Position numbers and translations under genes: made by a program
Notes under the pieces: generated by a model
What the model saw: only the letters and a program-made list of their open reading frames with translations
The model's database searches: none
Told to the model about the DNA's origin: nothing
Part shown: piece by piece, positions 1 through 64,000 of the stretch
Position numbering within the stretch: the stretch's first letter is position 1
Layout of the letters: every line of letters begins with the position of its first letter
Source: Mucilaginibacter pineti
GTDB lineage: Bacteria > Bacteroidota > Bacteroidia > Sphingobacteriales > Sphingobacteriaceae
Direction: 5' to 3'
DNA length: 64,000 bases
Assembly: GCF_900101875.1 (NCBI RefSeq)
Contig: NZ_FNAI01000011.1
Span: 186,001 to 250,000, forward strand

Positions 1-260
1 TCGATTGTGGTTTCGATAGCGAAAACTATAAGACAGGATGCTTCCGTTACCTGCGGCTGATGGAACGAAGCGACGCTAAGCTTGGCGCGCACATCAGGAT
101 CTTCAATAAATAACACCTTATAGGGTTGCAAGCCATATGATGATGGTGCCAGCCTGATTGCATCCTGCAATTTGTCCATATCCTGTTGTTGTACCTTTTT
201 TGTGCTGTCATAGCGCTTTACGCCATAGCGCCAGTTTAAATGTTCTTTTATGTTTTCCAT
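1..260 (-). CDS. nitroreductase-family oxidoreductase, N-terminal part (cut by window edge)
   Basis: The reverse strand from 260 reads an open frame starting MENIKEHLNWRYGVKRYD and continuing through RLAPSSYGLQPYKV to the window edge with no stop. The R-x-G-V-x-x-Y-D start and the A-P-S-S-Y-G-L-Q-P-Y motif are the FMN-binding signature of NfsB-like NAD(P)H nitroreductases, which reduce nitro compounds, quinones or related substrates in the cytoplasm. The C-terminal half lies outside the window. The start sits 8 bases after the stop of the small membrane protein at 269-478, so the two are probably co-transcribed. The family call is solid; the substrate is unknown. Confidence 0.85.
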   Translation of the reverse strand, partial: MENIKEHLNWRYGVKRYDSTKKVQQQDMDKLQDAIRLAPSSYGLQPYKVLFIEDPDVRAKLSVASFHQPQVTEASCLIVFAIETTI

Positions 261-268
261 AATAATCG

Positions 269-478
269 TTATTTATATAGCCAGTCCCCTACCTGTTTTC
301 TTAATAATTCAATTGATAAACCCATCAGCGGAACGAGTATAATGGTGGTTAATAGTGTTTTAAGGAGTGGATGCCAGCTGCCAATCACCGGCATCACTGT
401 AATAAAAATTATATTGATAAGCGGATATATGCAGATCCAGGTGAGCAATGCCATTTTCCATTTTTTTGGTGTTTTCAT
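269..478 (-). CDS. small two-helix membrane protein
   Basis: A 69-residue protein with a basic start (MKTPKKWK) and two hydrophobic helices, at about residues 8-28 and 40-60, separated by a short loop containing SWHP. It ends in a charged tail. It resembles the membrane tail of COG3224-type monooxygenase-like proteins, but as a free-standing small protein its role is unknown. It lies 8 bases upstream of the nitroreductase, which supports a real gene in a two-gene operon. The overlapping plus-strand frame is a shadow. Confidence 0.6.
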   Translation of the reverse strand: MKTPKKWKMALLTWICIYPLINIIFITVMPVIGSWHPLLKTLLTTIILVPLMGLSIELLRKQVGDWLYK

Positions 479-573
479 AACTTAAAATTATACAGCAAAG
501 TTGCGTGGAAACATCATGCAAAAACAGGTCAGGAATATGGGGAGATTGGTAAGAAAGGTGGAAAAGAAACTAT

Positions 574-1440
574 TTAGCTACGGCGATAGGCGGCCGGGGA
601 AAGGCCTTTTACGTTTTTAAAGTATTTGCCAAATGCAGACTGGTCGGGGAAATGAAGGGTATAGGCAATCTGCGCTACCGTTAAAGCAGGGTTTTGTAAT
701 AATACACTGGCTTCCAGGATAACCGCCTCGGTAATCCATTCGCCGGGCGTTTTGCCGGTTACCTCTCTTACCGTTTCGGTAAGATGCCCAGGGGTGATAT
801 ACAATTTATTTGCGTAAAAGCTAACGCTGCGCTCCTGCAGAACATGCAGGTTCACCAATTTCTTAAAATCAGCGGCAAGGAGCTGGCTTCTGGTTTGTAC
901 AGAGGCCAGGGACCGACTGTAGTCTTCATACAATGATGAAACTTCGTACAATAGGCCATTGATAAATGATCTCAATACTTCGCCCCGGTATTTATGCTCA
1001 TCTTCCAGTTTGCCCTTAATAAGCTGTATTGAGTCTTTTAAATTGGCAGAGTGTGCCGGTGTTAACATAAAAATATGCCTGGCAACGCTTTCAAAAAACG
1101 GAAACCGCTCGAGAGCTGTGCCACCCGTTACATTTAAAAAATCCTTGGTAAAAAGAATAGCAAATGATTGAAAATCATCCGACTTATATTGCCACTGTTT
1201 GATAATGTGCGGCGACATAGCGATAAGGCATCCCGGTATGATGTCATAGGTTTCCAGGTTGGCCGTTAATTTTGCTTCCCCGCCGATGCAGATGCCTATA
1301 CCATAATAATTGGTACGATGCGGAATGATCAATGGCTCTTTTACCTGGTTAATCGGATCTGACAGCAACAGCACATCAGGTGATATATCCTGCCGGTCAG
1401 AAAGGTTATTCAACGCGTAAGTAGGGATATGCTTGCTCAT
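574..1440 (-). CDS. AraC-family transcriptional regulator
   Basis: 288 residues. The first about 150 form a cupin-like sensing domain (the stretch from HRTNYYGIG to the MSPHIIKQW turn). The C-terminal about 100 residues are the double helix-turn-helix of AraC/XylS activators, with the typical second-helix pattern LTVAQIAYTLHFPDQSAF followed by FGKYFKNVKGLSPAAYR. It sits 95 bases upstream of the membrane protein/nitroreductase pair on the same strand and may control it. The effector is not recognisable. Confidence 0.88.
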   Translation of the reverse strand: MSKHIPTYALNNLSDRQDISPDVLLLSDPINQVKEPLIIPHRTNYYGIGICIGGEAKLTANLETYDIIPGCLIAMSPHIIKQWQYKSDDFQSFAILFTKDFLNVTGGTALERFPFFESVARHIFMLTPAHSANLKDSIQLIKGKLEDEHKYRGEVLRSFINGLLYEVSSLYEDYSRSLASVQTRSQLLAADFKKLVNLHVLQERSVSFYANKLYITPGHLTETVREVTGKTPGEWITEAVILEASVLLQNPALTVAQIAYTLHFPDQSAFGKYFKNVKGLSPAAYRRS

Positions 1441-1545
1441 CGCCGATATTTTTGAAAAGAATAAATAAATCTAAGAAGGATATCCAGCTATTAAAATAGT
1501 CGCTTATTGCTAATAAATTACCATCTCGTGTATCTAATCAATCAA

Positions 1546-2427
1546 TTATAACGAGCAATCGTCCTTTACTGTTTTAAGCGCCTTTATAGTTCTGTTAAAA
1601 TAGGTTTTTGGTGGCACCCCAGAAAACCGTCTGAAGTCTTTTATAAAATGATTATCATCATAATACCCGTTATCTATAGCAATTTGTAAAAGATCTTTAG
1701 AGGTCAGGGCATCCAAATCTATGTAAGCGTTCAGAAAACGCCTTATTAAGAGGTAGCTTTGAGGAGAAATTCCTAAATGTTTTTTAAAGTTTCTTTCCAG
1801 CCATTTATAGTTCAGGCGAACTTTTTTATAGCTATCCAAAAGATCCCTAACCGTGAGGTTACCTTGCCTGTTAATGTGATTTTGTATATCAATTAGTACC
1901 CTTGGATAAGAGTAGTTGCTCATCTTTTCTGAAAGAAAATTTACCACCACTTTCATTCTTTCTTCAAGGGAAGAACAATGATAATAAGTTTCTTTAAACG
2001 TTTCAAAACCATAGCCGGCTATCTCAGAAAAATCAAAAACCTGTTCTTTTTGAAAACAATCTTCATTAATACCAAATAACTTGAAGAAAGTTACGGCGTG
2101 AAACCTGATGACCAGGCAATCCTCGAAATGAAGCTCAGATTCACAATAAATATTTCTTAGCACACCGCCGCAAACCCAAGTATTGCCTACACATTTTGTA
2201 TGCCCATCTATACTTACGCTAACGTTTTCGTTTTGCATAAGCGCTATCACCGGGTAACCATCGTTAAAAAACAGTTCTCTTTCCGCGGGGTTGCCTGCTT
2301 TAAATACGTAAAAGCCTTCCACCACCTCCTTTAAATGTTCGGGAGGAATAATTCTGAGAATATGAGCGCTGTTTTGATCAGCTAAATGTTTGAAAAAATT
2401 GATGGGCATTAAGGCAAATATATTCAA
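1546..2427 (-). CDS. AraC-type regulator with DUF6597-like N-terminal domain
   Basis: 293 residues. The N-terminal half looks like the Bacteroidota DUF6597-type domain (EGFYVFKAGNPAERELFFNDG, then a VRFH motif). The C-terminal half (about residues 185-285) is an AraC helix-turn-helix: LLQIAIDNGYYDDNHFIKDF then RFSGVPPKTYF. The DNA-binding half is clear; the ligand domain is assigned by pattern only. It is transcribed away from the methionine aminopeptidase gene, with 87 bases between the two starts. Confidence 0.82.
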   Translation of the reverse strand: MNIFALMPINFFKHLADQNSAHILRIIPPEHLKEVVEGFYVFKAGNPAERELFFNDGYPVIALMQNENVSVSIDGHTKCVGNTWVCGGVLRNIYCESELHFEDCLVIRFHAVTFFKLFGINEDCFQKEQVFDFSEIAGYGFETFKETYYHCSSLEERMKVVVNFLSEKMSNYSYPRVLIDIQNHINRQGNLTVRDLLDSYKKVRLNYKWLERNFKKHLGISPQSYLLIRRFLNAYIDLDALTSKDLLQIAIDNGYYDDNHFIKDFRRFSGVPPKTYFNRTIKALKTVKDDCSL

Positions 2428-2514
2428 TATTGTTGCTGAAAAACTTTAAATGTCTAACTTATACTATCGGGGGATGCTCCATATCCCATAGTTTTGGGGC
2501 CAACATTAAGATTT

Positions 2515-3279
2515 ATGATAATAGCGAATGAGGCAGACCTTGCCGGAATGAAAAAAGTTAGTGATGCTGTAGCATTAACTTTAAAGGAAATGCGCGCATA
2601 TGCCCGTCCGGGAATGAGTACTAAAGAATTGGATAATTATGGAGGCTTATTACTGGAAAAATTTGGTGCAAAGTCGGCACCTTATTTAACCTATAAGTTT
2701 CCCGGCCATACCTGTATCAGCATAAATAATGAAGTGTGCCATGGTATACCTTCAACTGATAACATTATTCAGGAAGGCGATTTGTTGAATATCGACGTTT
2801 CTGCTGAATTGGCAGGCTTTTGGTCAGACAATGGCGGTTCATTTATTGTTGGCCAGGATATCCATAAGCAAGCTAACCTTGTTGATACTTCCCGGGAGAT
2901 ACTTAAAAAAGCGATCAACGCGATCAAAGGAGGGGTTAAAATAAATGAAATTGGTGGGTTGATTGAAAATGAAGCTAAAAAAAACGGGTATAAAGTTATT
3001 AAGAACCTGGGCGGTCATGGAATAGGCAGATCCCTGCATGAACAACCCGATGGGGTTTTGAATTATCGGGATCGACTGGATCAACGACGGTTCCGGAAGA
3101 ATACCGTTGTGGCTATCGAAACGTTTATAACAACTGATTCTTCCTGGGCGGTAGAGCTTCCGGATGGCTTTACCTTAGTTGGTGATAAAGGTGGCTTTAG
3201 TGTGCAGCACGAGCATACGATAATGGTAACTGACGGACTTCCTATTATTCTGACTGAACAAAACGGTATTTGGGATTAA
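2515..3279 (+). CDS. map: type I methionine aminopeptidase
   Basis: 254 residues from ATG 2515; an upstream in-frame TTG at 2494 adds seven unconserved residues and is not preferred. The protein removes the N-terminal Met from nascent chains. The five metal ligands of the pita-bread fold are visible: NIDVSAELAGFWSDNGG (two Asp), GGHGIGRSLHEQP (His), VAIETF (Glu) and VQHEHTIMV (Glu, with its His). The length fits type I enzymes without an N-terminal zinc domain. This copy is away from the ribosomal-protein operon, so it may be a second, accessory copy. Confidence 0.93.
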   Translation: MIIANEADLAGMKKVSDAVALTLKEMRAYARPGMSTKELDNYGGLLLEKFGAKSAPYLTYKFPGHTCISINNEVCHGIPSTDNIIQEGDLLNIDVSAELAGFWSDNGGSFIVGQDIHKQANLVDTSREILKKAINAIKGGVKINEIGGLIENEAKKNGYKVIKNLGGHGIGRSLHEQPDGVLNYRDRLDQRRFRKNTVVAIETFITTDSSWAVELPDGFTLVGDKGGFSVQHEHTIMVTDGLPIILTEQNGIWD

Positions 3280-3342
3280 AATCCTAAACCCGGCCCCGGC
3301 ACTGCTTTCGGGCTATCAAATCTTGTGCAGTTCGCTTTTGTT

Positions 3343-4515
3343 TTATAGCAGCTCTTTCTTCAGCAACGTTTTTAAACTATCAATTTTTATATCGCGGGTA
3401 ACGATCTCGCCTTTGCTGTTGAGCAGATAGCTTGTAGGAACCGACTTAACTACAAAGTTTTCAATGTTTTTTGACTTAAACTGATCTACAACCTCGCCTA
3501 TGTTTTTCCAGGGCATCTTTTCTTTGTCCAGTGCTGTTTTCCATTGGTCGGCATGTTCATCAATAGATACAGAAACTATATTGAAGCCTTTTCCATTATA
3601 GGTATTGTAAATTTCTTTCAGGGCAGGTATTTCTTCCCGGCATGGGATGCACCACGATGCCCAAAAATTGATGAGCGTTAATTTGTCTTTTTTGTAATTA
3701 TTATCAAATGGCACCCCTTTTTCATCATTCCCGGCTAATGGGGGCGCATTTCCTCCCTTTTTTATATTGCCAACGGATTTTAACAGGTTAATTGCAGCCT
3801 CGTAATACGCCGACTGTTTAACTTCTGGCGTAAGGTTATTTAAGGTTTTTTGGTAAAAGGCATATTCATCAAAAAGATCAGGTACCTGCGTTATTTGATA
3901 AGGAATAATAATAGTGTTGTTATTGGTTTTGGCAAACTCATGCAAGGTCGCCCTCCATACATTGTTTAGTTGCCCTTCAAGATTGCTTATCGTATCTGAT
4001 AGGGCTCTCAATTTTTCGGGCTTATCTAACGATTCGTTGTAGATATTTAGGTATTTATCCCTCTTTTCGGTTAACAAGTCTTTGTATTTATTATAAAGCC
4101 GATCGTATTCGTTTAATTTATTCTCTGTAAAGGATGATGACGATACAGCATATTTATTGTACCATAATAAGCTCTTTAAACTTTTAATTTCTACCTGGTA
4201 GGTACCTTTGTCTTCTGCGTAAATTTTAATCCAAGTACCCCACGCGTATTTACCACCCTCCTTATTCTCAAATGGTATGGTGCTTGAAAGGTCTAATCCA
4301 TAGATGCCCGTTTCGGGAACAGTGGTATTAATTTCAAACCTGCCGTTTTTTACGTAAACAGAATCATATTTTGTTATAGCATCTGTTCCCATTAACTTAA
4401 CTAAAATGCCATTCCCTTCGGGTATGGTGCCCGAGATATGTATTTTTACTGGTTTAGCGCAGGATGAAGCTGCCAAAATTACAGTTATGCAAATAGCGGC
4501 TAAGTAAAATCTCAT
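3343..4515 (-). CDS. DUF4369 / thioredoxin-fold thiol-disulfide lipoprotein (TlpA-like)
   Basis: 390 residues. A type II signal peptide ends in the lipobox AASSC (Cys19), so the protein is probably an envelope lipoprotein. Residues about 25-110 match the DUF4369 domain common before Bacteroidota thioredoxins. About residues 255-390 form a TlpA/AhpC-like thioredoxin domain with the active site WASWCIPCREEIP and the cis-proline loop KSVPTSYLL. The predicted role is thiol-disulfide exchange in the periplasm. It is convergent with map and appears monocistronic. Confidence 0.88.
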   Translation of the reverse strand: MRFYLAAICITVILAASSCAKPVKIHISGTIPEGNGILVKLMGTDAITKYDSVYVKNGRFEINTTVPETGIYGLDLSSTIPFENKEGGKYAWGTWIKIYAEDKGTYQVEIKSLKSLLWYNKYAVSSSSFTENKLNEYDRLYNKYKDLLTEKRDKYLNIYNESLDKPEKLRALSDTISNLEGQLNNVWRATLHEFAKTNNNTIIIPYQITQVPDLFDEYAFYQKTLNNLTPEVKQSAYYEAAINLLKSVGNIKKGGNAPPLAGNDEKGVPFDNNYKKDKLTLINFWASWCIPCREEIPALKEIYNTYNGKGFNIVSVSIDEHADQWKTALDKEKMPWKNIGEVVDQFKSKNIENFVVKSVPTSYLLNSKGEIVTRDIKIDSLKTLLKKELL

Positions 4516-4668
4516 GATGTTAGTTGTGATTGATATTATTTATAAATATAATATCAATTGCGATAATTTTCAGAAACAGCCACTAATCATTATAAGTTGC
4601 CGAAAAAACCCTTGTACCTTAGTTCACCAAACCCAAACAAAGCTACAACCCCGGCGTTGGCACTATAT

Positions 4669-4910
4669 CAAATTACTTTTAAGCAAATAGTTTATGGAAA
4701 TAAAACGGAGCGGCTCGCAACCTTCGGGAAAAGGTCCGGCAGAATATTTTACAGGAACGGTACGTATCGATCCGCTTTTTTCACCGCCAGATCCGGCCCG
4801 GGTAGCAATGGCGCTGGTTACCTTTGAGCCAGGGGCGCGTACGGCATGGCACACGCATCCGCTTGGGCAAACTTTAATTGTTACCGCGGGTGCCGGCTGG
4901 GTGCAGCGTG
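4669..4910 (+). repeat. direct repeat, copy 1 (5' part of the cupin gene)
   Basis: 242 bases that align without gaps to 6741-6982, offset 2072. Two mismatches lie upstream of the start codon and nine within the coding part, all nine at synonymous third codon positions. The stretch from about 4679 to 4800 is identical, and all coding differences lie after it. Copy 1 ends abruptly after the shared GTGCAGCGTG. Confidence 0.9.
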
Positions 4911-4975
4911 TGAATCAAAGTTTAGCAAGTTTAATAACCTCCGGCGAAGGCCGAAAATTGGTTTTAGATGAATAA
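4694..4975 (+). pseudogene. truncated cupin gene (copy of the gene at 6766)
   Basis: The first 72 residues are identical to the intact cupin at 6766-7161 and keep three of the four metal ligands (H53, H55, Q59). At base 4911 the sequence changes to 21 unrelated residues and a stop. The second half of the cupin barrel, with ligand His94, is missing, so a functional metal site is unlikely. The coding differences from the intact copy are all synonymous, so the sequence was under protein-level selection before it was cut. A short chimeric protein may still be made. Confidence 0.75.
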
Positions 4976-4993
4976 TAGTTTTGGGCGAAAAAT

Positions 4994-5035
4994 TGTTGTA
5001 GTGCAATAATAAGGCCTTGTTATTGCACTACAACA
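4994..5035 (-). terminator. strong hairpin terminator between convergent genes
   Basis: A perfect 16-bp stem (4994-5009 with 5020-5035) with a 10-base loop. On the minus strand it is followed by a run of five T, so it reads as a Rho-independent terminator for the SnoaL/tautomerase operon. It may also stop read-through from the truncated cupin on the plus strand. Confidence 0.75.
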
Positions 5036-5037
5036 TG

Positions 5038-5571
5038 TTAAGAAAGTTTTTGCCGTGCTTTAAGCGGTGGTTGTTTAAAGTAGTCGGTGAGTTCTAAAGA
5101 AAAGATGACACTGGTGATCTTCCACTTACCGTCCCTCTTTATTAAGGAAAGGTATTTGCCGCCCCAATTGGTCATTTTGTTATCGGCCCAAAAACTGTAA
5201 TCCATGGCTACCAATGCAACGGTGCCGTCTTCAGTTATCCTGATGTTATCAAACTTATCTTCGGTTGATTTATACCTGTATAGCGATCTGAAAAATCCTT
5301 TATAACTTCCCAAAAAGTAATTACTGCCTGCTGCTTTTGCGCCCTTCTTTTCTATTTCCAGGGCTTGCGACCTATCCTTAAGCGCAGCACACCAGGTAAC
5401 GGGGCCATCGTTAAATAAATCATAAAACGTGGTAGAATCCTTTTCAATAACGCTTTTTGTATACTTATCTATCAGTGTAGTTATTTCTTTTTTATTTGCT
5501 GTTGCTTGCTGCGCAAATGCGTGCGGTATGCTCAGCAAGAGTATTACCGGGAGTAGTTTTATGGTTTTCAT
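5038..5571 (-). CDS. secreted SnoaL/DUF4440-like protein (NTF2 fold)
   Basis: 177 residues with a cleavable signal peptide (MKTIKLLPVILLLSIPHAFAQ). The mature part has the NTF2-like pattern: an amphipathic helix (ITTLIDKYTKSVIEKDSTTFY), an LFNDGPVTW strand, and C-terminal strands DGTVALVAMDYSF and RDGKWKITSVIF. Such proteins are periplasmic ligand-binding or small-molecule-acting domains. The function here is unknown. Its start overlaps the stop of the tautomerase gene by 4 bases, so the two are translationally coupled. Confidence 0.75.
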   Translation of the reverse strand: MKTIKLLPVILLLSIPHAFAQQATANKKEITTLIDKYTKSVIEKDSTTFYDLFNDGPVTWCAALKDRSQALEIEKKGAKAAGSNYFLGSYKGFFRSLYRYKSTEDKFDNIRITEDGTVALVAMDYSFWADNKMTNWGGKYLSLIKRDGKWKITSVIFSLELTDYFKQPPLKARQKLS

Positions 5572-5984
5572 TTTGAATTAGCCGCTATTTTTTGGTTGTT
5601 AATGTATTTGTACTCTATCGTTAATCCGTCATAGCCGTAAGCATCTGCTTTCATTTCCTGGATGGCGGTATAACTTACCGGGTGGATACTTCCAAGCAGG
5701 GAGGTTAATGAGTTATGTACAGCTTTGATATAATCGGCTTTATCAACCTTGAGGTTTGTTGAATCGGATATTTTAATCTCGAGATGGAAGCTTTTAGTTT
5801 TTAATCCGGCCAGGGATACAGAATTAACAAACCACAGGTCATCGGGCACAAATGATACGATAACCACCGTAACTTCAGGCTTTTTATTTAAAACCTCTTT
5901 TGTAAGTCGACCTATCTCGTTTACGAGTTCCTGCGCTAAAACGGCATCCTCCTGCCCGCTAACTTTTAAATGGATTATTGGCAT
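5568..5984 (-). CDS. tautomerase-superfamily protein
   Basis: 138 residues starting MPIIHLKVSG; the Pro after the initiator Met is the catalytic base of 4-oxalocrotonate tautomerase-like enzymes. The length (about 140) fits the cis-CaaD/MSAD-like subgroup with two beta-alpha-beta units. The central stretch EVTVVIVSFVPDDLWFV is compatible with this. Enzymes of the group tautomerise or hydrolyse enol/keto acids. The substrate cannot be read. It is co-transcribed with the secreted SnoaL-like protein. Confidence 0.72.
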   Translation of the reverse strand: MPIIHLKVSGQEDAVLAQELVNEIGRLTKEVLNKKPEVTVVIVSFVPDDLWFVNSVSLAGLKTKSFHLEIKISDSTNLKVDKADYIKAVHNSLTSLLGSIHPVSYTAIQEMKADAYGYDGLTIEYKYINNQKIAANSK

Positions 5985-6034
5985 ACTTCAATATTTAATA
6001 TTAATGAAGTACGAAGTTCAGCTTAATGGCGCGC

Positions 6035-6610
6035 TTATTTATTGATGTATGTTAAGAGTTTGATTCTGCTCAGTGATTCGGGCTTAACACCTAAATATGA
6101 TGCAATATGGTATTGCGAAACCCGCTGCCCTATCCCCGGATATAAGGCAGAAAGGCCTTCCAGCCTTTCCGTGGCCGAATGTTTTAGAAAAGACGTTTCC
6201 CGCTTGCACTTCCTTATGAAATAGGTGTCAGAAATGTATTTGCTTAGCTTAAGAAATGCGTTGTCCTGCGCAATTAGCTTATTGAGCTTATCGTAACTGA
6301 TGTAATGTATGGTGCTGTCGGTTAGTGCTTCTATATTGCAATTGGTGGGCATTTGCGTTAAAAAGCTGGTGTAGGCGCTCACAAAATCATTATCAAAGTA
6401 AAAATCGTTATTAAACTCACCCTCGTTATTTTTAACGTACGACCGCAGGGTTCCCGACGATACAAAACCAATAAAATTGCAAACCGAACCTTCACTAATC
6501 AAATGCTCTTTTTTCTTTAGGCTCTTTACCTTTAACTGCGCGGCAAACGTTTCGAAATGATCGATATCCAATCCTAACTTTTCGGTAAATAAAGTAATTA
6601 AGGATTCCAT
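6035..6610 (-). CDS. Crp/Fnr-family regulator
   Basis: 191 residues. Residues about 25-120 are a cyclic-nucleotide-binding-like beta-roll (KEHLISEGSVCNFIGFVSSG, then DNDFVSAYTSF). The C-terminus is a winged helix whose recognition helix reads HIASYLGVKPESLSRI. This is the short Bacteroidota type, which lacks a clear cAMP-phosphate cassette. It is divergent from the intact cupin gene across an intergenic region with two inverted repeats, and lies upstream of the tautomerase operon; either could be its target. Confidence 0.85.
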   Translation of the reverse strand: MESLITLFTEKLGLDIDHFETFAAQLKVKSLKKKEHLISEGSVCNFIGFVSSGTLRSYVKNNEGEFNNDFYFDNDFVSAYTSFLTQMPTNCNIEALTDSTIHYISYDKLNKLIAQDNAFLKLSKYISDTYFIRKCKRETSFLKHSATERLEGLSALYPGIGQRVSQYHIASYLGVKPESLSRIKLLTYINK

Positions 6611-6625
6611 TGTTGCTGTTAATTA

Positions 6626-6731
6626 GTGAGATTACGTAAAGATAAATTTTATTTTGCCGGGTTATCTCACCGGGAAGAATTGTATCTTAACTAAAACGTA
6701 TAACTTAGGTTTAGATTATTGAAACCTAAGT
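6626..6731. promoter_or_regulatory. two inverted repeats between divergent crp-like and cupin genes
   Basis: ACTTAGGTTT at 6703-6712 is mirrored perfectly by AAACCTAAGT at 6722-6731 with a 9-base spacer, 35 bases before the cupin start. GTGAGAT at 6626-6632 is mirrored by ATCTCAC at 6664-6670. Either could be an operator for the divergent Crp-like regulator; the first could instead fold as a leader hairpin. Neither is present upstream of the truncated cupin copy. Confidence 0.4.
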
Positions 6732-6740
6732 GCATCATTG

Positions 6741-6982
6741 CAAAATACATTTAAGCAAATAGTTTATGGAAATAAAACGGAGCGGCTCGCAACCTTCGGG
6801 AAAAGGTCCGGCAGAATATTTTACAGGAACGGTACGTATCGATCCGCTTTTTTCACCGCCAGATCCGGCCCGTGTGGCAATGGCGCTGGTTACCTTTGAG
6901 CCTGGGGCACGTACGGCATGGCACACGCATCCGCTGGGGCAAACCTTAATTGTTACAGCCGGTGCCGGTTGGGTGCAGCGTG
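6741..6982 (+). repeat. direct repeat, copy 2 (5' part of the intact cupin gene)
   Basis: Partner of 4669-4910. It contains the last 25 bases of the upstream region and codons 1-72 of the intact cupin. Similarity stops exactly where copy 1 is truncated, after GTGCAGCGTG. Confidence 0.9.
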
Positions 6983-7161
6983 AAGGCGGCCCTATAGAAG
7001 ATATTCGCCAGGGCGATATTGTTTGGTTTGCGGCAGGCGAAAAACACTGGCACGGCGCCACCGCAACTACCGCCATGAGCCATATTGCCATACAGGAAAA
7101 ACTCAATGGCTCGCCCGTTGACTGGCTGGAACAGGTAACCGACGAACAGTATGGTATATAA
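6766..7161 (+). CDS. small single-domain cupin, (R)-mandelonitrile-lyase-like
   Basis: 131 residues, one cupin barrel. The first motif gives H53, H55 and Q59 (WHTHPLGQ) and the second gives H94 (GEKHWHG). A40, V42 and Q110 are also present. This set and its numbering match, as I recall it, the manganese site of the small cupin hydroxynitrile lyase GtHNL of Granulicella; most relatives in genomes are of unproved function. It lies divergent from a Crp-like regulator and ends just before a strong bidirectional terminator. The physiological role is not evident: no cyanogenic context is visible. Confidence 0.88.
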
Positions 7162-7202
7162 CATCATTAACAAGTAATTACGGCACCCATTTGCTGTAAA
7201 CA

Positions 7203-7237
7203 AAAAGAGCCGGGCAACAACGTTGCCCGGCTCTTTT
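7203..7237. terminator. bidirectional Rho-independent terminator
   Basis: A perfect 16-bp stem (AAAAGAGCCGGGCAAC, loop AAC, complement ending in CTCTTTT). It carries A residues on one side and T residues on the other, so it can stop both the cupin gene (plus) and the SusC/SusD operon (minus). Confidence 0.9.
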
Positions 7238-7255
7238 AAATTAAAAAAGGAGTTG

Positions 7256-8836
7256 TTATTTTAATAACCAAAGGGTTTGGTAAATATCATCTTTACCACC
7301 AAACTGGCTTTGTACAGCCGCATTATAGTTTGTGGTATTGGCGCTTCTTTCATTAATAGGATACTGATACCTGGTTGGGATGGTAGTACCATTGTTGGTA
7401 TTACCCGCGCCAATGCTTAATACCGGGATGCCTGTTCTGCGCCATTGGTAGTATGCTTCTAAGCCAGAGTTACGTGCAAATGCAAGGTACTTTTGGGTTA
7501 GTATCTGTTTCCAGCCATCGGCATTATTACCGGCATATTTAACAGCAGCCTGTTTGTAATAATCGTCGTACTTAAAGGTTATAGGGTATGATACATCATC
7601 GCCCAATAAGCCGCCGCTTTTTTGAAAGGTTACGGTATTGTCGCCATCATTAATGCCATAGAAAGCAAAATCGGCGTAGATACCTTTTTTATACCAATCT
7701 TCGGCATTACCCGGTACCCAGCCCTGGTTTATGGCTTCGGCTATGTTGAAACACATTTCGGGATAACCAATAATAAAGGTGTTTTCGCCGGTAAGGGTTT
7801 CATAATAACGGTGACGGCCAATTAATGATATTTTACCTGCCTGCACCAGGCTGGCCATATCGCTCTGGCCCTGGCCAGATTCGGCACCAACGAATGATCT
7901 GAAATCGGTATCATCAAACTTTAAGCCCCTTGCAGGTTCGGCAGCACGCATTACACGTAAATCTTTCAGGGATGCTAAGGTGTTGATATAGGTAGCAGCC
8001 GTGTTGTAACGTGTTGCATCGTTACCAAAGTTACGCGGGCTATTTGGGTAAATACTGAATACACCATCCCATACATATTGGAGGTTGTCTTCCATGCTGT
8101 TTAATAACGGATATTTAACGTTATCGGCCAGGATAGCGGCAAACTGAGCTTTTACGTTCAGGTCTGTATCGCCGGTTTTTTTGCTCAGCGCTATAAGTAC
8201 CCTTAGTCTGAAAGTGTTTATGATCTTTTGCCATTTTGTAAAATCGCCTTTAAAATAAAAGTCATACTTACTATCAATCACATAGGTTCCCTGGGTTAAT
8301 TTATTAATAGCAAGCATATCTATGATATCCTTATTGGCATCTTCTAACAAAGCCAGCGAGCTTATAAATATTTGCTTTTGGCTGTCATAAACCGGTGTTG
8401 GGTTCTTTATACCCTGTAAGGCTTGTGACATGGGCAAATCGCCAACTTTTAAGGTCATGCCCACAAAATAATACGCCCTGAAAAATTTGGCTAACGTTAA
8501 ATATGGTTTTGCCAAAGTAGCCGCCAGTTTGTTTGATTCGGTTTCCATTGCGGCCACGTTATTAAGCGTGGTGTAGTTTAATGATGCGCTACCTGTCCAG
8601 TATTTGTTATTGCCATAATAAACGTAGTTACAGGCAGTAAACTGGTTTTGTCTTTCTTCATCGCTAAATGGAGGTACCAGCATATCTGATTCAATGCCGG
8701 GCAGCAACAATGCCGGCGACAAACCCGATGTTGGCTTGTTTTTATTGATAACGGCATCGTCAAAAGCCTTTTTACAACCCGATGCCGAAGCAAGGATGAT
8801 CAATGAGGCTGCTATTGTTAATTTTAATGATTTCAT
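7256..8836 (-). CDS. SusD/RagB-like outer-membrane nutrient-binding lipoprotein
   Basis: 526 residues. The signal peptide ends in the lipobox SASGC (Cys21), so the protein is anchored at the outer membrane. The body fits the SusD-like_2 family: NKNKPTSGLSPALLLPGIES near the start, TPR-type helices (LTLAKFFRAYYFVGMTLKVG), and the late motif FARNSGLEAYYQWRRTGIPV. SusD proteins form the lid over the SusC transporter barrel. It lies 32 bases downstream of the SusC gene in one operon. No enzyme in the operon tells the substrate. Confidence 0.93.
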   Translation of the reverse strand: MKSLKLTIAASLIILASASGCKKAFDDAVINKNKPTSGLSPALLLPGIESDMLVPPFSDEERQNQFTACNYVYYGNNKYWTGSASLNYTTLNNVAAMETESNKLAATLAKPYLTLAKFFRAYYFVGMTLKVGDLPMSQALQGIKNPTPVYDSQKQIFISSLALLEDANKDIIDMLAINKLTQGTYVIDSKYDFYFKGDFTKWQKIINTFRLRVLIALSKKTGDTDLNVKAQFAAILADNVKYPLLNSMEDNLQYVWDGVFSIYPNSPRNFGNDATRYNTAATYINTLASLKDLRVMRAAEPARGLKFDDTDFRSFVGAESGQGQSDMASLVQAGKISLIGRHRYYETLTGENTFIIGYPEMCFNIAEAINQGWVPGNAEDWYKKGIYADFAFYGINDGDNTVTFQKSGGLLGDDVSYPITFKYDDYYKQAAVKYAGNNADGWKQILTQKYLAFARNSGLEAYYQWRRTGIPVLSIGAGNTNNGTTIPTRYQYPINERSANTTNYNAAVQSQFGGKDDIYQTLWLLK

Positions 8837-8868
8837 TTTTAAATTTTTGGTTGTTAATTGATCTGCGC

Positions 8869-11800
8869 TTAATAAACAACGTTTATGTTAAACCCATAAC
8901 TTCTGGTAGTAGGCGTTTGTAAGCCCGATTCAAGGCTGGTTTGACCCAACTGGTTACGACCTGGGTATTGATCCACATCGATATCCTTATAGCCTTTCTT
9001 GAAAAAGTATAACAGGTTGCGGCCTACGAGAGAAAACTCAACCTTGCTCAGTCTCAATTTTTGAACAAATGGTTTTGGTAACGAGTAACCAACAACAACT
9101 TCCCTTAGTTTAGCATAAGTTCTGCTGATAACGGTATGCTGCGGATCGTTATAAAACTTGTTCACGTAATCCTGTACATATTTAACCGGGGTAGTATTGG
9201 CTGCAAATTTAACTTGGTCCATATTGGTGATAACACCGGTAATAGGGTCAAACTGAATTGCGGGGCTGCCTGGGGCAACGGTTACCCCATCATGGCCCAG
9301 CATTGGTGTACCATCTGCAAATACGGCTCCTTTAAAGCCCGGATCGCCCCAGTGCTCAGATTCGTAAGCGCGTGCCTGGCCAATAATGCCCTCATCTGTT
9401 GCGGCACCGCGACCACCTTCAATAAGCTTACGGTAAACATAATCGCGTATTTTACCGCCCACGCCACCATCAAACTGGAACGAAAGCGTAAATTCTTTAT
9501 ACCTGAATTTATTGTTTATGGCCCATGTAAAGTCAGGATCGGCGTTACCTAAGTATTGCGCTACCGGCAAGTATACTGGTATACCATCTTTATCGTGAAT
9601 TACCTTGCCATCTACAGTTTGGGCTTCTTTAGCACCATATAACTTATCTACACGATCGCCAACCTTAAAAAACTGGTCTTTAATTTTTTGCTGACCAGGG
9701 AAAGCGTCATAAACTTCTTTGTAGGTACTCACGTTCATTAAAACATCCCACTTAAAGTTTCTGGTTGCTATAGCACTGCCGTTAACAGAAACCTCGTAAC
9801 CGGTTCTTTTGGTTGCGTAGCCATTGGTTAAAAAGCTTTGATCGCTGCCATTGGTTTCAGATTGCGGCTGAGAGTATATCTGCGGACCATCCTTGTAAAT
9901 AAAATAAGTTCCGCTAAATCCTAAGCGATCTTTCAGGAAACGAAGGTCGATACCACCTTCATAGTTACTCCTGCTGCTTGGCTTAATTTTAGGATCGACA
10001 GTATATGTTGGTGCCGATGCGGATGTAATATTACCGTATGACGGGCCTATAATATACGCCGGTGTAGACACCTGGTAGCTTGGACCGCCATAAGTAGTTT
10101 GGTAGGAGTTGCCATAACCAAGCGGGTATCCTGCAGGGCCAACAAATGCCGAAGTACCGCCATCTTTAACGTTGGCATAACTTGCGCGTACTTTTAAGAA
10201 TGATATGGCTTCGGGCAGTTTTACATAATCAGATATTGGTGAACTTATGCTTACCGAAGGATAAAAATAAGACTGGTTCAACAAGGCCGATGATTTTTCT
10301 GTACGGCCGGTTGCCGAAATAGTAAAGTAATTTTTGTACGTGATATCGGCCGATGCGTAAGCACTTGTTGTTATCAGATCCGAATCGAAATTATATGACT
10401 TTACAGGGTTTATAGAGTTCTGGAAAGTGTATACGTCATGAATAAGCAACTGATCTGTAGTAACAAAGCTCGATGTGTATTTCATTGTACGAAGGGTTCC
10501 GCCGGCTAAAGCGCTGATGCTTACGCCGCTGTTGCTGATGTTGTTGAGGTTGTATTTTACCAACAGGTCGGTGTTGTTTTCAAACAAGTCACGACGGTCT
10601 TCACGATAGTTCCCGTGGTTATGCTCATCGCCATAAGGGTGGGCCGAGAATGGTTCTTTTTCGGTACGTAAAACGTTGTTGGTAGTTATGTTTGAACGTA
10701 AGGTGATATCCAGGTTTTTATCCGGGCTGTAAGTAAAAGCACCCCAGGCATAAACATCATTTTTATAATGACCTCTTAACCACTCATAGCTCTGGAACCA
10801 TGGGTTTTGGTAACGTTTGTACTCCACAAATACCGATTGGATACCCTCTTTACCAGGCTGCCAGTAGTTACGCATATCGTCTATGTTCCAGTCGGCACCG
10901 GTCCACAGATCAACGTCATAAATGATACTGTTTGGGCCGTAGGTAACATCAGGAATGTTTTTTGAAAACTGGCGGTTGTAGTTGATATTACCTTCAACCT
11001 TAAACTGTTTAGATAAGTTAAGGCTACCCAATAAGTTAAAGTTAATGGTATTTAAACCCGTATTTGGCGTAATACCACGCTGATAACCATTGGTTACAGA
11101 CATACGCACGTTAGCTTTTTCTGTAGATGAAGAAATGCTGACGTTATTGCTGGTAAGCAAGCCTGTTTGCAAAAAGCCTTCCAAATTGTTTACACCTCTT
11201 GCAACCCATGGGGTTGGTTTAATATGGCCCTTAAAGGTTGAGCCATCTTTAAAAGTGGTAGTATAAGTTTGGGTTGGGTCATAAGCGCCATCATATTGCG
11301 GCAGCATTAAGCCAGCGTTTAAACGCGGCCCCCAAACGTCATAATCACCATCATTAACACCACCACCGGCACCATCGCCAAAGGCATATTTATCGTTATC
11401 GCCACCGCCATAGTTGTTCTGCACTTTAGGAATGGCAATAAAGCCCCTGTTAAACTGGGTGCTGGAGTTAAGCTCAATAACAAAACCCTTGTTATCGGCT
11501 TTGCCTCTTTTTGTAGTTATTAATATAGCACCATTAATACCGCGGCTACCGTAAAGGGCTGCTGCTGTTGGGCCCTTTAGTACGGTGTAGCTGTCAATAT
11601 CATCAGGGGAGATATTTTGCGTATCGGTATTAATAGGAATACCATCAACTACATAAAAGTTAAGCGGCGAACCACGCAGCAATACCGTAGGCGACGCTAA
11701 TATCTCCTGGTTTATACCAACGTTTAAACCGGCAATTTTACCGGTTAAGCCATTAATGGCATTTGCTTCGCGCGCTTTTGTTAGTTCGGCGCCTTTAATT

Positions 11801-12183
11801 TCCTGTACCGAATAACCAAGTCTTTTGGTTTCTTTTTTTACACCCAAGGCGGTTACCACCACTTCGTTAAGTACTTTGTTTTCAACCTTAAAGCTCAGGT
11901 TATAAACCGGGCTGTCGCCAATGGTTAGCGATTGCTGCGAGTAACCAATAAACTTAAAGATAAGTACCTGGCCAGATTGCGCGGCGATACTGTAATTACC
12001 ATTTGCATCAGTTACTGAAACGGTTTTTGTGCCGCTAACTGATACGCTTACCCCCGGTAGAGGTTGTTGAGATTCGTCGGTAACTTTACCGGTTATTTTG
12101 CTTTGCCCAAACACAATGGCCGGAACAATGCATAATAACAGCACCGATAATACAAGTTTTAATTTTTTGTAAATCTTATTCAT
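8869..12183 (-). CDS. SusC/RagA-family TonB-dependent outer-membrane transporter
   Basis: 1104 residues. Signal peptide to about residue 26; a CarboxypepD_reg-like domain (KITGKVTDESQQPLPGVSVS) at about 28-110; plug domain at about 115-225 with the SusC signature NVGINQEILASPTVLLRG and ALYGSRGINGAILITTKRG; then a long beta-barrel ending in aromatic GFNINVVY. It imports a ligand held by the SusD partner, energised by TonB. No anti-sigma/ECF pair is adjacent, and the DNA-side regulator is not identifiable. Confidence 0.95.
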   Translation of the reverse strand: MNKIYKKLKLVLSVLLLCIVPAIVFGQSKITGKVTDESQQPLPGVSVSVSGTKTVSVTDANGNYSIAAQSGQVLIFKFIGYSQQSLTIGDSPVYNLSFKVENKVLNEVVVTALGVKKETKRLGYSVQEIKGAELTKAREANAINGLTGKIAGLNVGINQEILASPTVLLRGSPLNFYVVDGIPINTDTQNISPDDIDSYTVLKGPTAAALYGSRGINGAILITTKRGKADNKGFVIELNSSTQFNRGFIAIPKVQNNYGGGDNDKYAFGDGAGGGVNDGDYDVWGPRLNAGLMLPQYDGAYDPTQTYTTTFKDGSTFKGHIKPTPWVARGVNNLEGFLQTGLLTSNNVSISSSTEKANVRMSVTNGYQRGITPNTGLNTINFNLLGSLNLSKQFKVEGNINYNRQFSKNIPDVTYGPNSIIYDVDLWTGADWNIDDMRNYWQPGKEGIQSVFVEYKRYQNPWFQSYEWLRGHYKNDVYAWGAFTYSPDKNLDITLRSNITTNNVLRTEKEPFSAHPYGDEHNHGNYREDRRDLFENNTDLLVKYNLNNISNSGVSISALAGGTLRTMKYTSSFVTTDQLLIHDVYTFQNSINPVKSYNFDSDLITTSAYASADITYKNYFTISATGRTEKSSALLNQSYFYPSVSISSPISDYVKLPEAISFLKVRASYANVKDGGTSAFVGPAGYPLGYGNSYQTTYGGPSYQVSTPAYIIGPSYGNITSASAPTYTVDPKIKPSSRSNYEGGIDLRFLKDRLGFSGTYFIYKDGPQIYSQPQSETNGSDQSFLTNGYATKRTGYEVSVNGSAIATRNFKWDVLMNVSTYKEVYDAFPGQQKIKDQFFKVGDRVDKLYGAKEAQTVDGKVIHDKDGIPVYLPVAQYLGNADPDFTWAINNKFRYKEFTLSFQFDGGVGGKIRDYVYRKLIEGGRGAATDEGIIGQARAYESEHWGDPGFKGAVFADGTPMLGHDGVTVAPGSPAIQFDPITGVITNMDQVKFAANTTPVKYVQDYVNKFYNDPQHTVISRTYAKLREVVVGYSLPKPFVQKLRLSKVEFSLVGRNLLYFFKKGYKDIDVDQYPGRNQLGQTSLESGLQTPTTRSYGFNINVVY

Positions 12184-12515
12184 CTGCTAAATTTTGAGGG
12201 TGATAGTATTGCGTTTTTCATCGGGCAATACTAAATGTTGATTATTAGCAGCAAACCAACCCTGTATTATGCTATTCTAATCAAAACAGCAGGCGGCGGC
12301 TTAAATGAAGTGTTTGTGTAACAAATACGTCACAAAGCAATAACGAAAAATTAATACTGCAACTCGTTTTAATTTTAACTATCTTATTATAAGGCAATTG
12401 AATATATTTATATGTCGGGGAAATAATTTCACTCCTATTTCGTTTACAGCCGCTAATAACCGTTATACTTGTTGTGAGAATGGTAAAGACAATTATTTTT
12501 AACTGAATAATTATT
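12184..12515. other. 332-base divergent intergenic region
   Basis: Lies between the SusC operon (minus) and the alpha/beta hydrolase (plus) and must hold both promoters. No convincing TTG/TAnnTTTG pair, riboswitch or small gene was found. It is AT-rich and contains a small TTTGT-GTA-ACAAA hairpin near 12310. Confidence 0.4.
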
Positions 12516-13313
12516 ATGACAACTCAGCCAACACAAGCGCAAACAGCAGGTAAGTATGCCAATGTAAATGGCGTAAAAATGTATTATGAAATTCATGGTG
12601 CCGGCAAGCCCCTGGTGCTAATACACGGTGGCGGATCAACACTCGAAACAACCTTCGGCCGGATAATACCCGCGCTGGCAAAAACGCACCGGATAATTGC
12701 CGTTGAACTACAGGCACACGGCCACACCGGCGACAGGGATGCTCCCGAAACATTCAAACAGGATGCAGATGACGTGGCCGAATTGCTGCGCCAGCTTAAC
12801 ATTACCAAAGCCAATGTTTTTGGTTTTAGCAACGGCGGCCAAACCACTATGGAAATAGCCATGAGGCACCCGCAACAAGTAGACAAGCTCATTATTGCAT
12901 CGGCATTTTATAAGCGGGATGGTGCCCCGGCAGGTTTTTGGGAGGGGATGAAACACGCCAAATTTAGCGACATGCCGCAGGTTTATAAAGACGAATACCT
13001 GAAGATAAATAACGACCAGGCAGCGCTGTTGAACATGTTTAATAAAGATGCCCAACGGATGCAAACATTTAAAGATTGGACAGAAGCAGACCTCAGATCG
13101 ATAACTGCACCGGCGCTGGTAGTGATAGGCGATCATGACTTGCCCACCCCCGCACATGCGGTTGAAATGAGTCAGCTGTTACCTAATGGAAGATTGGCTA
13201 TATTGCCCGGCACCCACGGCAGTTACATGGGCGAGATTATGTCGCCGGATGCAAACAGCAAAGTGCCCGAGTTTTTTGTGGCCATGATCAACGAGTTTTT
13301 GGCAGCGCAGTAA
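12516..13313 (+). CDS. alpha/beta hydrolase
   Basis: 265 residues. The oxyanion region LVLIHGGGST, nucleophile elbow GFSNGG (Ser), catalytic Asp in VVIGDHDLPTPA and His in LPGTHGSY make a complete triad of the alpha/beta hydrolase fold. There is no clear signal peptide: the start MTTQPTQAQ looks like the end of a secretion signal, but no hydrophobic stretch precedes it in frame. The likely role is esterase, lactonase or related C-C/C-O hydrolase; the substrate is unknown. It is monocistronic. Confidence 0.88.
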   Translation: MTTQPTQAQTAGKYANVNGVKMYYEIHGAGKPLVLIHGGGSTLETTFGRIIPALAKTHRIIAVELQAHGHTGDRDAPETFKQDADDVAELLRQLNITKANVFGFSNGGQTTMEIAMRHPQQVDKLIIASAFYKRDGAPAGFWEGMKHAKFSDMPQVYKDEYLKINNDQAALLNMFNKDAQRMQTFKDWTEADLRSITAPALVVIGDHDLPTPAHAVEMSQLLPNGRLAILPGTHGSYMGEIMSPDANSKVPEFFVAMINEFLAAQ

Positions 13314-13436
13314 CCTTTATTAAAAAACCGTACGTTTAACGAAATGGCCGAATCCTGACAGTTGGTGTATAGCCCCGGTTTTATAATTTGAGTAGATTAG
13401 CATCAAAATAACCGCACTTATAAATCAACATACAAC

Positions 13437-13991
13437 ATGTCATACTGCAGCGCAATTGAATACATGACAGACGAGAAAAAGGCCATACACAAAGCCTATC
13501 ATGATTTGCATTATGGTTTTCCTATCCATAATGATGATGAACTGTTTTGCCGGTTGGTACTTGAAATTAACCAGGCCGGACTTAGCTGGGAAACCATCCT
13601 GAAAAAGGAACAAACCTTCAGAAAGGCGTATGATAATTTTAACGTTGAAGTGGTAGCATCCTACACCGAAGCCGACCGATTACGTTTAATGGCCGACCCG
13701 GGCATCATCCGCAACAGGCTAAAAATAAACGCGGCCATTGAAAACGCCAAAACCATAGTGCAGCTACAGGCAGAACATGGTTCATTTGAAAAATGGCTGG
13801 AGCTAAATCACCCAAAAACCAAGGATGAGTGGGTAAAGCTTTTCAAGAAAACATTCCGCTTTACCGGCGGCGAAATTGTTAACGAGTTTTTGATGAGTAT
13901 AGGCTACCTGTCCGGCGCCCATACCGCCGATTGCGCCATTTACAAACAAGTGCTGAAAACCGGCCCGCTTTGGGCGGGTGTTGGTAAGTAA
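13437..13991 (+). CDS. tag: DNA-3-methyladenine glycosylase I
   Basis: 184 residues. Tag excises 3-methyladenine from alkylated DNA. The zinc-site residues are visible: Cys4 at the N-terminus and the GAHTADC motif near the end (His and Cys), with the N-terminal YHDLHYGFP stretch supplying the other His. The conserved QAGLSWETILKKEQTFRKAY substrate-pocket region and IIRNRLKINAAIENA are intact, and the length fits the family. A stand-alone repair gene. Confidence 0.95.
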   Translation: MSYCSAIEYMTDEKKAIHKAYHDLHYGFPIHNDDELFCRLVLEINQAGLSWETILKKEQTFRKAYDNFNVEVVASYTEADRLRLMADPGIIRNRLKINAAIENAKTIVQLQAEHGSFEKWLELNHPKTKDEWVKLFKKTFRFTGGEIVNEFLMSIGYLSGAHTADCAIYKQVLKTGPLWAGVGK

Positions 13992-14026
13992 CTTTATATA
14001 TCATTGACTGGCCCCATAGGGGCGGC

Positions 14027-14145
14027 GTGTTTATAGACTAAATTAAGGGCGCCCTGGCTCCGTAGGTGCCTCCTCATTTATAGGAAGCTCCTATGGAGCT
14101 ATTGATTTCGTCAATGCTCTATAAACACGGTACTCCTACGGAGTT
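14027..14145. repeat. nested palindromic intergenic repeat
   Basis: Outer arms GTGTTTATAG (14027-14036) and CTATAAACAC (14119-14128) enclose two smaller hairpins: AGCTCCTATGGAGCT at 14086-14100 and ATTGATTTCGTCAAT at 14101-14115. The flanks repeat CTCCGTAGG / CCTACGGAG. It looks like a REP-like dispersed element; no coding frame was seen. Confidence 0.6.
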
Positions 14146-14198
14146 CGAAAATTAGCTTGATACCTCCTGTTATATCATGTGTTACGCCTAACTGATGG

Positions 14199-14591
14199 CT
14201 AAGGTTTAATAGGCGTACTTACTTCCGGTACATAAAATTTGAGGCCGAGGATGCCCGTCATGATCAAAAGCATAAAGAAGATTTCCGTCCATGAAACAGA
14301 TTTTCCGAACAGCGTAATTTCGCAGATCTTTATCAGCACAAGGGTTACCGCCATCCAAATACCATAGGCCGTAGCGGTGGAAAGTTCCTTTATGGCCAGC
14401 GAAAAAAAGTACACATTACATACACCAAAAATGATGTAACCCAGTAATGGAGCCAGCAAGGGAAAACTTTCGGTAACAATATAAAAATTATTCCAGCGGA
14501 GAAGTTTCAAGTCGCTTAGTTTAAAAAACTTTACCGAAAATGTCCAGGCAGTTTCAAATACTGCTGCTATTAGGAGATAGATCCAGGCCAA
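14199..14591 (-). CDS. SMR-family small multidrug/guanidinium-type transporter
   Basis: 130 residues, four membrane helices. The membrane-embedded Glu of the SMR family is E13 in IYLLIAAVFETAW, and helix 3 carries the signature ATAYGIWMAVTLV. The family exports cationic compounds or guanidinium by proton antiport. It is slightly longer than EmrE (110) because of a loop after helix 1. It is the last gene of the minus-strand run and starts 23 bases after the hydroxylase, so it may be co-transcribed with the sugar-acid cluster. Confidence 0.85.
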   Translation of the reverse strand: MAWIYLLIAAVFETAWTFSVKFFKLSDLKLLRWNNFYIVTESFPLLAPLLGYIIFGVCNVYFFSLAIKELSTATAYGIWMAVTLVLIKICEITLFGKSVSWTEIFFMLLIMTGILGLKFYVPEVSTPIKP

Positions 14592-14614
14592 TTTTTTGTG
14601 GTTTTAATGCAGGC

Positions 14615-15556
14615 TTATTCCTGCGGCTGATGTGCTAAAGTGTTGGTTAATGTTTCGGGATGATAGGTATTGATTTCCGCAACCTTTTTTCTGCCGGGCT
14701 TAGGCAATGCCGAAAGTATGGCAGGCCGCAAATTATAGTAACGCTTAAACCATTTGTATTTCAGCAGATCGGGTTCGTGAAACCTTTTTACCGAAAAGGC
14801 ATGCTGTAAAAAGTAATCTTTTGGGTAATGATAGCCAAGTCCCCAGTTTTCGGGCAGGTTACCGGGGGCATGACCGGGGTCATAAGCGGTGCCGAACAAG
14901 TAATCCCAAAAGGCAAATTTGGTAGCGAAATTAGCGTGAAAAACTTCCTGGTAATTGGCGTGGTGCCACAAATGCAGCGTTGGCGAATTGATAAAATATT
15001 TAAGCTTGCCCAGTTTTACGTTAACATTAGCATGGATAAACATGCCGAACATGGCATCTAACATGGCCTTAATAGGTATCACTGCCGGATCGGCACCTAG
15101 TAAAATAATGGGCGCAAACTCAATGGTTTGATTGATAACTATCTCCAGTATATGCGAGCGCGAGCCCGCTAAAAAATCAACCTCCTTGCCCGAGTGGTGC
15201 GCTTCATGAATACGCCACAATATTTTATTGCTGTGCTGCAGCCTGTGGAACAGGTAAATGTACAGGTCATGCATCACCAGGAAAAAAAGCACCTGTACAG
15301 CCACCGGCCAATCCTTCACAAACTGAACGGACGACCAGTTGAAATTATGCTGAACAGGCGCTATGATATAATCAAATATCAGGATCTTTAAAAAATAGCT
15401 TTGGATAAGTGTATACCAAACCAGATCAACCCAAAAACCATCCCTGAAAAAAGCCAGGCCTTTGCGGTAAGGCCGCAGGCGTTCCCAGGCAATAATGAGT
15501 ATTATCCAGCAAACAAGTATGGTAGTGGTTATGGTAAGCAGTTTATCCTGGGGCAT
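14615..15556 (-). CDS. sterol desaturase / fatty acid hydroxylase-like membrane di-iron enzyme
   Basis: 313 residues with hydrophobic N-terminal helices and the histidine boxes of the family: HDLYIYLFHRLQH, HEAHHSG and LHLWHHANYQE with a further His later. These coordinate a di-iron centre that hydroxylates or desaturates C-H bonds in lipids. The start is 2 bases after the stop of the phosphatase-NeuB fusion gene, so it belongs to that operon. A lipid or sugar-lipid substrate is possible but unproved. Confidence 0.85.
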   Translation of the reverse strand: MPQDKLLTITTTILVCWIILIIAWERLRPYRKGLAFFRDGFWVDLVWYTLIQSYFLKILIFDYIIAPVQHNFNWSSVQFVKDWPVAVQVLFFLVMHDLYIYLFHRLQHSNKILWRIHEAHHSGKEVDFLAGSRSHILEIVINQTIEFAPIILLGADPAVIPIKAMLDAMFGMFIHANVNVKLGKLKYFINSPTLHLWHHANYQEVFHANFATKFAFWDYLFGTAYDPGHAPGNLPENWGLGYHYPKDYFLQHAFSVKRFHEPDLLKYKWFKRYYNLRPAILSALPKPGRKKVAEINTYHPETLTNTLAHQPQE

Positions 15557-15558
15557 GT

Positions 15559-16986
15559 TTAAATAAGTGGTTTTTCTTTATACTCGTCGCTGATATTAAC
15601 GCGCAGTCTTTTCATAGGTGCAAGCTCCGATTCATAAACCCGTTTAAAACCGTCGCCGGCAGCGAGTTCAATATCCCTGATGTCGCGTACCAGGCGTTGC
15701 AGGCCCTGCGGCTCTACCGATGCGGCGTGGTCAGATCCCCACATGGCCCTGTCAAGCGTAAAATGCCTTTCAACAAACGTTGCCCCCATTGCAACGGCGG
15801 CTACGGTAGTTGCCAAGCCGGTTTCGTGGCCCGAGTAACCAACCGGCATGCCAGGATATTTATTCTCCAGCGTTTGGATCATTTTAAGGTTCAGCTCCTG
15901 CGGCGGACAAGGATATGCGGAGGTAGAGTGGGCAATAAACAGCGGGTAATCCTCATCAAAACTCTTCACAAACGCCATTGTGTTTTCAATCTCTTTTATG
16001 GTAGACATGCCGGTTGAAAGCATCAGTGGTTTGCCCGTTTCCAGGATGCGTTGAATAAGATCAAAATCAGTTAACGATGCCGATGCCAGTTTATACAAAA
16101 CCATATCAAACTGCTCCATAAAATCAACAGATGGCGCATCCCAGGCAGATACGAACCAATCGATACCCACTTTTTTACAATATTGGTCGATAGTTGCATA
16201 TTCGGAAATGCCAAATTCGGTTTTGCGTTTGTAATCAATATAGCTCATGCGGCCCCAGGGGGTATCGCGCATCACTTCCCATTGGTCTTTTGGTACACAA
16301 ATTTCGGGCGTGCGTTTTTGAAATTTAACAGCATCAACCTTTGCGGCCACGGCTTCATCGATTAGTTTTTTAGCTATCTCTAACGAGCCGTTGTGGTTAA
16401 TACCAATTTCGGCAATAATATAGCTTGGGTGGCCCTTACCAATTTTGCGGCCGTTGCTTAAGGTAACAATGCCATCCTTTACAGACGTGGCTACTTTTGA
16501 GTCGATAATAAACTCGGCAAACTCGCGGAAGCAACCCGCGCCACCTGTCAGGCTGCAAATAATATCGGCATGGGCCTTTAAAAATGGCATGGCATCGGCC
16601 GGGCAGGCGCTCAGGCCGGCCAGCTGCATGATCTCCATATCATTATAATCATCGCCTATGTAAGCAATTTCCGATGGTTGTAATTCCAACCTGTTACAGA
16701 TCTCTTTAAAAACGGTCGCCTTATCTTTTATGCCTAAATGCAGTTCGGTAATCCTTAGCTTTTCGGCCCGTTTAATTACCGATGGCGAGCGCTCGCCGGT
16801 AACAATGCCGGTTTCAACGCCCGCATAACGGCGCAGGCGTTCAACGCCCATGCCATCGCGCATGTTAAATTTTTTCAGGTATTCGCCATCATCGCCAAAG
16901 TATACACCGGCATCAGTAAGTACGCCATCACAATCTGTAAGTACCAGTTTAATACCGGCTGCTTTTTGCTTTAAAATATCGTTCAT
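15559..16986 (-). CDS. fusion of KdsC-like HAD phosphatase and NeuB-type sugar-acid synthase
   Basis: 475 residues, two enzymes in one chain. Residues 1-165 are a KdsC/BT1713-like HAD phosphatase with DCDGVLTD (D18, D20), the VTGE Thr, KDK and GDDYND (111-116) all intact. Residues about 187-470 are a NeuB domain that condenses PEP with an aldose: IAEIGINHNG, KFQKRTPE, SAWDAP, STGMST, HSTSAYPCP, GYSGHE and VERHFTLDR. The usual C-terminal SAF (antifreeze-like) domain of NeuB is absent. The fusion fits synthesis of a phosphorylated nonulosonic acid and its immediate dephosphorylation, as by the separate KDN-9-phosphate synthase and phosphatase of Bacteroides thetaiotaomicron. It lies 12 bases after the SDR gene. 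Confidence 0.92.
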   Translation of the reverse strand: MNDILKQKAAGIKLVLTDCDGVLTDAGVYFGDDGEYLKKFNMRDGMGVERLRRYAGVETGIVTGERSPSVIKRAEKLRITELHLGIKDKATVFKEICNRLELQPSEIAYIGDDYNDMEIMQLAGLSACPADAMPFLKAHADIICSLTGGAGCFREFAEFIIDSKVATSVKDGIVTLSNGRKIGKGHPSYIIAEIGINHNGSLEIAKKLIDEAVAAKVDAVKFQKRTPEICVPKDQWEVMRDTPWGRMSYIDYKRKTEFGISEYATIDQYCKKVGIDWFVSAWDAPSVDFMEQFDMVLYKLASASLTDFDLIQRILETGKPLMLSTGMSTIKEIENTMAFVKSFDEDYPLFIAHSTSAYPCPPQELNLKMIQTLENKYPGMPVGYSGHETGLATTVAAVAMGATFVERHFTLDRAMWGSDHAASVEPQGLQRLVRDIRDIELAAGDGFKRVYESELAPMKRLRVNISDEYKEKPLI

Positions 16987-16998
16987 AATTAATGGGTT

Positions 16999-17802
16999 TT
17001 ATATTGCTGTCCACCCGCCGTCAACCACCAGGTTGGCGCCGGTCATATATGCTGATGCCTCGCTTGCCAGGAAAATAAGTGCGCCCTGGTAATCGCTTGC
17101 CTTTGCCATGCGGCCCAGCAGCGTTTTTACAGCGTAGTTTTCTATAAAAAATTCGTTTTGATTGTTCTCAACGCCACCCGGCGAAAGGGTATTTACCCGT
17201 ACGCCTTTATGCCCCCAGTAAGCGGCCAAAAAGCGGGTGAAATTGATAACAGCGCCTTTAGTTACCGGGTACGCAGCCGATTTATAAAAGTCCTGCTCGC
17301 CCAGTTCATTTTTGTAGATGGACTGATCGGGCCCAACCATGCCGTAGGTGGATGCGATGTTGATGATACTGCCCGATTGCTGCGCGGCCATCACCGTACC
17401 AAAAACCTGCGAGCACAAGAACACACCGGTTACATTCACGTTAAGCGACTGCTGGAACGCGCTAAGCGGATAGTTTTCAAATGCCGAAAGTTCCTTAGCC
17501 AAAGCCGGGTTCTCGAACATGTCATTTATAGCCGCGTTATTCACCAGGATATCTATGCTGCCATAGCGGGTCAGGATCTTGTCGCGGGCAATTTCCAGTG
17601 ATTGTTTGCTGGTTACGTCAATCTGCAGGCCGCCGTGTTGTTCGCCCAGGCTTTCGGCAAAGGCCTCCACCTTTTTCTCATCCATATCAGCAGCAACCAC
17701 GTTGGCACCCGCAAGTGCCAGTGCTTCGCAATGCTTTTTACCTATGAGGCCCAATGCGCCGGTTACAATAGCCGTTTTGCCTTTTAATGAAAATAATTCC
17801 AT
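16999..17802 (-). CDS. short-chain dehydrogenase/reductase of the sugar-acid cluster
   Basis: 267 residues from ATG 17802 (MELFSLKGKTAIVTG). A longer frame from 17817 would overlap the aminotransferase and adds five unconserved residues. The NAD(P) motif is TGALGLIG, then NNAA (VNNAAIND). The catalytic Ser lies in INIASTYG, Tyr in SAAYPVTKGA with Lys four residues later, and the C-terminal signature is YMTGANLVVDGG. It is an NAD(P)-dependent oxidoreductase expected to act on a sugar or sugar-nucleotide intermediate. It is tightly packed between the aminotransferase (1-base gap) and the NeuB fusion. Confidence 0.92.
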   Translation of the reverse strand: MELFSLKGKTAIVTGALGLIGKKHCEALALAGANVVAADMDEKKVEAFAESLGEQHGGLQIDVTSKQSLEIARDKILTRYGSIDILVNNAAINDMFENPALAKELSAFENYPLSAFQQSLNVNVTGVFLCSQVFGTVMAAQQSGSIINIASTYGMVGPDQSIYKNELGEQDFYKSAAYPVTKGAVINFTRFLAAYWGHKGVRVNTLSPGGVENNQNEFFIENYAVKTLLGRMAKASDYQGALIFLASEASAYMTGANLVVDGGWTAI

Positions 17803-17803
17803 A

Positions 17804-19147
17804 CTACAGCGCTGCACTTTTAGGCTTAATATTATAATTGCTCACTTTGCGGAAAACTGCTTCCAGTATTTCGCCTTTCAGGTAGCTTTTAACATCGCCG
17901 CTTAAAATGGCTTCCTTTATAATTTGCAGCACATCCTGGTATGCCAGCAGTGTGTAGTCAATATCTTCGGAGGTATGGCTGTAGCACATATTATGGAAAC
18001 CGGCCCAAAGAATACCGCGTTTTATCATTTCCTGCTGCATCAGCGTTTTTAGCTCTAAAGGGTTACCGGCTTCAGGTGTAAAAGTTACCATACTGCGGCA
18101 GTTAAAGCCGATGCAGCGGGTGTACTGATCCATCCCCATTGCAATGGCCAATTGGTTGTAGCCGTCCTTTAAAAGCGCGCCGTTTTGATCAAGGTATTCA
18201 GGTACTTTCTTATCCTTTAGTTCATTAATAGTAGCAATACAAGCCGCCAGCGATAAAGCCTCGCCGCCAAAGGTGGTATAACTGAACACTTCGGAATTAA
18301 ACAACTCCATTACATCGGCACGACCAGTTAGCAATGCTATAGGCATGCCATTGGCACATGCTTTTGAAAATACAGCCAGATCGGCCTTTACGTTAAAATA
18401 TTCCTGCGCGCCGCCCAATGCTACGCGGAAGCCGGTCCACATTTCATCAAAAATGAGCAGGGTACCGTTTTCGCGGCATACCTCGGCCAGTTGCTGTAAA
18501 AAGCCGGGTTTGGGTGCTTCAAAAATAAATGGCTCTAATATTAAGGCTGCCACGGTTTCATCAAGCGCCGCCTTTATGGCGTCAATATCATTGTATTCAA
18601 AAGTGTAGGTAAGATCCTGCGTAGCCTGGGGTACACCCGCATTGCGACTGGTGATACCGATGTACCAGTCATGCCAGCCATGATAACCACAGCAAAACAC
18701 CTTATCGCGACCGGTAAAGGCACGTGCCACACGGATAGCGGCCGAGCAAACATCGGCACCGGTTTTAGCGATTTTTACCGCTTCGGCGTTGGGCACAACC
18801 TGTTGTACCAGCTCGGCCAGTTCAACCTCCAGGGGGTGCATCAGCGAAAAGGTGATCCCATCTTCCAGTTGCCTGCGGATAGCATCATCAACAGCAGGAT
18901 AAGCATAGCCCAATGATACAGGGCCGATGGCCGCGTTAAAATCTATATATTCATTACCATCCGCATCCCAAACGTGCGATCCTTTACCTTTTACCAAATA
19001 CTTTGGCGCAACGCCTTTGGTAAACTGGCCCGGGCCTTTAGCCAAGGTTTGTGTAACCGGTTTCTGAACTTTTAAAGCGCGCTCATAAAGCTCATTTGAC
19101 TGCGTGATATCGGGGAAATTATTGGTGAGCTGTATTTTATTAGCCAT
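17804..19147 (-). CDS. class III PLP aminotransferase, glutamate-1-semialdehyde-aminotransferase-like
   Basis: 447 residues. Class III fold: HVWDADGNEYIDFNAAIGP near the start, YHGWHDWYIG, PLP Asp in LLIFDEMWTGFR, and the Schiff-base Lys in FSKACANGMPIALLTG. It is like the GSA-aminotransferase relatives found in polysaccharide and flagellin-glycan clusters rather than HemL itself: the context is sugar biosynthesis and no haem genes are near. It would transfer an amino group to a keto or aldehyde sugar. The 3' end continues past the fold (residues about 425-447). Confidence 0.92.
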   Translation of the reverse strand: MANKIQLTNNFPDITQSNELYERALKVQKPVTQTLAKGPGQFTKGVAPKYLVKGKGSHVWDADGNEYIDFNAAIGPVSLGYAYPAVDDAIRRQLEDGITFSLMHPLEVELAELVQQVVPNAEAVKIAKTGADVCSAAIRVARAFTGRDKVFCCGYHGWHDWYIGITSRNAGVPQATQDLTYTFEYNDIDAIKAALDETVAALILEPFIFEAPKPGFLQQLAEVCRENGTLLIFDEMWTGFRVALGGAQEYFNVKADLAVFSKACANGMPIALLTGRADVMELFNSEVFSYTTFGGEALSLAACIATINELKDKKVPEYLDQNGALLKDGYNQLAIAMGMDQYTRCIGFNCRSMVTFTPEAGNPLELKTLMQQEMIKRGILWAGFHNMCYSHTSEDIDYTLLAYQDVLQIIKEAILSGDVKSYLKGEILEAVFRKVSNYNIKPKSAAL

Positions 19148-19158
19148 AACAATGCTGT

Positions 19159-20097
19159 TTATTCTGAAAATTCCTGTGTTAATATGGATGGTTGAAAATG
19201 GTTGGTTTGGTAGCCCAGTATGCGCTCGGCTATTTGCTTGCCGGTAAGGCCTTCATGCTGCAGCACATCGGGCAAAAGCGCTGGTCTGAACCATTTTTGG
19301 TTAAGCGAGATAGGTAATACTTTGGCCGTGGTTTGGTATTGCAGCAATACTTCGGCAACAATGGTGTACAAACCACCGGTTAAAAAATGATCTTCGAGGG
19401 TAACAATCAAATTGCTGCCGGCTGCGACTTGTAAAATAATAGCTTCATCAACCGGTTTAAGGCTGCGCATATTTACCAGGCCTACAGACAAGCCTTCGTT
19501 GATAAGGATCTCCATTGCTATCAGCGCCTGTTCAAACAACAGGCCGTAGGTTAAAATGGTTACATCGCTGCCAACGGCAACAACCTCGGCTTTACCTAAT
19601 TCAAAAGGTTCGTGCTCATAACCGGTTTTACGGGTGTTGATGCGGGTATAAGCCGGGTTTGGCGATTGCCAGATCTGCGGCAGCATTTTTACCAGGTCGT
19701 CCTCATCTGCCGGGGCAAATACGGTAACGTTGGGGATGCCGCGCATAATTGAAATATCTTCAATGGCCTGGTGCGTTGGTCCGTTAGCATCAGATAACAG
19801 GCCGGGGATAAAACCGCTCAGTTTTACCGGCAGGTTGGCAATGCCCAAATCGGTACGTACAAATTCATAGGCGCGCATGGTTAAAAAGGCAGCCAGCGCA
19901 TGTACCACCGGAATGCGGCCGCGCAAGGCCAAGCCGGCCGAGGCACCAATCATGGTTTGCTCAGTAATGCCGGTATCAATAAAGCGTTTGCCTAAAACAG
20001 CGGGCAGGTTACGTACCAACGCGCGGTTTTCGGCAGTCATTACTATTACCTGTTCGTTGTTTAAAGCCGTTTCGGTCAATAATTCTTCGTAGGTCAT
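19159..20097 (-). CDS. transketolase, C-terminal subunit (Pyr + C-terminal domains)
   Basis: 312 residues. It has the pyrimidine-binding domain with the conserved catalytic Glu region (DTGITEQTMIGASAGLALRG) and the C-terminal domain (GSDVTILTYGLLFEQALIA). Alone it would be inactive; it pairs with the N-terminal subunit encoded 3 bases upstream. Transketolase moves two-carbon ketol units between sugar phosphates with thiamine diphosphate. Split transketolases also occur in sugar-nucleotide clusters, which is how the context reads here. Confidence 0.92.
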   Translation of the reverse strand: MTYEELLTETALNNEQVIVMTAENRALVRNLPAVLGKRFIDTGITEQTMIGASAGLALRGRIPVVHALAAFLTMRAYEFVRTDLGIANLPVKLSGFIPGLLSDANGPTHQAIEDISIMRGIPNVTVFAPADEDDLVKMLPQIWQSPNPAYTRINTRKTGYEHEPFELGKAEVVAVGSDVTILTYGLLFEQALIAMEILINEGLSVGLVNMRSLKPVDEAIILQVAAGSNLIVTLEDHFLTGGLYTIVAEVLLQYQTTAKVLPISLNQKWFRPALLPDVLQHEGLTGKQIAERILGYQTNHFQPSILTQEFSE

Positions 20098-20100
20098 GGC

Positions 20101-20964
20101 TTATCTAACTATTAGGGTTTCGGATGTTAATAAGGTATCGTGCTGGCCATGCAGCTCTAATAAAAGCTGGTCTATCTCATCGGCAGAAAAATTGCAGAAC
20201 CACCTGTCGGCCCGCTCTTCAATGCTTGGCAAACCGCGACCCCTAACGGTATCGGCGATTACCACATTGAGTTTTCCCTCCTGAAAAGGAAAGGCGCTGA
20301 ATGCGTTGTTGAGCTCATAAAAATCATGACCATCTATCCGTTTAACCGCCGCGCCGAACGATTCAAATTTCTGTGCAAGCGGCTCCAGCGGGATAAGATC
20401 TTCGGTACGCATATTGGCCTGAAACTGGTTGCGGTCTATTACGAAAATGAGATTATCCAGCTTGTAGGCATTGGCCACCAGTACTGCTTCCCAGCAAGTG
20501 CCTTCGTTCAGCTCGCCATCGCCCATAATGCAGACAACCTTGTTGCTGCCGCCGCTTATTTTAATGTCCATTGCCACACCAATTGCCACGGATGGCAAAT
20601 GCCCCAGCGAGCCGGAGTGAAATTCAATAGCGGGAATCTTTGTATTTGGGTGCCAGTAAATATTGTCGTTAATGGAAAGGTGATTGGCCAGGCGTTCTTT
20701 TTCAATAAACCCAAGCTCGGCTAAAGTGCCGTATAAGGCGGGTACATCATGCCCTTTGGATAGGAACAGGTAATCGCGGTTGGGGTCGTTAAGGTTTGAT
20801 GGGTTAACGTTCAAAAAATTGGTGTACAGGTAAACGATCAGGTCGACCGCGGAAAGGGATGCACCCGTAAAGCAGCCACCCGCTGTAGACATGCGTATGA
20901 TATGCTCCCGTACCCTGAGGGCCATAACGCTAAGTTCTTCGTTGTTGTAGTTTATATTTTTCAC
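20101..20964 (-). CDS. transketolase, N-terminal subunit (thiamine-diphosphate domain)
   Basis: 287 residues. The ThDP/Mg motif is GDGELNEGTCWEA...DRNQFQ; the phosphate-binding His and substrate region are in SKGHDVPALYGTLAELG and FHSGSLGHLPSVAIG. It is the partner of the subunit at 19159-20097; together they equal one normal transketolase of about 600 residues. It starts 8 bases after the cytidylyltransferase gene. A housekeeping full-length transketolase is expected elsewhere in the genome, so this pair is probably specialised. Confidence 0.92.
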   Translation of the reverse strand: MKNINYNNEELSVMALRVREHIIRMSTAGGCFTGASLSAVDLIVYLYTNFLNVNPSNLNDPNRDYLFLSKGHDVPALYGTLAELGFIEKERLANHLSINDNIYWHPNTKIPAIEFHSGSLGHLPSVAIGVAMDIKISGGSNKVVCIMGDGELNEGTCWEAVLVANAYKLDNLIFVIDRNQFQANMRTEDLIPLEPLAQKFESFGAAVKRIDGHDFYELNNAFSAFPFQEGKLNVVIADTVRGRGLPSIEERADRWFCNFSADEIDQLLLELHGQHDTLLTSETLIVR

Positions 20965-20972
20965 AAGTGGTG

Positions 20973-21803
20973 TTATTTTAAATTGGATGTTGCCAGTACT
21001 TCGGGTGCCTGTTTGGTTTGCCCGGGCTGTATGGTCTTTAATTCGTTAAGGTGGTGGCGGTACCAGTTAACGCCGGCGTATTGCGCATTAATTTGGTAGA
21101 TGCCTGGCTCGGTGTTCAGCAGGTTGATGATATCATTGCAGGAAAAGTTTTTATTAACCTGATAAAGCGCTTCAAAAACGGTTTTAATGAACAGGTAATC
21201 TTCCCGGTAATCAATTGTAAAACGGTGCGACATGGAATAATCCAACCCCGTTTGCCAGCTTACATTACCTATGTTAAAAAGCTGCGGGTTTTCCCATATA
21301 TAAGGGGTGGTGTGCTCCAGCTCCAATGGTTTATATGCATTTTGCCAGGCTTTTTTAAGGCAGGGCATGGTCATGATCTCTACGTCGTTCCCATCGGGCC
21401 AGGTGGCCGGGTGCAGATTACTCACGTAATCAAAAGTGTCGTTCTCAAAAAAGTAATCCAGTACCCCATCTATAATGCGCGGATCTATCAAAGGGCAATC
21501 AGACGGGATCTTGAGCACAACATCGGCCCCGTATTTTAAAGCGGCCTGGTAATGCCTGTCAAGCAGGTTATGCTGATCGCCGCGATAACAAGGTAAGCCC
21601 AGTGATTGGGCCTCACGAACCAGCACATCGTCTTCGGCATTTTCTGAAGTGGCTATTACAATGGTGGCTTCATGACTGATCATCTGTAACCTTTCGGTCA
21701 TAAGCGCGAGGATGCTTTTGCCTAATATAGGCAGCATCACCTTGCCGGGTAAACGGGTTGACGCCATGCGGGCCTGCACTACGATCACTATTTTATTTGC
21801 CAT
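20973..21803 (-). CDS. SpsF-type cytidylyltransferase (CMP-sugar acid synthetase)
   Basis: 276 residues. The nucleotidyltransferase signature VVQARMASTRLPGKVMLPI and the metal-site region LKIPSDCPLIDPRIID are of the COG1861/SpsF group, relatives of KdsB and NeuA that activate a sugar acid with CTP. The later part (RFTIDYREDYLFIKTVFEAL) fits the same family. It is the second gene of the cluster, 10 bases downstream of the putative transferase. The activated sugar would be the NeuB product. Confidence 0.9.
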   Translation of the reverse strand: MANKIVIVVQARMASTRLPGKVMLPILGKSILALMTERLQMISHEATIVIATSENAEDDVLVREAQSLGLPCYRGDQHNLLDRHYQAALKYGADVVLKIPSDCPLIDPRIIDGVLDYFFENDTFDYVSNLHPATWPDGNDVEIMTMPCLKKAWQNAYKPLELEHTTPYIWENPQLFNIGNVSWQTGLDYSMSHRFTIDYREDYLFIKTVFEALYQVNKNFSCNDIINLLNTEPGIYQINAQYAGVNWYRHHLNELKTIQPGQTKQAPEVLATSNLK

Positions 21804-21813
21804 TTTTATGTGC

Positions 21814-22866
21814 TTAATAGTTTACCATAAGCTGCGCCGTAAAAAACTGCGGCGCCTTTTTACTCAGTGCTTTTTGCACATCGAAGCTATCTCTGGTGCC
21901 CCGGTGGTTTATGTATGCGCGACAGATCTGGGCTATTTTTTTGGCAGAACCACCGTTGTTTTGAACGGGGGCCAATCTTTTAAGCTCATCTACATTAAAC
22001 CACGAATGAACTTTTTTACCTAAGATGATGCCGGTATACACTACGGTTGAGTATTGGGTTATCAGTTCGCAGCAGTTGGCTATCATGTGGTTGGTGTTGC
22101 CCGAATTATAGATGAGCGTACCCGCGGGCGCATATTTGCGGATCTCCCTTTCGGCGCGTTTTACATCTTCATTGGGGTGCAGCTTAAAAAGCAAGGGGCG
22201 ACCTGCCGCTATTTTTACTGCTTCTTTTATAAAGGCCGGGCGGTTTTCAAAACGATAAGTTTCGCGCATATCGGTGGTGGCTACCATTACGTAGTTGCGA
22301 TGCGGGAAATCATTGTTTAAAAACTGGCGCAGGTTATCATAATTGGGGATGCCGGTAACGGCTATCTTACGGTTTTCGGTGCCGGTTTTGGCGAAGTATT
22401 GTTTGTAACCGGCAGATGCGGCACAAAAAACATCACATATATTTGATGACCCATTTAACGACGTATTACCACAAAGAAACGGAGGGAGTTTAAAGGCTTT
22501 TACCAATTTACTCAGTAGGGTAAATTTATCAACCATGCCTTCCTGTACCCATACAGTTTTCTTTACGCGCAGGCGTTTGGGCACTATCAAGTCCGAACAA
22601 AAAACTACCAGGTCGTAAGTGTTTAGCTGCGCTTTGTAGTCAATCTGCAAGCCATGGTTTTTAAGGTAGCGTTCAGAATTTTCCCTGAACTGACCGGCCA
22701 TTACTGTACCGTTAAGCAAGGGCGTACGCTCAACAAGAAAATTTAAGAAAGGGCTATCGGTAAATACTTGACTAAACCAGCAATCAAACTCGGGCAGTTC
22801 TGCGGCAATCTGGTGCATTTGCAGCGTTTGATTTACAGAACCGGTAATGAACAATATTTTCTGCAT
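21814..22866 (-). CDS. putative GT-B-fold glycosyl/glycerophosphotransferase
   Basis: 350 residues with no named signature, but the layout is that of CDP-glycerol glycerophosphotransferase and polysialyltransferase-like GT-B enzymes. It has an N-terminal Rossmann start (KILFITGSVNQ), a middle VWVQEGMVDKF and VTGIPNYDNLRQF, and the C-terminal donor region PLLFKLHPNEDVKRAERE with ITQYSTVVYTGIILGKKVH. As first gene of the operon it may transfer the CMP-activated sugar acid to a surface glycan. The family is inferred; the reaction is not shown. Confidence 0.6.
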   Translation of the reverse strand: MQKILFITGSVNQTLQMHQIAAELPEFDCWFSQVFTDSPFLNFLVERTPLLNGTVMAGQFRENSERYLKNHGLQIDYKAQLNTYDLVVFCSDLIVPKRLRVKKTVWVQEGMVDKFTLLSKLVKAFKLPPFLCGNTSLNGSSNICDVFCAASAGYKQYFAKTGTENRKIAVTGIPNYDNLRQFLNNDFPHRNYVMVATTDMRETYRFENRPAFIKEAVKIAAGRPLLFKLHPNEDVKRAEREIRKYAPAGTLIYNSGNTNHMIANCCELITQYSTVVYTGIILGKKVHSWFNVDELKRLAPVQNNGGSAKKIAQICRAYINHRGTRDSFDVQKALSKKAPQFFTAQLMVNY

Positions 22867-23070
22867 TTACTAATAAGTCAACTAAAGTTTTACAAAGTGT
22901 TTGCAAGATTTTATGATGAATTAAAAGTATGGCTGTAAGTTGTAGATAGTGCTAAGTTTAGGTTATGATATGGTTACCAGTGCATTAAAATAATTTGAAC
23001 TTAACTTTAAAAAATACACACAAAGTTCAATTGTTGTTAATATAGGTACTTTAGGGAGGCCGGTTTAGGA

Positions 23071-24207
23071 TTAATAAGCTAACTCGGCCAGGGGAATGGT
23101 GAAATGATCGGCCAGGGTGGTGATTGCTTTGCCGTTTGTTTCGTTAGTTGACGACAAGGCGTAGTATTTGCCGGTGATGGATAATCCCGATGTGGTTTTT
23201 TCGATGCTTATTTTTAAAAAGCCGTGTTTGTTGTCGCAATAAGCTTCCAGTTGTACATCATCAAATAAGCTGCTCTTATTGGTATATCCTTTGTCTGTTG
23301 CGTTGGCTAAAGCGTTAAGTTCATCGAACCCGCCCGAGCCTGCTACAATGTAGGGTACGGTTTTCCCATCGGCATATTGCTTGCTGAAACGCTGGTAATT
23401 GTGCACATGGCCGCTGAGCACCATATCGGGCTTAATACCTGTTTCTTCAAATACACCTTCCAGAAAATTGATCATTGGCTGGCTCGAGCCATGATTAGTA
23501 TCGGCCGAATAAGGCGCGTGATGAACGCAGATCAATAAAGCTTTATCGCCCCGTTCGGCATCGGCGGTTTTAAGCTCGGCTATAAACCATTCGCGCTGCT
23601 CATTGGTAATTACACCGTATTTGGGGATGTTGCTATGCAAACCTATGATATTGGCCAGCGGGGTTTCCAGCGTCCAGTAAACATTGGGCTGTACCATGCT
23701 TTTCCTGGCCGATTGCGCGCTGAAGCTGACCTTGCGCGAAACTGTATCGCAAAAAACTGCCTTAAACGAATCAAGGCTTTGGTAAACAACCGGGCTATCC
23801 GGGTTTACGTCGCTGTCATGATTACCGGCGATGGCAAATATGGGGCCGGGGTATGGTGCAAATGGTTCAAAAAACTGCTTGTCGAAGCGGTCGGCCTCAC
23901 CATGATGATAAACAATATCGCCGAGGTGATAAAAAAATTGCGGACGATCTTCTGGTCGGGATGCTTTGTACTGCCCCGCCATTTCGCTAACCACCTGTTT
24001 TGTGCCTACAGAGCCGGTAATACTGCCGGTATCGCCGCCCATATGAAAAACCATTTTTTCGGTATTAACCCCGGCAACTACATCCTGTATATTTAAGTGG
24101 TACGGGTATTTGCCGGTGGGCGATGGCAATGCCCGGTATTTGTAGTTATCATCGGGCTGTCCCAATTTAAATACCGGTTTTGTTATCGGCTCAATATGTG
24201 GTTTCAT
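23071..24207 (-). CDS. calcineurin-like metallophosphoesterase
   Basis: 378 residues from ATG 24207 (MKPHIEP); in-frame starts at 24213 and 24237 are possible. The di-metal ligands are in HMGGDTGS, HLGDIVYHHGE, AGNHDSD, VHHAPYS and LSGHVHNYQR, the order of purple-acid-phosphatase-like phosphoesterases. No signal peptide is seen, so it appears cytoplasmic. It stands alone, 204 bases after the end of the sugar-acid cluster promoter region, and the substrate is unknown. Confidence 0.9.
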   Translation of the reverse strand: MKPHIEPITKPVFKLGQPDDNYKYRALPSPTGKYPYHLNIQDVVAGVNTEKMVFHMGGDTGSITGSVGTKQVVSEMAGQYKASRPEDRPQFFYHLGDIVYHHGEADRFDKQFFEPFAPYPGPIFAIAGNHDSDVNPDSPVVYQSLDSFKAVFCDTVSRKVSFSAQSARKSMVQPNVYWTLETPLANIIGLHSNIPKYGVITNEQREWFIAELKTADAERGDKALLICVHHAPYSADTNHGSSQPMINFLEGVFEETGIKPDMVLSGHVHNYQRFSKQYADGKTVPYIVAGSGGFDELNALANATDKGYTNKSSLFDDVQLEAYCDNKHGFLKISIEKTTSGLSITGKYYALSSTNETNGKAITTLADHFTIPLAELAY

Positions 24208-24429
24208 ATTCATGCGGTGCAAAAATACCACAGGCATGTTAAGCTTTCATTAATTTAAAGCAAATAGCTTAAAATATTACCTTAATTGAACATTAGCACC
24301 AGTTTGCAGACTGAAATTGGCTGCGCGACCAGTTAAAGCAGGCCCGGTTTTTACCAAAAAGGGCAACGAATGTTATAATAGTACAATAAAACGCACGGAG
24401 TAGTGTACCTTCATATAGCACTTAAACAA

Positions 24430-24437
24430 TAGTTTTG
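24430..24437 (+). promoter_or_regulatory. candidate -7 box for the GH2 gene
   Basis: TAGTTTTG fits the Bacteroidota -7 consensus TAnnTTTG. A clear TTG -33 element at the usual 19-21-base distance is missing. It would give a transcript starting near 24444, some 20 to 50 bases before the candidate start codons. Confidence 0.3.
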
Positions 24438-24490
24438 TATGGTATAAATAACAATCCTGTTATATGGTAATGTTAAAAATGAATATCGAT

Positions 24491-27265
24491 ATGAAAACTG
24501 CGCGGTTGTTTGCATGGGCTTTATTGTTTACTTTTTTTGCTGCCGGTTTAAAAGCCCAAGAGGTAAAACAAGTGCAATTGGTAAACTTTCAGCTGCAATC
24601 GGCATTTTTGATTAAAGATGGTGGGGAAACAATCTCGGCTAAAAATTATAAAGATCAAACTAAATGGTATGCCGTAAAAGTACCATCAACCGTACTTACA
24701 GGGTTAGTGGCCAACCACGTTTACCCAGACCCCTACCAGGCACTCAACAATATGCAGATCCCCGATGCATCTGACGAGTTTAATAAGCAGTATGATCTGT
24801 TAAAATACAGTCACCTGCCGGGCCGCAATCCCTGGGAAAAGCCGTATTGGTATAAAACCACATTTATGGTGCCTGCAATCGATAAGGGCAAAGTTTTCCA
24901 ACTGATATTTAAAGGCATCAATTACCGGGCGGAAGTTTGGCTGAATGGCAAGCGTGTTGCCGATTCATCGCAAATGGCCGGTATGTTTGCCGAATATAGC
25001 CTTGCGGTAAGTAATGAAATTAATGTAGGCGGCCAAAACCGACTCGCCATCAAAATTTATCCGCTGGATTACCCGGGTTTACCGGCAAAGGAACAGCTGG
25101 CAGCGCTGGGGCCTTTTTATGAAAATGGCGGCCCTACCGGGGATATCGGCAAAAACGTAACCATGCTTTGCTCCAGCGGCTGGGACTGGATTCCGCCCGT
25201 GCGTGATCGTAACATGGGGATCTGGCAGCCGGTTTTTCTGCGTACAACAGGTGCGGTAACCATTGCCAAACCAAAACTTACCACCACTTTTTTATCGGAA
25301 ACAGATACCAGCAAGGCTAAAATTGGCCTGCAATTAACACTGGCTAACTACAGCGCTGCGCTAACAAACGGCAAACTCATCGTAAATATCTCCCCCGAAA
25401 ATTTTAAGGGTTCGGCTATTTCCTTTACCCAAAGCGTGGCTTTGAAAGCCAGCGAAACTAAATTACTTGAATTAGATGCCGATAAGGTTAACCAGCTTTT
25501 AATTGATAAGCCTGCCCTTTGGTGGCCCAATGGTTACGGTAAGGCCAACCTCTACCGCATCCGTTTGAAATATGCCAATGGCAGTCGTATTACTGATGAT
25601 ACCAGCTTTGTATTCGGTATTCGTACCGTGGGCACAAAGGCTACCATGATAAACGGCTTTACCCGCCGTGAGTTTTTTGTGAACGGTAAACGGGTGCACC
25701 TTAATGGCGGCGCCTGGGTGCCCGATATGATGGTAAACCGCGATTCGGCACGTTATGATTACGAGCTGCATCTTTGCCGCAATGCCAATGTAAACCTGGT
25801 GCGGATCTGGGGCGGCGGCATTACCCCGCCCGATGCTTTCTGGAATGCGGCCGACATGTATGGCTTAATGGTATGGTCGGATTTTTGGATCACGGGTGAT
25901 ACGCAGGGCGAGTTTAAAGGTTCACCGGATTGGCCGCTGGAAGGCAATGTATTTGTTAAAAACGTTGTGAGTACCATATACCGCATCCGCAACCATCCCA
26001 GCCTATTGGTGTGGACGGGCGGTAACGAGGGTCATGCCCGTAAAGAGTTATATGATGTAATGCGCAACAGCATTATTAGTCTTGATGGTTCCCGGCCGTT
26101 TATCCCAAGCTCATCGGGTTTTGCGAAATTGCCCGCAGGATGGGCCGGTTCATGGCCAGACGATCAGCCGTCGGGTGTTTACAGCGGCGGGCCGTATGCC
26201 TGGAAAGACACCAAGGAATATTTTCGCCTGGCAGATGCTGGTAAGGACTGGGTGTTCAAGGACGAAACCGGTATCCCATCGCAGCCGCCATATAATACAC
26301 TGGCAAAAAACATTCCCGATACTACCTGGGATAAAAGCCTGCCTTACCCGCTCAATAACAGCTGGGGTTATCATGACGCCGCAACAGGCGCGGCGCAATA
26401 TGACGAGTATTATAAAAATATGGTGAGCAGGTACGGCAAACCCACCAGTCGCGAAGATTTTTCAAACAAAATGCAGCTGATGAACAGTACCGGTTACCAA
26501 GGGATCTTTGAGGCGGCCGGTCATAAACTAACAGAAACAGGCGGCGTAATGCTTTGGAAACTGAACGCGGCTTTCCCCAGCGTAGTATGGCAAATTTACG
26601 ACTGGTACCTGGAACCCAACGCCGGCTATTACGGTATGCAAAACGCCGTTGAACCGCTACACGTGCAATTCAATCAAAACGATTCAACAGTGGCGGTTAT
26701 TAATCGCACCCATAAGGCAACCGGTAATTTAACGGTGCAGGCAGATATTTACAGTATAGATTCACGCTCACTTTACCATCAAACAGCAACCGCGGGTTTA
26801 CCCGAAGAAGGAACGCAGCAGGTTATCCCATTACAACAAGTATTAAGAACTGTTAACCAATTATGTTTTGTGGTATTGGGGCTAAAGGATGCCAGCGGTA
26901 ATGTAGTATCCCGAAGCATTTACTGGACAGCGCCGGGCAATGATTATACGCCGTTTAATGCTATGAAAAAGGCCGATGTAAAGGTCGTTTCCGTAAAACC
27001 GAAATTTAGCAAAGCCGAAAGTAAATGGACTATAACATTAAACAACCCAGGCAGCCAACTTGCGTTTTTCGTTTGCCCGCAACTAATGATAAACGGCGAA
27101 GAGGTTATGCCGGCTTACTGGAGCAGCAGCTATTTCGCGTTATCGCCAAAGGAAACTGTAACCATAACCGTTAGCGCGCCCAAGGCTAAGTTAACGGCAC
27201 AACCCACATTGCATATTGAAGGCTGGAATGTTAATAAGGTTAATGCGCAATTAGCCACCCGGTAA
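24491..27265 (+). CDS. secreted GH2 glycosidase, exo-beta-glucosaminidase/mannosidase-like
   Basis: 924 residues from ATG 24491 (MKTARLF, start of a typical signal peptide ending LKAQE); in-frame ATGs at 24464, 24470 and 24479 are possible. It has a jelly-roll sugar-binding domain (PYWYKTTFMVP, FKGINYRAEVWLNGKRV), an immunoglobulin-like domain, and a TIM barrel with acid/base Glu in VWTGGNEGH and nucleophile Glu in FKDETGIPSQP. The NPWEKPYWY and PDASDEFN motifs resemble CsxA exo-beta-D-glucosaminidase and beta-mannosidase relatives. It probably acts in the periplasm on oligosaccharides. The exact linkage is uncertain. Confidence 0.88.
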   Translation: MKTARLFAWALLFTFFAAGLKAQEVKQVQLVNFQLQSAFLIKDGGETISAKNYKDQTKWYAVKVPSTVLTGLVANHVYPDPYQALNNMQIPDASDEFNKQYDLLKYSHLPGRNPWEKPYWYKTTFMVPAIDKGKVFQLIFKGINYRAEVWLNGKRVADSSQMAGMFAEYSLAVSNEINVGGQNRLAIKIYPLDYPGLPAKEQLAALGPFYENGGPTGDIGKNVTMLCSSGWDWIPPVRDRNMGIWQPVFLRTTGAVTIAKPKLTTTFLSETDTSKAKIGLQLTLANYSAALTNGKLIVNISPENFKGSAISFTQSVALKASETKLLELDADKVNQLLIDKPALWWPNGYGKANLYRIRLKYANGSRITDDTSFVFGIRTVGTKATMINGFTRREFFVNGKRVHLNGGAWVPDMMVNRDSARYDYELHLCRNANVNLVRIWGGGITPPDAFWNAADMYGLMVWSDFWITGDTQGEFKGSPDWPLEGNVFVKNVVSTIYRIRNHPSLLVWTGGNEGHARKELYDVMRNSIISLDGSRPFIPSSSGFAKLPAGWAGSWPDDQPSGVYSGGPYAWKDTKEYFRLADAGKDWVFKDETGIPSQPPYNTLAKNIPDTTWDKSLPYPLNNSWGYHDAATGAAQYDEYYKNMVSRYGKPTSREDFSNKMQLMNSTGYQGIFEAAGHKLTETGGVMLWKLNAAFPSVVWQIYDWYLEPNAGYYGMQNAVEPLHVQFNQNDSTVAVINRTHKATGNLTVQADIYSIDSRSLYHQTATAGLPEEGTQQVIPLQQVLRTVNQLCFVVLGLKDASGNVVSRSIYWTAPGNDYTPFNAMKKADVKVVSVKPKFSKAESKWTITLNNPGSQLAFFVCPQLMINGEEVMPAYWSSSYFALSPKETVTITVSAPKAKLTAQPTLHIEGWNVNKVNAQLATR

Positions 27266-27470
27266 AAGCACGAAAACATGCTGAAAAACACCGTGTTTTC
27301 CACATATAAATAACGTAAAAATACGTTTGCAGGATAAGGGGATGTTCGCGAACTTTATGCTGCAAACCTTATCACACAGCTAACTTAATTATTACCGATA
27401 GTTTTCCGGCGGGTATTGGTTTGCGTTTGACTTTTAATTTTTTAAAACCTAACCCAATAACCCCAAGCGC

Positions 27471-27770
27471 ATGAAAACAATCACAATTAAAGGAACATTT
27501 ACCGGCAGCGTTAACAAATCTGTAAGTGTTGAGGTGTACCGCCCCAACGGACTACCCAATCCCTACGATTTCAGGAAAAAATACTTCGATGATTTTTCTG
27601 AAAACTTCGTCGATCTGGAAGACGGCGCAATTTATAATATTGATTTTTCGGGATTTACCACCGGCACATTCGACCTGGAAATTTCGGGAGAGTTTTCTGC
27701 TCCAAACCCCATAACCGATTCTTTTTCAGCGCAGGCGTTTTCTCCGGGTTATGTTATTCAAACCAATTAA
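27471..27770 (+). CDS. small beta-rich protein of unknown function
   Basis: 99 residues, no signal peptide. Alternating strands (ITIKGTFTGSVNKSVSVEVY, IYNIDFSGFTTGTFDLEISG) suggest a single beta-sandwich. The central EVYRPNGLPNPYDFRKKYF has no match I recognise. It is preceded by a purine-poor leader, starts at a clear ATG after AACCCCAAGCGC, and ends 12 bases before the next gene, so the two are likely co-expressed. The composition is normal for the region. Confidence 0.65.
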   Translation: MKTITIKGTFTGSVNKSVSVEVYRPNGLPNPYDFRKKYFDDFSENFVDLEDGAIYNIDFSGFTTGTFDLEISGEFSAPNPITDSFSAQAFSPGYVIQTN

Positions 27771-27782
27771 TAAACCCTTACC

Positions 27783-28988
27783 ATGAAAAAATATTTATTA
27801 ACCCTGGTTTTTGTTATTGTGGGTGTTGCAGGCGTTTTTGCCCAGTCGGCAGAGGATCAAAAAGAAGCGGAAGTAAAGGCTGTTGCGGCGTTAATAAATG
27901 CTCAAAAAACGGCCAACAGCAAGGACCTTATCACCACTTTTTTTCAGGCAGGTATCAACAACCTCCTGGGCAATACCCATAGCTTTGCGTTAAACTCCTC
28001 CTTTTACGGTATCGATTCTGTTTTCAGGGACAAAAGAGAGAAGGTTTCTTATGAAAGGGAACGCTGGCTTAGGCAAAGCACCTTCAATATAGCGCTCACC
28101 GGCGATAGCAGTAACAATATCACCAAGATTGCAGGCGGTTTTACATTTACCATCATTAATAAAACCGATATAAAATATACCAAATTTGCCAACGCCGATG
28201 TTAAGGATTTAGTGGATATGCAAACCCTGATCCTTGATTTGAAGAAAGGTATTTTAAGCTATATAGCAGCAAAGCACCAGGCCGATTATCTTAATATAGA
28301 CTCTAACCGCGCGTTTACAAAAAGCTGGACGGATGCAGTAAAAAAACATGACTTTACCAATTTGCACCCGTATATTAAGGAAGCCCTCGGAGATCCTGCC
28401 CTGGTATCAGATATTTTAAGGAGTGTCCCCGCAACAAATAAGGCAGATTTACAGGCCGCTATAAGTGGCACGCTTAAGGGTGCCGACCTTTTTCACACGC
28501 TGTATATAAACATTGCCGCAAAATATGCCCATAAACCCTTATGGACGTTTTCGCCAACAGGTGTGTACAACAGGGTAACCAAACAGGGCGAATATGTGCT
28601 GGCATCAAACTTTACGGTAGGCTTAACATCCGACCCGGCAAAAAAGCCCTGGGAAATTGAAATAAAATCGCAGTTTAAGTTTGCCAGCGATACAACCGTA
28701 AGCGCGGTAAATTATAACAACAAACCTTTTACCGCCAGCATCGGTGTAAACAAAATATTGATAGAGAATGAAGATAAGGAATCGAAAATGGAGTTTAAAT
28801 TTTTCACCTCCTACGATCACCAGTTTGGCTCGGCACCCAAAGATCCAGACACCGGTTCGTTTTTCCTGAACAGCACCTTGCGGATAAACGTATTTAAATC
28901 GTTATGGCTGCCGGTAACCATCAAGTATGATCCTAAAAGCGCCAATTTGTTTGGCTACTTTTCCATAACGGCCAATCTGGGCAATTAG
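27783..28988 (+). CDS. secreted protein of unknown function, possibly outer-membrane
   Basis: 401 residues with a signal peptide (MKKYLLTLVFVIVGVAGVFAQ). The first half is helical with charged repeats; the second half from about residue 230 has amphipathic beta strands (LWTFSPTGVYNRVTKQGEY, EYVLASNFTVGL, IEIKSQFKFA, MEFKFFTSYDHQF) and ends FGYFSITANLGN, with a terminal aromatic/Asn pattern like that of outer-membrane strands. It is paired with the small beta protein upstream. No family is recognised. Confidence 0.7.
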   Translation: MKKYLLTLVFVIVGVAGVFAQSAEDQKEAEVKAVAALINAQKTANSKDLITTFFQAGINNLLGNTHSFALNSSFYGIDSVFRDKREKVSYERERWLRQSTFNIALTGDSSNNITKIAGGFTFTIINKTDIKYTKFANADVKDLVDMQTLILDLKKGILSYIAAKHQADYLNIDSNRAFTKSWTDAVKKHDFTNLHPYIKEALGDPALVSDILRSVPATNKADLQAAISGTLKGADLFHTLYINIAAKYAHKPLWTFSPTGVYNRVTKQGEYVLASNFTVGLTSDPAKKPWEIEIKSQFKFASDTTVSAVNYNNKPFTASIGVNKILIENEDKESKMEFKFFTSYDHQFGSAPKDPDTGSFFLNSTLRINVFKSLWLPVTIKYDPKSANLFGYFSITANLGN

Positions 28989-28992
28989 GCTG

Positions 28993-31900
28993 CTAAACGG
29001 GTTTAACTTTATTACCCCTTTTGTTTTGCTGATACTCGGTAGGCGTAGTGCCAAATTGCTTTAAAAAGTTACGCCCCAGGTGTGATTGCGAACTGTAGCC
29101 CACCAAATTAGCTACCTCGTAAATCTTATAGTCGCCGTCTTCCAGCAGTTGGGCGGCGGCTTTAAGGCGGGTGATGTTAATAAGCTCGTTAATGGTAAGG
29201 TTTGAAATGATCTTTACCTTGCGGTACAGCGTGGGTTTGCTCATGTTCATTAAATTGGCAATGTGCTCCACATCCAGATCGGGGTTTTGGATATTGCTGT
29301 TTATAACGGCATTCAACTTATCCAAAAAGCTCTCATCGGGCTTGGAGTAGGCCATGCTTTTCATCTGCGCCAGCGGCGAACTGGCGAAATGATCTTTTAT
29401 TTTATTACGGTTGATGAGCAGGTTGGCAATCTGTACCTGTAAATGTTCCGGCGAAAATGGTTTTTCAATATAGGCATCGGCACCAACTTCAAGACCTTCT
29501 ATTTTGCTTTGCAGCGTGTTTTTGGCGGTAAGCAGTATGATGGGGATATGGCTGTAATCAAAATTAGTTTTAATGGTTTTGCACAATTCAAAGCCATCCA
29601 TCACGGGCATCATTACATCGCTTATAATAAGCTGGATGTTTTCAATGGCTATCATATCCAGTGCTTCCTGGCCGTTAACTGCTTTAATAACTGAATATTT
29701 TTCGCTCAGGTCATCCGAAATAAAATCAAGGATCTCGGGGTTATCATCCACTAAAAGTATGATCGGTTTCATAAAGTCAAAATTATCTTCTTTATTAATA
29801 TCGGTTAGTTCATAATCGTCTGGCGTGCTTTGCAGGTCAAACTCCTCTGCCTGGCGAATTGGCAATGTGAGGCTAAAGATATTAAATTCATTTATTGATT
29901 TATTTAAAATGAGCATGCCCTTATGCAGCTCGGCCAATGAGCGCGATAAGGAAAGGCCAATGCCCGTGCCAATTTGCTTTTCAGATTCCTTGAGCCTGAA
30001 AAACGGCTCAAAGATCTTGTCGCGCATTTCATAAGGAATGAGGTAACCGTCGCTGCGGATATCTATGGTAAAAGTACTGTCGCTGGTTTCAACACCTAAA
30101 AGTTCAACCTCAACTATCGCCCTGCCGTATTTTATGGCGTTGTTGATAAGGTTGCTGATGATTTTGGTAAAAGCCTCAATATCCACATAAGCATAGCTGT
30201 TTTTTTGCGGGTGGATGAGGGTAAAATCCATATCTTTTTGCTCGGCCATGGGTTTAAACCGTAAAAAGATATCGGCCAGCAACTCGGTAATATCTGTTTT
30301 AACAAAGCTAAGGCTAAAGCCGTTGGTTTCGGTTTTTCTGAAATCGAGCAGCTGGTTGGTAAGATCGAGCAGGCGGTTGGTGTTTTTTTCCATTATCCGC
30401 AGGTTATTCTGAATCTCGGGCACATGCTCTGCCTTTTTTATCACCTTTTCCATAGGCCCTTTTATAAGGGTTAACGGGGTTCTTATTTCATGGGCAACGT
30501 TGGTGAAAAATTCAATTTTAGCATTGTAGATCTGCTTTTCTTTGTCGCTTTCCAAAATCTCAATCATCCGCTTATTGCGCAGCTTGGTTTTATTATGGTA
30601 TTGTTGCAGCAGGTAATAAATACCCAGCAATATGCACATGGCATATAGCAGGTAGGCCCAAACGCTTTTCCAGAATGGCGGGGCAATATTAATTTCCAGC
30701 GTAGTTTCCTTTGCCGACCAGATGCCGTTATTATTAGCCGCCTTAACCGTGAATGTATAATGACCAGGCAGCAGTTGGGTAAAATAAACCTTCCTGTTGG
30801 CGTTAAGGTTGGTCCACCCCTTATCAAGGCCCTTCATCATGTACTTGTACTGCGTCATCTCGGGCGATGAAAAGCTTAGCGCCGCGAAATCGATACTAAA
30901 AGATGACTGATCATAATTAAGGCTGATCTTTTTTGTACTGATGATGGATTTATCGATCAGTGAGCCCTTTTCGGCAACGGTAATTTCCTGGTTAAACACC
31001 TGGAAACCGGTGATGTAAAGCGGGGCTACAAAATTATTCTTTTTAAACTCCTCGGGGTTAAAGCTCACCATACCCTTAACGCAGCCAAAATACATAGTAC
31101 CATCAGCATCCTTAAATGCCGAGTTGTAGTTAAACTGATCGCTAAGCAGGCCGTTTGCTTTGGTGTATATTTTAAAACTTTTGTTGGCGGTATTTAAACA
31201 CACCAGGCCACGTGTGGTGCTTATCCAAAGGTTATTGTTCTTATCTTCCAGAATGCGTAAAACACTGTTGCTGGGGAAGCCGTTATTTGTGTCGTAAAAC
31301 TTATAGGTTTTATCAAAAGGGTTGTACCGGCACAGGCCCAGGCCTTCGGTAGCAAACCAAAATATACGGTGGTCGTCCTCAAATATGCCGTTAACGGTAG
31401 TATGGGCTATGGCATCGTCATTAGTACCTAATTTAAACGCCTTGTTCTTAACGGGGTCATAACAATAAACCCCATCATGTATGGTAGCTACCCATATTTT
31501 GCCGGCATGATCTTCAACAATGTGGTATACAAACTCATTCGGCGGCACCTTATCAATCAGCGTAAAGTTATGCCCCGCCTCGTTATACCGGTAAAGCCCG
31601 CGACTGCTGCCCAACAAAATAACGCCGGCCCGCGTTTTACAAAACGTAACTATAAAATTGCTTTTTAAGCCGTTATCATCTTCGCCGGCCAGGTAAACGC
31701 GGTCTACCTTGCCCGTGCTGATGTTCAAAATATCAAGGCCGCGCTCAAATGTGCCGATAAACAGCTCGGTACCATTAGGCAGCAGGCCGTGGATATTGGT
31801 ATTGGATATGCCGTTTTTAACACCGGGATAATAATGTGTCCAGGTATGTTTATCGGGGCTTAGCTTGTTGAGGCCATTGTCTTCGGTACCCAGCCACAGG

Positions 31901-32985
31901 TTGCCATACTGGTCCTTGCAAATTTCGCGTACCACGTTACCCATAAGGGAATTGTTATCTTGGCCGGGATAAAACTTATTAAATGTGGAGTACTGCTTAG
32001 GGTAATAATTTAAACCGCCAAAAAATGTGCCTGCCCACATGCCGCCCTCAATATCTTTATAAAGGGTATAAACGGCATTGTCGGATATGGTGTAGGGGTC
32101 GTTGTACCGCTTTTTTAAATTGGTAAAGGTGCCCTTATTCATATCATATATGAACACGCCCGACTCGGTAGCTATCCAAAATTCTTCGTCGGAATATTTT
32201 GCGAAATCCCGTACGTAAATAGCTGTTTTATCGGTATTATAAGTTAACAGATCTTTATAGGTACCCGTAAGGCAGTTAAACTCTTTAAAGCCCTGGCTGG
32301 TAGTCCCTATAAATATTTTATTATTGCCCGCGCTATATATTTTTTCTATAACGTTTGATGCCACCCAGGGCGATTTATCAAACAAGCCGTAGCTTTTAAA
32401 CGAGTTCAAAACGGTATCCAGTTTGGCTATAGTTCCGTTACCGGATGACACCCAGATAGAGCCGTCGTTGTTTATGGCAATCGAAGTGGCATCGAAATAT
32501 TGCGATGCGGAGTAATCGGTTGTTTTACCCGTATGGCTATCATACTTCATTAGGGTAGACCACGCAATGAACCAGCAGTTGTTGTATTTATCCCTTGCAA
32601 TGGCCCTTATGCCAAAAGTATTTGGTGTGTTAACATGGGTAAATTTTTCAGTATTGGGGTCGTACTTGTCAAGGCCCTGGTCGGTACCCACCCAAAAGCT
32701 GCCATCGGTATCCATGCACAGGGCGTGTACCATGCTGTTGGCGATGCTGTTTTTATCTTTGGGGTCATGCCTGTAAACTTTAAATGTATAACCGTCAAAC
32801 CGGTTAAGGCCATCCTTGGTGCCAAACCACAAGAAGCCACGGCTGTCCTGCATTGAACAAAAAACGGTGTTGTTTGACAGGCCGTTCTCCACCTGGTAAT
32901 GCTTAAAATAGTACGATTGCGCATTACACCAGTTAAACGGAAACAGGAACAATAAAAATATCAGGTATGCCGGTTTCAAAATCAT
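28993..32985 (-). CDS. hybrid two-component system sensor/regulator (HTCS)
   Basis: 1330 residues in one chain. Signal peptide (to about residue 23); two periplasmic seven-bladed propellers with repeats such as DSRGFLWFGTKDGLNRFDG; Y_Y_Y domain about 690-775; transmembrane helix near VWAYLLYAMCILLGIYYL; HisKA with His832 in NVAHEIRTPLT; HATPase (NLINNAIKYG, GTGIGLSLS); receiver with Asp1123 in IISDVMMPVMDGF; C-terminal AraC helix-turn-helix. HTCS proteins sense a periplasmic oligosaccharide and activate polysaccharide utilisation genes, here probably the flanking glycosidases. It is convergent with the gene at 27783, with only 4 bases between. Confidence 0.95.
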   Translation of the reverse strand: MILKPAYLIFLLFLFPFNWCNAQSYYFKHYQVENGLSNNTVFCSMQDSRGFLWFGTKDGLNRFDGYTFKVYRHDPKDKNSIANSMVHALCMDTDGSFWVGTDQGLDKYDPNTEKFTHVNTPNTFGIRAIARDKYNNCWFIAWSTLMKYDSHTGKTTDYSASQYFDATSIAINNDGSIWVSSGNGTIAKLDTVLNSFKSYGLFDKSPWVASNVIEKIYSAGNNKIFIGTTSQGFKEFNCLTGTYKDLLTYNTDKTAIYVRDFAKYSDEEFWIATESGVFIYDMNKGTFTNLKKRYNDPYTISDNAVYTLYKDIEGGMWAGTFFGGLNYYPKQYSTFNKFYPGQDNNSLMGNVVREICKDQYGNLWLGTEDNGLNKLSPDKHTWTHYYPGVKNGISNTNIHGLLPNGTELFIGTFERGLDILNISTGKVDRVYLAGEDDNGLKSNFIVTFCKTRAGVILLGSSRGLYRYNEAGHNFTLIDKVPPNEFVYHIVEDHAGKIWVATIHDGVYCYDPVKNKAFKLGTNDDAIAHTTVNGIFEDDHRIFWFATEGLGLCRYNPFDKTYKFYDTNNGFPSNSVLRILEDKNNNLWISTTRGLVCLNTANKSFKIYTKANGLLSDQFNYNSAFKDADGTMYFGCVKGMVSFNPEEFKKNNFVAPLYITGFQVFNQEITVAEKGSLIDKSIISTKKISLNYDQSSFSIDFAALSFSSPEMTQYKYMMKGLDKGWTNLNANRKVYFTQLLPGHYTFTVKAANNNGIWSAKETTLEINIAPPFWKSVWAYLLYAMCILLGIYYLLQQYHNKTKLRNKRMIEILESDKEKQIYNAKIEFFTNVAHEIRTPLTLIKGPMEKVIKKAEHVPEIQNNLRIMEKNTNRLLDLTNQLLDFRKTETNGFSLSFVKTDITELLADIFLRFKPMAEQKDMDFTLIHPQKNSYAYVDIEAFTKIISNLINNAIKYGRAIVEVELLGVETSDSTFTIDIRSDGYLIPYEMRDKIFEPFFRLKESEKQIGTGIGLSLSRSLAELHKGMLILNKSINEFNIFSLTLPIRQAEEFDLQSTPDDYELTDINKEDNFDFMKPIILLVDDNPEILDFISDDLSEKYSVIKAVNGQEALDMIAIENIQLIISDVMMPVMDGFELCKTIKTNFDYSHIPIILLTAKNTLQSKIEGLEVGADAYIEKPFSPEHLQVQIANLLINRNKIKDHFASSPLAQMKSMAYSKPDESFLDKLNAVINSNIQNPDLDVEHIANLMNMSKPTLYRKVKIISNLTINELINITRLKAAAQLLEDGDYKIYEVANLVGYSSQSHLGRNFLKQFGTTPTEYQQNKRGNKVKPV

Positions 32986-33247
32986 TCTCTCAAAACAAAT
33001 ATAGCCATTATACGCAACCCCTGTCGGTTCTTGACAGATTGATACTTTTTGACTAATAATTGAGATTATTTGGTTAATAAACAGGCGGTAAAATGCTTTT
33101 TCTTTACAATGTTGTTAAAACATGTCGCCAATACATTTTATAACAGCGTTGAGCCAATTTATAAATGTACATGACGGGCAGTTTTACCTGCAAAATACAA
33201 CTGTTTGTTGGTCATGGTTTTATAAGGCGGCATACTAATAATCCTTA

Positions 33248-35098
33248 ATGATATTACGCGTGAAGAAATTGAATTTTTGCTTGTCCTTGTTTTTTATGGC
33301 AACCTTATCTGCCAGTGCGCAGCAAACCGGCTGGCATTTAATAAAAGACAAAATTACCACCCCCTGGGCCGAAAAGGTTGATCCTAAAGCACCACTGCCA
33401 GAATATCCGCGCCCGCAAATGGTTAGGGGTAACTGGCAAAATTTAAACGGATTATGGAGTTACGCTATAGTACCCAAAGAACAAAGCGAGCCATCTGCCT
33501 ACAGCGGCCAGATCCTAGTTCCTTTTTGTGTGGAATCGGCACTTTCCGGGGTTGGGAAAACCGTTGGTAAGGATAGCATGCTGTGGTATAAAACCACCAT
33601 CAGTCTTAATAAAGCATTGAAAGGTAAAGATGTGCTGCTGCATTTTGGCGCGGTTGACTGGCGTACCGAAGTTTTTGTTAACGGCAAAAGCGCGGGTAAA
33701 CACGAGGGCGGATACGATCCGTTTACCTTCAACATTACCCCGTATTTAAAAAGCGGCGCAAAGCAGGAGATAAAAGTGAGCGTTTGGGATCCTACGGATG
33801 ATGGTCCGCAGCCGCATGGCAAGCAAATGAAAAAGCCCGAAGGCATCTGGTACACGCCGGTTACGGGGATATGGCAAACTGTTTGGCTGGAAGGGGTAGC
33901 CAAAACACATATCGAAGCCACTAAACAAACCCCGAATATTGATGATCACACGCTTACGGTTACGGCCAGCGTTGCCGGCAGCCAGCCCGGCGATCAGCTT
34001 AAAATTACTGCCTGGGACGGCAAAACCCAGGTTGATGAACGAATAATTGGTGTTAACGGAACTGCAGTACTGGATATTAAAGGTCAGAAGTTATGGTCGA
34101 CGGATGATCCTTTTTTATACCAGCTGCAGTTAACCGTTATACGTAATAATAAACCTATAGACGCGGTGCAAAGCTACTTTGCCATGCGCAAAATTTCGCT
34201 TGGTGCCGATGCCAATGGCATACAGCGTATGCTGCTCAACAACAAATTTGTGTTTGAATATGGCCCGCTTGATCAGGGCTGGTGGCCCGATGGTTTATAC
34301 ACCCCGCCCACTTACGAGGCCATGAACTTTGATATTGATAAGTTAAAGGCGATGGGCTTTAACATGATCCGCAAGCACATTAAGGTGGAGCCTGCACGTT
34401 ACTACGCCCATTGCGATGAAACAGGGATGCTTATGTGGCAGGATATGCCAAGTGGCGATCTGGGTAACAATTGGGAAAACCGCCCGGGTGTACTGGATCA
34501 TGGTACCGAAAAACAACGCACGCCCGAAAGCGAAGGCTATTATCGTAAGGAATGGGATGCCATTATCAACTCGCTTTATAACTACCCGTGTATTGTAGTT
34601 TGGACACCTTTCAACGAGGCATGGGGCCAGTTTAAAACCGTGGAGATTACCGAGTGGACAATGAAAAAAGATCCATCGCGTTTGGTGAACAGCGCCAGCG
34701 GCGGTAACTACTTTGATACCGGCAACATGGTCGATCTGCATAATTACCCACACCCTGCCATGCCGCGTCCCGAAATATTCGGCAAAACAAAAGCAGTTGT
34801 ACTGGGCGAATTTGGCGGTCTTGGATGGGCAATTGACGGCCATACCTGGCAAGCCAAAAACTGGGGCTATCAAACTTTTAAAAATGGCGACGATCTGCTC
34901 AAGAAATACATCACCTTTACTGACAGGATGCAGGAACTGATTAGGCTTGGGCTATCTGCAGCCGTTTATACCCAAACCACCGATGTGGAGGGCGAGGTGA
35001 ACGGGTTTATGACCTATGACCGTAAAATAATTAAAATGCCGGTTGAGGATCTGCACCGGGAAAATGTCAAGCTGTACAACCCGGCATTAGTAAAATAG
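33248..35098 (+). CDS. secreted GH2 glycosidase (beta-galactosidase/glucuronidase-like)
   Basis: 616 residues with a signal peptide ending ASAQ. Sugar-binding jelly roll (MLWYKTTISLNKALKGKD, FGAVDWRTEVFVNGKSAG), immunoglobulin domain, then a TIM barrel with acid/base Glu in VVWTPFNEAWGQ and nucleophile Glu in VVLGEFGGLGW. It is shorter than LacZ and lacks its extra C-terminal domains, as usual for Bacteroidota GH2 enzymes of glycan loci. It is divergent from the HTCS gene (262-base intergenic region), a common arrangement for a sensor and its target. The substrate is inferred only from the neighbours. Confidence 0.9.
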   Translation: MILRVKKLNFCLSLFFMATLSASAQQTGWHLIKDKITTPWAEKVDPKAPLPEYPRPQMVRGNWQNLNGLWSYAIVPKEQSEPSAYSGQILVPFCVESALSGVGKTVGKDSMLWYKTTISLNKALKGKDVLLHFGAVDWRTEVFVNGKSAGKHEGGYDPFTFNITPYLKSGAKQEIKVSVWDPTDDGPQPHGKQMKKPEGIWYTPVTGIWQTVWLEGVAKTHIEATKQTPNIDDHTLTVTASVAGSQPGDQLKITAWDGKTQVDERIIGVNGTAVLDIKGQKLWSTDDPFLYQLQLTVIRNNKPIDAVQSYFAMRKISLGADANGIQRMLLNNKFVFEYGPLDQGWWPDGLYTPPTYEAMNFDIDKLKAMGFNMIRKHIKVEPARYYAHCDETGMLMWQDMPSGDLGNNWENRPGVLDHGTEKQRTPESEGYYRKEWDAIINSLYNYPCIVVWTPFNEAWGQFKTVEITEWTMKKDPSRLVNSASGGNYFDTGNMVDLHNYPHPAMPRPEIFGKTKAVVLGEFGGLGWAIDGHTWQAKNWGYQTFKNGDDLLKKYITFTDRMQELIRLGLSAAVYTQTTDVEGEVNGFMTYDRKIIKMPVEDLHRENVKLYNPALVK

Positions 35099-35157
35099 TA
35101 TAACAATATTTAAATGGCTATCGATAATTTGGTTTAAAAGCAAGGGGAACGTGCGAT

Positions 35158-35250
35158 TCCCCTCTTGAGAGGGGCGGAGGGGTGTGTTTCATGCCGCATA
35201 ACACACCCCTGCTACCACACAATTCCTTCGCGCCCCCTCTCAAGAGGGGA
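35158..35250. repeat. inverted repeat between GH2 and GH127-like genes
   Basis: Outer arms: a 17-base arm at 35158-35174 centred on CCTCTTGAGAGG and its complement at 35234-35250. Inner arms: GAGGGGTGTGTT (35178-35189) and AACACACCCCT (35199-35209). It looks like a dispersed REP-like palindrome and may also act as a processing hairpin between the two genes. Confidence 0.7.
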
Positions 35251-35345
35251 GTGTAACAAAAGCTTCTATTACCAGGTTGTGATGAACCCATAACAGACAG
35301 CTGATAATATTTATAGTATCAGCACCATTAAAACAATTTACACTG

Positions 35346-37412
35346 ATGAAAAACCTGCACAGGATGAAAAAGGGAATCTTTTTAACGGCGCTTTTGGCAT
35401 GCTCGGGTATGCTGGCTGCCAATGCCCAAACCGGCGTTACGGCTACTACCGTTGCAAAAATTAATAACCAGCAGCAAAATGGTAATTATGTGGCCAATAA
35501 AGCCCCGTTACAGGCGCAATATTTTACCAAACTGCCGGTTGGCAGCATCAAGGCTGGTGGTTGGCTGAAAAAAGCGCTGGAATTACAGCGCGATGGCCTT
35601 ACCGGTAATTTAGGCGAGATCAGCGTTTGGCTTTCCAAAACCAATAATGCCTGGCTTAATAAAGAGGGTAAAGGTGAATACGGCTGGGAAGAACTGCCTT
35701 ACTGGCTAAAAGGTTATGCTAACATAGGCTATATGCTGGGCGACAAAAAAATGATCGCGGAAGCAAAATTCTGGATTGATGCGGTGCTGAACAATCAGCG
35801 TGATAACGGCGATTTTGGTCCGGCGGTAGAGCACAAAGGTGCCCGCGACCTATGGACAAACATGCCTATGCTGTGGTGCCTGCAATCATACTACGAATAT
35901 TCAAAAGATCCGCGGGTTATCCCATTCATGACCAAATATTTTAAATGGCAGCTATCATTACCCGATGATAAATTTTTGGAAGATTACTGGGAAAACAGCC
36001 GTGGCGGCGATAACATGCTGAGCGTTTACTGGCTATATAACCGTACCGGCGACAAGTTCCTGCTTGATCTGGCTACCAAACTTGATAAAAACACTGCCGA
36101 CTGGCGTCAAACCAACAACCTGCCCAACTGGCACAACGTGAATGTTGCCCAATGCTTCCGCGAGCCGGCTACCTATTACCTGCAAAGCCATGATCCTAAA
36201 GACCTGGCAGCTACTTATAACGACTTTAAGCTGATCCGCACACTATACGGCCAGGTGCCGGGCGGTATGTTTGGTGCCGATGAAAATGCCCGTAAGGGAT
36301 ATGATGATCCGCGCCAGGCGGTTGAAACCTGCGGCATGGTTGAGCAAATGACATCAGACCAAATGCTGCTGGGCAGTACCGGCGATACCTTTTGGGCCGA
36401 AAACTGCGAGGATGTGGCGTTAAATATGTTCTCGGCAGCATTCATGCCCGATTACCGTACGCTGCGTTATTTAACCGCGCCAAACATGGTTATCAACGAT
36501 AGTAAAAACCATAGCCCCGGTATTGATAATTCTGGTCCGTTTTTAATGATGAACCCTTTCAGCAGCCGTTGCTGCCAGCATAACCACGCTGCAGGCTGGG
36601 TATATTATGCCGAAAACAGCTGGATGGCTACACCCGATAATGGTATAGTTGCACAACTGTATACAGAAGGCTCTGCCACTGCCAAAGTGGGTAACGGCAC
36701 GCCGGTTACGTTAACCGAAACCACCAAATATCCTTTTGAAGATCAGGTGAATTTAACGCTGACTACGGCAAAATCGGTAAGCTTCCCACTTTACCTGCGT
36801 ATCCCCGCCTGGTGTAAAAATGCCGAAGTAAAAGTGAATGGCGTTGCTGTAAAAGTAACCACCGCCGGCGGCGACTATGTAAAGCTGAACAAAACCTGGA
36901 AAAACGGCGATAAAATAACCCTGCATTTACCTATGCAATTAAAAGTACGCCAGTGGGATGCCAATAAAAACAGCGTGAGCGTAAATTATGGTCCGCTTAC
37001 TTATTCATTGAAGATAGACGAACAGTACACCAAGGAAGACAGCAAGACCACCGCCATGGGCGATTCGCACTGGCAGGCTACCGCCGATCCGGAGAAATGG
37101 CCTTCGTTTGAAATTCATCCCGGCTCTGCATGGAACTACGGTTTGGTGATAGATGAAAAACACCCGGAGAAGTCTATCGAAATCATTCATCGCGCGTGGC
37201 CAAAGGATAATAATCCGTTTACCAATACCAACGCGCCTATTGAACTAAAAGCAAAAGGTAAGCTTATCCCCGAATGGAAAGTTGACCAGTATGGCCTTTG
37301 TGGTTTATTACCCCAAAGTCCTGTAAAAACTGCCGAGCCGGTTGCCAACATAACCCTGGTGCCTATGGGTGGTGCAAGGTTAAGGATCTCTGCGTTTCCG
37401 GTGGCTGAGTAA
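35346..37412 (+). CDS. GH127-like (DUF1680) beta-L-arabinofuranosidase
   Basis: 688 residues; a second in-frame ATG at 35364 starts the signal peptide MKKGIFLTALLACSG, so either start gives export. An (alpha/alpha)6 barrel enzyme of the DUF1680 group: AVETCGMVEQM holds the conserved Glu-Thr-Cys and SRCCQHNHAAGW the Cys-Cys pair that in characterised GH127 enzymes bind zinc and provide the Cys nucleophile. C-terminal beta domains carry VNLTLTTAKSVSFPLYLRIP. It removes beta-L-arabinofuranose (or a related sugar in GH146). It follows GH2 in the same direction. Confidence 0.88.
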   Translation: MKNLHRMKKGIFLTALLACSGMLAANAQTGVTATTVAKINNQQQNGNYVANKAPLQAQYFTKLPVGSIKAGGWLKKALELQRDGLTGNLGEISVWLSKTNNAWLNKEGKGEYGWEELPYWLKGYANIGYMLGDKKMIAEAKFWIDAVLNNQRDNGDFGPAVEHKGARDLWTNMPMLWCLQSYYEYSKDPRVIPFMTKYFKWQLSLPDDKFLEDYWENSRGGDNMLSVYWLYNRTGDKFLLDLATKLDKNTADWRQTNNLPNWHNVNVAQCFREPATYYLQSHDPKDLAATYNDFKLIRTLYGQVPGGMFGADENARKGYDDPRQAVETCGMVEQMTSDQMLLGSTGDTFWAENCEDVALNMFSAAFMPDYRTLRYLTAPNMVINDSKNHSPGIDNSGPFLMMNPFSSRCCQHNHAAGWVYYAENSWMATPDNGIVAQLYTEGSATAKVGNGTPVTLTETTKYPFEDQVNLTLTTAKSVSFPLYLRIPAWCKNAEVKVNGVAVKVTTAGGDYVKLNKTWKNGDKITLHLPMQLKVRQWDANKNSVSVNYGPLTYSLKIDEQYTKEDSKTTAMGDSHWQATADPEKWPSFEIHPGSAWNYGLVIDEKHPEKSIEIIHRAWPKDNNPFTNTNAPIELKAKGKLIPEWKVDQYGLCGLLPQSPVKTAEPVANITLVPMGGARLRISAFPVAE

Positions 37413-37482
37413 CAATGCTTATACGGGCAGTATCTATCTGTAAAAGATCAGGGAAATCGTTTTAATGCGCTCTGAAACTTTT

Positions 37483-37629
37483 GGCTAAAGCCCCGCAGGT
37501 ATTTAAATTTAACCGTTGGCTGAAGCCAAACTGCAATGAATAAAAGAAGGATGTGCCGAAATAAAGTCAAAATTCATTGCCGTCTCATTTATGGGGCGGA
37601 TAATATGAAATAGGATGGCGGCTTTAGCC
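37483..37629. repeat. palindromic repeat with nested arms
   Basis: GGCTAAAGCC (37483-37492) is mirrored by GGCTTTAGCC (37620-37629). Inside, GCAATGAA (37533-37540) is mirrored by TTCATTGC (37573-37580), and TTGGCTGAAGCCAA at 37516-37529 is itself a hairpin. It fills most of the 297-base gap between the GH127-like and GH93-like genes. No gene was found in the gap. Confidence 0.6.
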
Positions 37630-37709
37630 GAATGAAATTTTAAAAGCAATTTCCCTTCGGTAAAACCGGCACGATGCTGGTATATTGGCTCAATATATAA
37701 ACCAATACA

Positions 37710-38855
37710 ATGGCCATAAAGCTGTTAAAGATCTGTCTTGTTTGTTTACTGGCCCCGCATTTTGTGCAGGGCCAGCAACAAACTACTCCGTCACTGGTGA
37801 GCATTGAGTGGGATCAATCCACTTTAAAACAGGTAGCTCCCCATGGCAACTATGCCCGCATGATTCAGCTGAGCGATGGCAACTTGTTTTGTGTTTACGA
37901 AAGCAGCGGCGGGGTAGTTAGCAGCATCAGCAATGACCTGGGCAATACATGGCAAACTCCCATAGTAATAGCGCAACAAGCACCGGGTGTAAATATGAAT
38001 GTTCCGGATATTTTGGAACTGAAAGACCATTCCCTGCTGGCATCTTACAATCCCCGTCCGCATAAAATTAATGGTGATTGGGATACCACCAAACACTTTG
38101 CCATAGTTACCAAAAAAAGCTACGACAAAGGCAAAACCTGGCAGGATGAACGGCTGATATATGAGGCCAGCTATAAATTTGATGATGGCTGCTGGGAACC
38201 CACGCAAATCCAACTACCATCGGGCGAGGTGCAGCTTTACTTTTCAAACGAAGGTGTTTATACCCATTCTGGCGAACAAAATATTTCTGTTTTCCGGTCC
38301 AAAGATAACGGCTTAACGTGGACGAAACAGCCCGAAATCGTATCATTTCGTCCCGGTCACCGGGATGGGATGCCGATACCTATTATCCTGAAAGGTAAAA
38401 AGGAGATCGCATTTTCTATAGAAGACAATGCAGGCGGGCAGTTCAAGCCATCTATAATCCGTAACAGCTTCGCCCAAAACTGGCAAAAAACCGTAGGTGC
38501 TAATGATGCCGGACGTACGTATGCCCTAACCCCAAAACTACCCGATACTATTTACGCAGGTGCGCCATTTCTGCGGCAGCTGCATAGCGGCGAAACCATT
38601 TTATCTTACCAAAGCACTATGGGTCGTGGCCATAACTGGGAGCAGGCCTGTATGCAGGTAACCGTAGGGAATAGCAATGCCGAAAATTTCATAAGTGTAC
38701 CTACCCCCTTCAATGTTCCCGTTGGCAAGCACGGCCTCTGGAACTCCCTTTGTGTACTTAATGATGATACCATTATAGCCCTAACATCAACCAATGCCTA
38801 TGGCGACAGTAATGCCGTTTGGATGATAAAGGGACGGCTGGTTAAAAAACGCTGA
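37710..38855 (+). CDS. secreted six-bladed propeller glycosidase, GH93-like exo-arabinanase or sialidase relative
   Basis: 381 residues with a signal peptide ending VQGQ. Three Asp-box motifs (SNDLGNTW, SYDKGKTW, SKDNGLTW) show a sialidase-type propeller. The segment CWEPTQIQLPSGEVQLYFSN followed by E matches the WEP...G.LQ.YYS.E pattern of GH93 exo-1,5-alpha-L-arabinanases better than the Arg triad of true sialidases. Next to a GH127-like enzyme, arabinan or arabinose side-chain removal is the best reading. It is the last gene of the glycan locus. Confidence 0.78.
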   Translation: MAIKLLKICLVCLLAPHFVQGQQQTTPSLVSIEWDQSTLKQVAPHGNYARMIQLSDGNLFCVYESSGGVVSSISNDLGNTWQTPIVIAQQAPGVNMNVPDILELKDHSLLASYNPRPHKINGDWDTTKHFAIVTKKSYDKGKTWQDERLIYEASYKFDDGCWEPTQIQLPSGEVQLYFSNEGVYTHSGEQNISVFRSKDNGLTWTKQPEIVSFRPGHRDGMPIPIILKGKKEIAFSIEDNAGGQFKPSIIRNSFAQNWQKTVGANDAGRTYALTPKLPDTIYAGAPFLRQLHSGETILSYQSTMGRGHNWEQACMQVTVGNSNAENFISVPTPFNVPVGKHGLWNSLCVLNDDTIIALTSTNAYGDSNAVWMIKGRLVKKR

Positions 38856-38992
38856 GAAACGTTTCCTATGAAAAATAAAGTAAAATATTGGTGTTTTTGC
38901 CAATTTTTAGATTGTTTTTGCAATTATAATTCGCATTAAATATGGCATTTATGCGTAAGAACCCGCGTTTTTTTACCATAGACTAAAGTTCT

Positions 38993-39000
38993 TATATTTG
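38993..39000 (+). promoter_or_regulatory. candidate -7 box for the AraC gene at 39026
   Basis: TATATTTG matches TAnnTTTG exactly, 25 bases before the start codon. No good TTG element lies at the normal distance upstream, so the assignment is weak. Confidence 0.3.
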
Positions 39001-39025
39001 TTTAGTTATTTGAATTTTACAAATC

Positions 39026-39949
39026 ATGGCTATAACAACGTTAGAGGATTTTTACAGGGAAAGCGGTTTAACCGCGGGGCTTAACAGCTTTTTACCAGAG
39101 GGCATCCATAAAGAGATTGGCCATTTTAATGTTTTTGAAGTGGCCGATATGATGACCAAGGTTAAAGCCACCGGAATTATGCCTTACAATCGCCGTGCTT
39201 ATTATAAAATAAGCCTGGTTAGCGGTCGTAATAAAGCCGAATATGCCGATAAGGACATTGATATTGAAAGGAATGCCTTATTATTTGCCACGCCTAAAAT
39301 TCCTTATAACTGGGTGCCGCAGGATGATAAGCAATCGGGCCATTTCTGCATTTTTACTGCCGATTTTTTGCTGCCCAGTAAAAGCGGCGTAGTGCTTGAT
39401 GACCTGCCCATTTTTAAACCCGGAGGCTATCCGGTGTTTCAGCTTACGGATAAAGAGGCTGCGGATATTGATTTCATATTCAGGAAAATGCACCAGGAGC
39501 TACCATCCACCTATGCCTATAAATATGATCTTATCCGCAATTATCTGTTGGAGCTTATTCACTATGGGCAAAAGCTGCAGCCGGTAACCACGCTATACTC
39601 CAGTCACAATGCTTCGGCAAGGGTATCATCCTTGTTTATCGAACTGCTGGAAAGGCAGTTCCCCATAGAATCGCCGCACCAGAAACTAAGTATGCGCACT
39701 GCCAAAGACTACGCCGACCGACTGGCTGTACACGTAAATCACCTGAATAAGGTGCTGAAGGAAAACATGGGTAAAACCACTACCGATATCATCAGCGGCC
39801 GCATCATTCAGGAAGCCAAGATCTTGCTTAAACAAACCGATTGGAATATTTCGGAAATTGCTTATAGTCTTGGTTTTGAGCAGGTAGCTCATTTCTCTAA
39901 CTTTTTCAGAAAACAAACCTCATTTGCCCCGGTGGCATTCAGGGAGTAA
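39026..39949 (+). CDS. AraC-family transcriptional regulator
   Basis: 307 residues. The N-terminal cupin-like sensor has the KVKATGIMPYNRRAYYKI start and RNALLFATPKIPYNW core. The C-terminal helix-turn-helix has HVNHLNKVLKENMGKTTTDI and the second helix DWNISEIAYSLGFEQVAHFS. The SDR gene at 40043 follows on the same strand 93 bases later and is a likely target or partner, an arrangement often seen with this regulator group. Confidence 0.88.
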   Translation: MAITTLEDFYRESGLTAGLNSFLPEGIHKEIGHFNVFEVADMMTKVKATGIMPYNRRAYYKISLVSGRNKAEYADKDIDIERNALLFATPKIPYNWVPQDDKQSGHFCIFTADFLLPSKSGVVLDDLPIFKPGGYPVFQLTDKEAADIDFIFRKMHQELPSTYAYKYDLIRNYLLELIHYGQKLQPVTTLYSSHNASARVSSLFIELLERQFPIESPHQKLSMRTAKDYADRLAVHVNHLNKVLKENMGKTTTDIISGRIIQEAKILLKQTDWNISEIAYSLGFEQVAHFSNFFRKQTSFAPVAFRE

Positions 39950-40042
39950 GGCCCGATGTTTGAATTTTGCAAACATTGGATTGATGTTTGCAAACAGTGG
40001 CTTCGCTTTGCCCTGCATCTTTGTATCATCAAAAAAACAAAG

Positions 40043-40822
40043 ATGAAACTAAGCAACAATACTATACTCATAACCGGTGGCACCAGTGGCTTCGGCTTGC
40101 AATTTGCCACACAGTTACTGGCTTTAGGCAACACGGTAATTATAACAGGGCGCAATGAGGCAAAGCTCCATCAAACCAAAAATCTTTTACCTGCGCTGCA
40201 CGTTTTTCAAAGTGATGTGAGCGATCCTAAAGCCATTAGCCAGCTTTTTGAAGAGGTAACCAAACAATTCCCTTCGCTAAATATCCTCATCAACAACGCG
40301 GGTGAAATGCGCAAGCTTAACCTGCTTGATGCCGCCCTTGACCAGGATGATGTTAACCGCGAAATAGCCATTAACCTATCGGGCCCGGTACGTATGGTAC
40401 AGCAGTTTTTGCCCCATCTGCTTACAAAAACCAATGCCGCCATTTTGAATGTAACATCGGGTTTGGCTTTAATCCCGTTTCCATTGGCGCCAATTTATGG
40501 GGCAACCAAGGCTGGGCTGAGGGCTTATACACAGGCTTTGCGGATACAGCTTAAACATACCGGCATCAAAGTATTTGAACTGGTAGCGCCCGGCGCAAAA
40601 ACACCACTGAATGATAAGTTTGCCGGTGATGTTGACAGCAAAATGCTGATGGAGCCGGATAAGCTGGTAACAGAGGCTATTAGCGGTATGATGAATGATA
40701 AATGGGAAATTTTTCCGGGGATTGCCAAAGTTATTAGAGTTATGAGCCGCATTGCGCCTAAATTTATGCTGGCTCAAATGAGTAAGGTAACTGAAAAATC
40801 AATGGCGAAAGCCAACCAGTAA
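40043..40822 (+). CDS. short-chain dehydrogenase, DltE-like
   Basis: 259 residues from ATG 40043 (MKLSNNTILITGG); the longer frame from 39956 adds an unconserved Cys/Trp-rich stretch and begins only 6 bases after the AraC stop. TGGTSGFGLQF binds NAD(P), NNAGEMRKL is the NNAG motif, catalytic Ser is in LNVTSGLALIPF and Tyr/Lys in PIYGATKAG. It resembles DltE-type oxidoreductases of Bacteroidota found beside AraC regulators. The substrate is unknown. It is followed after 20 bases by a membrane protein. Confidence 0.9.
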   Translation: MKLSNNTILITGGTSGFGLQFATQLLALGNTVIITGRNEAKLHQTKNLLPALHVFQSDVSDPKAISQLFEEVTKQFPSLNILINNAGEMRKLNLLDAALDQDDVNREIAINLSGPVRMVQQFLPHLLTKTNAAILNVTSGLALIPFPLAPIYGATKAGLRAYTQALRIQLKHTGIKVFELVAPGAKTPLNDKFAGDVDSKMLMEPDKLVTEAISGMMNDKWEIFPGIAKVIRVMSRIAPKFMLAQMSKVTEKSMAKANQ

Positions 40823-40842
40823 TCCAGTAAATTAAAATAATC

Positions 40843-41193
40843 ATGAAAATTATAAGCGCAGTACTTATCCTTATTACCGTTTTCTTTAGTTTTAAACATG
40901 GTTGGGGTGCTTTAACCATGAAACCAAAACCTGGTGAAGAAAACATGATGACGGCATTGGGTATCAGCAGGCCTGTTTTGTACGTTATCGGTTTATTAAC
41001 GCTGGCGGTTGGTGTACTGGTGTTATTTCCGGCCACATTTGTTGCGGGTAGTGTTATAAACGCGGCTTTGATATTGCTTATCCTTATCCTGCAATTGAGG
41101 GCAGGTAATATGAAGGCTGCACTAATAGAAATTCCGTTTTTGCTGATGCCTTTGGCAATGATATGGCTGGGGTACCCGTTATATAAGGGTTAA
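40843..41193 (+). CDS. four-helix integral membrane protein
   Basis: 116 residues with hydrophobic helices at about 3-20, 42-64, 66-85 and 92-112, and a KPKPGEENMM loop after helix 1. The layout is like small DoxX-like proteins but lacks a decisive motif. It is probably in an operon with the SDR 20 bases upstream. Confidence 0.7.
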   Translation: MKIISAVLILITVFFSFKHGWGALTMKPKPGEENMMTALGISRPVLYVIGLLTLAVGVLVLFPATFVAGSVINAALILLILILQLRAGNMKAALIEIPFLLMPLAMIWLGYPLYKG

Positions 41194-41265
41194 ATATTTT
41201 CCAGTTATGTAAATGATTGTTGTTTTAAACGCATCTTTATTAAGTATCTTGCGTTTAAACATATA

Positions 41266-42393
41266 ATGGATCGCCCTAACAGTGGTTCAAAAGTTATGAG
41301 GACCGTATTTAACCCCCACAATGTAAATTCGGATACTGGCTTTAACTTTGAGCTTTTCTTCGAAATATCGCCCGACTTGCTATGCATTGCCGGATACGAT
41401 GGTTATTTTAAAAGAATAAATCCAACGGTATCAAAGGTGCTGGGTTACACTATGGAAGAGCTGTTTTCAAGGCCGATAAATGATTTTGTTTATGTTGATG
41501 ACCAGCAGGTTACCTCCAAAAGTCGCGAGAATCTTACACACTCCATCCCGCTGCTAAACTTCGAGAACAGGTACGTAACAAAAAGCGGAGAAATAGTTTG
41601 GCTTTCATGGACATCCATGCCCGTGGATGCCGATAAACTTGTTTTTGCCATTGCAAAAAATATTACCCATAAAAAGAAACTGGAAGAGGACAGGATAGCA
41701 TTTATTGCCAATCTTACCAATGTAAATAACGATTTAAAGCAGCTGAATTATACCACTTCGCATGATCTGCGGTCGCCGGTTAGTAACTTGCTTTCTGTTT
41801 TCAGCCTGTTAGATGTTTCTAAAATTCAGGATGAAGAAACGCTTGAGTTTATAGATATGCTAAAGCAAGCCACGGAAAATTTGCAGGATACCCTAAATAA
41901 TTATGTAGATGCCTTAAGTGGAAAAGGAGGCTTAAATGTAGAGATTGGTGATTTAGATATGGAGGAATCACTGAACTCGGTATTGCATTCATTAAGTTCG
42001 CTTGTAAAAAATTCTCAGGCAATTATCACTGCCGATTTTAGTGAGGTTAAAACGGTTAAGTTTAATAAGGCTTACCTGGAAAGCATTTTTCTTAACCTGC
42101 TAACCAATTCCATAAAATACGCTAACCCCGATAGTATCCCAACAATATCAATCTATTCCAGAAAAGCTAACGGCATAGATCAGCTTATATTTACCGATAG
42201 CGGGCTGGGTTTTGATATGGATAAAGTGAAAGATAAAGTATTTGGCTTCAATCAACGCTTTCATGGAAGCGCCGATAGCAAAGGGATAGGACTTTACTTA
42301 GTGTATAACCATATAACAAGTTTAGGCGGCAACATAGTGATTGATAGCAAACCCAATAAAGGCACAACGTTTACGATATCTTTTAAACCATAG
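41266..42393 (+). CDS. PAS-domain sensor histidine kinase
   Basis: 375 residues with no membrane segment, so a cytoplasmic sensor. PAS domain about 22-135 (ISPDLLCIAGYDGYFKRINP, VLGYTMEELFSRP, RYVTKSGEIVWLSW). The phosphoacceptor is His166 in TTSHDLRSPVSN; the ATPase boxes are NLLTNSIKYA (N), DSGLGFDM (G1) and KGIGLYLVYNH (G2). No response regulator gene is adjacent, so it is an orphan kinase that must signal to a partner elsewhere. Confidence 0.92.
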   Translation: MDRPNSGSKVMRTVFNPHNVNSDTGFNFELFFEISPDLLCIAGYDGYFKRINPTVSKVLGYTMEELFSRPINDFVYVDDQQVTSKSRENLTHSIPLLNFENRYVTKSGEIVWLSWTSMPVDADKLVFAIAKNITHKKKLEEDRIAFIANLTNVNNDLKQLNYTTSHDLRSPVSNLLSVFSLLDVSKIQDEETLEFIDMLKQATENLQDTLNNYVDALSGKGGLNVEIGDLDMEESLNSVLHSLSSLVKNSQAIITADFSEVKTVKFNKAYLESIFLNLLTNSIKYANPDSIPTISIYSRKANGIDQLIFTDSGLGFDMDKVKDKVFGFNQRFHGSADSKGIGLYLVYNHITSLGGNIVIDSKPNKGTTFTISFKP

Positions 42394-42453
42394 CTGGTGT
42401 TAATTGGCTTTAGCGTAATTTATAATATTATATTTACTGCTTAAACCTTTCAC

Positions 42454-43440
42454 ATGTATCGTATTATTACGCTGTTATTCCTGTCGTTAATTACCGTTTC
42501 ATGCTCGGCCCAGTCACTTTGTGATAAGCTGGCGCAGTTAAAGCAGGAATGCTATGGATTTAAACCAGAGGGACTTACTGATGAGCAGAGGGAGGCAAAG
42601 TCTGCTGCGCTTGACAGGTTCTGGAACCTGGCAATGAGCGATACTTTACAGGCTGCACCTTGTTTAAAGGAGATGATCCTGGCGGAGAAAAATGATTCTT
42701 ATTTTTGTTTTGATGCGTCATCATTACTATTGAAGATGGATAACCGGCATCAGTATACAGATGTTGCTTTAGCGGGTGTACAAAAAAGCAACATCGACGA
42801 TTTACAACTGGAGCCTTATCTTCAAATGTGTTTTTATCTTGGGCATATGGGTAAAGATGTAGGCAGCCTTGCAGAAAAACTGATCAGCAAACCCCAGGCT
42901 TCGGTTTATTTAACCATTCATGTAGTTACCCTTAGCGCCATTGATGCCAGTTTGTTTTTGTACAATACTATGAGTACCGAAAAAGCCGAAGGATATTTAA
43001 TAAAGGCGGTAACACAAGGTAACGCCACCGCCAGGCATAATGGGGCAGTGGCGTTAAATATAATTGCCACTACCAAAGGAGATAGCTTGTTGAACAGCTT
43101 GATAGCAAGCAAACAACTTGCCGACTCGACTATAACATTCATTTTAAACGATCGTAAAACATTTACCCAAAATGCCTCGTGCAAAGGAAATATAAGCAGG
43201 GAAGAAATACTTGGCGATTTACAACGCTCCCGAACCGACAGCCGCATAAATTATTTTGGCTTTGCCGGAAACGACGAGACGATTTGTGCCGCTTGCACGC
43301 AGTTACGTAAAGAAGATATTGACGCTATTCGCACAGCACGGATGAAAGCCACACCCGGCCTGTCTGATGAAGGCTTGAGTGAATACTTCGCATTAACTAA
43401 AATATTGATGACTGTACGTAGTAAATCGGCGGTTAAATAA
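42454..43440 (+). CDS. lipoprotein of unknown function, helical-repeat-like
   Basis: 328 residues with a signal peptide that can be read as type II (LITVSC, Cys17) or as ending at SAQ. The body is helical with repeated 30-40-residue units (EKAEGYLIKAVTQGNATARH) reminiscent of HEAT-type repeats. Nine Cys residues occur in the mature part, including CAAC (residues 274-277). No family is recognised. Confidence 0.7.
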   Translation: MYRIITLLFLSLITVSCSAQSLCDKLAQLKQECYGFKPEGLTDEQREAKSAALDRFWNLAMSDTLQAAPCLKEMILAEKNDSYFCFDASSLLLKMDNRHQYTDVALAGVQKSNIDDLQLEPYLQMCFYLGHMGKDVGSLAEKLISKPQASVYLTIHVVTLSAIDASLFLYNTMSTEKAEGYLIKAVTQGNATARHNGAVALNIIATTKGDSLLNSLIASKQLADSTITFILNDRKTFTQNASCKGNISREEILGDLQRSRTDSRINYFGFAGNDETICAACTQLRKEDIDAIRTARMKATPGLSDEGLSEYFALTKILMTVRSKSAVK

Positions 43441-43452
43441 TTGGCAATTGTG

Positions 43453-44574
43453 TTAATGGGCGCTACGGGCGTATAATATAATTGCCGCTATAATTACCAG
43501 CACCAACAGCACCGCCAGGATTATCTTTATGGCACTTATAGGGCGCTGGCCAATAACTTCGCCGGTACTGGCGTTTATGGTAAACTGATAAATTTTGTTG
43601 TTATAACTGTACGAGCTTACCCATACCGGCAGCATCATATATTTAATGGCCTTGTTTCGGTATTCGGTATCAGTGCTGTCAATCCTTTGTTCATCGCCTC
43701 CAATGTCATTCCTTATGGCGTCATTTATTGGAGCGACTGTTTGTGCTTCGGCGAGTACAAGCCCATCCTGCGGGGTTACCTGGTATGTTTCGGACCGGAA
43801 ACCGCTCATATAGCGCTCATCAAACTTTACCAGCATCTCAAAATCCCAGGGACCAAGCGTGTTTAGTGTTTTGTCGGGCAGCGATTTACTGGCTGGTACC
43901 ATCAAATCCTCAAAGGAAACGTGAACCGTTCCTCCCGCGTTTGACCAAGCCGTGTGTCTTACCTGCCGGGTTTGAGTTTGCGTTTTACCATCAACCGTAG
44001 TGGTGTAGGTTTCGGTGGTGTAGTAATAATCGCCACGTTCGCCGGTATAATCAGTTAAGGTATCGGTATCATACGTCCAATGCGGAATGTAAACTCCCTT
44101 TAATGCCGATGAATTACTATTGGCCGTTTTAGCCAGGTTATTAGGTGCCCACCACAAACCCTTGAGCCATTGTTCAAAAAATTTAATGGCCTGCTGCTGG
44201 GTAACTGCAAAGGGTAAAATATAATGCGGCGTAAGATATTGCTGCCCCGCTGCCGATTCAAGCACCAGCGGCGCGGTGCAAAACGGGCATTTTTCGGCAG
44301 TAACAAATTCATCTAAAATGGTTTGTGAACCGCAGCCGTTACATTTTACCACCGTTAGCGTAGCCGGATCATTATTGTTATGAATGGTGGTAATAAAATC
44401 CTCATAATCAACAGATTCAATAATATTACTATCGGGCGCGGCTTCAATTTCATTGGCTACGCCGCAGTAATCGCACTGCAGGTTATGCGTGCCGGGTACA
44501 AAATGCAGCAAAGCGCCGCAGCCCTTGCAGCTAAGTGAGCTATTTATGGTTGATGTTTTAACCGGGTCAGACAT
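43453..44574 (-). CDS. zinc-ribbon membrane protein of unknown function
   Basis: 373 residues. Two zinc ribbons: CKGCGALL with CDYCG (residues about 16-38), and CNGCGSQ with CPFC (about 79-101). A middle soluble domain (YIPHWTYDTDTLTDYTGERG) follows, and one C-terminal membrane helix (AIKIILAVLLVLVIIAAIIL), so it is tail-anchored. It starts 27 bases after the SPFH protein gene on the same strand; the two belong together. The function is not known; a role in assembling or checking membrane proteins is only a guess. Confidence 0.8.
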   Translation of the reverse strand: MSDPVKTSTINSSLSCKGCGALLHFVPGTHNLQCDYCGVANEIEAAPDSNIIESVDYEDFITTIHNNNDPATLTVVKCNGCGSQTILDEFVTAEKCPFCTAPLVLESAAGQQYLTPHYILPFAVTQQQAIKFFEQWLKGLWWAPNNLAKTANSNSSALKGVYIPHWTYDTDTLTDYTGERGDYYYTTETYTTTVDGKTQTQTRQVRHTAWSNAGGTVHVSFEDLMVPASKSLPDKTLNTLGPWDFEMLVKFDERYMSGFRSETYQVTPQDGLVLAEAQTVAPINDAIRNDIGGDEQRIDSTDTEYRNKAIKYMMLPVWVSSYSYNNKIYQFTINASTGEVIGQRPISAIKIILAVLLVLVIIAAIILYARSAH

Positions 44575-44600
44575 GGATATTGGGATAGGTTTAGAACGTA

Positions 44601-45731
44601 TTAAGCGTTTGGTATCGGTGGCGGCATGTTTTTAAATAGCTCGGCAAGTTCGGTAACGGTACTGGCGGCGGCCCATGCAGCCATACCTTTTTTCCAAACC
44701 ATACTGCCTTCGTCAAGGGTTTTGCCGTCGGCCATCCGGCTGATCTCGTCAAGGCTGTAGGGCCCTTCCGATTTTCCGTCCTTAGCCACAAAATACTGAA
44801 CGGACGGCGCTATTGGCGGCGGACCGTCATTTGCCTGCCCTGCATTTGGGCTATTGCCATCAAACTTGTTTTGCTGAAAAACATTACCTATCTGCCCCAT
44901 CATGGCGGCGCCAACACCCAGGCCCATGCCTGCTGCTCCAAGGTTACCGCCAATGGTATTTTCGGCAGATTTTTCCATAGCGTTTGCCGCCTGAAATTGC
45001 GCGTAAGCACCAAGGTTGCCTAATATGCCCATGCTGCTGCGCTTGTCCAATACTTCCTCAACCTCGGGCGGCAGGGATATATTTTCAACCAGTAGCTTGG
45101 TTAGGTTAAGGCCCAGCTCGGCAAAGTCGGGCTGAATTTTGTCGGTGATTATTTTGCCTACCTCATCATAATTAGCGGCAAGGTCAAGTATGGCTATTTT
45201 GGAGGCAGCCACAGCATCCATCCCGCGCGATACGGCTATGTTGCGCAATTGCTCATTAATATCTTCAACAATAAAATCGGGATTGGTGGCCGAGATCTGC
45301 TGCAGGAACATTTTTGCATCCTGCACCTTAAAGTTATACGAGCCAAAAGCCCTTAGCCTCACCGGCCCAAATTCGGCATCACGTATCATTACCGGGTTTT
45401 TGGTGCCCCATTTTTGGTTGGTGAACTGCCTTGTGCTCACAAAAAACACATCGGCTTTAAACGGACTATCGAAACCATACTTCCAGCTTTCCAGGGTGGT
45501 CATGATAGGCATATTCTGCGTGTGCAGTTCATACAGGCCGGGTGCAAAGATATCGGCAATACGGCCCTCGTTCATAAAAATGGCAATCTGCGATTCGCGA
45601 ACGGTAAGCTTAGCGCCCATTTTAATGGCATTATCCTGCCTTGGAAATTTCCAGATAAGGGTGTTTTGCGTGGTATCAACCCACTCAATTACATCAATAA
45701 ACTCATTAAGTAAACGACTGAAAATGCCCAT
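44601..45731 (-). CDS. SPFH-domain protein with C-terminal GYF_2 domain (YdjI-like)
   Basis: 376 residues. SPFH/virion-core-like domain at about 30-230 (LTVRESQIAIFMNEGRIADI then GLYELHTQNMPI); a Gly/Ala-rich linker at about 255-310 (GGNLGAAGMGLGVGAAMM); and a GYF_2 domain at about 315-365 (YFVAKDGKSEGPYSLDEIS). Such proteins assemble at membranes in large rings and respond to envelope stress. It is transcribed before the zinc-ribbon membrane protein, a plausible partner. Confidence 0.88.
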   Translation of the reverse strand: MGIFSRLLNEFIDVIEWVDTTQNTLIWKFPRQDNAIKMGAKLTVRESQIAIFMNEGRIADIFAPGLYELHTQNMPIMTTLESWKYGFDSPFKADVFFVSTRQFTNQKWGTKNPVMIRDAEFGPVRLRAFGSYNFKVQDAKMFLQQISATNPDFIVEDINEQLRNIAVSRGMDAVAASKIAILDLAANYDEVGKIITDKIQPDFAELGLNLTKLLVENISLPPEVEEVLDKRSSMGILGNLGAYAQFQAANAMEKSAENTIGGNLGAAGMGLGVGAAMMGQIGNVFQQNKFDGNSPNAGQANDGPPPIAPSVQYFVAKDGKSEGPYSLDEISRMADGKTLDEGSMVWKKGMAAWAAASTVTELAELFKNMPPPIPNA

Positions 45732-45780
45732 ATTTTTATAAGTGATGATTTAAAATAATAATTAAATATGGAAAAAAAAT

Positions 45781-45788
45781 CAAACATA
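45781..45788 (-). promoter_or_regulatory. candidate -7 box for the SPFH operon
   Basis: On the minus strand TATGTTTG fits TAnnTTTG, about 50 bases before the SPFH start codon. No clear -33 TTG is present at the usual spacing. Confidence 0.3.
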
Positions 45789-45855
45789 TCAAGTCCGTGC
45801 GTGTCATTTATTTTCCATGTTAACTTCAGGTTATATTTAAAACAATGATATTGCC

Positions 45856-45877
45856 TACATTTGTGGTTTGCCACAAA
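45856..45877 (+). promoter_or_regulatory. -7 box overlapped by a palindrome before the PfkB kinase gene
   Basis: TACATTTG (45856-45863) fits the TAnnTTTG -7 box. A perfect 7-bp inverted repeat, TTTGTGG (45860-45866) and CCACAAA (45871-45877), overlaps its downstream half. A protein bound there would block the promoter, so a repressor operator is plausible; a 5'-leader hairpin is the alternative. Confidence 0.35.
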
Positions 45878-45915
45878 CAGGGGGTAAAACAGGGTTTACC
45901 ATTAATAAAAATTGC

Positions 45916-46806
45916 ATGTACGATATTTGCTGCGTTGGACATATTACTTTAGATAAGATAGTTACCACCCATAAAACTGCCCACATGGCCGGCGGAACTT
46001 CTTTTTACTTTTCCAACGCCATAAAAAATATGGATGTGAACTATGTGCTTGTTACTGCCCTGGCGCAGAGTGAAATGCATGAAGTTGAAAAAATGCGTGC
46101 CGAAGGAATTAAGGTAAAAGCGCAGGCCGGTGGCTTAAGTGTATACTTTGAAAACATATATCCGTCGGATAACCAGGATCACCGCATCCAGCGTGTATTG
46201 CAAAAAGCCAATCCTTTTACTGTTGATCAGTTACAGCAGGTAGATGCTAAGATCTTCCACTTAGGGCCATTACTGGCCGATGATATCCCGGTTGAGCTGA
46301 TAAAAGAGCTGCATAGCCGTGGCAGGGTATCATTAGATGTACAAGGTTATCTGCGTAAAGTAGAAAACCAAAACGTGATCCCTATTGACTGGCCCGCTAA
46401 GGTAGAGGCATTGCAATATGTAGATATTATTAAGGTTAACGAACACGAACTGGAAGTATTAACCGGTTTAAAAGATATCCGCAAAGGGGCCGTTACCTTA
46501 ACCGAATGGGGCGTAAAGGAAGTGGTAATTACCCTTGGCAGCATGGGTTCTATTATTTATGCTGATGGTATTTTCTATAATATCCCGGCTTACACACCTG
46601 ACGCCGTGGTTGATGCTACAGGTTGCGGCGATACCTACATGACAGGCTATTTATACCAGCGCGTGAAAGGTGCCTCCTACCAGGATGCCGGTGAATTTGC
46701 TGCCGCCATGGCCAGCTTTAAAATTGAATCGTCGGGTCCGTTTACCGGCACAAAGGAAGATGTGTTGAATTTGTTGGAGAACGGCGTTAAAACGTATAGC
46801 TATTAA
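45916..46806 (+). CDS. PfkB-family carbohydrate/nucleoside kinase
   Basis: 296 residues from ATG 45916 (MYDICCVGHITLDKIV); the upstream TTG frame from 45868 adds 16 unconserved residues. Ribokinase fold: GGTSFYFSNAIKNM near the start, VVITLGSMGSIIY for nucleotide binding, and the second PfkB signature DATGCGDTYMTGYLY with the catalytic Asp. GCGD replaces the usual GAGD, a tolerated variant. It phosphorylates a sugar, sugar acid or nucleoside; the substrate is not evident. It is divergent from the SPFH operon. Confidence 0.9.
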   Translation: MYDICCVGHITLDKIVTTHKTAHMAGGTSFYFSNAIKNMDVNYVLVTALAQSEMHEVEKMRAEGIKVKAQAGGLSVYFENIYPSDNQDHRIQRVLQKANPFTVDQLQQVDAKIFHLGPLLADDIPVELIKELHSRGRVSLDVQGYLRKVENQNVIPIDWPAKVEALQYVDIIKVNEHELEVLTGLKDIRKGAVTLTEWGVKEVVITLGSMGSIIYADGIFYNIPAYTPDAVVDATGCGDTYMTGYLYQRVKGASYQDAGEFAAAMASFKIESSGPFTGTKEDVLNLLENGVKTYSY

Positions 46807-46818
46807 ATAACCAACCCC

Positions 46819-46937
46819 AACTGGCGCGGGCTTTCAGCCCGTGTCGCGGCATGGTTGCGGCTTTCAGCCGCCGCATAAGCTGGAAGCTTATGCCATGCTT
46901 TCACACGGGTTACGCTGCGCTAAACCCGCGCGAGTTT
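46819..46937. repeat. GC-rich palindromic intergenic repeat
   Basis: Begins AACTGGCGCGGG and ends ACCCGCGCGAGTT as imperfect inverted arms. Inside, GCGGCTTTCAGCCGC and CATAAGCTGGAAGCTTATG form hairpins, and the CTTTCAGCC motif occurs twice on this strand. It follows the PfkB kinase and could end its transcript. Confidence 0.6.
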
Positions 46938-46950
46938 TAACCCTCTTAAG

Positions 46951-47044
46951 TTGTCATCCTGAGGAACGAAGGATCTATTCGTAAACTTACATGACTAACT
47001 ATTCACATTGGCGAATAGATGCTTCACTGCGTTCAGCATGACAA
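46951..47044. repeat. dispersed palindromic repeat, copy 1
   Basis: Arms TTGTCATCCTGAGGAACGAA and TTCAGCATGACAA with inner CTATTCG / CGAATAG pairing. The element matches 58168-58246 read on the other strand: 35 of 36 bases in the CCTGAGG half and 29 of 31 in the other half. It is the well-spread Sphingobacteriaceae intergenic type. Confidence 0.85.
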
Positions 47045-47069
47045 GTTAGAATAACAGAAGAGCCTCCCC

Positions 47070-47831
47070 TTATATCTCCTTAACATCATTAACACCAATC
47101 CAGCCCTCATTGCCATTGGCCAGGCGGATCTTCATCCAATCACCATTTTTTTCAAGGAAGGTTATCTTGGTGCCGTTGTGGAGTACAAAGATGCTTTTTG
47201 ATGCCGCAACTGGGGCGCTTTTTACGCTTACCGAACTGCTAAAGATGATGGCTTCGCGGTGGCTATCGAAATAACTTGCCTGCCTGCCCGCTATAAAAAT
47301 GGTGCAAAGCCCTAAAAACAATAAAACAAGCGCCGAGTAAAAAGAAATCTTTTTTACAATTACCGAATTGGTGAACCTGTAAAGAATGAGCGTTAACGAG
47401 CCAATGATGATAAATAATACGCTTAACACAGCCAGCGCGTTTGCCGAAAATGCCAGTATAAAGCCATGCCACCACTTGGTAACAAAAAACTCGGGAGCTT
47501 CATCTACCTTATCCGGGGTTTTTGAATTGGCCAGCTGAATGTTAAAGCGGATGTCTTCATCGCCGGGCGATAGTTTGTGGGCTTTTTCGTAATATAAAAG
47601 TGATGATGCAATATCGCCTGTTTTATAATAGGCGTTACCCAGGTTAAAGTAAACGGCAGTGGACTGATAGCCGCCGTCAACTAATTTTTGGTACCCGGCA
47701 ATGGCTTCTTTGTAACGAGCCTTGGCGTAGGCCTCATTACCTTTTTTAAATAGCGCAACGCTATCATCATTACTAAAAGCTAATAATGGCAATGCTGTGA
47801 GTAGTAACAGATATATAATGCGTTTTAGCAT
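47070..47831 (-). CDS. batE: BatE: TPR and SH3 membrane protein
   Basis: 253 residues from ATG 47831 (MLKRIIYLLL), 1 base after the BatD stop; a longer frame from 47849 overlaps BatD. Signal peptide; two TPR motifs (KKGNEAYAKARYKEAIAGYQ, VYFNLGNAYYKTGDIASSLL); two membrane helices; and a C-terminal bacterial SH3 domain (KITFLEKNGDWMKIRLANG). It is the last gene of the Bat aerotolerance operon. BatE is thought to join the BatA/B/C complex in the envelope. Confidence 0.92.
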   Translation of the reverse strand: MLKRIIYLLLLTALPLLAFSNDDSVALFKKGNEAYAKARYKEAIAGYQKLVDGGYQSTAVYFNLGNAYYKTGDIASSLLYYEKAHKLSPGDEDIRFNIQLANSKTPDKVDEAPEFFVTKWWHGFILAFSANALAVLSVLFIIIGSLTLILYRFTNSVIVKKISFYSALVLLFLGLCTIFIAGRQASYFDSHREAIIFSSSVSVKSAPVAASKSIFVLHNGTKITFLEKNGDWMKIRLANGNEGWIGVNDVKEI

Positions 47832-47832
47832 G

Positions 47833-49653
47833 TTATATTTTATTTTCAATATCGTTTATCATGTTTTTTGCCTTGTCGAACATTTGCTGTTCAGATATGC
47901 CGGTTACCGGGGCATAGCGTGCCATATCGCAAAGATCAAGGGTATCCAGCAGCTCGTTTATCAGCGGCTCGTCCAGCGAGCGGGCTTTCAGTTCGGCAGC
48001 AATTTTTTCGCGGTTAAGATCAGCGTACGCAATGTTTAACTTATCGCTCAGGTAACCGTAAAGACCCTTGAAAATATTTTCGTAAAATGCCTTGCTGTTA
48101 TTGGCCGAGAGTTGCGCCTGCGCGCTGGCCAAATGTTTGGCAGCTATTTTACTTGCCTTGCGGCTCTTTACTTTAACAATGTCGCTGTTATTCTTTTCAT
48201 ACCATTTGCCATAAATGAGCGCCCCAACAAATAAAAGCGGACCGAACAATAACAAAAAGTAATACAACCCGGAGTCATAGAAACCTTCGCCGTTTTTGAT
48301 GATATCGCCGCCATTGCTTTTAATATAGCGGATATCTTTATTTAAAAGTTTAACATCCTGCTTATTACCAAATGAAGTAACGTTATTTTCATTTACACCC
48401 TTAGCTACTTTTATATTGAAACCGGCAGTCTGCAGGTTTACATAACGATGGGTATTCAGGTCGAAATAAGCAAATTTAAGCGGCTCTATAGTGAAATTAC
48501 CGCCATGGCGAGGAATGAGCAGGTAGGTATAAATTTTGCTGCCAGATGAGCCGTGTTCGTTATCAACAATGGTATCGGTTGTTTTAGGATCGTACTTTTC
48601 AAAATCGGGCGGGAAATTAGGACTCGGGGCCTGCAACAATTTAATGTTTCCCGATCCGGTAACCTTAATCTTGTAGTTAAGCGGTTCGTTGGCTTTCAAC
48701 TCAGTTTTATCAACCGATGCGCTGATGGTGAATTTACCTACCGCGCCGCTGAAGCCAAGCTGTTTACCTGTTTCTGGCAGGGGTTTAACGTGGATAACTA
48801 CCGGAACACTTTTTATCTTGTACTTAACATCATTATATCCCCCAAAAAACTGGTCGAACGGATCACGTGATTGCGAGGCGGCAGCTTCACGCACAATGAA
48901 ATCCATTATCATGGGGCCGATGGTGATATCGCCCGCATGTTCTGGCGACAGGATATTTTGTTTGATATCGGTTACGTTATACTTTAAACCCTTATAAGTT
49001 TCTACCCGCCAGTGTACCGTTTGGTCGGGTGCTTTAATATCCTGGCTGTAAAAGCCATTCAGGTCTGACAGTTTTTCAAGTTCGTTATTAACAATAGCCA
49101 CACGGGTGTAAAGGCGATAGCTTAGCGTAAGCTGTTCACCTATGTAGGCGCTGGTTTTATTTACCGCTGCCAGTATAAATAAGTTTTTGGAGATATCGCC
49201 GGGCCTGCCTGAATTGATCCTCGGATCGGGACCGTTTTGTGCCTGCGTTTGTGGCTGGTTATTATTTTGCGGTGCCGCCGCGCCTTTTACTACCTTTATT
49301 TTTACCGGATTGGTGTTTAGCTGCTTACCGTTTACTACAATGGTGGCTGCGCCAATGGTGTATGTACCTTCCTTAACGGCAATCAAATCAAAACTAAAAG
49401 CCACGCTTGACGAGGTAACCCCGTTGATCATACTCATACTTTGCGATGTATTTGGGCCCGATACTACGAGGAAACCATTGAAAGACGGCGCTGTAAAGTT
49501 AGTGGCATTGGTATTTACGGTGAAAGTAACCTCAAACTGCTCCGTAGTGCCAACCTCTGTTTTACTTACCGATACGGTAAATTTGGGGTCGGCTGCGTAA
49601 AGCAGGTTGGTGCAAAGCAGCAGTAGTGATAATATATATAACTTCAATTTCAT
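47833..49653 (-). CDS. batD: BatD oxygen-tolerance protein
   Basis: 606 residues. Signal peptide, repeated immunoglobulin-like domains through the periplasmic part (KFTVSVSKTEVGTTEQFEVT; FTISASVDKTELKANEPLNY), a membrane helix (GLYYFLLLFGPLLFVGALIYG) near residue 480, and a cytoplasmic helical tail (YENIFKGLYGYLSDKLNIAY). BatD is the large periplasmic subunit of the Bat system. It lies between batC and batE, 20 bases after batC. Confidence 0.93.
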   Translation of the reverse strand: MKLKLYILSLLLLCTNLLYAADPKFTVSVSKTEVGTTEQFEVTFTVNTNATNFTAPSFNGFLVVSGPNTSQSMSMINGVTSSSVAFSFDLIAVKEGTYTIGAATIVVNGKQLNTNPVKIKVVKGAAAPQNNNQPQTQAQNGPDPRINSGRPGDISKNLFILAAVNKTSAYIGEQLTLSYRLYTRVAIVNNELEKLSDLNGFYSQDIKAPDQTVHWRVETYKGLKYNVTDIKQNILSPEHAGDITIGPMIMDFIVREAAASQSRDPFDQFFGGYNDVKYKIKSVPVVIHVKPLPETGKQLGFSGAVGKFTISASVDKTELKANEPLNYKIKVTGSGNIKLLQAPSPNFPPDFEKYDPKTTDTIVDNEHGSSGSKIYTYLLIPRHGGNFTIEPLKFAYFDLNTHRYVNLQTAGFNIKVAKGVNENNVTSFGNKQDVKLLNKDIRYIKSNGGDIIKNGEGFYDSGLYYFLLLFGPLLFVGALIYGKWYEKNNSDIVKVKSRKASKIAAKHLASAQAQLSANNSKAFYENIFKGLYGYLSDKLNIAYADLNREKIAAELKARSLDEPLINELLDTLDLCDMARYAPVTGISEQQMFDKAKNMINDIENKI

Positions 49654-49673
49654 TGTTTGTTGAACATAAGGCT

Positions 49674-50408
49674 TTACCAGTCTTTGGAGATCTTCATTTT
49701 TGCGCCTTTTAACTTTTTGTTCTTCAGCTTATCCTGTGTTTGCTTTTCATCGTTGTTCAGGGCTTCCAGCATACGTTCGGCATCGTCTTTTGATACGTTA
49801 TTTGGTTGTGGCTGTTGTTGCTGGTCTTTCTTATCCTGGTCCTGCTTGTTCTTGTCCTGGTCTTTTTTATCCTGATCTTTCTTATCCTTGTCCTTATTTT
49901 TATCGTCTTTGTTCTTGTCTTTATTTTTATCCTTGTCTTTGTTCTTGTCGTTCTTTTTGTCCTGCTTATCCTTATCCTGTTGCTTTTTCAGCATTTTTTG
50001 AGCATATGCCAGGTTGTAGCGGGTTTCATCATCCTGCGGATTTCTCAATAACGATTTTTTATAGGCAGCAACACTTTCCTCGTATTTTTTGCCCTCCATA
50101 AATGAGTTACCCAAATTATGATATGCCTTAGCCGCAACCTGTTTATCTTTTGATTCAGTGGCTATTTTGGTAAATTGAGCGCCTGCCTCATCATATTTTT
50201 TTTGTTTGTACAAGGCATCGCCAAGGTTAAAATTTCCCTCAACGGTTTTTGCGGCCTTACCTACCGACTGCCTGTAGTTGGCCTCGGCCTCCTTATAATT
50301 TTGCTGCTGATAAAGGTCGTTACCTTTTTTAATATACTTTTTTTCCTGCTGGGCAAAAAGGAAAGAAGCCTGCAGCAGTAATAATACAACTATGATAAAT
50401 TGCTTCAT
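49674..50408 (-). CDS. batC: BatC TPR protein with Lys/Asp low-complexity tail
   Basis: 244 residues. Signal peptide ending FAQQ; TPR units at about 20-135 (KGNDLYQQQNYKEAEANYRQ, GNSFMEGKKYEESVAAYKKS); then a 60-residue stretch made almost wholly of K, D, N and Q, followed by an acidic tail with EALNNDEKQTQDKLKNKK. The low-complexity tract is the source of long spurious frames on the other strand. Its start overlaps the BatB stop by 4 bases. Confidence 0.92.
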   Translation of the reverse strand: MKQFIIVVLLLLQASFLFAQQEKKYIKKGNDLYQQQNYKEAEANYRQSVGKAAKTVEGNFNLGDALYKQKKYDEAGAQFTKIATESKDKQVAAKAYHNLGNSFMEGKKYEESVAAYKKSLLRNPQDDETRYNLAYAQKMLKKQQDKDKQDKKNDKNKDKDKNKDKNKDDKNKDKDKKDQDKKDQDKNKQDQDKKDQQQQPQPNNVSKDDAERMLEALNNDEKQTQDKLKNKKLKGAKMKISKDW

Positions 50409-51445
50409 GGCTTTTTTACTTCAAATAATTTTAACCCGCTCAACCGCATGTTTTTACGGTTTGATATAAAAAACTCAATCAATAACAACGCGAATGCAAT
50501 AGCCAGGAAAAACTGGAAACGATCTTCAAAGTCCTTGTAGGTTTTGCTGTCGTACATTTTGCGCTGCATTTTTCCTATCTGGTCCATCACAATATCAAGG
50601 CCGCTGTTTGAGTTGTTGGCCCGCACATAAACGCCCCCGCCTGCCGATGAAATATCCTTACACATGTCCTCGCTCAGCTTGCTTATAACTTGTTGGCCGG
50701 TACTGTCGGTATGGAAGCCTGTTTGTCTGCCATCGGTTATGATAGGGATAGGCGCGCCATTGGCCGAGCCTACGCCAACCACACTAACAGCCACATCCTT
50801 AGCCCTTGCGTTTTTGGCCGCTTCAACGGCATTGTCTTCGTGGTTTTCGCCATCGGTAATAATTACCATTGCTTTGCCGGTACCATTCTTAAAATCAAAC
50901 GACTGCATACCCAGGTCTATTGCCGCGCCAATAGCGGTACCCTGTGTAGGTACCATATTGGTGTTAATGGTGCTCAAAAATAATTTTGCTGCCGAGTAAT
51001 CTGTAGTGATAGGCAACTGTACATAAGCCTGCCCCGCAAATACAATGATGCCGATACGGTCGTCGTGCATTTTATCTATCAGCTGGGCAATGGCTTGTTT
51101 GGCGTTCTCCAACCTGTTTGGGGCCAGATCCTGCGCCAGCATACTGTTTGATACGTCGAGTAAGATCATCAGATCAGCGCCTTTGCGTTTCACCTCCTCG
51201 GTTTTTGAACCCAGCTGCGGATCAGACAAGCCCACGATAACCATAGCATAAGCCAGTATAAAGAAGATGAACTTTAGCCACGGACGTGAAAACGATACGT
51301 GCGGCATCATTTCCCTTACCACATTTTTATCGCCCAGGGAAGCAACAGCCTTCTTTTTCCAGCGGCTTACCACTAAAAACAGGATGATAAAGACCGGGAT
51401 TGCTGCCAGTCCGTATAAAAAATCTATATGTGCAAAACGTAGCAT
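50405..51445 (-). CDS. batB: BatB von Willebrand factor A membrane protein
   Basis: 346 residues. Two N-terminal helices, a VWA domain (about 90-300) with a complete MIDAS (LLDVSNSMLAQDL, then Thr in TQGTAIG and Asp in IITDGENHED), and a C-terminal membrane helix (FFLAIAFALLLIEFFIS). The VWA domain faces the periplasm. It follows batA by 3 bases. Confidence 0.93.
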   Translation of the reverse strand: MLRFAHIDFLYGLAAIPVFIILFLVVSRWKKKAVASLGDKNVVREMMPHVSFSRPWLKFIFFILAYAMVIVGLSDPQLGSKTEEVKRKGADLMILLDVSNSMLAQDLAPNRLENAKQAIAQLIDKMHDDRIGIIVFAGQAYVQLPITTDYSAAKLFLSTINTNMVPTQGTAIGAAIDLGMQSFDFKNGTGKAMVIITDGENHEDNAVEAAKNARAKDVAVSVVGVGSANGAPIPIITDGRQTGFHTDSTGQQVISKLSEDMCKDISSAGGGVYVRANNSNSGLDIVMDQIGKMQRKMYDSKTYKDFEDRFQFFLAIAFALLLIEFFISNRKNMRLSGLKLFEVKKP

Positions 51446-51448
51446 CTA

Positions 51449-52453
51449 TTAAGTTAAGGCCCCTTTAAACAGGGTGTTTTTCAATAAAAATTCAAGCGAT
51501 AATAAAGCCAGCGCTATGATGGCCCAAGGCATAAACATTTCTGTTTTTTTGCGATACTGGGTAACATCTATCTTGGCTTTTTCCAGTTTATCAATCTGGG
51601 TATAAATATCTTTCAGTGTTTCGTTATTGGTGGCCCTGAAATATTTACCACCCGTAATACTGGCTATTTTTGATAGTGTACCCTCATCTATATCAACTTT
51701 CATCCGCTGGTATTGTATGCCAATGGGCGTTTGAACCGGGTAAGGTGCATAACCATTGGTACCCAAACCAACTGTATACACACGCACGTTAAATTGCTTG
51801 GCAATTTCGGCAGCAGTAATTGGCGGGATAGAACCAGCATTGTTTGATCCATCGGTGAGCAAGATTATCACCTTGCTTTTAGCCTCGCTGCCCCGCAGGC
51901 GGTTTACAGCTGTTGCCAATCCCATACCAATGGCGGTACCATCGGTTATCATACCGTTCTTGATATCGGCGTAAAGGTTGATCAGTACGTCATGATCAAT
52001 AGTAAGCGGGCATTGCGTAAAGCTTTCACCGCTGAAGATCACCAGACCTATCCGGTCGTTCGGGCGGTTCTTGATAAAATCTATGGCGATATTTTTACCT
52101 GCCTCCAAACGGTTGGGCTTAAAATCTTCGGCAAGCATACTGCCCGAAATATCAGATGCTATCATGATATCGATACCCTCGGTAGTAGAATCCTGCCAGC
52201 TTAAGGACGATTGCGGTCTTGCCAGCGCCACTACCAAAGCCGCCATAGCCAATGATCGTAATATGATACCCAGATGCCTGAAACGCGGCACCATGCTTTT
52301 TTTAATAATGGTAAAGCCCTTTATAGAAGGTACATTAAGGTTACCCTGTAATTGTTTTTGTTTCCAGATGTACCAGCCAACCATTAGCGGTATGGTGATA
52401 AACAGCCAGAAAAATCCGGGGTGGGCAAATTCTATTCCTTTAAACCAGCTCAT
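51449..52453 (-). CDS. batA: BatA von Willebrand factor A membrane protein
   Basis: 334 residues with the same plan as BatB: N-terminal membrane helices (FWLFITIPLMVGWYIW), VWA domain with MIDAS residues in IASDISGSMLAEDF, TDGTAIGMG and LLTDGSNNAG, and a C-terminal helix (FMPWAIIALALLSLEFLL). It probably forms a complex with BatB. It overlaps the preceding gene by 4 bases. Confidence 0.93.
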   Translation of the reverse strand: MSWFKGIEFAHPGFFWLFITIPLMVGWYIWKQKQLQGNLNVPSIKGFTIIKKSMVPRFRHLGIILRSLAMAALVVALARPQSSLSWQDSTTEGIDIMIASDISGSMLAEDFKPNRLEAGKNIAIDFIKNRPNDRIGLVIFSGESFTQCPLTIDHDVLINLYADIKNGMITDGTAIGMGLATAVNRLRGSEAKSKVIILLTDGSNNAGSIPPITAAEIAKQFNVRVYTVGLGTNGYAPYPVQTPIGIQYQRMKVDIDEGTLSKIASITGGKYFRATNNETLKDIYTQIDKLEKAKIDVTQYRKKTEMFMPWAIIALALLSLEFLLKNTLFKGALT

Positions 52454-53424
52454 TTGTTGCCCTCTTCTTTTATAGGTAATGGCTGCTGTACCTGTACCGG
52501 CTGCGTTTTGGTTACAAAGCTCATGGCATTTTCAATAGTTTGCTCGTTTTCAAACGGTAGTGGTTTTTCCTTGGCAAACTTCACCAAATCGGCCAGGATA
52601 AGGGTTTGGCGCAATACATTCCGTTGTTCTTCGGCAATATCCATGTAACGCAGACTGGCGAAGATCTCATCGGATGTTTGCTCCAGCGCTTGTATTGCAT
52701 AGCGGCTTTCCAGATACTCGCGCACCACGTCGCTCAGTTCAATGTAGTACTGCTTGGTTTGCTCCTGCTGCCAGAGCTTTTTATCCCGTATTTCGGCCAG
52801 CTTTTGCAAGGCGATAATATGTGGTGGTATTGCAGGTTTAACTTCTTCAACAACTACTTCTTTCTTAGGTCGTTTTATAAAATAGTATATAATACCGGCA
52901 ATAACCAAAATAGCTGCAAAACCACCTGCTACCAATTTCCAATTGTCGCGCAGCCAATCCAAAAACGTGTATTTTACGGTTAGTGGCTGCTTAATATCTT
53001 TAAAAGCCTTGCTGGTATCGATATCAGTTGGCGGCGTTACATTTAACGATAAGGGCGGCGAACTCACAACGCCTGCCGGGGTTTTAAACGCGTAGGATGG
53101 AATTACGTATTCGCCGCTATCAAATGCGGTAACGGTATAGCTTTTATGAATAGTTTCCAGGCTCAGATCGTCCTTATCAAAAATGGTATCTGTTTTACTG
53201 CTGCTTACAATTTGTATCTTGCCGATAGAATCCTTTAGTACCGGGAACTCCACCTTATCCTTTACTTTAAACTTTAAGCTCAGGTGTAGCTGGGTTTGTT
53301 CACCAAGCATAATAGAAGTCCTGTCGAGCTTGGCGCCGGCTTGTGGGGTTTGCGCGCTGGCCTTTAAAAAAGTACCTGTAAGCAACAATAACAACAAGAA
53401 ATATGTATAATACTGCCTCATCAT
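52450..53424 (-). CDS. Bat-operon membrane protein (BatD-like N-terminus, DUF4381-like)
   Basis: 324 residues. Signal peptide (FLLLLLLTGTFLKASAQ), a BatD-like immunoglobulin domain (DRTSIMLGEQTQLHLSLKFK), one membrane helix (LVAGGFAAILVIAGIIYYFI) and a cytoplasmic helical part (YYIELSDVVREYLESRYAIQ). Proteins of this type stand between DUF58 and BatA in most Bat operons and are often left unnamed. It overlaps both neighbours by 4 bases. Confidence 0.85.
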   Translation of the reverse strand: MMRQYYTYFLLLLLLTGTFLKASAQTPQAGAKLDRTSIMLGEQTQLHLSLKFKVKDKVEFPVLKDSIGKIQIVSSSKTDTIFDKDDLSLETIHKSYTVTAFDSGEYVIPSYAFKTPAGVVSSPPLSLNVTPPTDIDTSKAFKDIKQPLTVKYTFLDWLRDNWKLVAGGFAAILVIAGIIYYFIKRPKKEVVVEEVKPAIPPHIIALQKLAEIRDKKLWQQEQTKQYYIELSDVVREYLESRYAIQALEQTSDEIFASLRYMDIAEEQRNVLRQTLILADLVKFAKEKPLPFENEQTIENAMSFVTKTQPVQVQQPLPIKEEGNK

Positions 53425-54302
53425 TTTCTGCTTTCCCGCTTTTTAAATAGTGTCATTAATGGTTTCACGTATGATTCATGGGTGCCCACGCTTGTAAAAT
53501 CGACCCCCGATCTTTTAAAAGTTTCATTAAGCAGGCCGTTTCGTTTTAGCGCATCGGCTTTAAAGGCCTGGCGTACGTGCTCGTCGGCGGTGTTTACCCA
53601 TATCACCTGGTCGGTTTCTTCATCTTTCATGGGGATAAGGCCCAGGTTAGGGAACTCCTGCTCGTGCTTATCATAAAGGCGCAAGGCAATAATGTCGTGC
53701 TTTTTATTGGCTATCTTCAGCGCATCCTCAAAACCCGGACTAATAAAATCTGACAGGATAAAGGCTGTACACTTCTTTTTAATAACACTGGTAAAATATT
53801 TAAGCGCTACGCCAACATCGGTGCCTTTATTCTCGGGTTTAAAATCTATCAGTTCCCTGATGATCATGAGGATATGACTGCGGCCTTTTTTTGGTGGAAT
53901 GAATTTTTCTATCTTATCGCTAAAAAATATAACCCCAACCTTATCATTATTTTGAATGGCCGAAAACGCCAGCACTGCGCAAAGCTCAGTAGCCAGATCC
54001 TGTTTTTGCTGGTTTTGAGTACCGAAGTTTTCGGAACCGCTTACGTCCATCAACAACATAACGGTAAGCTCGCGCTCTTCGTCAAATACTTTTACGTACG
54101 GGTGGTTAAAACGGGCGGTAACGTTCCAGTCGATAGTGCGGATTTCATCTCCGATCTGGTATTCGCGTACCTCGCTAAAGGCCATACCGCGCCCTTTGAA
54201 AGCCGAATGATACTCGCCCGAAAACAGGTGGTTACTTAGCCCCCGGGTTTTGATCTCTATCTTCCTTACTTTTTTTAAAAGTTCCTTGGTATCCTTAGCC
54301 AT
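53421..54302 (-). CDS. DUF58 protein of the MoxR-Bat operon
   Basis: 293 residues from ATG 54302 (MAKDTKELLKKVRKI); a GTG three codons upstream lies inside a repeat and is unlikely. The DUF58 signature GRGMAFSEVREYQIGDEIRT and DWN is present, then a VWA-like part (VMLLMDVSGSENFG, FILSDFISPGF). It lacks the membrane helices of longer DUF58 proteins, so this is the short soluble form. It probably hands substrates from MoxR to the Bat proteins. Confidence 0.92.
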   Translation of the reverse strand: MAKDTKELLKKVRKIEIKTRGLSNHLFSGEYHSAFKGRGMAFSEVREYQIGDEIRTIDWNVTARFNHPYVKVFDEERELTVMLLMDVSGSENFGTQNQQKQDLATELCAVLAFSAIQNNDKVGVIFFSDKIEKFIPPKKGRSHILMIIRELIDFKPENKGTDVGVALKYFTSVIKKKCTAFILSDFISPGFEDALKIANKKHDIIALRLYDKHEQEFPNLGLIPMKDEETDQVIWVNTADEHVRQAFKADALKRNGLLNETFKRSGVDFTSVGTHESYVKPLMTLFKKRESRK

Positions 54303-54304
54303 AA

Positions 54305-54429
54305 GCCTCACCTAAATCCTCTCCAAAGGAGAGGACTTCTTAACCCCCAATTACAGAGGCATGTAAATTCCTGTTTTTTTTAATACTCCTTATTACCTCC
54401 CTCTCCTTTGGAGAGGGCCGGGGTGAGGC
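54305..54429. repeat. palindromic repeat inside the moxR-bat operon
   Basis: Outer arms GCCTCACC (54305-54312) and GGTGAGGC (54422-54429). Inner arms, each itself a hairpin: CCTCTCCAAAGGAGAGG (54318-54334) and CCTCTCCTTTGGAGAGG (54400-54416). It fills the space between the moxR stop and the DUF58 start, the only gap in an otherwise overlapping operon. Confidence 0.8.
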
Positions 54430-54430
54430 C

Positions 54431-55486
54431 TTACGGTACCTCTACCACATTTAAAATGCCGGTAATTATATTTTCTGTGGTGATGTTTTCGGCTTCGGCC
54501 TCGTAGCTTAAGCCAATACGGTGGCGTAAAACATCATGACAAATAGCGCGTACATCCTCGGGTATTACATAGCCACGACGTTTTATAAACGCATAAGCCT
54601 TTGCTGCCAATGCCAGGTTGATACTTGCACGCGGCGATGCGCCATAAGTAACCAGGTTTTTGTAATGCGCCAGTTTATATTGCTCGGGGAAACGGGTTGC
54701 GAAAACAATATCGATGATGTATTGCTCAATCTTCTCGTCCATATATACTTCGCGAACAACTTTGCGGGCACGTATAATTTCTTCGGGTTTAATAATTGGC
54801 GATGGTTTTGGCATGCCGCCCGGTAAAATGTTTGCTCGGATGATGCGCTTTTCATCTTCCTTCTCGGGGTAGCCAATTACCACTTTCAGCATAAAACGGT
54901 CAACCTGTGCTTCGGGCAACGGGTAAGTACCTTCCTGTTCAATAGGGTTTTGGGTAGCCAATACCAGGAATGGGTTTGGCAGCGGGAAGGTATTATCGCC
55001 AATGGTTACCTGGCGCTCCTGCATGGCCTCCAGCAATGCGCTTTGCACTTTGGCAGGGGCACGGTTAATCTCATCGGCCAGGATAAAGTTGGAGAATAAT
55101 GGTCCTTTACGAACAATGAACTCTTCCTTTTTCTGGTTGTAGATCATGGTACCTAATAAATCGGCAGGTAACAGATCGGGCGTGAACTGGATACGGCTGT
55201 AATCAACCTGAACAGCTTTTGCAAGCGTATTAATAGCCAGCGTTTTTGCCAGCCCCGGTACACCTTCCAACAGGATGTGCCCATCGGCCAGTAAACCGAT
55301 CAGCAGGCGCTCCACCATATATTTTTGACCAACAATCACTTTATCCATCTCCATTTTAAGGAGATCAATAAAGGCACTTTCCTTTTGTATCATTTCGTTC
55401 AGCGCCCTGATATCTGTTGAGTACGATGTACTGCCGGTAACCGCGCCCGACGAAATATTTCCGGTATTTGTATTTAAATCTTCCAT
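54431..55486 (-). CDS. MoxR-family AAA+ ATPase
   Basis: 351 residues. An N-terminal low-complexity start, then Walker A GVPGLAKT, Walker B FILADEINRAP, sensor 1 VLATQNPIEQEGTY and the C-terminal lid (YGASPRASINLALAAKAYAF). MoxR ATPases act as chaperones that mature VWA-domain partners, here the Bat proteins downstream. First gene of the operon; a candidate promoter is at 55510-55541. Confidence 0.95.
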   Translation of the reverse strand: MEDLNTNTGNISSGAVTGSTSYSTDIRALNEMIQKESAFIDLLKMEMDKVIVGQKYMVERLLIGLLADGHILLEGVPGLAKTLAINTLAKAVQVDYSRIQFTPDLLPADLLGTMIYNQKKEEFIVRKGPLFSNFILADEINRAPAKVQSALLEAMQERQVTIGDNTFPLPNPFLVLATQNPIEQEGTYPLPEAQVDRFMLKVVIGYPEKEDEKRIIRANILPGGMPKPSPIIKPEEIIRARKVVREVYMDEKIEQYIIDIVFATRFPEQYKLAHYKNLVTYGASPRASINLALAAKAYAFIKRRGYVIPEDVRAICHDVLRHRIGLSYEAEAENITTENIITGILNVVEVP

Positions 55487-55509
55487 GAACCCATTTTAAT
55501 TTCGAAAGG

Positions 55510-55541
55510 CAAACTTAATCACACAAACTTTTTTTTGCCAA
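55510..55541 (-). promoter_or_regulatory. candidate promoter of the moxR-bat operon
   Basis: On the minus strand a TTG (55539-55541) and TAAGTTTG (55510-55517, matching TAnnTTTG) are 21 bases apart, close to the Bacteroidota spacing. Transcription would start about 15-20 bases before the moxR ATG. Confidence 0.4.
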
Positions 55542-55764
55542 GGAAAATTATGCCTCAAATGTTAAATTTTGTTAAATCTTTGCCTTTAGCCGTAAATATA
55601 TAGGTTAGTTACAAGTATTTACAATTAAATAAGATGCGGGGATGGGGATCGGGTTCGGGGATCGGGGTGTGAGTTGTGGGATTGATATGATTGTGATTTG
55701 CATGTTTTATCTGATCTTGTTATCAGCTCGCATCCATAAGTGTTCAAAACAAATAAAAAAGGGT

Positions 55765-55883
55765 GTCATTTCGACGAGGTACGAGGAGAAATCTTCTGCG
55801 AATGCAAGTGGACTCAGTGTTTCGTTGAAGATTTCTCCTTGCCACCCCCACACACAATTCCCATGCGGGCTCGTCGAAATGAC
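55765..55883. repeat. long palindromic intergenic repeat (GTCATTTCGACGAG type)
   Basis: Outer arms GTCATTTCGACGAG (55765-55778) and CTCGTCGAAATGAC (55870-55883) are perfect. Inner arms AGGAGAAATCTT (55784-55795) and AAGATTTCTCCT (55828-55839) are also perfect. It occupies most of the 540-base region between moxR and the gene at 56027; the rest is AT-rich with no gene seen. The short frames on both strands here are palindrome artefacts. Confidence 0.85.
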
Positions 55884-56026
55884 AACTTTTTTATAAATCT
55901 CTAAGGTTTCGAACACTTTTGGCTCGCATCCCCGCAACTCGTACCCCGCACTTTCATACAAGCCTTTTTATGTACTTCATGATTTATTAATAAGCACATT
56001 GTACTTTTGGTTATAATTTTTGAGCT

Positions 56027-57082
56027 ATGTATAAAAGGGTTGGCTTTAAACTATTGATACTTTGCGTAGCACTGTTTTGCGCTGTTACGGTTTACGGTCA
56101 AAATCATTATAAAACCATACCGTTGCCCAAAAACATCAGTAGCCGGGCCGAAGAATACTCAGGCATGGCCAAATACAACGGCCGTGTTTATTTACTGCCG
56201 CAGTACGGCGACCATAAAACACCCGTTAAGAAAGATAATTTAAAGGGCGAGTTTCAGATCTACAGCTTATTGCAGGATAGTATTGACAGGGTAATAGAGG
56301 GAAGAGATACTGCTTTAACAGGCTACAAAATTTTTAAAGTGATCAACCTTGATAAACTGCCGGATAATATAGGTAATGAATACGAAGGTTTTGAAGCCAT
56401 TAGTATTGTTAACAACACGGTGTATTTATCTATTGAAAGCGATGATAAATATGAAAATTGTTACCTGCTTAAAGCAAAATTAGATACTGTTAACGCGCAA
56501 ATTATTGTCGATGCAGCTCACATTGTATCCCTAAAACGTCCCGAACTGATCTATAATGCCGGTTTCGAGGCTGTTACCTGGCTGCCAAAAGAAAAAAAGT
56601 TGCTGGCTTATTATGAATACAATGGAATGCCCGGCGGCGGGATGGGGTATTTGATTGATACCTCGTTTACTAAACAACCCCAAGCCATTAAAACGCCGCA
56701 ACTGTATTTCAGGATCACGGATATCGCGGTTACTGATAAGGACAAGATTTACGGCATAAACTATTTCTGGAATGGCGATTATAAATATTACCTGGCTAAC
56801 CCAAAGCTTAATAACCAGGAGGATAACATCAAAAAAATAATTCCTGCCCTGCGGGATAGTCTTGATAAAAAACCGGCTTACCTCAAAACGCCGCCTACTA
56901 CATTTGCCCGTATTGTGTCGTTAAAAAACCGCAACGCAAAAAAATGGGAGCAGGTTGCCACTTTCCCGGGATATAAAAATAACTGGGAAGGCATAGTGCT
57001 ATACCGCAAAGGCGCGCTTATTGTTACCGATGCCAACGGTAAAAGTTCCCAGGAAACGGTACTGGCTTATGTGGGATTTTAA
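56027..57082 (+). CDS. secreted propeller-like protein of unknown function
   Basis: 351 residues with a signal peptide ending VYGQ. Repeated segments with Gly-Phe-Glu-Ala or Trp-Glu-Gly (EYEGFEAISIVNNTVYLSIE; NAGFEAVTWLPKEKKLLAYY; NNWEGIVLYRKGALIVT) resemble the esterase/phytase-like propeller group, where such Glu residues line the centre. No catalytic motif can be named. It is monocistronic and shares a terminator with the tRNA-like genes. Confidence 0.7.
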   Translation: MYKRVGFKLLILCVALFCAVTVYGQNHYKTIPLPKNISSRAEEYSGMAKYNGRVYLLPQYGDHKTPVKKDNLKGEFQIYSLLQDSIDRVIEGRDTALTGYKIFKVINLDKLPDNIGNEYEGFEAISIVNNTVYLSIESDDKYENCYLLKAKLDTVNAQIIVDAAHIVSLKRPELIYNAGFEAVTWLPKEKKLLAYYEYNGMPGGGMGYLIDTSFTKQPQAIKTPQLYFRITDIAVTDKDKIYGINYFWNGDYKYYLANPKLNNQEDNIKKIIPALRDSLDKKPAYLKTPPTTFARIVSLKNRNAKKWEQVATFPGYKNNWEGIVLYRKGALIVTDANGKSSQETVLAYVGF

Positions 57083-57116
57083 AAATTTCTGCTTGTTGCG
57101 ATTAAAAAAAAGGCTT

Positions 57117-57151
57117 AAAAACAGCAAAGCCCCTGATGGGCAGGGGCCTTT
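57117..57151 (-). terminator. terminator after the tRNA-like genes
   Basis: GCCCCTG (57129-57135) pairs with CAGGGGC (57141-57147), extended by AAA/TTT. On the minus strand it is followed by a T run, so it ends the transcript of the two tRNA-like genes; on the plus strand it can help end the gene at 56027. Confidence 0.75.
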
Positions 57152-57185
57152 ACTAACCAATTATAAACCTAAATTATGAGAAGAG

Positions 57186-57301
57186 CTGTAGGAGAAGGGG
57201 TCGAACCTCCACGGAGTGGTTATTTTTATTGCTAAAAGTTTCCCAATTTCTCCGCCACCGCGACAAGGAGGTGTGTCTGCCAAAAATTTCACCATCCTAC
57301 A
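57186..57301 (-). tRNA. tRNA-like gene A: type II fold, GUC (Asp) anticodon, giant variable arm
   Basis: Read on the minus strand: acceptor TGTAGGA pairs with TCCTACA (7 bp), then U8-G9, D arm GTG/CAC with a leucine-like loop (AAATTTTTGGCAGA), anticodon arm CCTCC-TTGTCGC-GGTGG (one central U-U) giving anticodon GUC, variable arm CGGAG...CTCCG of about 43 nt holding the hairpin TTTTA-GCAA-TAAAA, T arm GGAGG-TTCGACC-CCTTC, and G73. CCA is not encoded. U33, G18-G19 and the TTCGA loop are intact. Several AspRS identity bases of E. coli (G73, G2-C71, G10, GUC, C38) are present on a body otherwise like tRNA-Leu. Whether it is charged or used in translation is unknown. Unit B lies 28 bases upstream. 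Confidence 0.6.
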
Positions 57302-57329
57302 GGATATAATCTCCGCCTATGTGAGATTG

Positions 57330-57441
57330 CTGTTGGGGAAGGATTCGAACCTCCACAGAGTAGTTAGCCCGCTTCGGGTTTCCTATGATCTCCGCCACCG
57401 GGACAAGGAGGTGTGTCTGCCAAAAATTTCACCACCCAACA
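57330..57441 (-). tRNA. tRNA-like gene B: same fold as A, GUC anticodon
   Basis: Acceptor TGTTGGG pairs with CCCAACA; the D arm is identical to unit A; the anticodon arm is CCTCC-TTGTCCC-GGTGG, again GUC; variable arm CGGAG...CTCTG of about 39 nt with the nested hairpin CCCG-AAG-CGGG; T arm GGAGG-TTCGAAT-CCTTC; G73; no encoded CCA. Compared with A, acceptor pairs 4 and 7 and the whole nested hairpin change on both sides so that pairing is kept, which argues for a selected RNA structure. The 28-base spacer before A holds a hairpin AATCTC/GAGATT (57308-57328), possibly a processing site. Transcribed first. Confidence 0.6.
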
Positions 57442-57465
57442 TTGTTTTTTTGTTTAAAGAACGAT

Positions 57466-57520
57466 AAGCAATTGTCATTTGCTTGATACAAATTTAATAG
57501 ACCTATCAATTCCTTGCAAA
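57466..57520 (-). promoter_or_regulatory. promoter and 5' hairpin of the tRNA-like transcript
   Basis: On the minus strand TTTG (57517-57520) and TAAATTTG (57489-57496) are separated by 20 bases, an almost ideal Bacteroidota -33/-7 pair. Transcription would start near 57482. The first transcribed bases form a hairpin AAGCAA/TTGCTT (57466-57471 with 57479-57484). The expected RNA, including both units, is about 370-380 nt long. Confidence 0.6.
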
Positions 57521-57593
57521 TATTTCAACAAAAATATTTTATTTTTATTCAAATTTTAATTAAACTTGTATTTCAATATAGATATTCAAATTT

Positions 57594-58070
57594 ATGTCCC
57601 ACAGAAAAGCTCAAAATTTAGAAATTGATAATCTCGATATACAGATTTTATCAATATTAATGAAAAATGCTACCACGCCATACACCGAGATAGCTAAAGA
57701 GTTAATCGTTTCTGGCGGAACCATACACGTGAGGATGAAGAAGTTGGAAGAGATGGGTGTAATAAAAGGTGCCAGTTTAGAAGTTGATCCTCAAAAACTT
57801 GGCTATGATATTACTGCCTTTTTGGGCATTTATCTTGAAAAAGGCTCACAATATAATGAGGCCGTTAAGCAATTGAAAACCATTAAAGAAATTGTAGAAC
57901 TGCACTATACCACAGGCGAATGGAGCATTTTTGCCAAAATTGTATGCCATGATACCACCCACCTGCGCGAGGTTTTAAATGAGCAAATTCAGGGTGTAAA
58001 AGGCATCCAACGTACCGAAACTTTCATTTCACTTGAAGAAAGTATCAGGAGACAGATCACATTAGAGTAA
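57594..58070 (+). CDS. Lrp/AsnC-family transcriptional regulator
   Basis: 158 residues. The N-terminal helix-turn-helix is typical (NLDIQILSILMKNATTPYTE, ELIVSGGTIHVRMKKLEEMG), followed by the RAM/AsnC effector domain with beta strands around DITAFLGIYLEKGSQYNEA and TTGEWSIFAKIVCHD. It binds an amino acid or another small ligand as an octamer. It is divergent from the two tRNA-like genes, sharing a 152-base AT-rich intergenic region. Confidence 0.93.
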   Translation: MSHRKAQNLEIDNLDIQILSILMKNATTPYTEIAKELIVSGGTIHVRMKKLEEMGVIKGASLEVDPQKLGYDITAFLGIYLEKGSQYNEAVKQLKTIKEIVELHYTTGEWSIFAKIVCHDTTHLREVLNEQIQGVKGIQRTETFISLEESIRRQITLE

Positions 58071-58097
58071 TTTTTTAACCCAACTCTATTATAATTT

Positions 58098-58144
58098 AAA
58101 GGCCGTTGAGCTAAGTTTTTTGACTTGGTGTGACGGCTTTTTTT
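58098..58144 (+). terminator. terminator of the Lrp/AsnC gene
   Basis: GCCGT (58102-58106) pairs with ACGGC (58133-58137), with an inner CTAAGT/ACTTGG helix, followed by seven T. A Rho-independent terminator about 30 bases after the stop codon. Confidence 0.75.
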
Positions 58145-58167
58145 ATTGTGTTTTTTACCGCATTTTT

Positions 58168-58246
58168 TGTCATGCTGAACGTAGTGAAGCATCTATTATG
58201 CGCCGTGCATAGTTTACGAATAGATCCTTCGTACCTCAGGATGACA
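58168..58246. repeat. dispersed palindromic repeat, copy 2 (inverted)
   Basis: The same element as 46951-47044, in opposite orientation and with a shorter loop. Arms TGTCATGCTGAACG and CCTCAGGATGACA. It lies between the Lrp/AsnC terminator and the convergent gene at 58268. Confidence 0.85.
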
Positions 58247-58267
58247 GGCTCAAAAAAGACAAACCCT

Positions 58268-58984
58268 CTACGCAGCGTTTGAAATATACTTCACCAAAGT
58301 TCTTTTGGCTACCGGCAGCAGCGTTTGCTCTAACGGAAAAGTTATATCGCTGTGCACATAATATACTGCCGGGTTGGGTAAAAATTTATTGCGGCTTATT
58401 AAATTGAGCTTTATTGCTTCGGGCGTGTTGGTGATACTGTGTTCGTAGGTTTCAATAAAATTCACGTTGATGCCGCGGTATTTATCGTCCTTACCTTCAA
58501 AAATAGTGATCTGGTATTCGTAGATCCAGTTGGTACGCTCCTTGCCGTTGCGTAACGAAAAGTAGCCGTGATAAGGCATCAACGGTATAATCCCCACCGG
58601 ATCTATATTGAGGCGGCTCTCCACAAAATCATAAATCTCCTTCCCTATCTGTATCGCCGGATCCATTTTCACCATCGCAAACCCAATAATCTGCTCAATT
58701 TCCTGCATGCTTTGGTCGTCTTTAATTATTTTTTGATAAGTAAGTTTCACGGCGTCGATATCTGCCTGTGTAAGCCGTTGTGGAAAAGCCTGTTGCAGCA
58801 GTGTTTTGTTCTTTTTAAAACCTACAAGGTTATTGTAGTGAAAGATCAGATCGGCCAGGTTGGGGTACAGCCTGCTTTTATCAAAATGGCGGTTAATTTC
58901 CTGTAAGTAGTTAAGCAGCAGGTATTTTTTGTGTTCAAAATCAATATACCCTTCAATAAACCAGTTTACACCCAATGAATTCAT
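58268..58984 (-). CDS. conserved-looking cytoplasmic protein of unknown function
   Basis: 238 residues, no signal peptide or membrane segment. An N-terminal helical part (IDFEHKKYLLLNYLQEINRH, LADLIFHYNNLVGFKKNKT) is followed by a mixed alpha/beta C-terminal part (GIIPLMPYHGYFSLRNGKER, NWIYEYQITIFEGKDDKYRG). No family is recognised. The start is 54 bases from the divergent methylase gene, so they share a promoter region. Codon use fits the region. Confidence 0.75.
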   Translation of the reverse strand: MNSLGVNWFIEGYIDFEHKKYLLLNYLQEINRHFDKSRLYPNLADLIFHYNNLVGFKKNKTLLQQAFPQRLTQADIDAVKLTYQKIIKDDQSMQEIEQIIGFAMVKMDPAIQIGKEIYDFVESRLNIDPVGIIPLMPYHGYFSLRNGKERTNWIYEYQITIFEGKDDKYRGINVNFIETYEHSITNTPEAIKLNLISRNKFLPNPAVYYVHSDITFPLEQTLLPVAKRTLVKYISNAA

Positions 58985-59038
58985 GTTTCAGGCTCCTTTC
59001 AATAGCTTAAATTAAACAAAAAACACCAACTTTGCAAT

Positions 59039-59746
59039 ATGCCCTATGGAACCCTTTATTTAATACCCGTGCCCCTTGCTGATGAAGCGGCCGCGAAATC
59101 ATTTACCCCTTACCTGGTTGATACTATTAATAGTATTAAGGAGTATATTGTTGAAAATGAGAAAACAGCCCGCAAGTTTTTAAAAGAGGCTGGTTTAAAA
59201 ACGCCACAAAGTGAACTTACCATTCATGACTACAGCAAACACAACCGTGATATGGGCAAGGCCGACTTTTTTAAAGGCCTACAGGCCGGTAACGATGTAG
59301 GCCTGATGAGCGAAGCTGGCTGCCCCGGTATTGCAGATCCCGGTGCCGAAATTGTGGACAAGGCACACCGCATGGGGATAAAAGTAGTACCGTTGGTAGG
59401 TCCCAGTTCTATTTTGCTGGCGCTGATGGCATCGGGCTTTAATGGACAAAGCTTTACGTTTAATGGCTACCTACCCATAGATAAATTATTACGCAGTAAA
59501 AAAATAAAGGAACTGGAAGCACTGGCCACTAAGAACGACCAAACGCAAATTTTCATTGAAACACCTTTCCGCAATAATCCAATGCTGGAGGAGATCCTAA
59601 AAACGGCATCGCCAAAAACAAAACTTTGTATAGCAACCGATCTTACAGCCGCTACTGAGTTTGTGCAAACCAAAACCATAGCCGACTGGCAAAAAAAGAT
59701 ACCTGAATTGCATAAACGCCCAACAATTTTCCTGTTATTTCATTAA
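59039..59746 (+). CDS. SAM-dependent methyltransferase, RsmI-like tetrapyrrole methylase fold
   Basis: 235 residues. The N-terminal GTLYLIPVPLAD, the central VGLMSEAGCPGIADPGAEIV and VVPLVGPSSILLALMASG are the SAM- and substrate-binding parts of the RsmI family, which 2'-O-methylates 16S rRNA C1402. It is shorter than RsmI (about 285) and diverges after residue 150, so it is the short Bacteroidota paralogue and may have another target. It ends 6 bases before the monooxygenase gene. Confidence 0.88.
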   Translation: MPYGTLYLIPVPLADEAAAKSFTPYLVDTINSIKEYIVENEKTARKFLKEAGLKTPQSELTIHDYSKHNRDMGKADFFKGLQAGNDVGLMSEAGCPGIADPGAEIVDKAHRMGIKVVPLVGPSSILLALMASGFNGQSFTFNGYLPIDKLLRSKKIKELEALATKNDQTQIFIETPFRNNPMLEEILKTASPKTKLCIATDLTAATEFVQTKTIADWQKKIPELHKRPTIFLLFH

Positions 59747-59752
59747 TAAAGA

Positions 59753-61354
59753 ATGACCATTACGCAGCAACATACCCAGGTGTTGATTGTGGGCGCCGGT
59801 CCTTCGGGATTAATGATGGCCGCCCAGTTGCTGCGTTATGGTGTGCAACCCGTAATTATTGATACTAAACAAGGGCCTACCAATCAATCAAAGGCGTTGG
59901 CTGTTCAAGCCCGTTCACTGGAAATTTATCGGCAAATGGGTGTTATCGACCGGATAATTGAAGGTGGTAAAAAAGCTGGCGGGGTTATTTTTAACCAGGA
60001 AGGAAAGCAAGTTGCAGAACTTCCGCTTGATAATGTGGGCGAGGGCCAAACCGCTTTTCCCTACATACTCATGTACCAGCAAAGCAAGAACGAACGCCTG
60101 CTGCTTGATTACCTTACACTTAACTGCTGCCCTGTTTACTGGAATACTTCGTTATTAAATATTACGCAAAACGCATCTGGAGTAACGGCACAATTGCAAA
60201 ATGGGGAGGCCGTACAAACGCTTACCTGTAATTGGGTTATCGGTGCCGATGGTGCACATAGCGTTGTTCGCAAGCAATTACAGATACCATTTACGGGCGA
60301 TACTTATCAGCACAAGTTTTACCTGGCCGATGTTAAAATAGCTAATCAATTGGGCGATAAGGTTGATCTGTTTTTATCAAAAAAAGGGTTTTCGGCATTT
60401 TTCCCGATGCCCGAGGAACATTGCTATCGCATAGTTGGTAACCTGCCCGATGAATTTGACAACGTCGCCGAACTTAAAATTGAAGATGTATTACCCTTTT
60501 TGAACGCCATAACCGGGCAGGAAATACAGGTAGAGCACACCAACTGGTTTACCGAATACCGCCTGCACCACCGCATGGCCGATAATTTCAAAAACGAGAA
60601 TTGTTTTTTAATTGGAGATGCGGCCCATATCCACTCGCCGGTTGGCGGGCAGGGCATGAACACCGGCTTGCAGGATGCCTATAACCTGGCCTGGAAACTG
60701 GCCGGAGTGGTAAATGACCAGCTTAAAGCAAGTATTTTAGATAGCTACGCCACCGAGCGGATGCCGGTAGCCAAAGATCTGCTGAATACAACCGACCGGA
60801 TCTTTAAAATGATCCTCTCCCGTAATTGGTTCATTGGCTTATTTAAAAAATGGCTGCTGCCAACCGTGCTGAAAACAGCCTGGGGTAAACCGGGGTTGCG
60901 AAAAGCTTTTTTTATTCGCGTATCGCAAACGGGCATCAGCTATCGCGAAAGTCAGCTTAACCTGCACCTAAGCCAATCAACCCAAATAAAGGCCGGCGAC
61001 AGGCTGCCTTACCTGAAAGTGTTTGACGAAAAAAAGCAAGTAGAAACCGACTTACAGGAATGGTGCAGCAAACCAGGCTTCACCATGATAGCCCTGGGCA
61101 AACTACAGGAAATTGACTTGTTCACCCTTGCCAAATGGATAACCCAGAAATATCCCGCCAATCTTAACTTCTTTTACCTGCCGCCATCTGCCAAAAATCA
61201 ACAGGTGTTTGATGCTTTTGAAATAAAAGAGAAGCAAAAGAAAGCCATCATTGTTCGTCCGGATATGCATATCGGTTTTATAAACGATGTGGTTGATATT
61301 GATATGATGGATAATTATTTGAAAAATGTAGTGGGTTTTAAGTCTATTCACTAA
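59753..61354 (+). CDS. FAD-dependent aromatic monooxygenase (PheA/TfdB family)
   Basis: 533 residues. The FAD motif VLIVGAGPSGLMMAAQ at the start, DG motif VIGADGAHSVVRKQL, and second FAD motif CFLIGDAAHIHSPVGGQGMN are all intact. A C-terminal thioredoxin-like domain (about 420-530) ends the protein, as in phenol 2-monooxygenase relatives. It hydroxylates an aromatic compound with NAD(P)H and oxygen. It follows the methylase by 6 bases. An intradiol dioxygenase lies about 0.8 kb away in the other direction, but as a lipoprotein is probably in another compartment. Confidence 0.92.
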   Translation: MTITQQHTQVLIVGAGPSGLMMAAQLLRYGVQPVIIDTKQGPTNQSKALAVQARSLEIYRQMGVIDRIIEGGKKAGGVIFNQEGKQVAELPLDNVGEGQTAFPYILMYQQSKNERLLLDYLTLNCCPVYWNTSLLNITQNASGVTAQLQNGEAVQTLTCNWVIGADGAHSVVRKQLQIPFTGDTYQHKFYLADVKIANQLGDKVDLFLSKKGFSAFFPMPEEHCYRIVGNLPDEFDNVAELKIEDVLPFLNAITGQEIQVEHTNWFTEYRLHHRMADNFKNENCFLIGDAAHIHSPVGGQGMNTGLQDAYNLAWKLAGVVNDQLKASILDSYATERMPVAKDLLNTTDRIFKMILSRNWFIGLFKKWLLPTVLKTAWGKPGLRKAFFIRVSQTGISYRESQLNLHLSQSTQIKAGDRLPYLKVFDEKKQVETDLQEWCSKPGFTMIALGKLQEIDLFTLAKWITQKYPANLNFFYLPPSAKNQQVFDAFEIKEKQKKAIIVRPDMHIGFINDVVDIDMMDNYLKNVVGFKSIH

Positions 61355-61426
61355 AATCATCCTCGCCGTGGTCTATCCACCACCATACATGGACTTACTA
61401 AGCCTGGTTTAAATTTGTAACCTTTT

Positions 61427-61458
61427 AAAAAAGCGCCTGTGTATAAGTACACAGACGC
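61427..61458 (-). terminator. terminator of the gene at 61603
   Basis: GCG-CTGTGTA pairs with TACACAG-CGC around a TAAG loop (61433-61458), with six T following on the minus strand. The remaining intergenic bases up to 61602 hold nothing recognisable. Confidence 0.75.
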
Positions 61459-61602
61459 CTATCGAAACTATTATGAAAAAGGGACCTTAAACCCCAATTT
61501 TGCAACTGCTTTATTGGGATAGTATTGTAAATATGATGGTGAATGCCCGTATAACCTATTATGTATCGGTAAATGGGTACAATGTATGGATGAACGGTGT
61601 GG

Positions 61603-62139
61603 TTAATTATATTGTCTGCCGTTTAGGGCAAGTATGGCTGGTTCTTCATCCGCCTGGTAACTAATGATAGAAAGGTTGGACTGCATTTTTACTATAAAAG
61701 TATCCTGGGCGGCTTTGTCGGTTGCATCGCCGTCGGCAAGTATCATAAACTCCGCAAGCTGGTTAAGCAAATTGAGGGTGCCAGTGGTATAAATGATGGC
61801 CAGTTTATGTGCCGATCTGTCGTCGATATCTGACTCCATCAGCTCAAACTGGGGGATTTCAAATTTTAGCTGATTACCAAGGTTATCCTTTAATTCGGGG
61901 ATGCGGCCATTCAGCATTTCAAAAAAATGGCCTACTGCAAAGCTCAGTTTATAGTGTAACGAGTTTGCCCGGCCATCATGCGCTTTTAACTCGGTAAAGG
62001 TTTTAAACTTCCTATCGGGATTGTAAGTCTGCATTTTCAATAAAAACTCCTGGTACGATGCATGGAAAACCCGCTTTTCGAACTCTCCCTGGGCCGATGC
62101 ATCGATGATCTGTTTATATGCTAATTTTATAAGTGCCAT
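61603..62139 (-). CDS. cytoplasmic protein of unknown function
   Basis: 178 residues, mostly helical, with no signal peptide or membrane helix. Two segments stand out: FHASYQEFLLKMQTYNPDRK and LNLLNQLAEFMILADGDATD. No family is recognised. It is monocistronic, with its own terminator and a 55-base gap to the dioxygenase gene upstream. Confidence 0.65.
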   Translation of the reverse strand: MALIKLAYKQIIDASAQGEFEKRVFHASYQEFLLKMQTYNPDRKFKTFTELKAHDGRANSLHYKLSFAVGHFFEMLNGRIPELKDNLGNQLKFEIPQFELMESDIDDRSAHKLAIIYTTGTLNLLNQLAEFMILADGDATDKAAQDTFIVKMQSNLSIISYQADEEPAILALNGRQYN

Positions 62140-62195
62140 CTTTGGATAATTTTGAGTTAATGAATCAGCGATTTAGTGAATGAAGACCATTCTAA

Positions 62196-62933
62196 TTAAA
62201 GCGATATGCCAATTGTAAAAGTTCCCGAGTAACCGTCAGTCAGGTTTCCGGCCAGGGATATGGTTTCGTTGGCAAGATCAGTAGCCGAGTCCCCGAACAC
62301 CTGGTCGCTGGTGTTGCGGGTGGTGTTTACACCGTGATCTTTATAAAGCGCTGATACATGAACCGCATCCGATATCGCTTCAGAAAATGTCATCTGCGTA
62401 GTTTTTTTAAGTACGCCGTTAACAAACACTTCCATGTGTATATGTGTGGCCCTGCCGCTGTACCAGCCCGGGTAAATGGTGCCGAACTTTGCAACACCTG
62501 TGCTATCGGTAAGCTGGTAACCGCGTAACCATGTTTCGCCAATATAACTTTTGGTGCCCAAAATACCGGGTTGGTTGCCGTAACCCGAGTAATATCCATC
62601 CTTATTGCAATGCCAAATATCAACACGGGCACCGGTAACTACATTGCAATTGTCGCTAACGTTTACTACCAGAAAATTTACCGTTAAGGGTAGGCCGGTT
62701 TGTCCACCTGTAATATCGCTACGGTTTAGCGGGTTATTTATTTCGCCACTTGCGTATGGGAATGGGCCCTCTGTTTCGGTAGGAGAAACTGTACAGCTTG
62801 CGCCATTGGTTGATTTGGTGCTGGTAGAGGTATCGGTTTTGGTTGAGGTCGAATCCTTTTTACAGGCTTCAAATACCAGGGGGCCTGCAGCAGCCGCTAC
62901 TACAAACGTGCGGAGAAAGTTTTTTCGTTCCAT
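62196..62933 (-). CDS. intradiol ring-cleavage dioxygenase-like lipoprotein
   Basis: 245 residues from ATG 62933 (MERKNFLRTF); a GTG two codons earlier is also in frame. The signal peptide ends in the lipobox VFEAC, followed by a Ser/Thr-rich linker. The catalytic part has GPFPY, VDIWHCNKDGYYSGYG, and FGTIYPGWYSGRATHIHMEV, giving the two Tyr and two His non-haem Fe(III) ligands of protocatechuate/catechol dioxygenases. Exported intradiol-like enzymes of this kind are common in Bacteroidota; the natural substrate is unclear. Confidence 0.9.
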   Translation of the reverse strand: MERKNFLRTFVVAAAAGPLVFEACKKDSTSTKTDTSTSTKSTNGASCTVSPTETEGPFPYASGEINNPLNRSDITGGQTGLPLTVNFLVVNVSDNCNVVTGARVDIWHCNKDGYYSGYGNQPGILGTKSYIGETWLRGYQLTDSTGVAKFGTIYPGWYSGRATHIHMEVFVNGVLKKTTQMTFSEAISDAVHVSALYKDHGVNTTRNTSDQVFGDSATDLANETISLAGNLTDGYSGTFTIGISL

Positions 62934-63055
62934 GATCACAAAAATTAATAAGGTTAATACTTGATCTATTAATTAATGTAAAGCTACAGGGTGGTGCTAA
63001 GGAAACAGAAGGGGTGTCGGTAAATGGGTGTTATGTGCCGATAAAGCCGGTTTTT

Positions 63056-63757
63056 TCATCTGAATTTCATCCAGTTACGAATAACATCATGATAGGTGTC
63101 GCTCACCGGCAGCTCTACATCGGTAAGTTTAACCTTACGGTTTTGGATAGAGCGGATCTTGTTAACAGGTACAATATAACTACGGTGGATGCGCTGAAAT
63201 TTATCGGCAGGGAGTTTTTCCAGTACCTTTTTCAGGGGCATAAGGGTTAGTACCGTTTTCTCATTGGTAATATGGATCTTGATATAGTCTTCCATACTTT
63301 CAATATACTCAATGGAGTTCAGATCAATCTTTACCATCCGGTATTCCGAGTATACATACAGGCTTTCGTCTGGCGCTTCGGTGTTTGTTTTGTTTTTGTA
63401 TTGATGGTAATCAACAGCCTTTTCAACGGCTTTTTCAAAACGTTTAAAATCGATGGGTTTTAATAGATAGTCCAGTGCCTCCAGTTCAAAACCTTCGTAC
63501 GCGAAGTTTTTATAAGCTGTGGTAAAAATTACGATAGGCTTAACCTCCAGCGAGCGCACGAGATCTATCCCTGTAATATCGGGCATATTGATGTCGATAA
63601 AAAGCAGGTCGACAGGCTTACTCTTTAAAAACTCGGCGCCGGATATGGCATCATCAAAGGTTTTTATCAGCTGTAACGAGGGAAAACGCGATACATATTC
63701 GCTTATCAGCCTTAAGGCCAGCGGTTCATCATCAATAGCAATACATTTTAGCACCAT
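63056..63757 (-). CDS. LytTR-family response regulator
   Basis: 233 residues. Receiver domain with the acidic pair in IAIDDEPLALRL, phosphoacceptor Asp in DLLFIDINMPDITG and Lys in DYLLKPIDFKRF; C-terminal LytTR DNA-binding domain (YIESMEDYIKIHITNEKTVL, FQRIHRSYIVPVNKIRSIQN). It starts 2 bases after the stop of its partner kinase. Confidence 0.95.
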   Translation of the reverse strand: MVLKCIAIDDEPLALRLISEYVSRFPSLQLIKTFDDAISGAEFLKSKPVDLLFIDINMPDITGIDLVRSLEVKPIVIFTTAYKNFAYEGFELEALDYLLKPIDFKRFEKAVEKAVDYHQYKNKTNTEAPDESLYVYSEYRMVKIDLNSIEYIESMEDYIKIHITNEKTVLTLMPLKKVLEKLPADKFQRIHRSYIVPVNKIRSIQNRKVKLTDVELPVSDTYHDVIRNWMKFR

Positions 63758-63759
63758 AT

Positions 63760-64000
63760 TTAAGCCTGTAAGGTGAGCTGAACGGTGTATTCATCGTTTT
63801 GGCTGCTGATGTTTAACAAGTGTTTATTAGGATATAAATAAGCTAAACGCTGTTTTGTGTTTTTTATGCCGATGCCGGTGCGCTGATTTTCTGCCCGGCC
63901 GGTAAAAATACGATTTCGGCAAAAGAACGAGATATCATTTCCATTGGTATTTATGCTGATATCAATATCGGAATTTTCATGCTTGCTGATGCCGTATTTA
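63760..64000 (-). CDS. LytS/YehU-type sensor histidine kinase, C-terminal end (cut by window edge)
   Basis: The open frame on the minus strand enters from the right edge and ends at 63760. It holds the last about 80 residues of a histidine-kinase ATPase domain: ISFFCRNRIFTGR, the G2 box RTGIGIKNTKQRLAYLYP and a final beta strand YTVQLTLQA. This end is diagnostic of the LytS/YehU group, which pairs with LytTR regulators as here. Confidence 0.9.
   Translation of the reverse strand, partial: KYGISKHENSDIDISINTNGNDISFFCRNRIFTGRAENQRTGIGIKNTKQRLAYLYPNKHLLNISSQNDEYTVQLTLQA

Follow-up and report, generated by a model that had tools for sequence, protein, structure and literature searches.

The window analysed here, a 64,000-nucleotide stretch of the Mucilaginibacter pineti genome, carries two tandem tRNA-like RNAs belonging to a structured family that has conserved recognition sets for AspRS and GatCAB and co-occurs with GatCAB and with the absence of asparagine synthetases. 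We consider it probable that these RNAs are tRNA-Leu-derived, non-decoding carriers for tRNA-dependent asparagine synthesis, which AspRS would charge and GatCAB would amidate, with release of the asparagine and control by AsnC. As far as we checked, the family is undescribed, having neither an Rfam family nor a paper in the open-access literature (subscription papers and preprints were outside the scope of that search). The chemistry of AspRS and GatCAB is already known; within the same scope, a dedicated non-decoding carrier would be new.

Both units lie on the minus strand; each is a tRNA-like RNA of class II whose anticodon is GUC. Unit A (57330-57441; 112 nt; anticodon 57402-57404) and unit B (57186-57301; 116 nt; anticodon 57262-57264) score 117 and 126 bits with model R1 and are separated by a spacer at 57302-57329. 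A first-pass annotation, made from this DNA alone, had described two tandem 7/5 cloverleaves with GUC, a GG in the D loop and a TTCGA T loop, and the sequence bears this out: each unit has a 7-bp acceptor stem with U1-A72, a 3-bp D stem with GG in its loop, a 5-bp T stem with a TTCGA loop, and G73, and CCA is not encoded. In this genus the anticodon stem has a U-U mismatch at its central pair (CCUCC/GGUGG), and distant homologues pair fully. The variable arms measure 39 nt in A (57356-57394) and 43 nt in B (57212-57254) and hold a nested hairpin in both, the same range and fold as originally reported. Also as reported, acceptor pairs 4 and 7 differ between the units on both strands, and the D arms are identical. 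The stretch ACACCUCCUU in the two anticodon arms (57405-57414 and 57265-57274) equals the 3' terminus of 16S rRNA in Bacteroidota, the anti-Shine-Dalgarno; this identity was dropped as a function of the family because it is confined to close relatives and absent in distant homologues.

The units share the good -33/-7 promoter and the terminator that the annotation had proposed. On the minus strand, a -33 element TTTG (57517-57520) is followed after 20 nt by a -7 element TAAATTTG (57489-57496) of the Bacteroidota TAnnTTTG type; both were read from the sequence, and the second recurs at homologous loci, with TAnnTTTG upstream of 101 of 133 compared with about 10 in shuffles. The leader contains a boxA-like motif, GTTCTTTAA (57454-57462, minus strand), which may act in antitermination; GTTCTT is enriched in homologous leaders (48 of 135 versus a mean of 2.8 in shuffles). 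Downstream of unit B, a 38-nt 3' trailer, CTCTTCTCATAATTTAGGTTTATAATTGGTTAGTAAAG (57148-57185, minus strand), is kept within the genus and runs into an intrinsic terminator of a hairpin and T tracts (57104-57151, minus strand), again a sequence reading; many distant loci also have a hairpin and T run downstream of the RNA. The trailer stays nearly identical at genus loci that have the two units widely separated. Elsewhere in the window, positions 47833-55486 hold a cluster of von Willebrand-type, BatA/BatB-like and MoxR-like genes, which is typical of Bacteroidota and unrelated to the RNA.

Next to the two units, a divergent plus-strand gene (57594-58070) encodes a 158-residue AsnC-type regulator (Pfam AsnC_trans_reg). 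Its best match among solved structures is E. coli AsnC, 2cg4 (E 1.5e-37, 132 bits), the next best reaching 78 bits and Lrp 50 bits. A divergent AsnC-type homologue lies near the RNA at 44 of 60 loci in one set and, in a second set, at 47 of 79 loci at a distance of 114-262 nt, with six of the loci truncated upstream; at about one-third of RNA loci AsnC is not adjacent. In those RNA-negative genomes that were checked, neither asnA nor canonical asnB had AsnC as a neighbour, and neither gatB nor aspS adjoined the RNA at its own loci.

At the locus of units A and B, ARAGORN gave no match and Rfam none at or above its gathering score; permissive E-values yielded only chance-level matches, as they did for one long form from a chromosome and one form from a phage. 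Single-sequence folding energies were close to those of shuffled sequences (z -0.08 and -0.56, not significant), so that support for the structure rests on comparison. We used a covariance model built from 15 sequences, with which true members score above about 62 bits and are usually longer than 105 nt; the nearest decoys are ordinary tRNA-Leu genes, mostly 50-63 bits and 80-86 nt. Among 82 distinct members, standard pairs fill 97.1% of paired cells, and double changes affect 16 of the 28 pairs. The 274 double-change cells compare with 80 in shuffles; none of 500 shuffles was as high, every slid control was lower, and 103 sequences from named genomes, used as an independent set, had the same covariation outcome. 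Homologues with covarying stems, which the first-pass annotation had proposed to look for, thus exist, and the genome's own tRNA-Leu genes, its suggested ordinary explanation, do not account for the locus.

In total we collected 242 distinct homologues, 174 chromosomal and 68 viral. A DNA search placed the units in about 95% of the genus-sample genomes and scattered among relatives of the class, where the RNA is present in 73 of 396 genomes when models R1 and R2 and a pattern search are combined to call presence. Hosts among the matches listed include Mucilaginibacter, Pedobacter, Chitinophaga, Cyclobacterium, Algoriphagus, Dyadobacter, Spirosoma, Hymenobacter and Saprospiraceae.

The body of the RNA resembles that of bacterial class II tRNA-Leu in its D arm, overall shape and tertiary core. 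Unlike tRNA-Leu, which has A73 and a Leu anticodon, the family has an invariant G73, U1-A72, GUC, a pyrimidine at position 37 and a variable arm that spans 36-130 nt in chromosomal copies. Long variable arms and G73 also occur in allo-tRNAs and bacterial tRNA-Sec, which have 8/4, 9/3 or 8/5 branches and other anticodons, whereas the RNA is 7/5 throughout with GUC. The variable arm of the short forms consists of a 5-bp stem, a covarying 3-bp stem (TAG/CTA, TGG/CCA, CAG/CTG or CGG/CCG), an internal loop ending in CUAA and a variable hairpin beyond. In long forms there is also a conserved GGGUUGACC-type core, which a simple pattern recovers in 51 chromosomal and 55 viral sequences. One could imagine that this arm, with its core in the long forms, acts as a functional domain that helps asparagine leave the 3' end of the same RNA, making the RNA, AspRS and GatCAB together a ribonucleoprotein asparagine synthetase; we regard this as improbable.

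The recognition sets of two enzymes are conserved in the family. U35, C36 and C38 are present in 100% of the 242 distinct sequences and G34 in 234 (97%); G73 is invariant, G2 occurs in all sequences, and the G2-C71 pair of tRNA-Asp is kept. C38 is an AspRS recognition base in E. coli, whose AspRS also uses G1-C72 and G10. Of the AspRS bases named in the first-pass annotation, the anticodon, C38, G73 and G2-C71 therefore held up but G10 did not, position 10 being A, G or U. The RNA thus shares with tRNA-Asp(GUC) the anticodon, C38, G73 and G2-C71, and differs from it in its class II body, in having U1-A72 rather than G1-C72, and in an unconserved position 33 and pyrimidine-37. U1-A72 is present in 173 of 174 chromosomal and 62 of 68 viral copies, the other six viral copies having A1-U72; among the tRNAs of this genome, only those for Gln and Asn and one for Met have U1. 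The anticodon-loop contacts of AspRS belong to identity sets that have been reviewed (PMC9976931), and U1-A72 is the determinant by which tRNA-Asn and tRNA-Gln become substrates of bacterial amidotransferases, whereas G1-C72 of tRNA-Asp blocks these enzymes (PMC9976931, PMC4206432). In every homologue inspected, C74 is encoded after G73 without a full CCA, as in most ordinary tRNAs here; this context, together with phage copies in tRNA arrays, suggests tRNA-type processing. An eighth acceptor pair, C(-1)-G73, was considered and rejected, as a minority of copies lack C at base -1.

The remainder of the anticodon loop is free to vary at positions 32, 33 and 37. Of the 174 chromosomal copies, 136 have U33 (non-U in 22%), several lineages having lost it. 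A pyrimidine occupies position 37 in 161 of these 174 and in every one of the 68 viral copies (95% overall), in contrast to the ordinary tRNAs examined in this genome, 43 of 43 of which have U33 and a purine at 37. In the window, unit B alone (U33, G37) has the decoding combination; the family as a whole does not. Because the AspRS positions are kept while 33 and 37 vary, the loop retains AspRS contacts and not decoding geometry. Eight of the 174 chromosomal copies have U34 or C34, giving Glu-type anticodons, and retain U35, C36 and C38 (loci L117, L120, L135, L189 and L197 hold such copies). A UUC anticodon occurs in G439 and in G371, a genome with neither AsnA nor AsnB above cut-off. A 76-nt relative in the Hymenobacter lineage (G147, L401:1500-1576) lacks the long variable arm, has an AUC anticodon and lies in a genome with AsnA; AsnA is thus present in two odd-anticodon lineages (G261 and G147) and absent from G371. 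The U34/C34 copies and the AUC copy do not fit the carrier reading simply.

We then compared the distribution of the RNA with that of the enzymes, in counts that all ignore phylogeny. This genome encodes GatB, as do 72 of 73 RNA-positive genomes compared with 237 of 323 RNA-negative ones among the 396 of the class. In 57 chosen genomes AsnRS was universal and GlnRS present in 32. A genome with both enzymes does not need GatCAB for translation. Among these 32, all 21 RNA-positive genomes have GatB and none of the 11 RNA-negative ones does (exact p 8e-9, with kinship ignored); AsnA or canonical AsnB (the 560-residue type) occurs in 1 of the former 21 and in 10 of the latter 11. Genome G294, initially an exception with GatB and GlnRS and no RNA, was found to carry the RNA, as predicted, once the model had been improved. 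RNA and GatB are jointly absent from genera g55, g57 and g58 of family f1 and g82 of family f2, and from G165 and G314 of family f36. Exceptions run both ways: G422, which lies outside the GlnRS comparison, has GatB and no detected RNA, and G418 has the RNA and no detected GatB. AsnA accompanies the RNA in G381 and G261, and many RNA-positive genomes have longer AsnB-like proteins of 600-650 residues in place of the canonical type; one from this genome is 31% identical to the canonical AsnB of G150. In G091, G371, G432, G303 and G339, no AsnB-like protein exceeded the family cut-off.

Together, a loop that is not kept fit for decoding and an RNA whose distribution follows that of GatCAB and the lack of asparagine synthetases point to asparagine synthesis. 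The first-pass annotation had called the RNA a Leu-like-bodied, non-standard tRNA or tRNA-derived RNA, possibly charged with Asp; the tRNA-Leu decoys and the AspRS anticodon set conserved across 242 sequences support that description, and its meaning shifts to this pathway. In the scheme we favour, AspRS would recognise G34, U35, C36, C38 and G73 and attach aspartate, and GatCAB would read U1-A72 and amidate the bound aspartate to asparagine. The loop and large variable arm would keep the product off the ribosome, as they must if asparagine on a GUC anticodon is not to replace aspartate. Since the proposed carrier does not read Asn codons, the asparagine would have to be freed, after which AsnRS could use it, and the divergent AsnC regulator would tune transcription to asparagine supply. 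Release is the weakest link of the scheme, and bulk supply would need it to be fast. We count against the scheme the U34/C34 copies, G371, the AsnA of G381 and G261, the long AsnB-like proteins, the loci lacking an adjacent AsnC, the absent G1-C72 and G10, G422, G418 and the A1-U72 viral copies. A single reading would nonetheless cover the data, namely that the RNA passes for tRNA-Asp with AspRS and for tRNA-Asn with GatCAB and works outside translation.

Staphylococcal peptidoglycan tRNA-Gly is a charged, non-ribosomal tRNA dedicated to work outside the ribosome; it differs from the RNA in amino acid, pathway and body, and involves no amidation. The closest known chemistry is asparagine synthesis on tRNA-Asn in Deinococcus, Thermus and Bdellovibrio, where AspRS attaches aspartate and GatCAB reads U1-A72, as in our scheme, and where the pathway is likewise found in the presence of AsnRS and GlnRS and the absence of AsnA and AsnB (PMC4206432). 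In those bacteria, however, the decoding tRNA-Asn serves as carrier and AspRS must be non-discriminating, whereas here the carrier would be a separate RNA with the cognate GUC. A survey had noted Bacteroidetes genera with AsnRS, GlnRS and GatCAB and without asparagine synthetase, and proposed tRNA-Asn as carrier (PMC4206432). If our scheme is right, one of the amino acids of proteins is built in some bacteria on an RNA devoted solely to that task, a single molecule that joins AspRS and GatCAB recognition and avoids translation. It would explain why many Bacteroidota retain GatCAB beside GlnRS and AsnRS and where their asparagine comes from, and would add a class of tRNA-like RNA to large phages.

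Alternatively, the RNA may bind AspRS and GatCAB as a scaffold or sensor and not as a carrier, much like the scaffold tRNA of the transamidosome, tuning synthesis on tRNA-Asn or reporting Asp/Asn status. The same recognition sets and co-occurrence suit a binding role, the large variable arms would be suitable for a scaffold, no release step is necessary, and the tRNA-Asn of this genome has U1-A72. Synthesis on tRNA-Asn would, however, require a non-discriminating AspRS. The genome's AspRS is of bacterial type and, at both sites compared (RDLG and KN, which bear on discrimination), agrees with the discriminating enzyme of E. coli; this makes tRNA-Asn less likely as the amidated substrate. In addition, a tRNA-type 3' context (G73, C74) was seen in all copies inspected and would be superfluous for a pure scaffold. 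We therefore think a scaffold unlikely, while according it some weight.

That the RNA is an unusual Asp tRNA that decodes GAC and GAU codons is very doubtful. It has the GUC anticodon and a canonical T loop and acceptor, and ARAGORN called one short phage copy tRNA-Asp; against this, U33 is lost in several lineages, pyrimidine-37 predominates, and an ordinary tRNA-Asp(GUC) is present in this genome and in many phage arrays. We give hardly any credence to a Ser-charged class II RNA, for which the long variable arm and invariant G73 would make a SerRS-type substrate with an irrelevant anticodon, as it leaves unexplained both the invariant U35, C36 and C38 and the association with GatCAB, with AsnC and with a lack of asparagine synthetases.

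A decoy or replacement tRNA from phage-host conflict, spread by phages and retained in chromosomes, would suit the matches to viral contigs and the phage copies in large tRNA arrays but is just as hard to credit, given chromosomal copies in about 95% of genus-sample genomes that have their own promoter, often neighbour AsnC and track GatCAB. The core pattern matches 115 viral contigs, and nearly all of the 80 examined have a full-length match of 57-96 bits. Many viral copies sit inside tRNA arrays of up to 25 genes, some only 5-10 nt from neighbouring genes, with tmRNA close by in two cases. One copy is carried by an uncultured 636-kb phage record; this unannotated huge phage was the only match when annotated phage records were sought. 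A viral contig with the RNA (L291:12889-14112) also encodes an AsnB-like protein, 30% identical to canonical AsnB. Several viral copies (L339:4123-4291, L300, L306 and others) have an additional D-loop helix, and their variable arms contain palindromic loops, GCTTGCAAGC and GCCGGCCGGC, through which they could form dimers.
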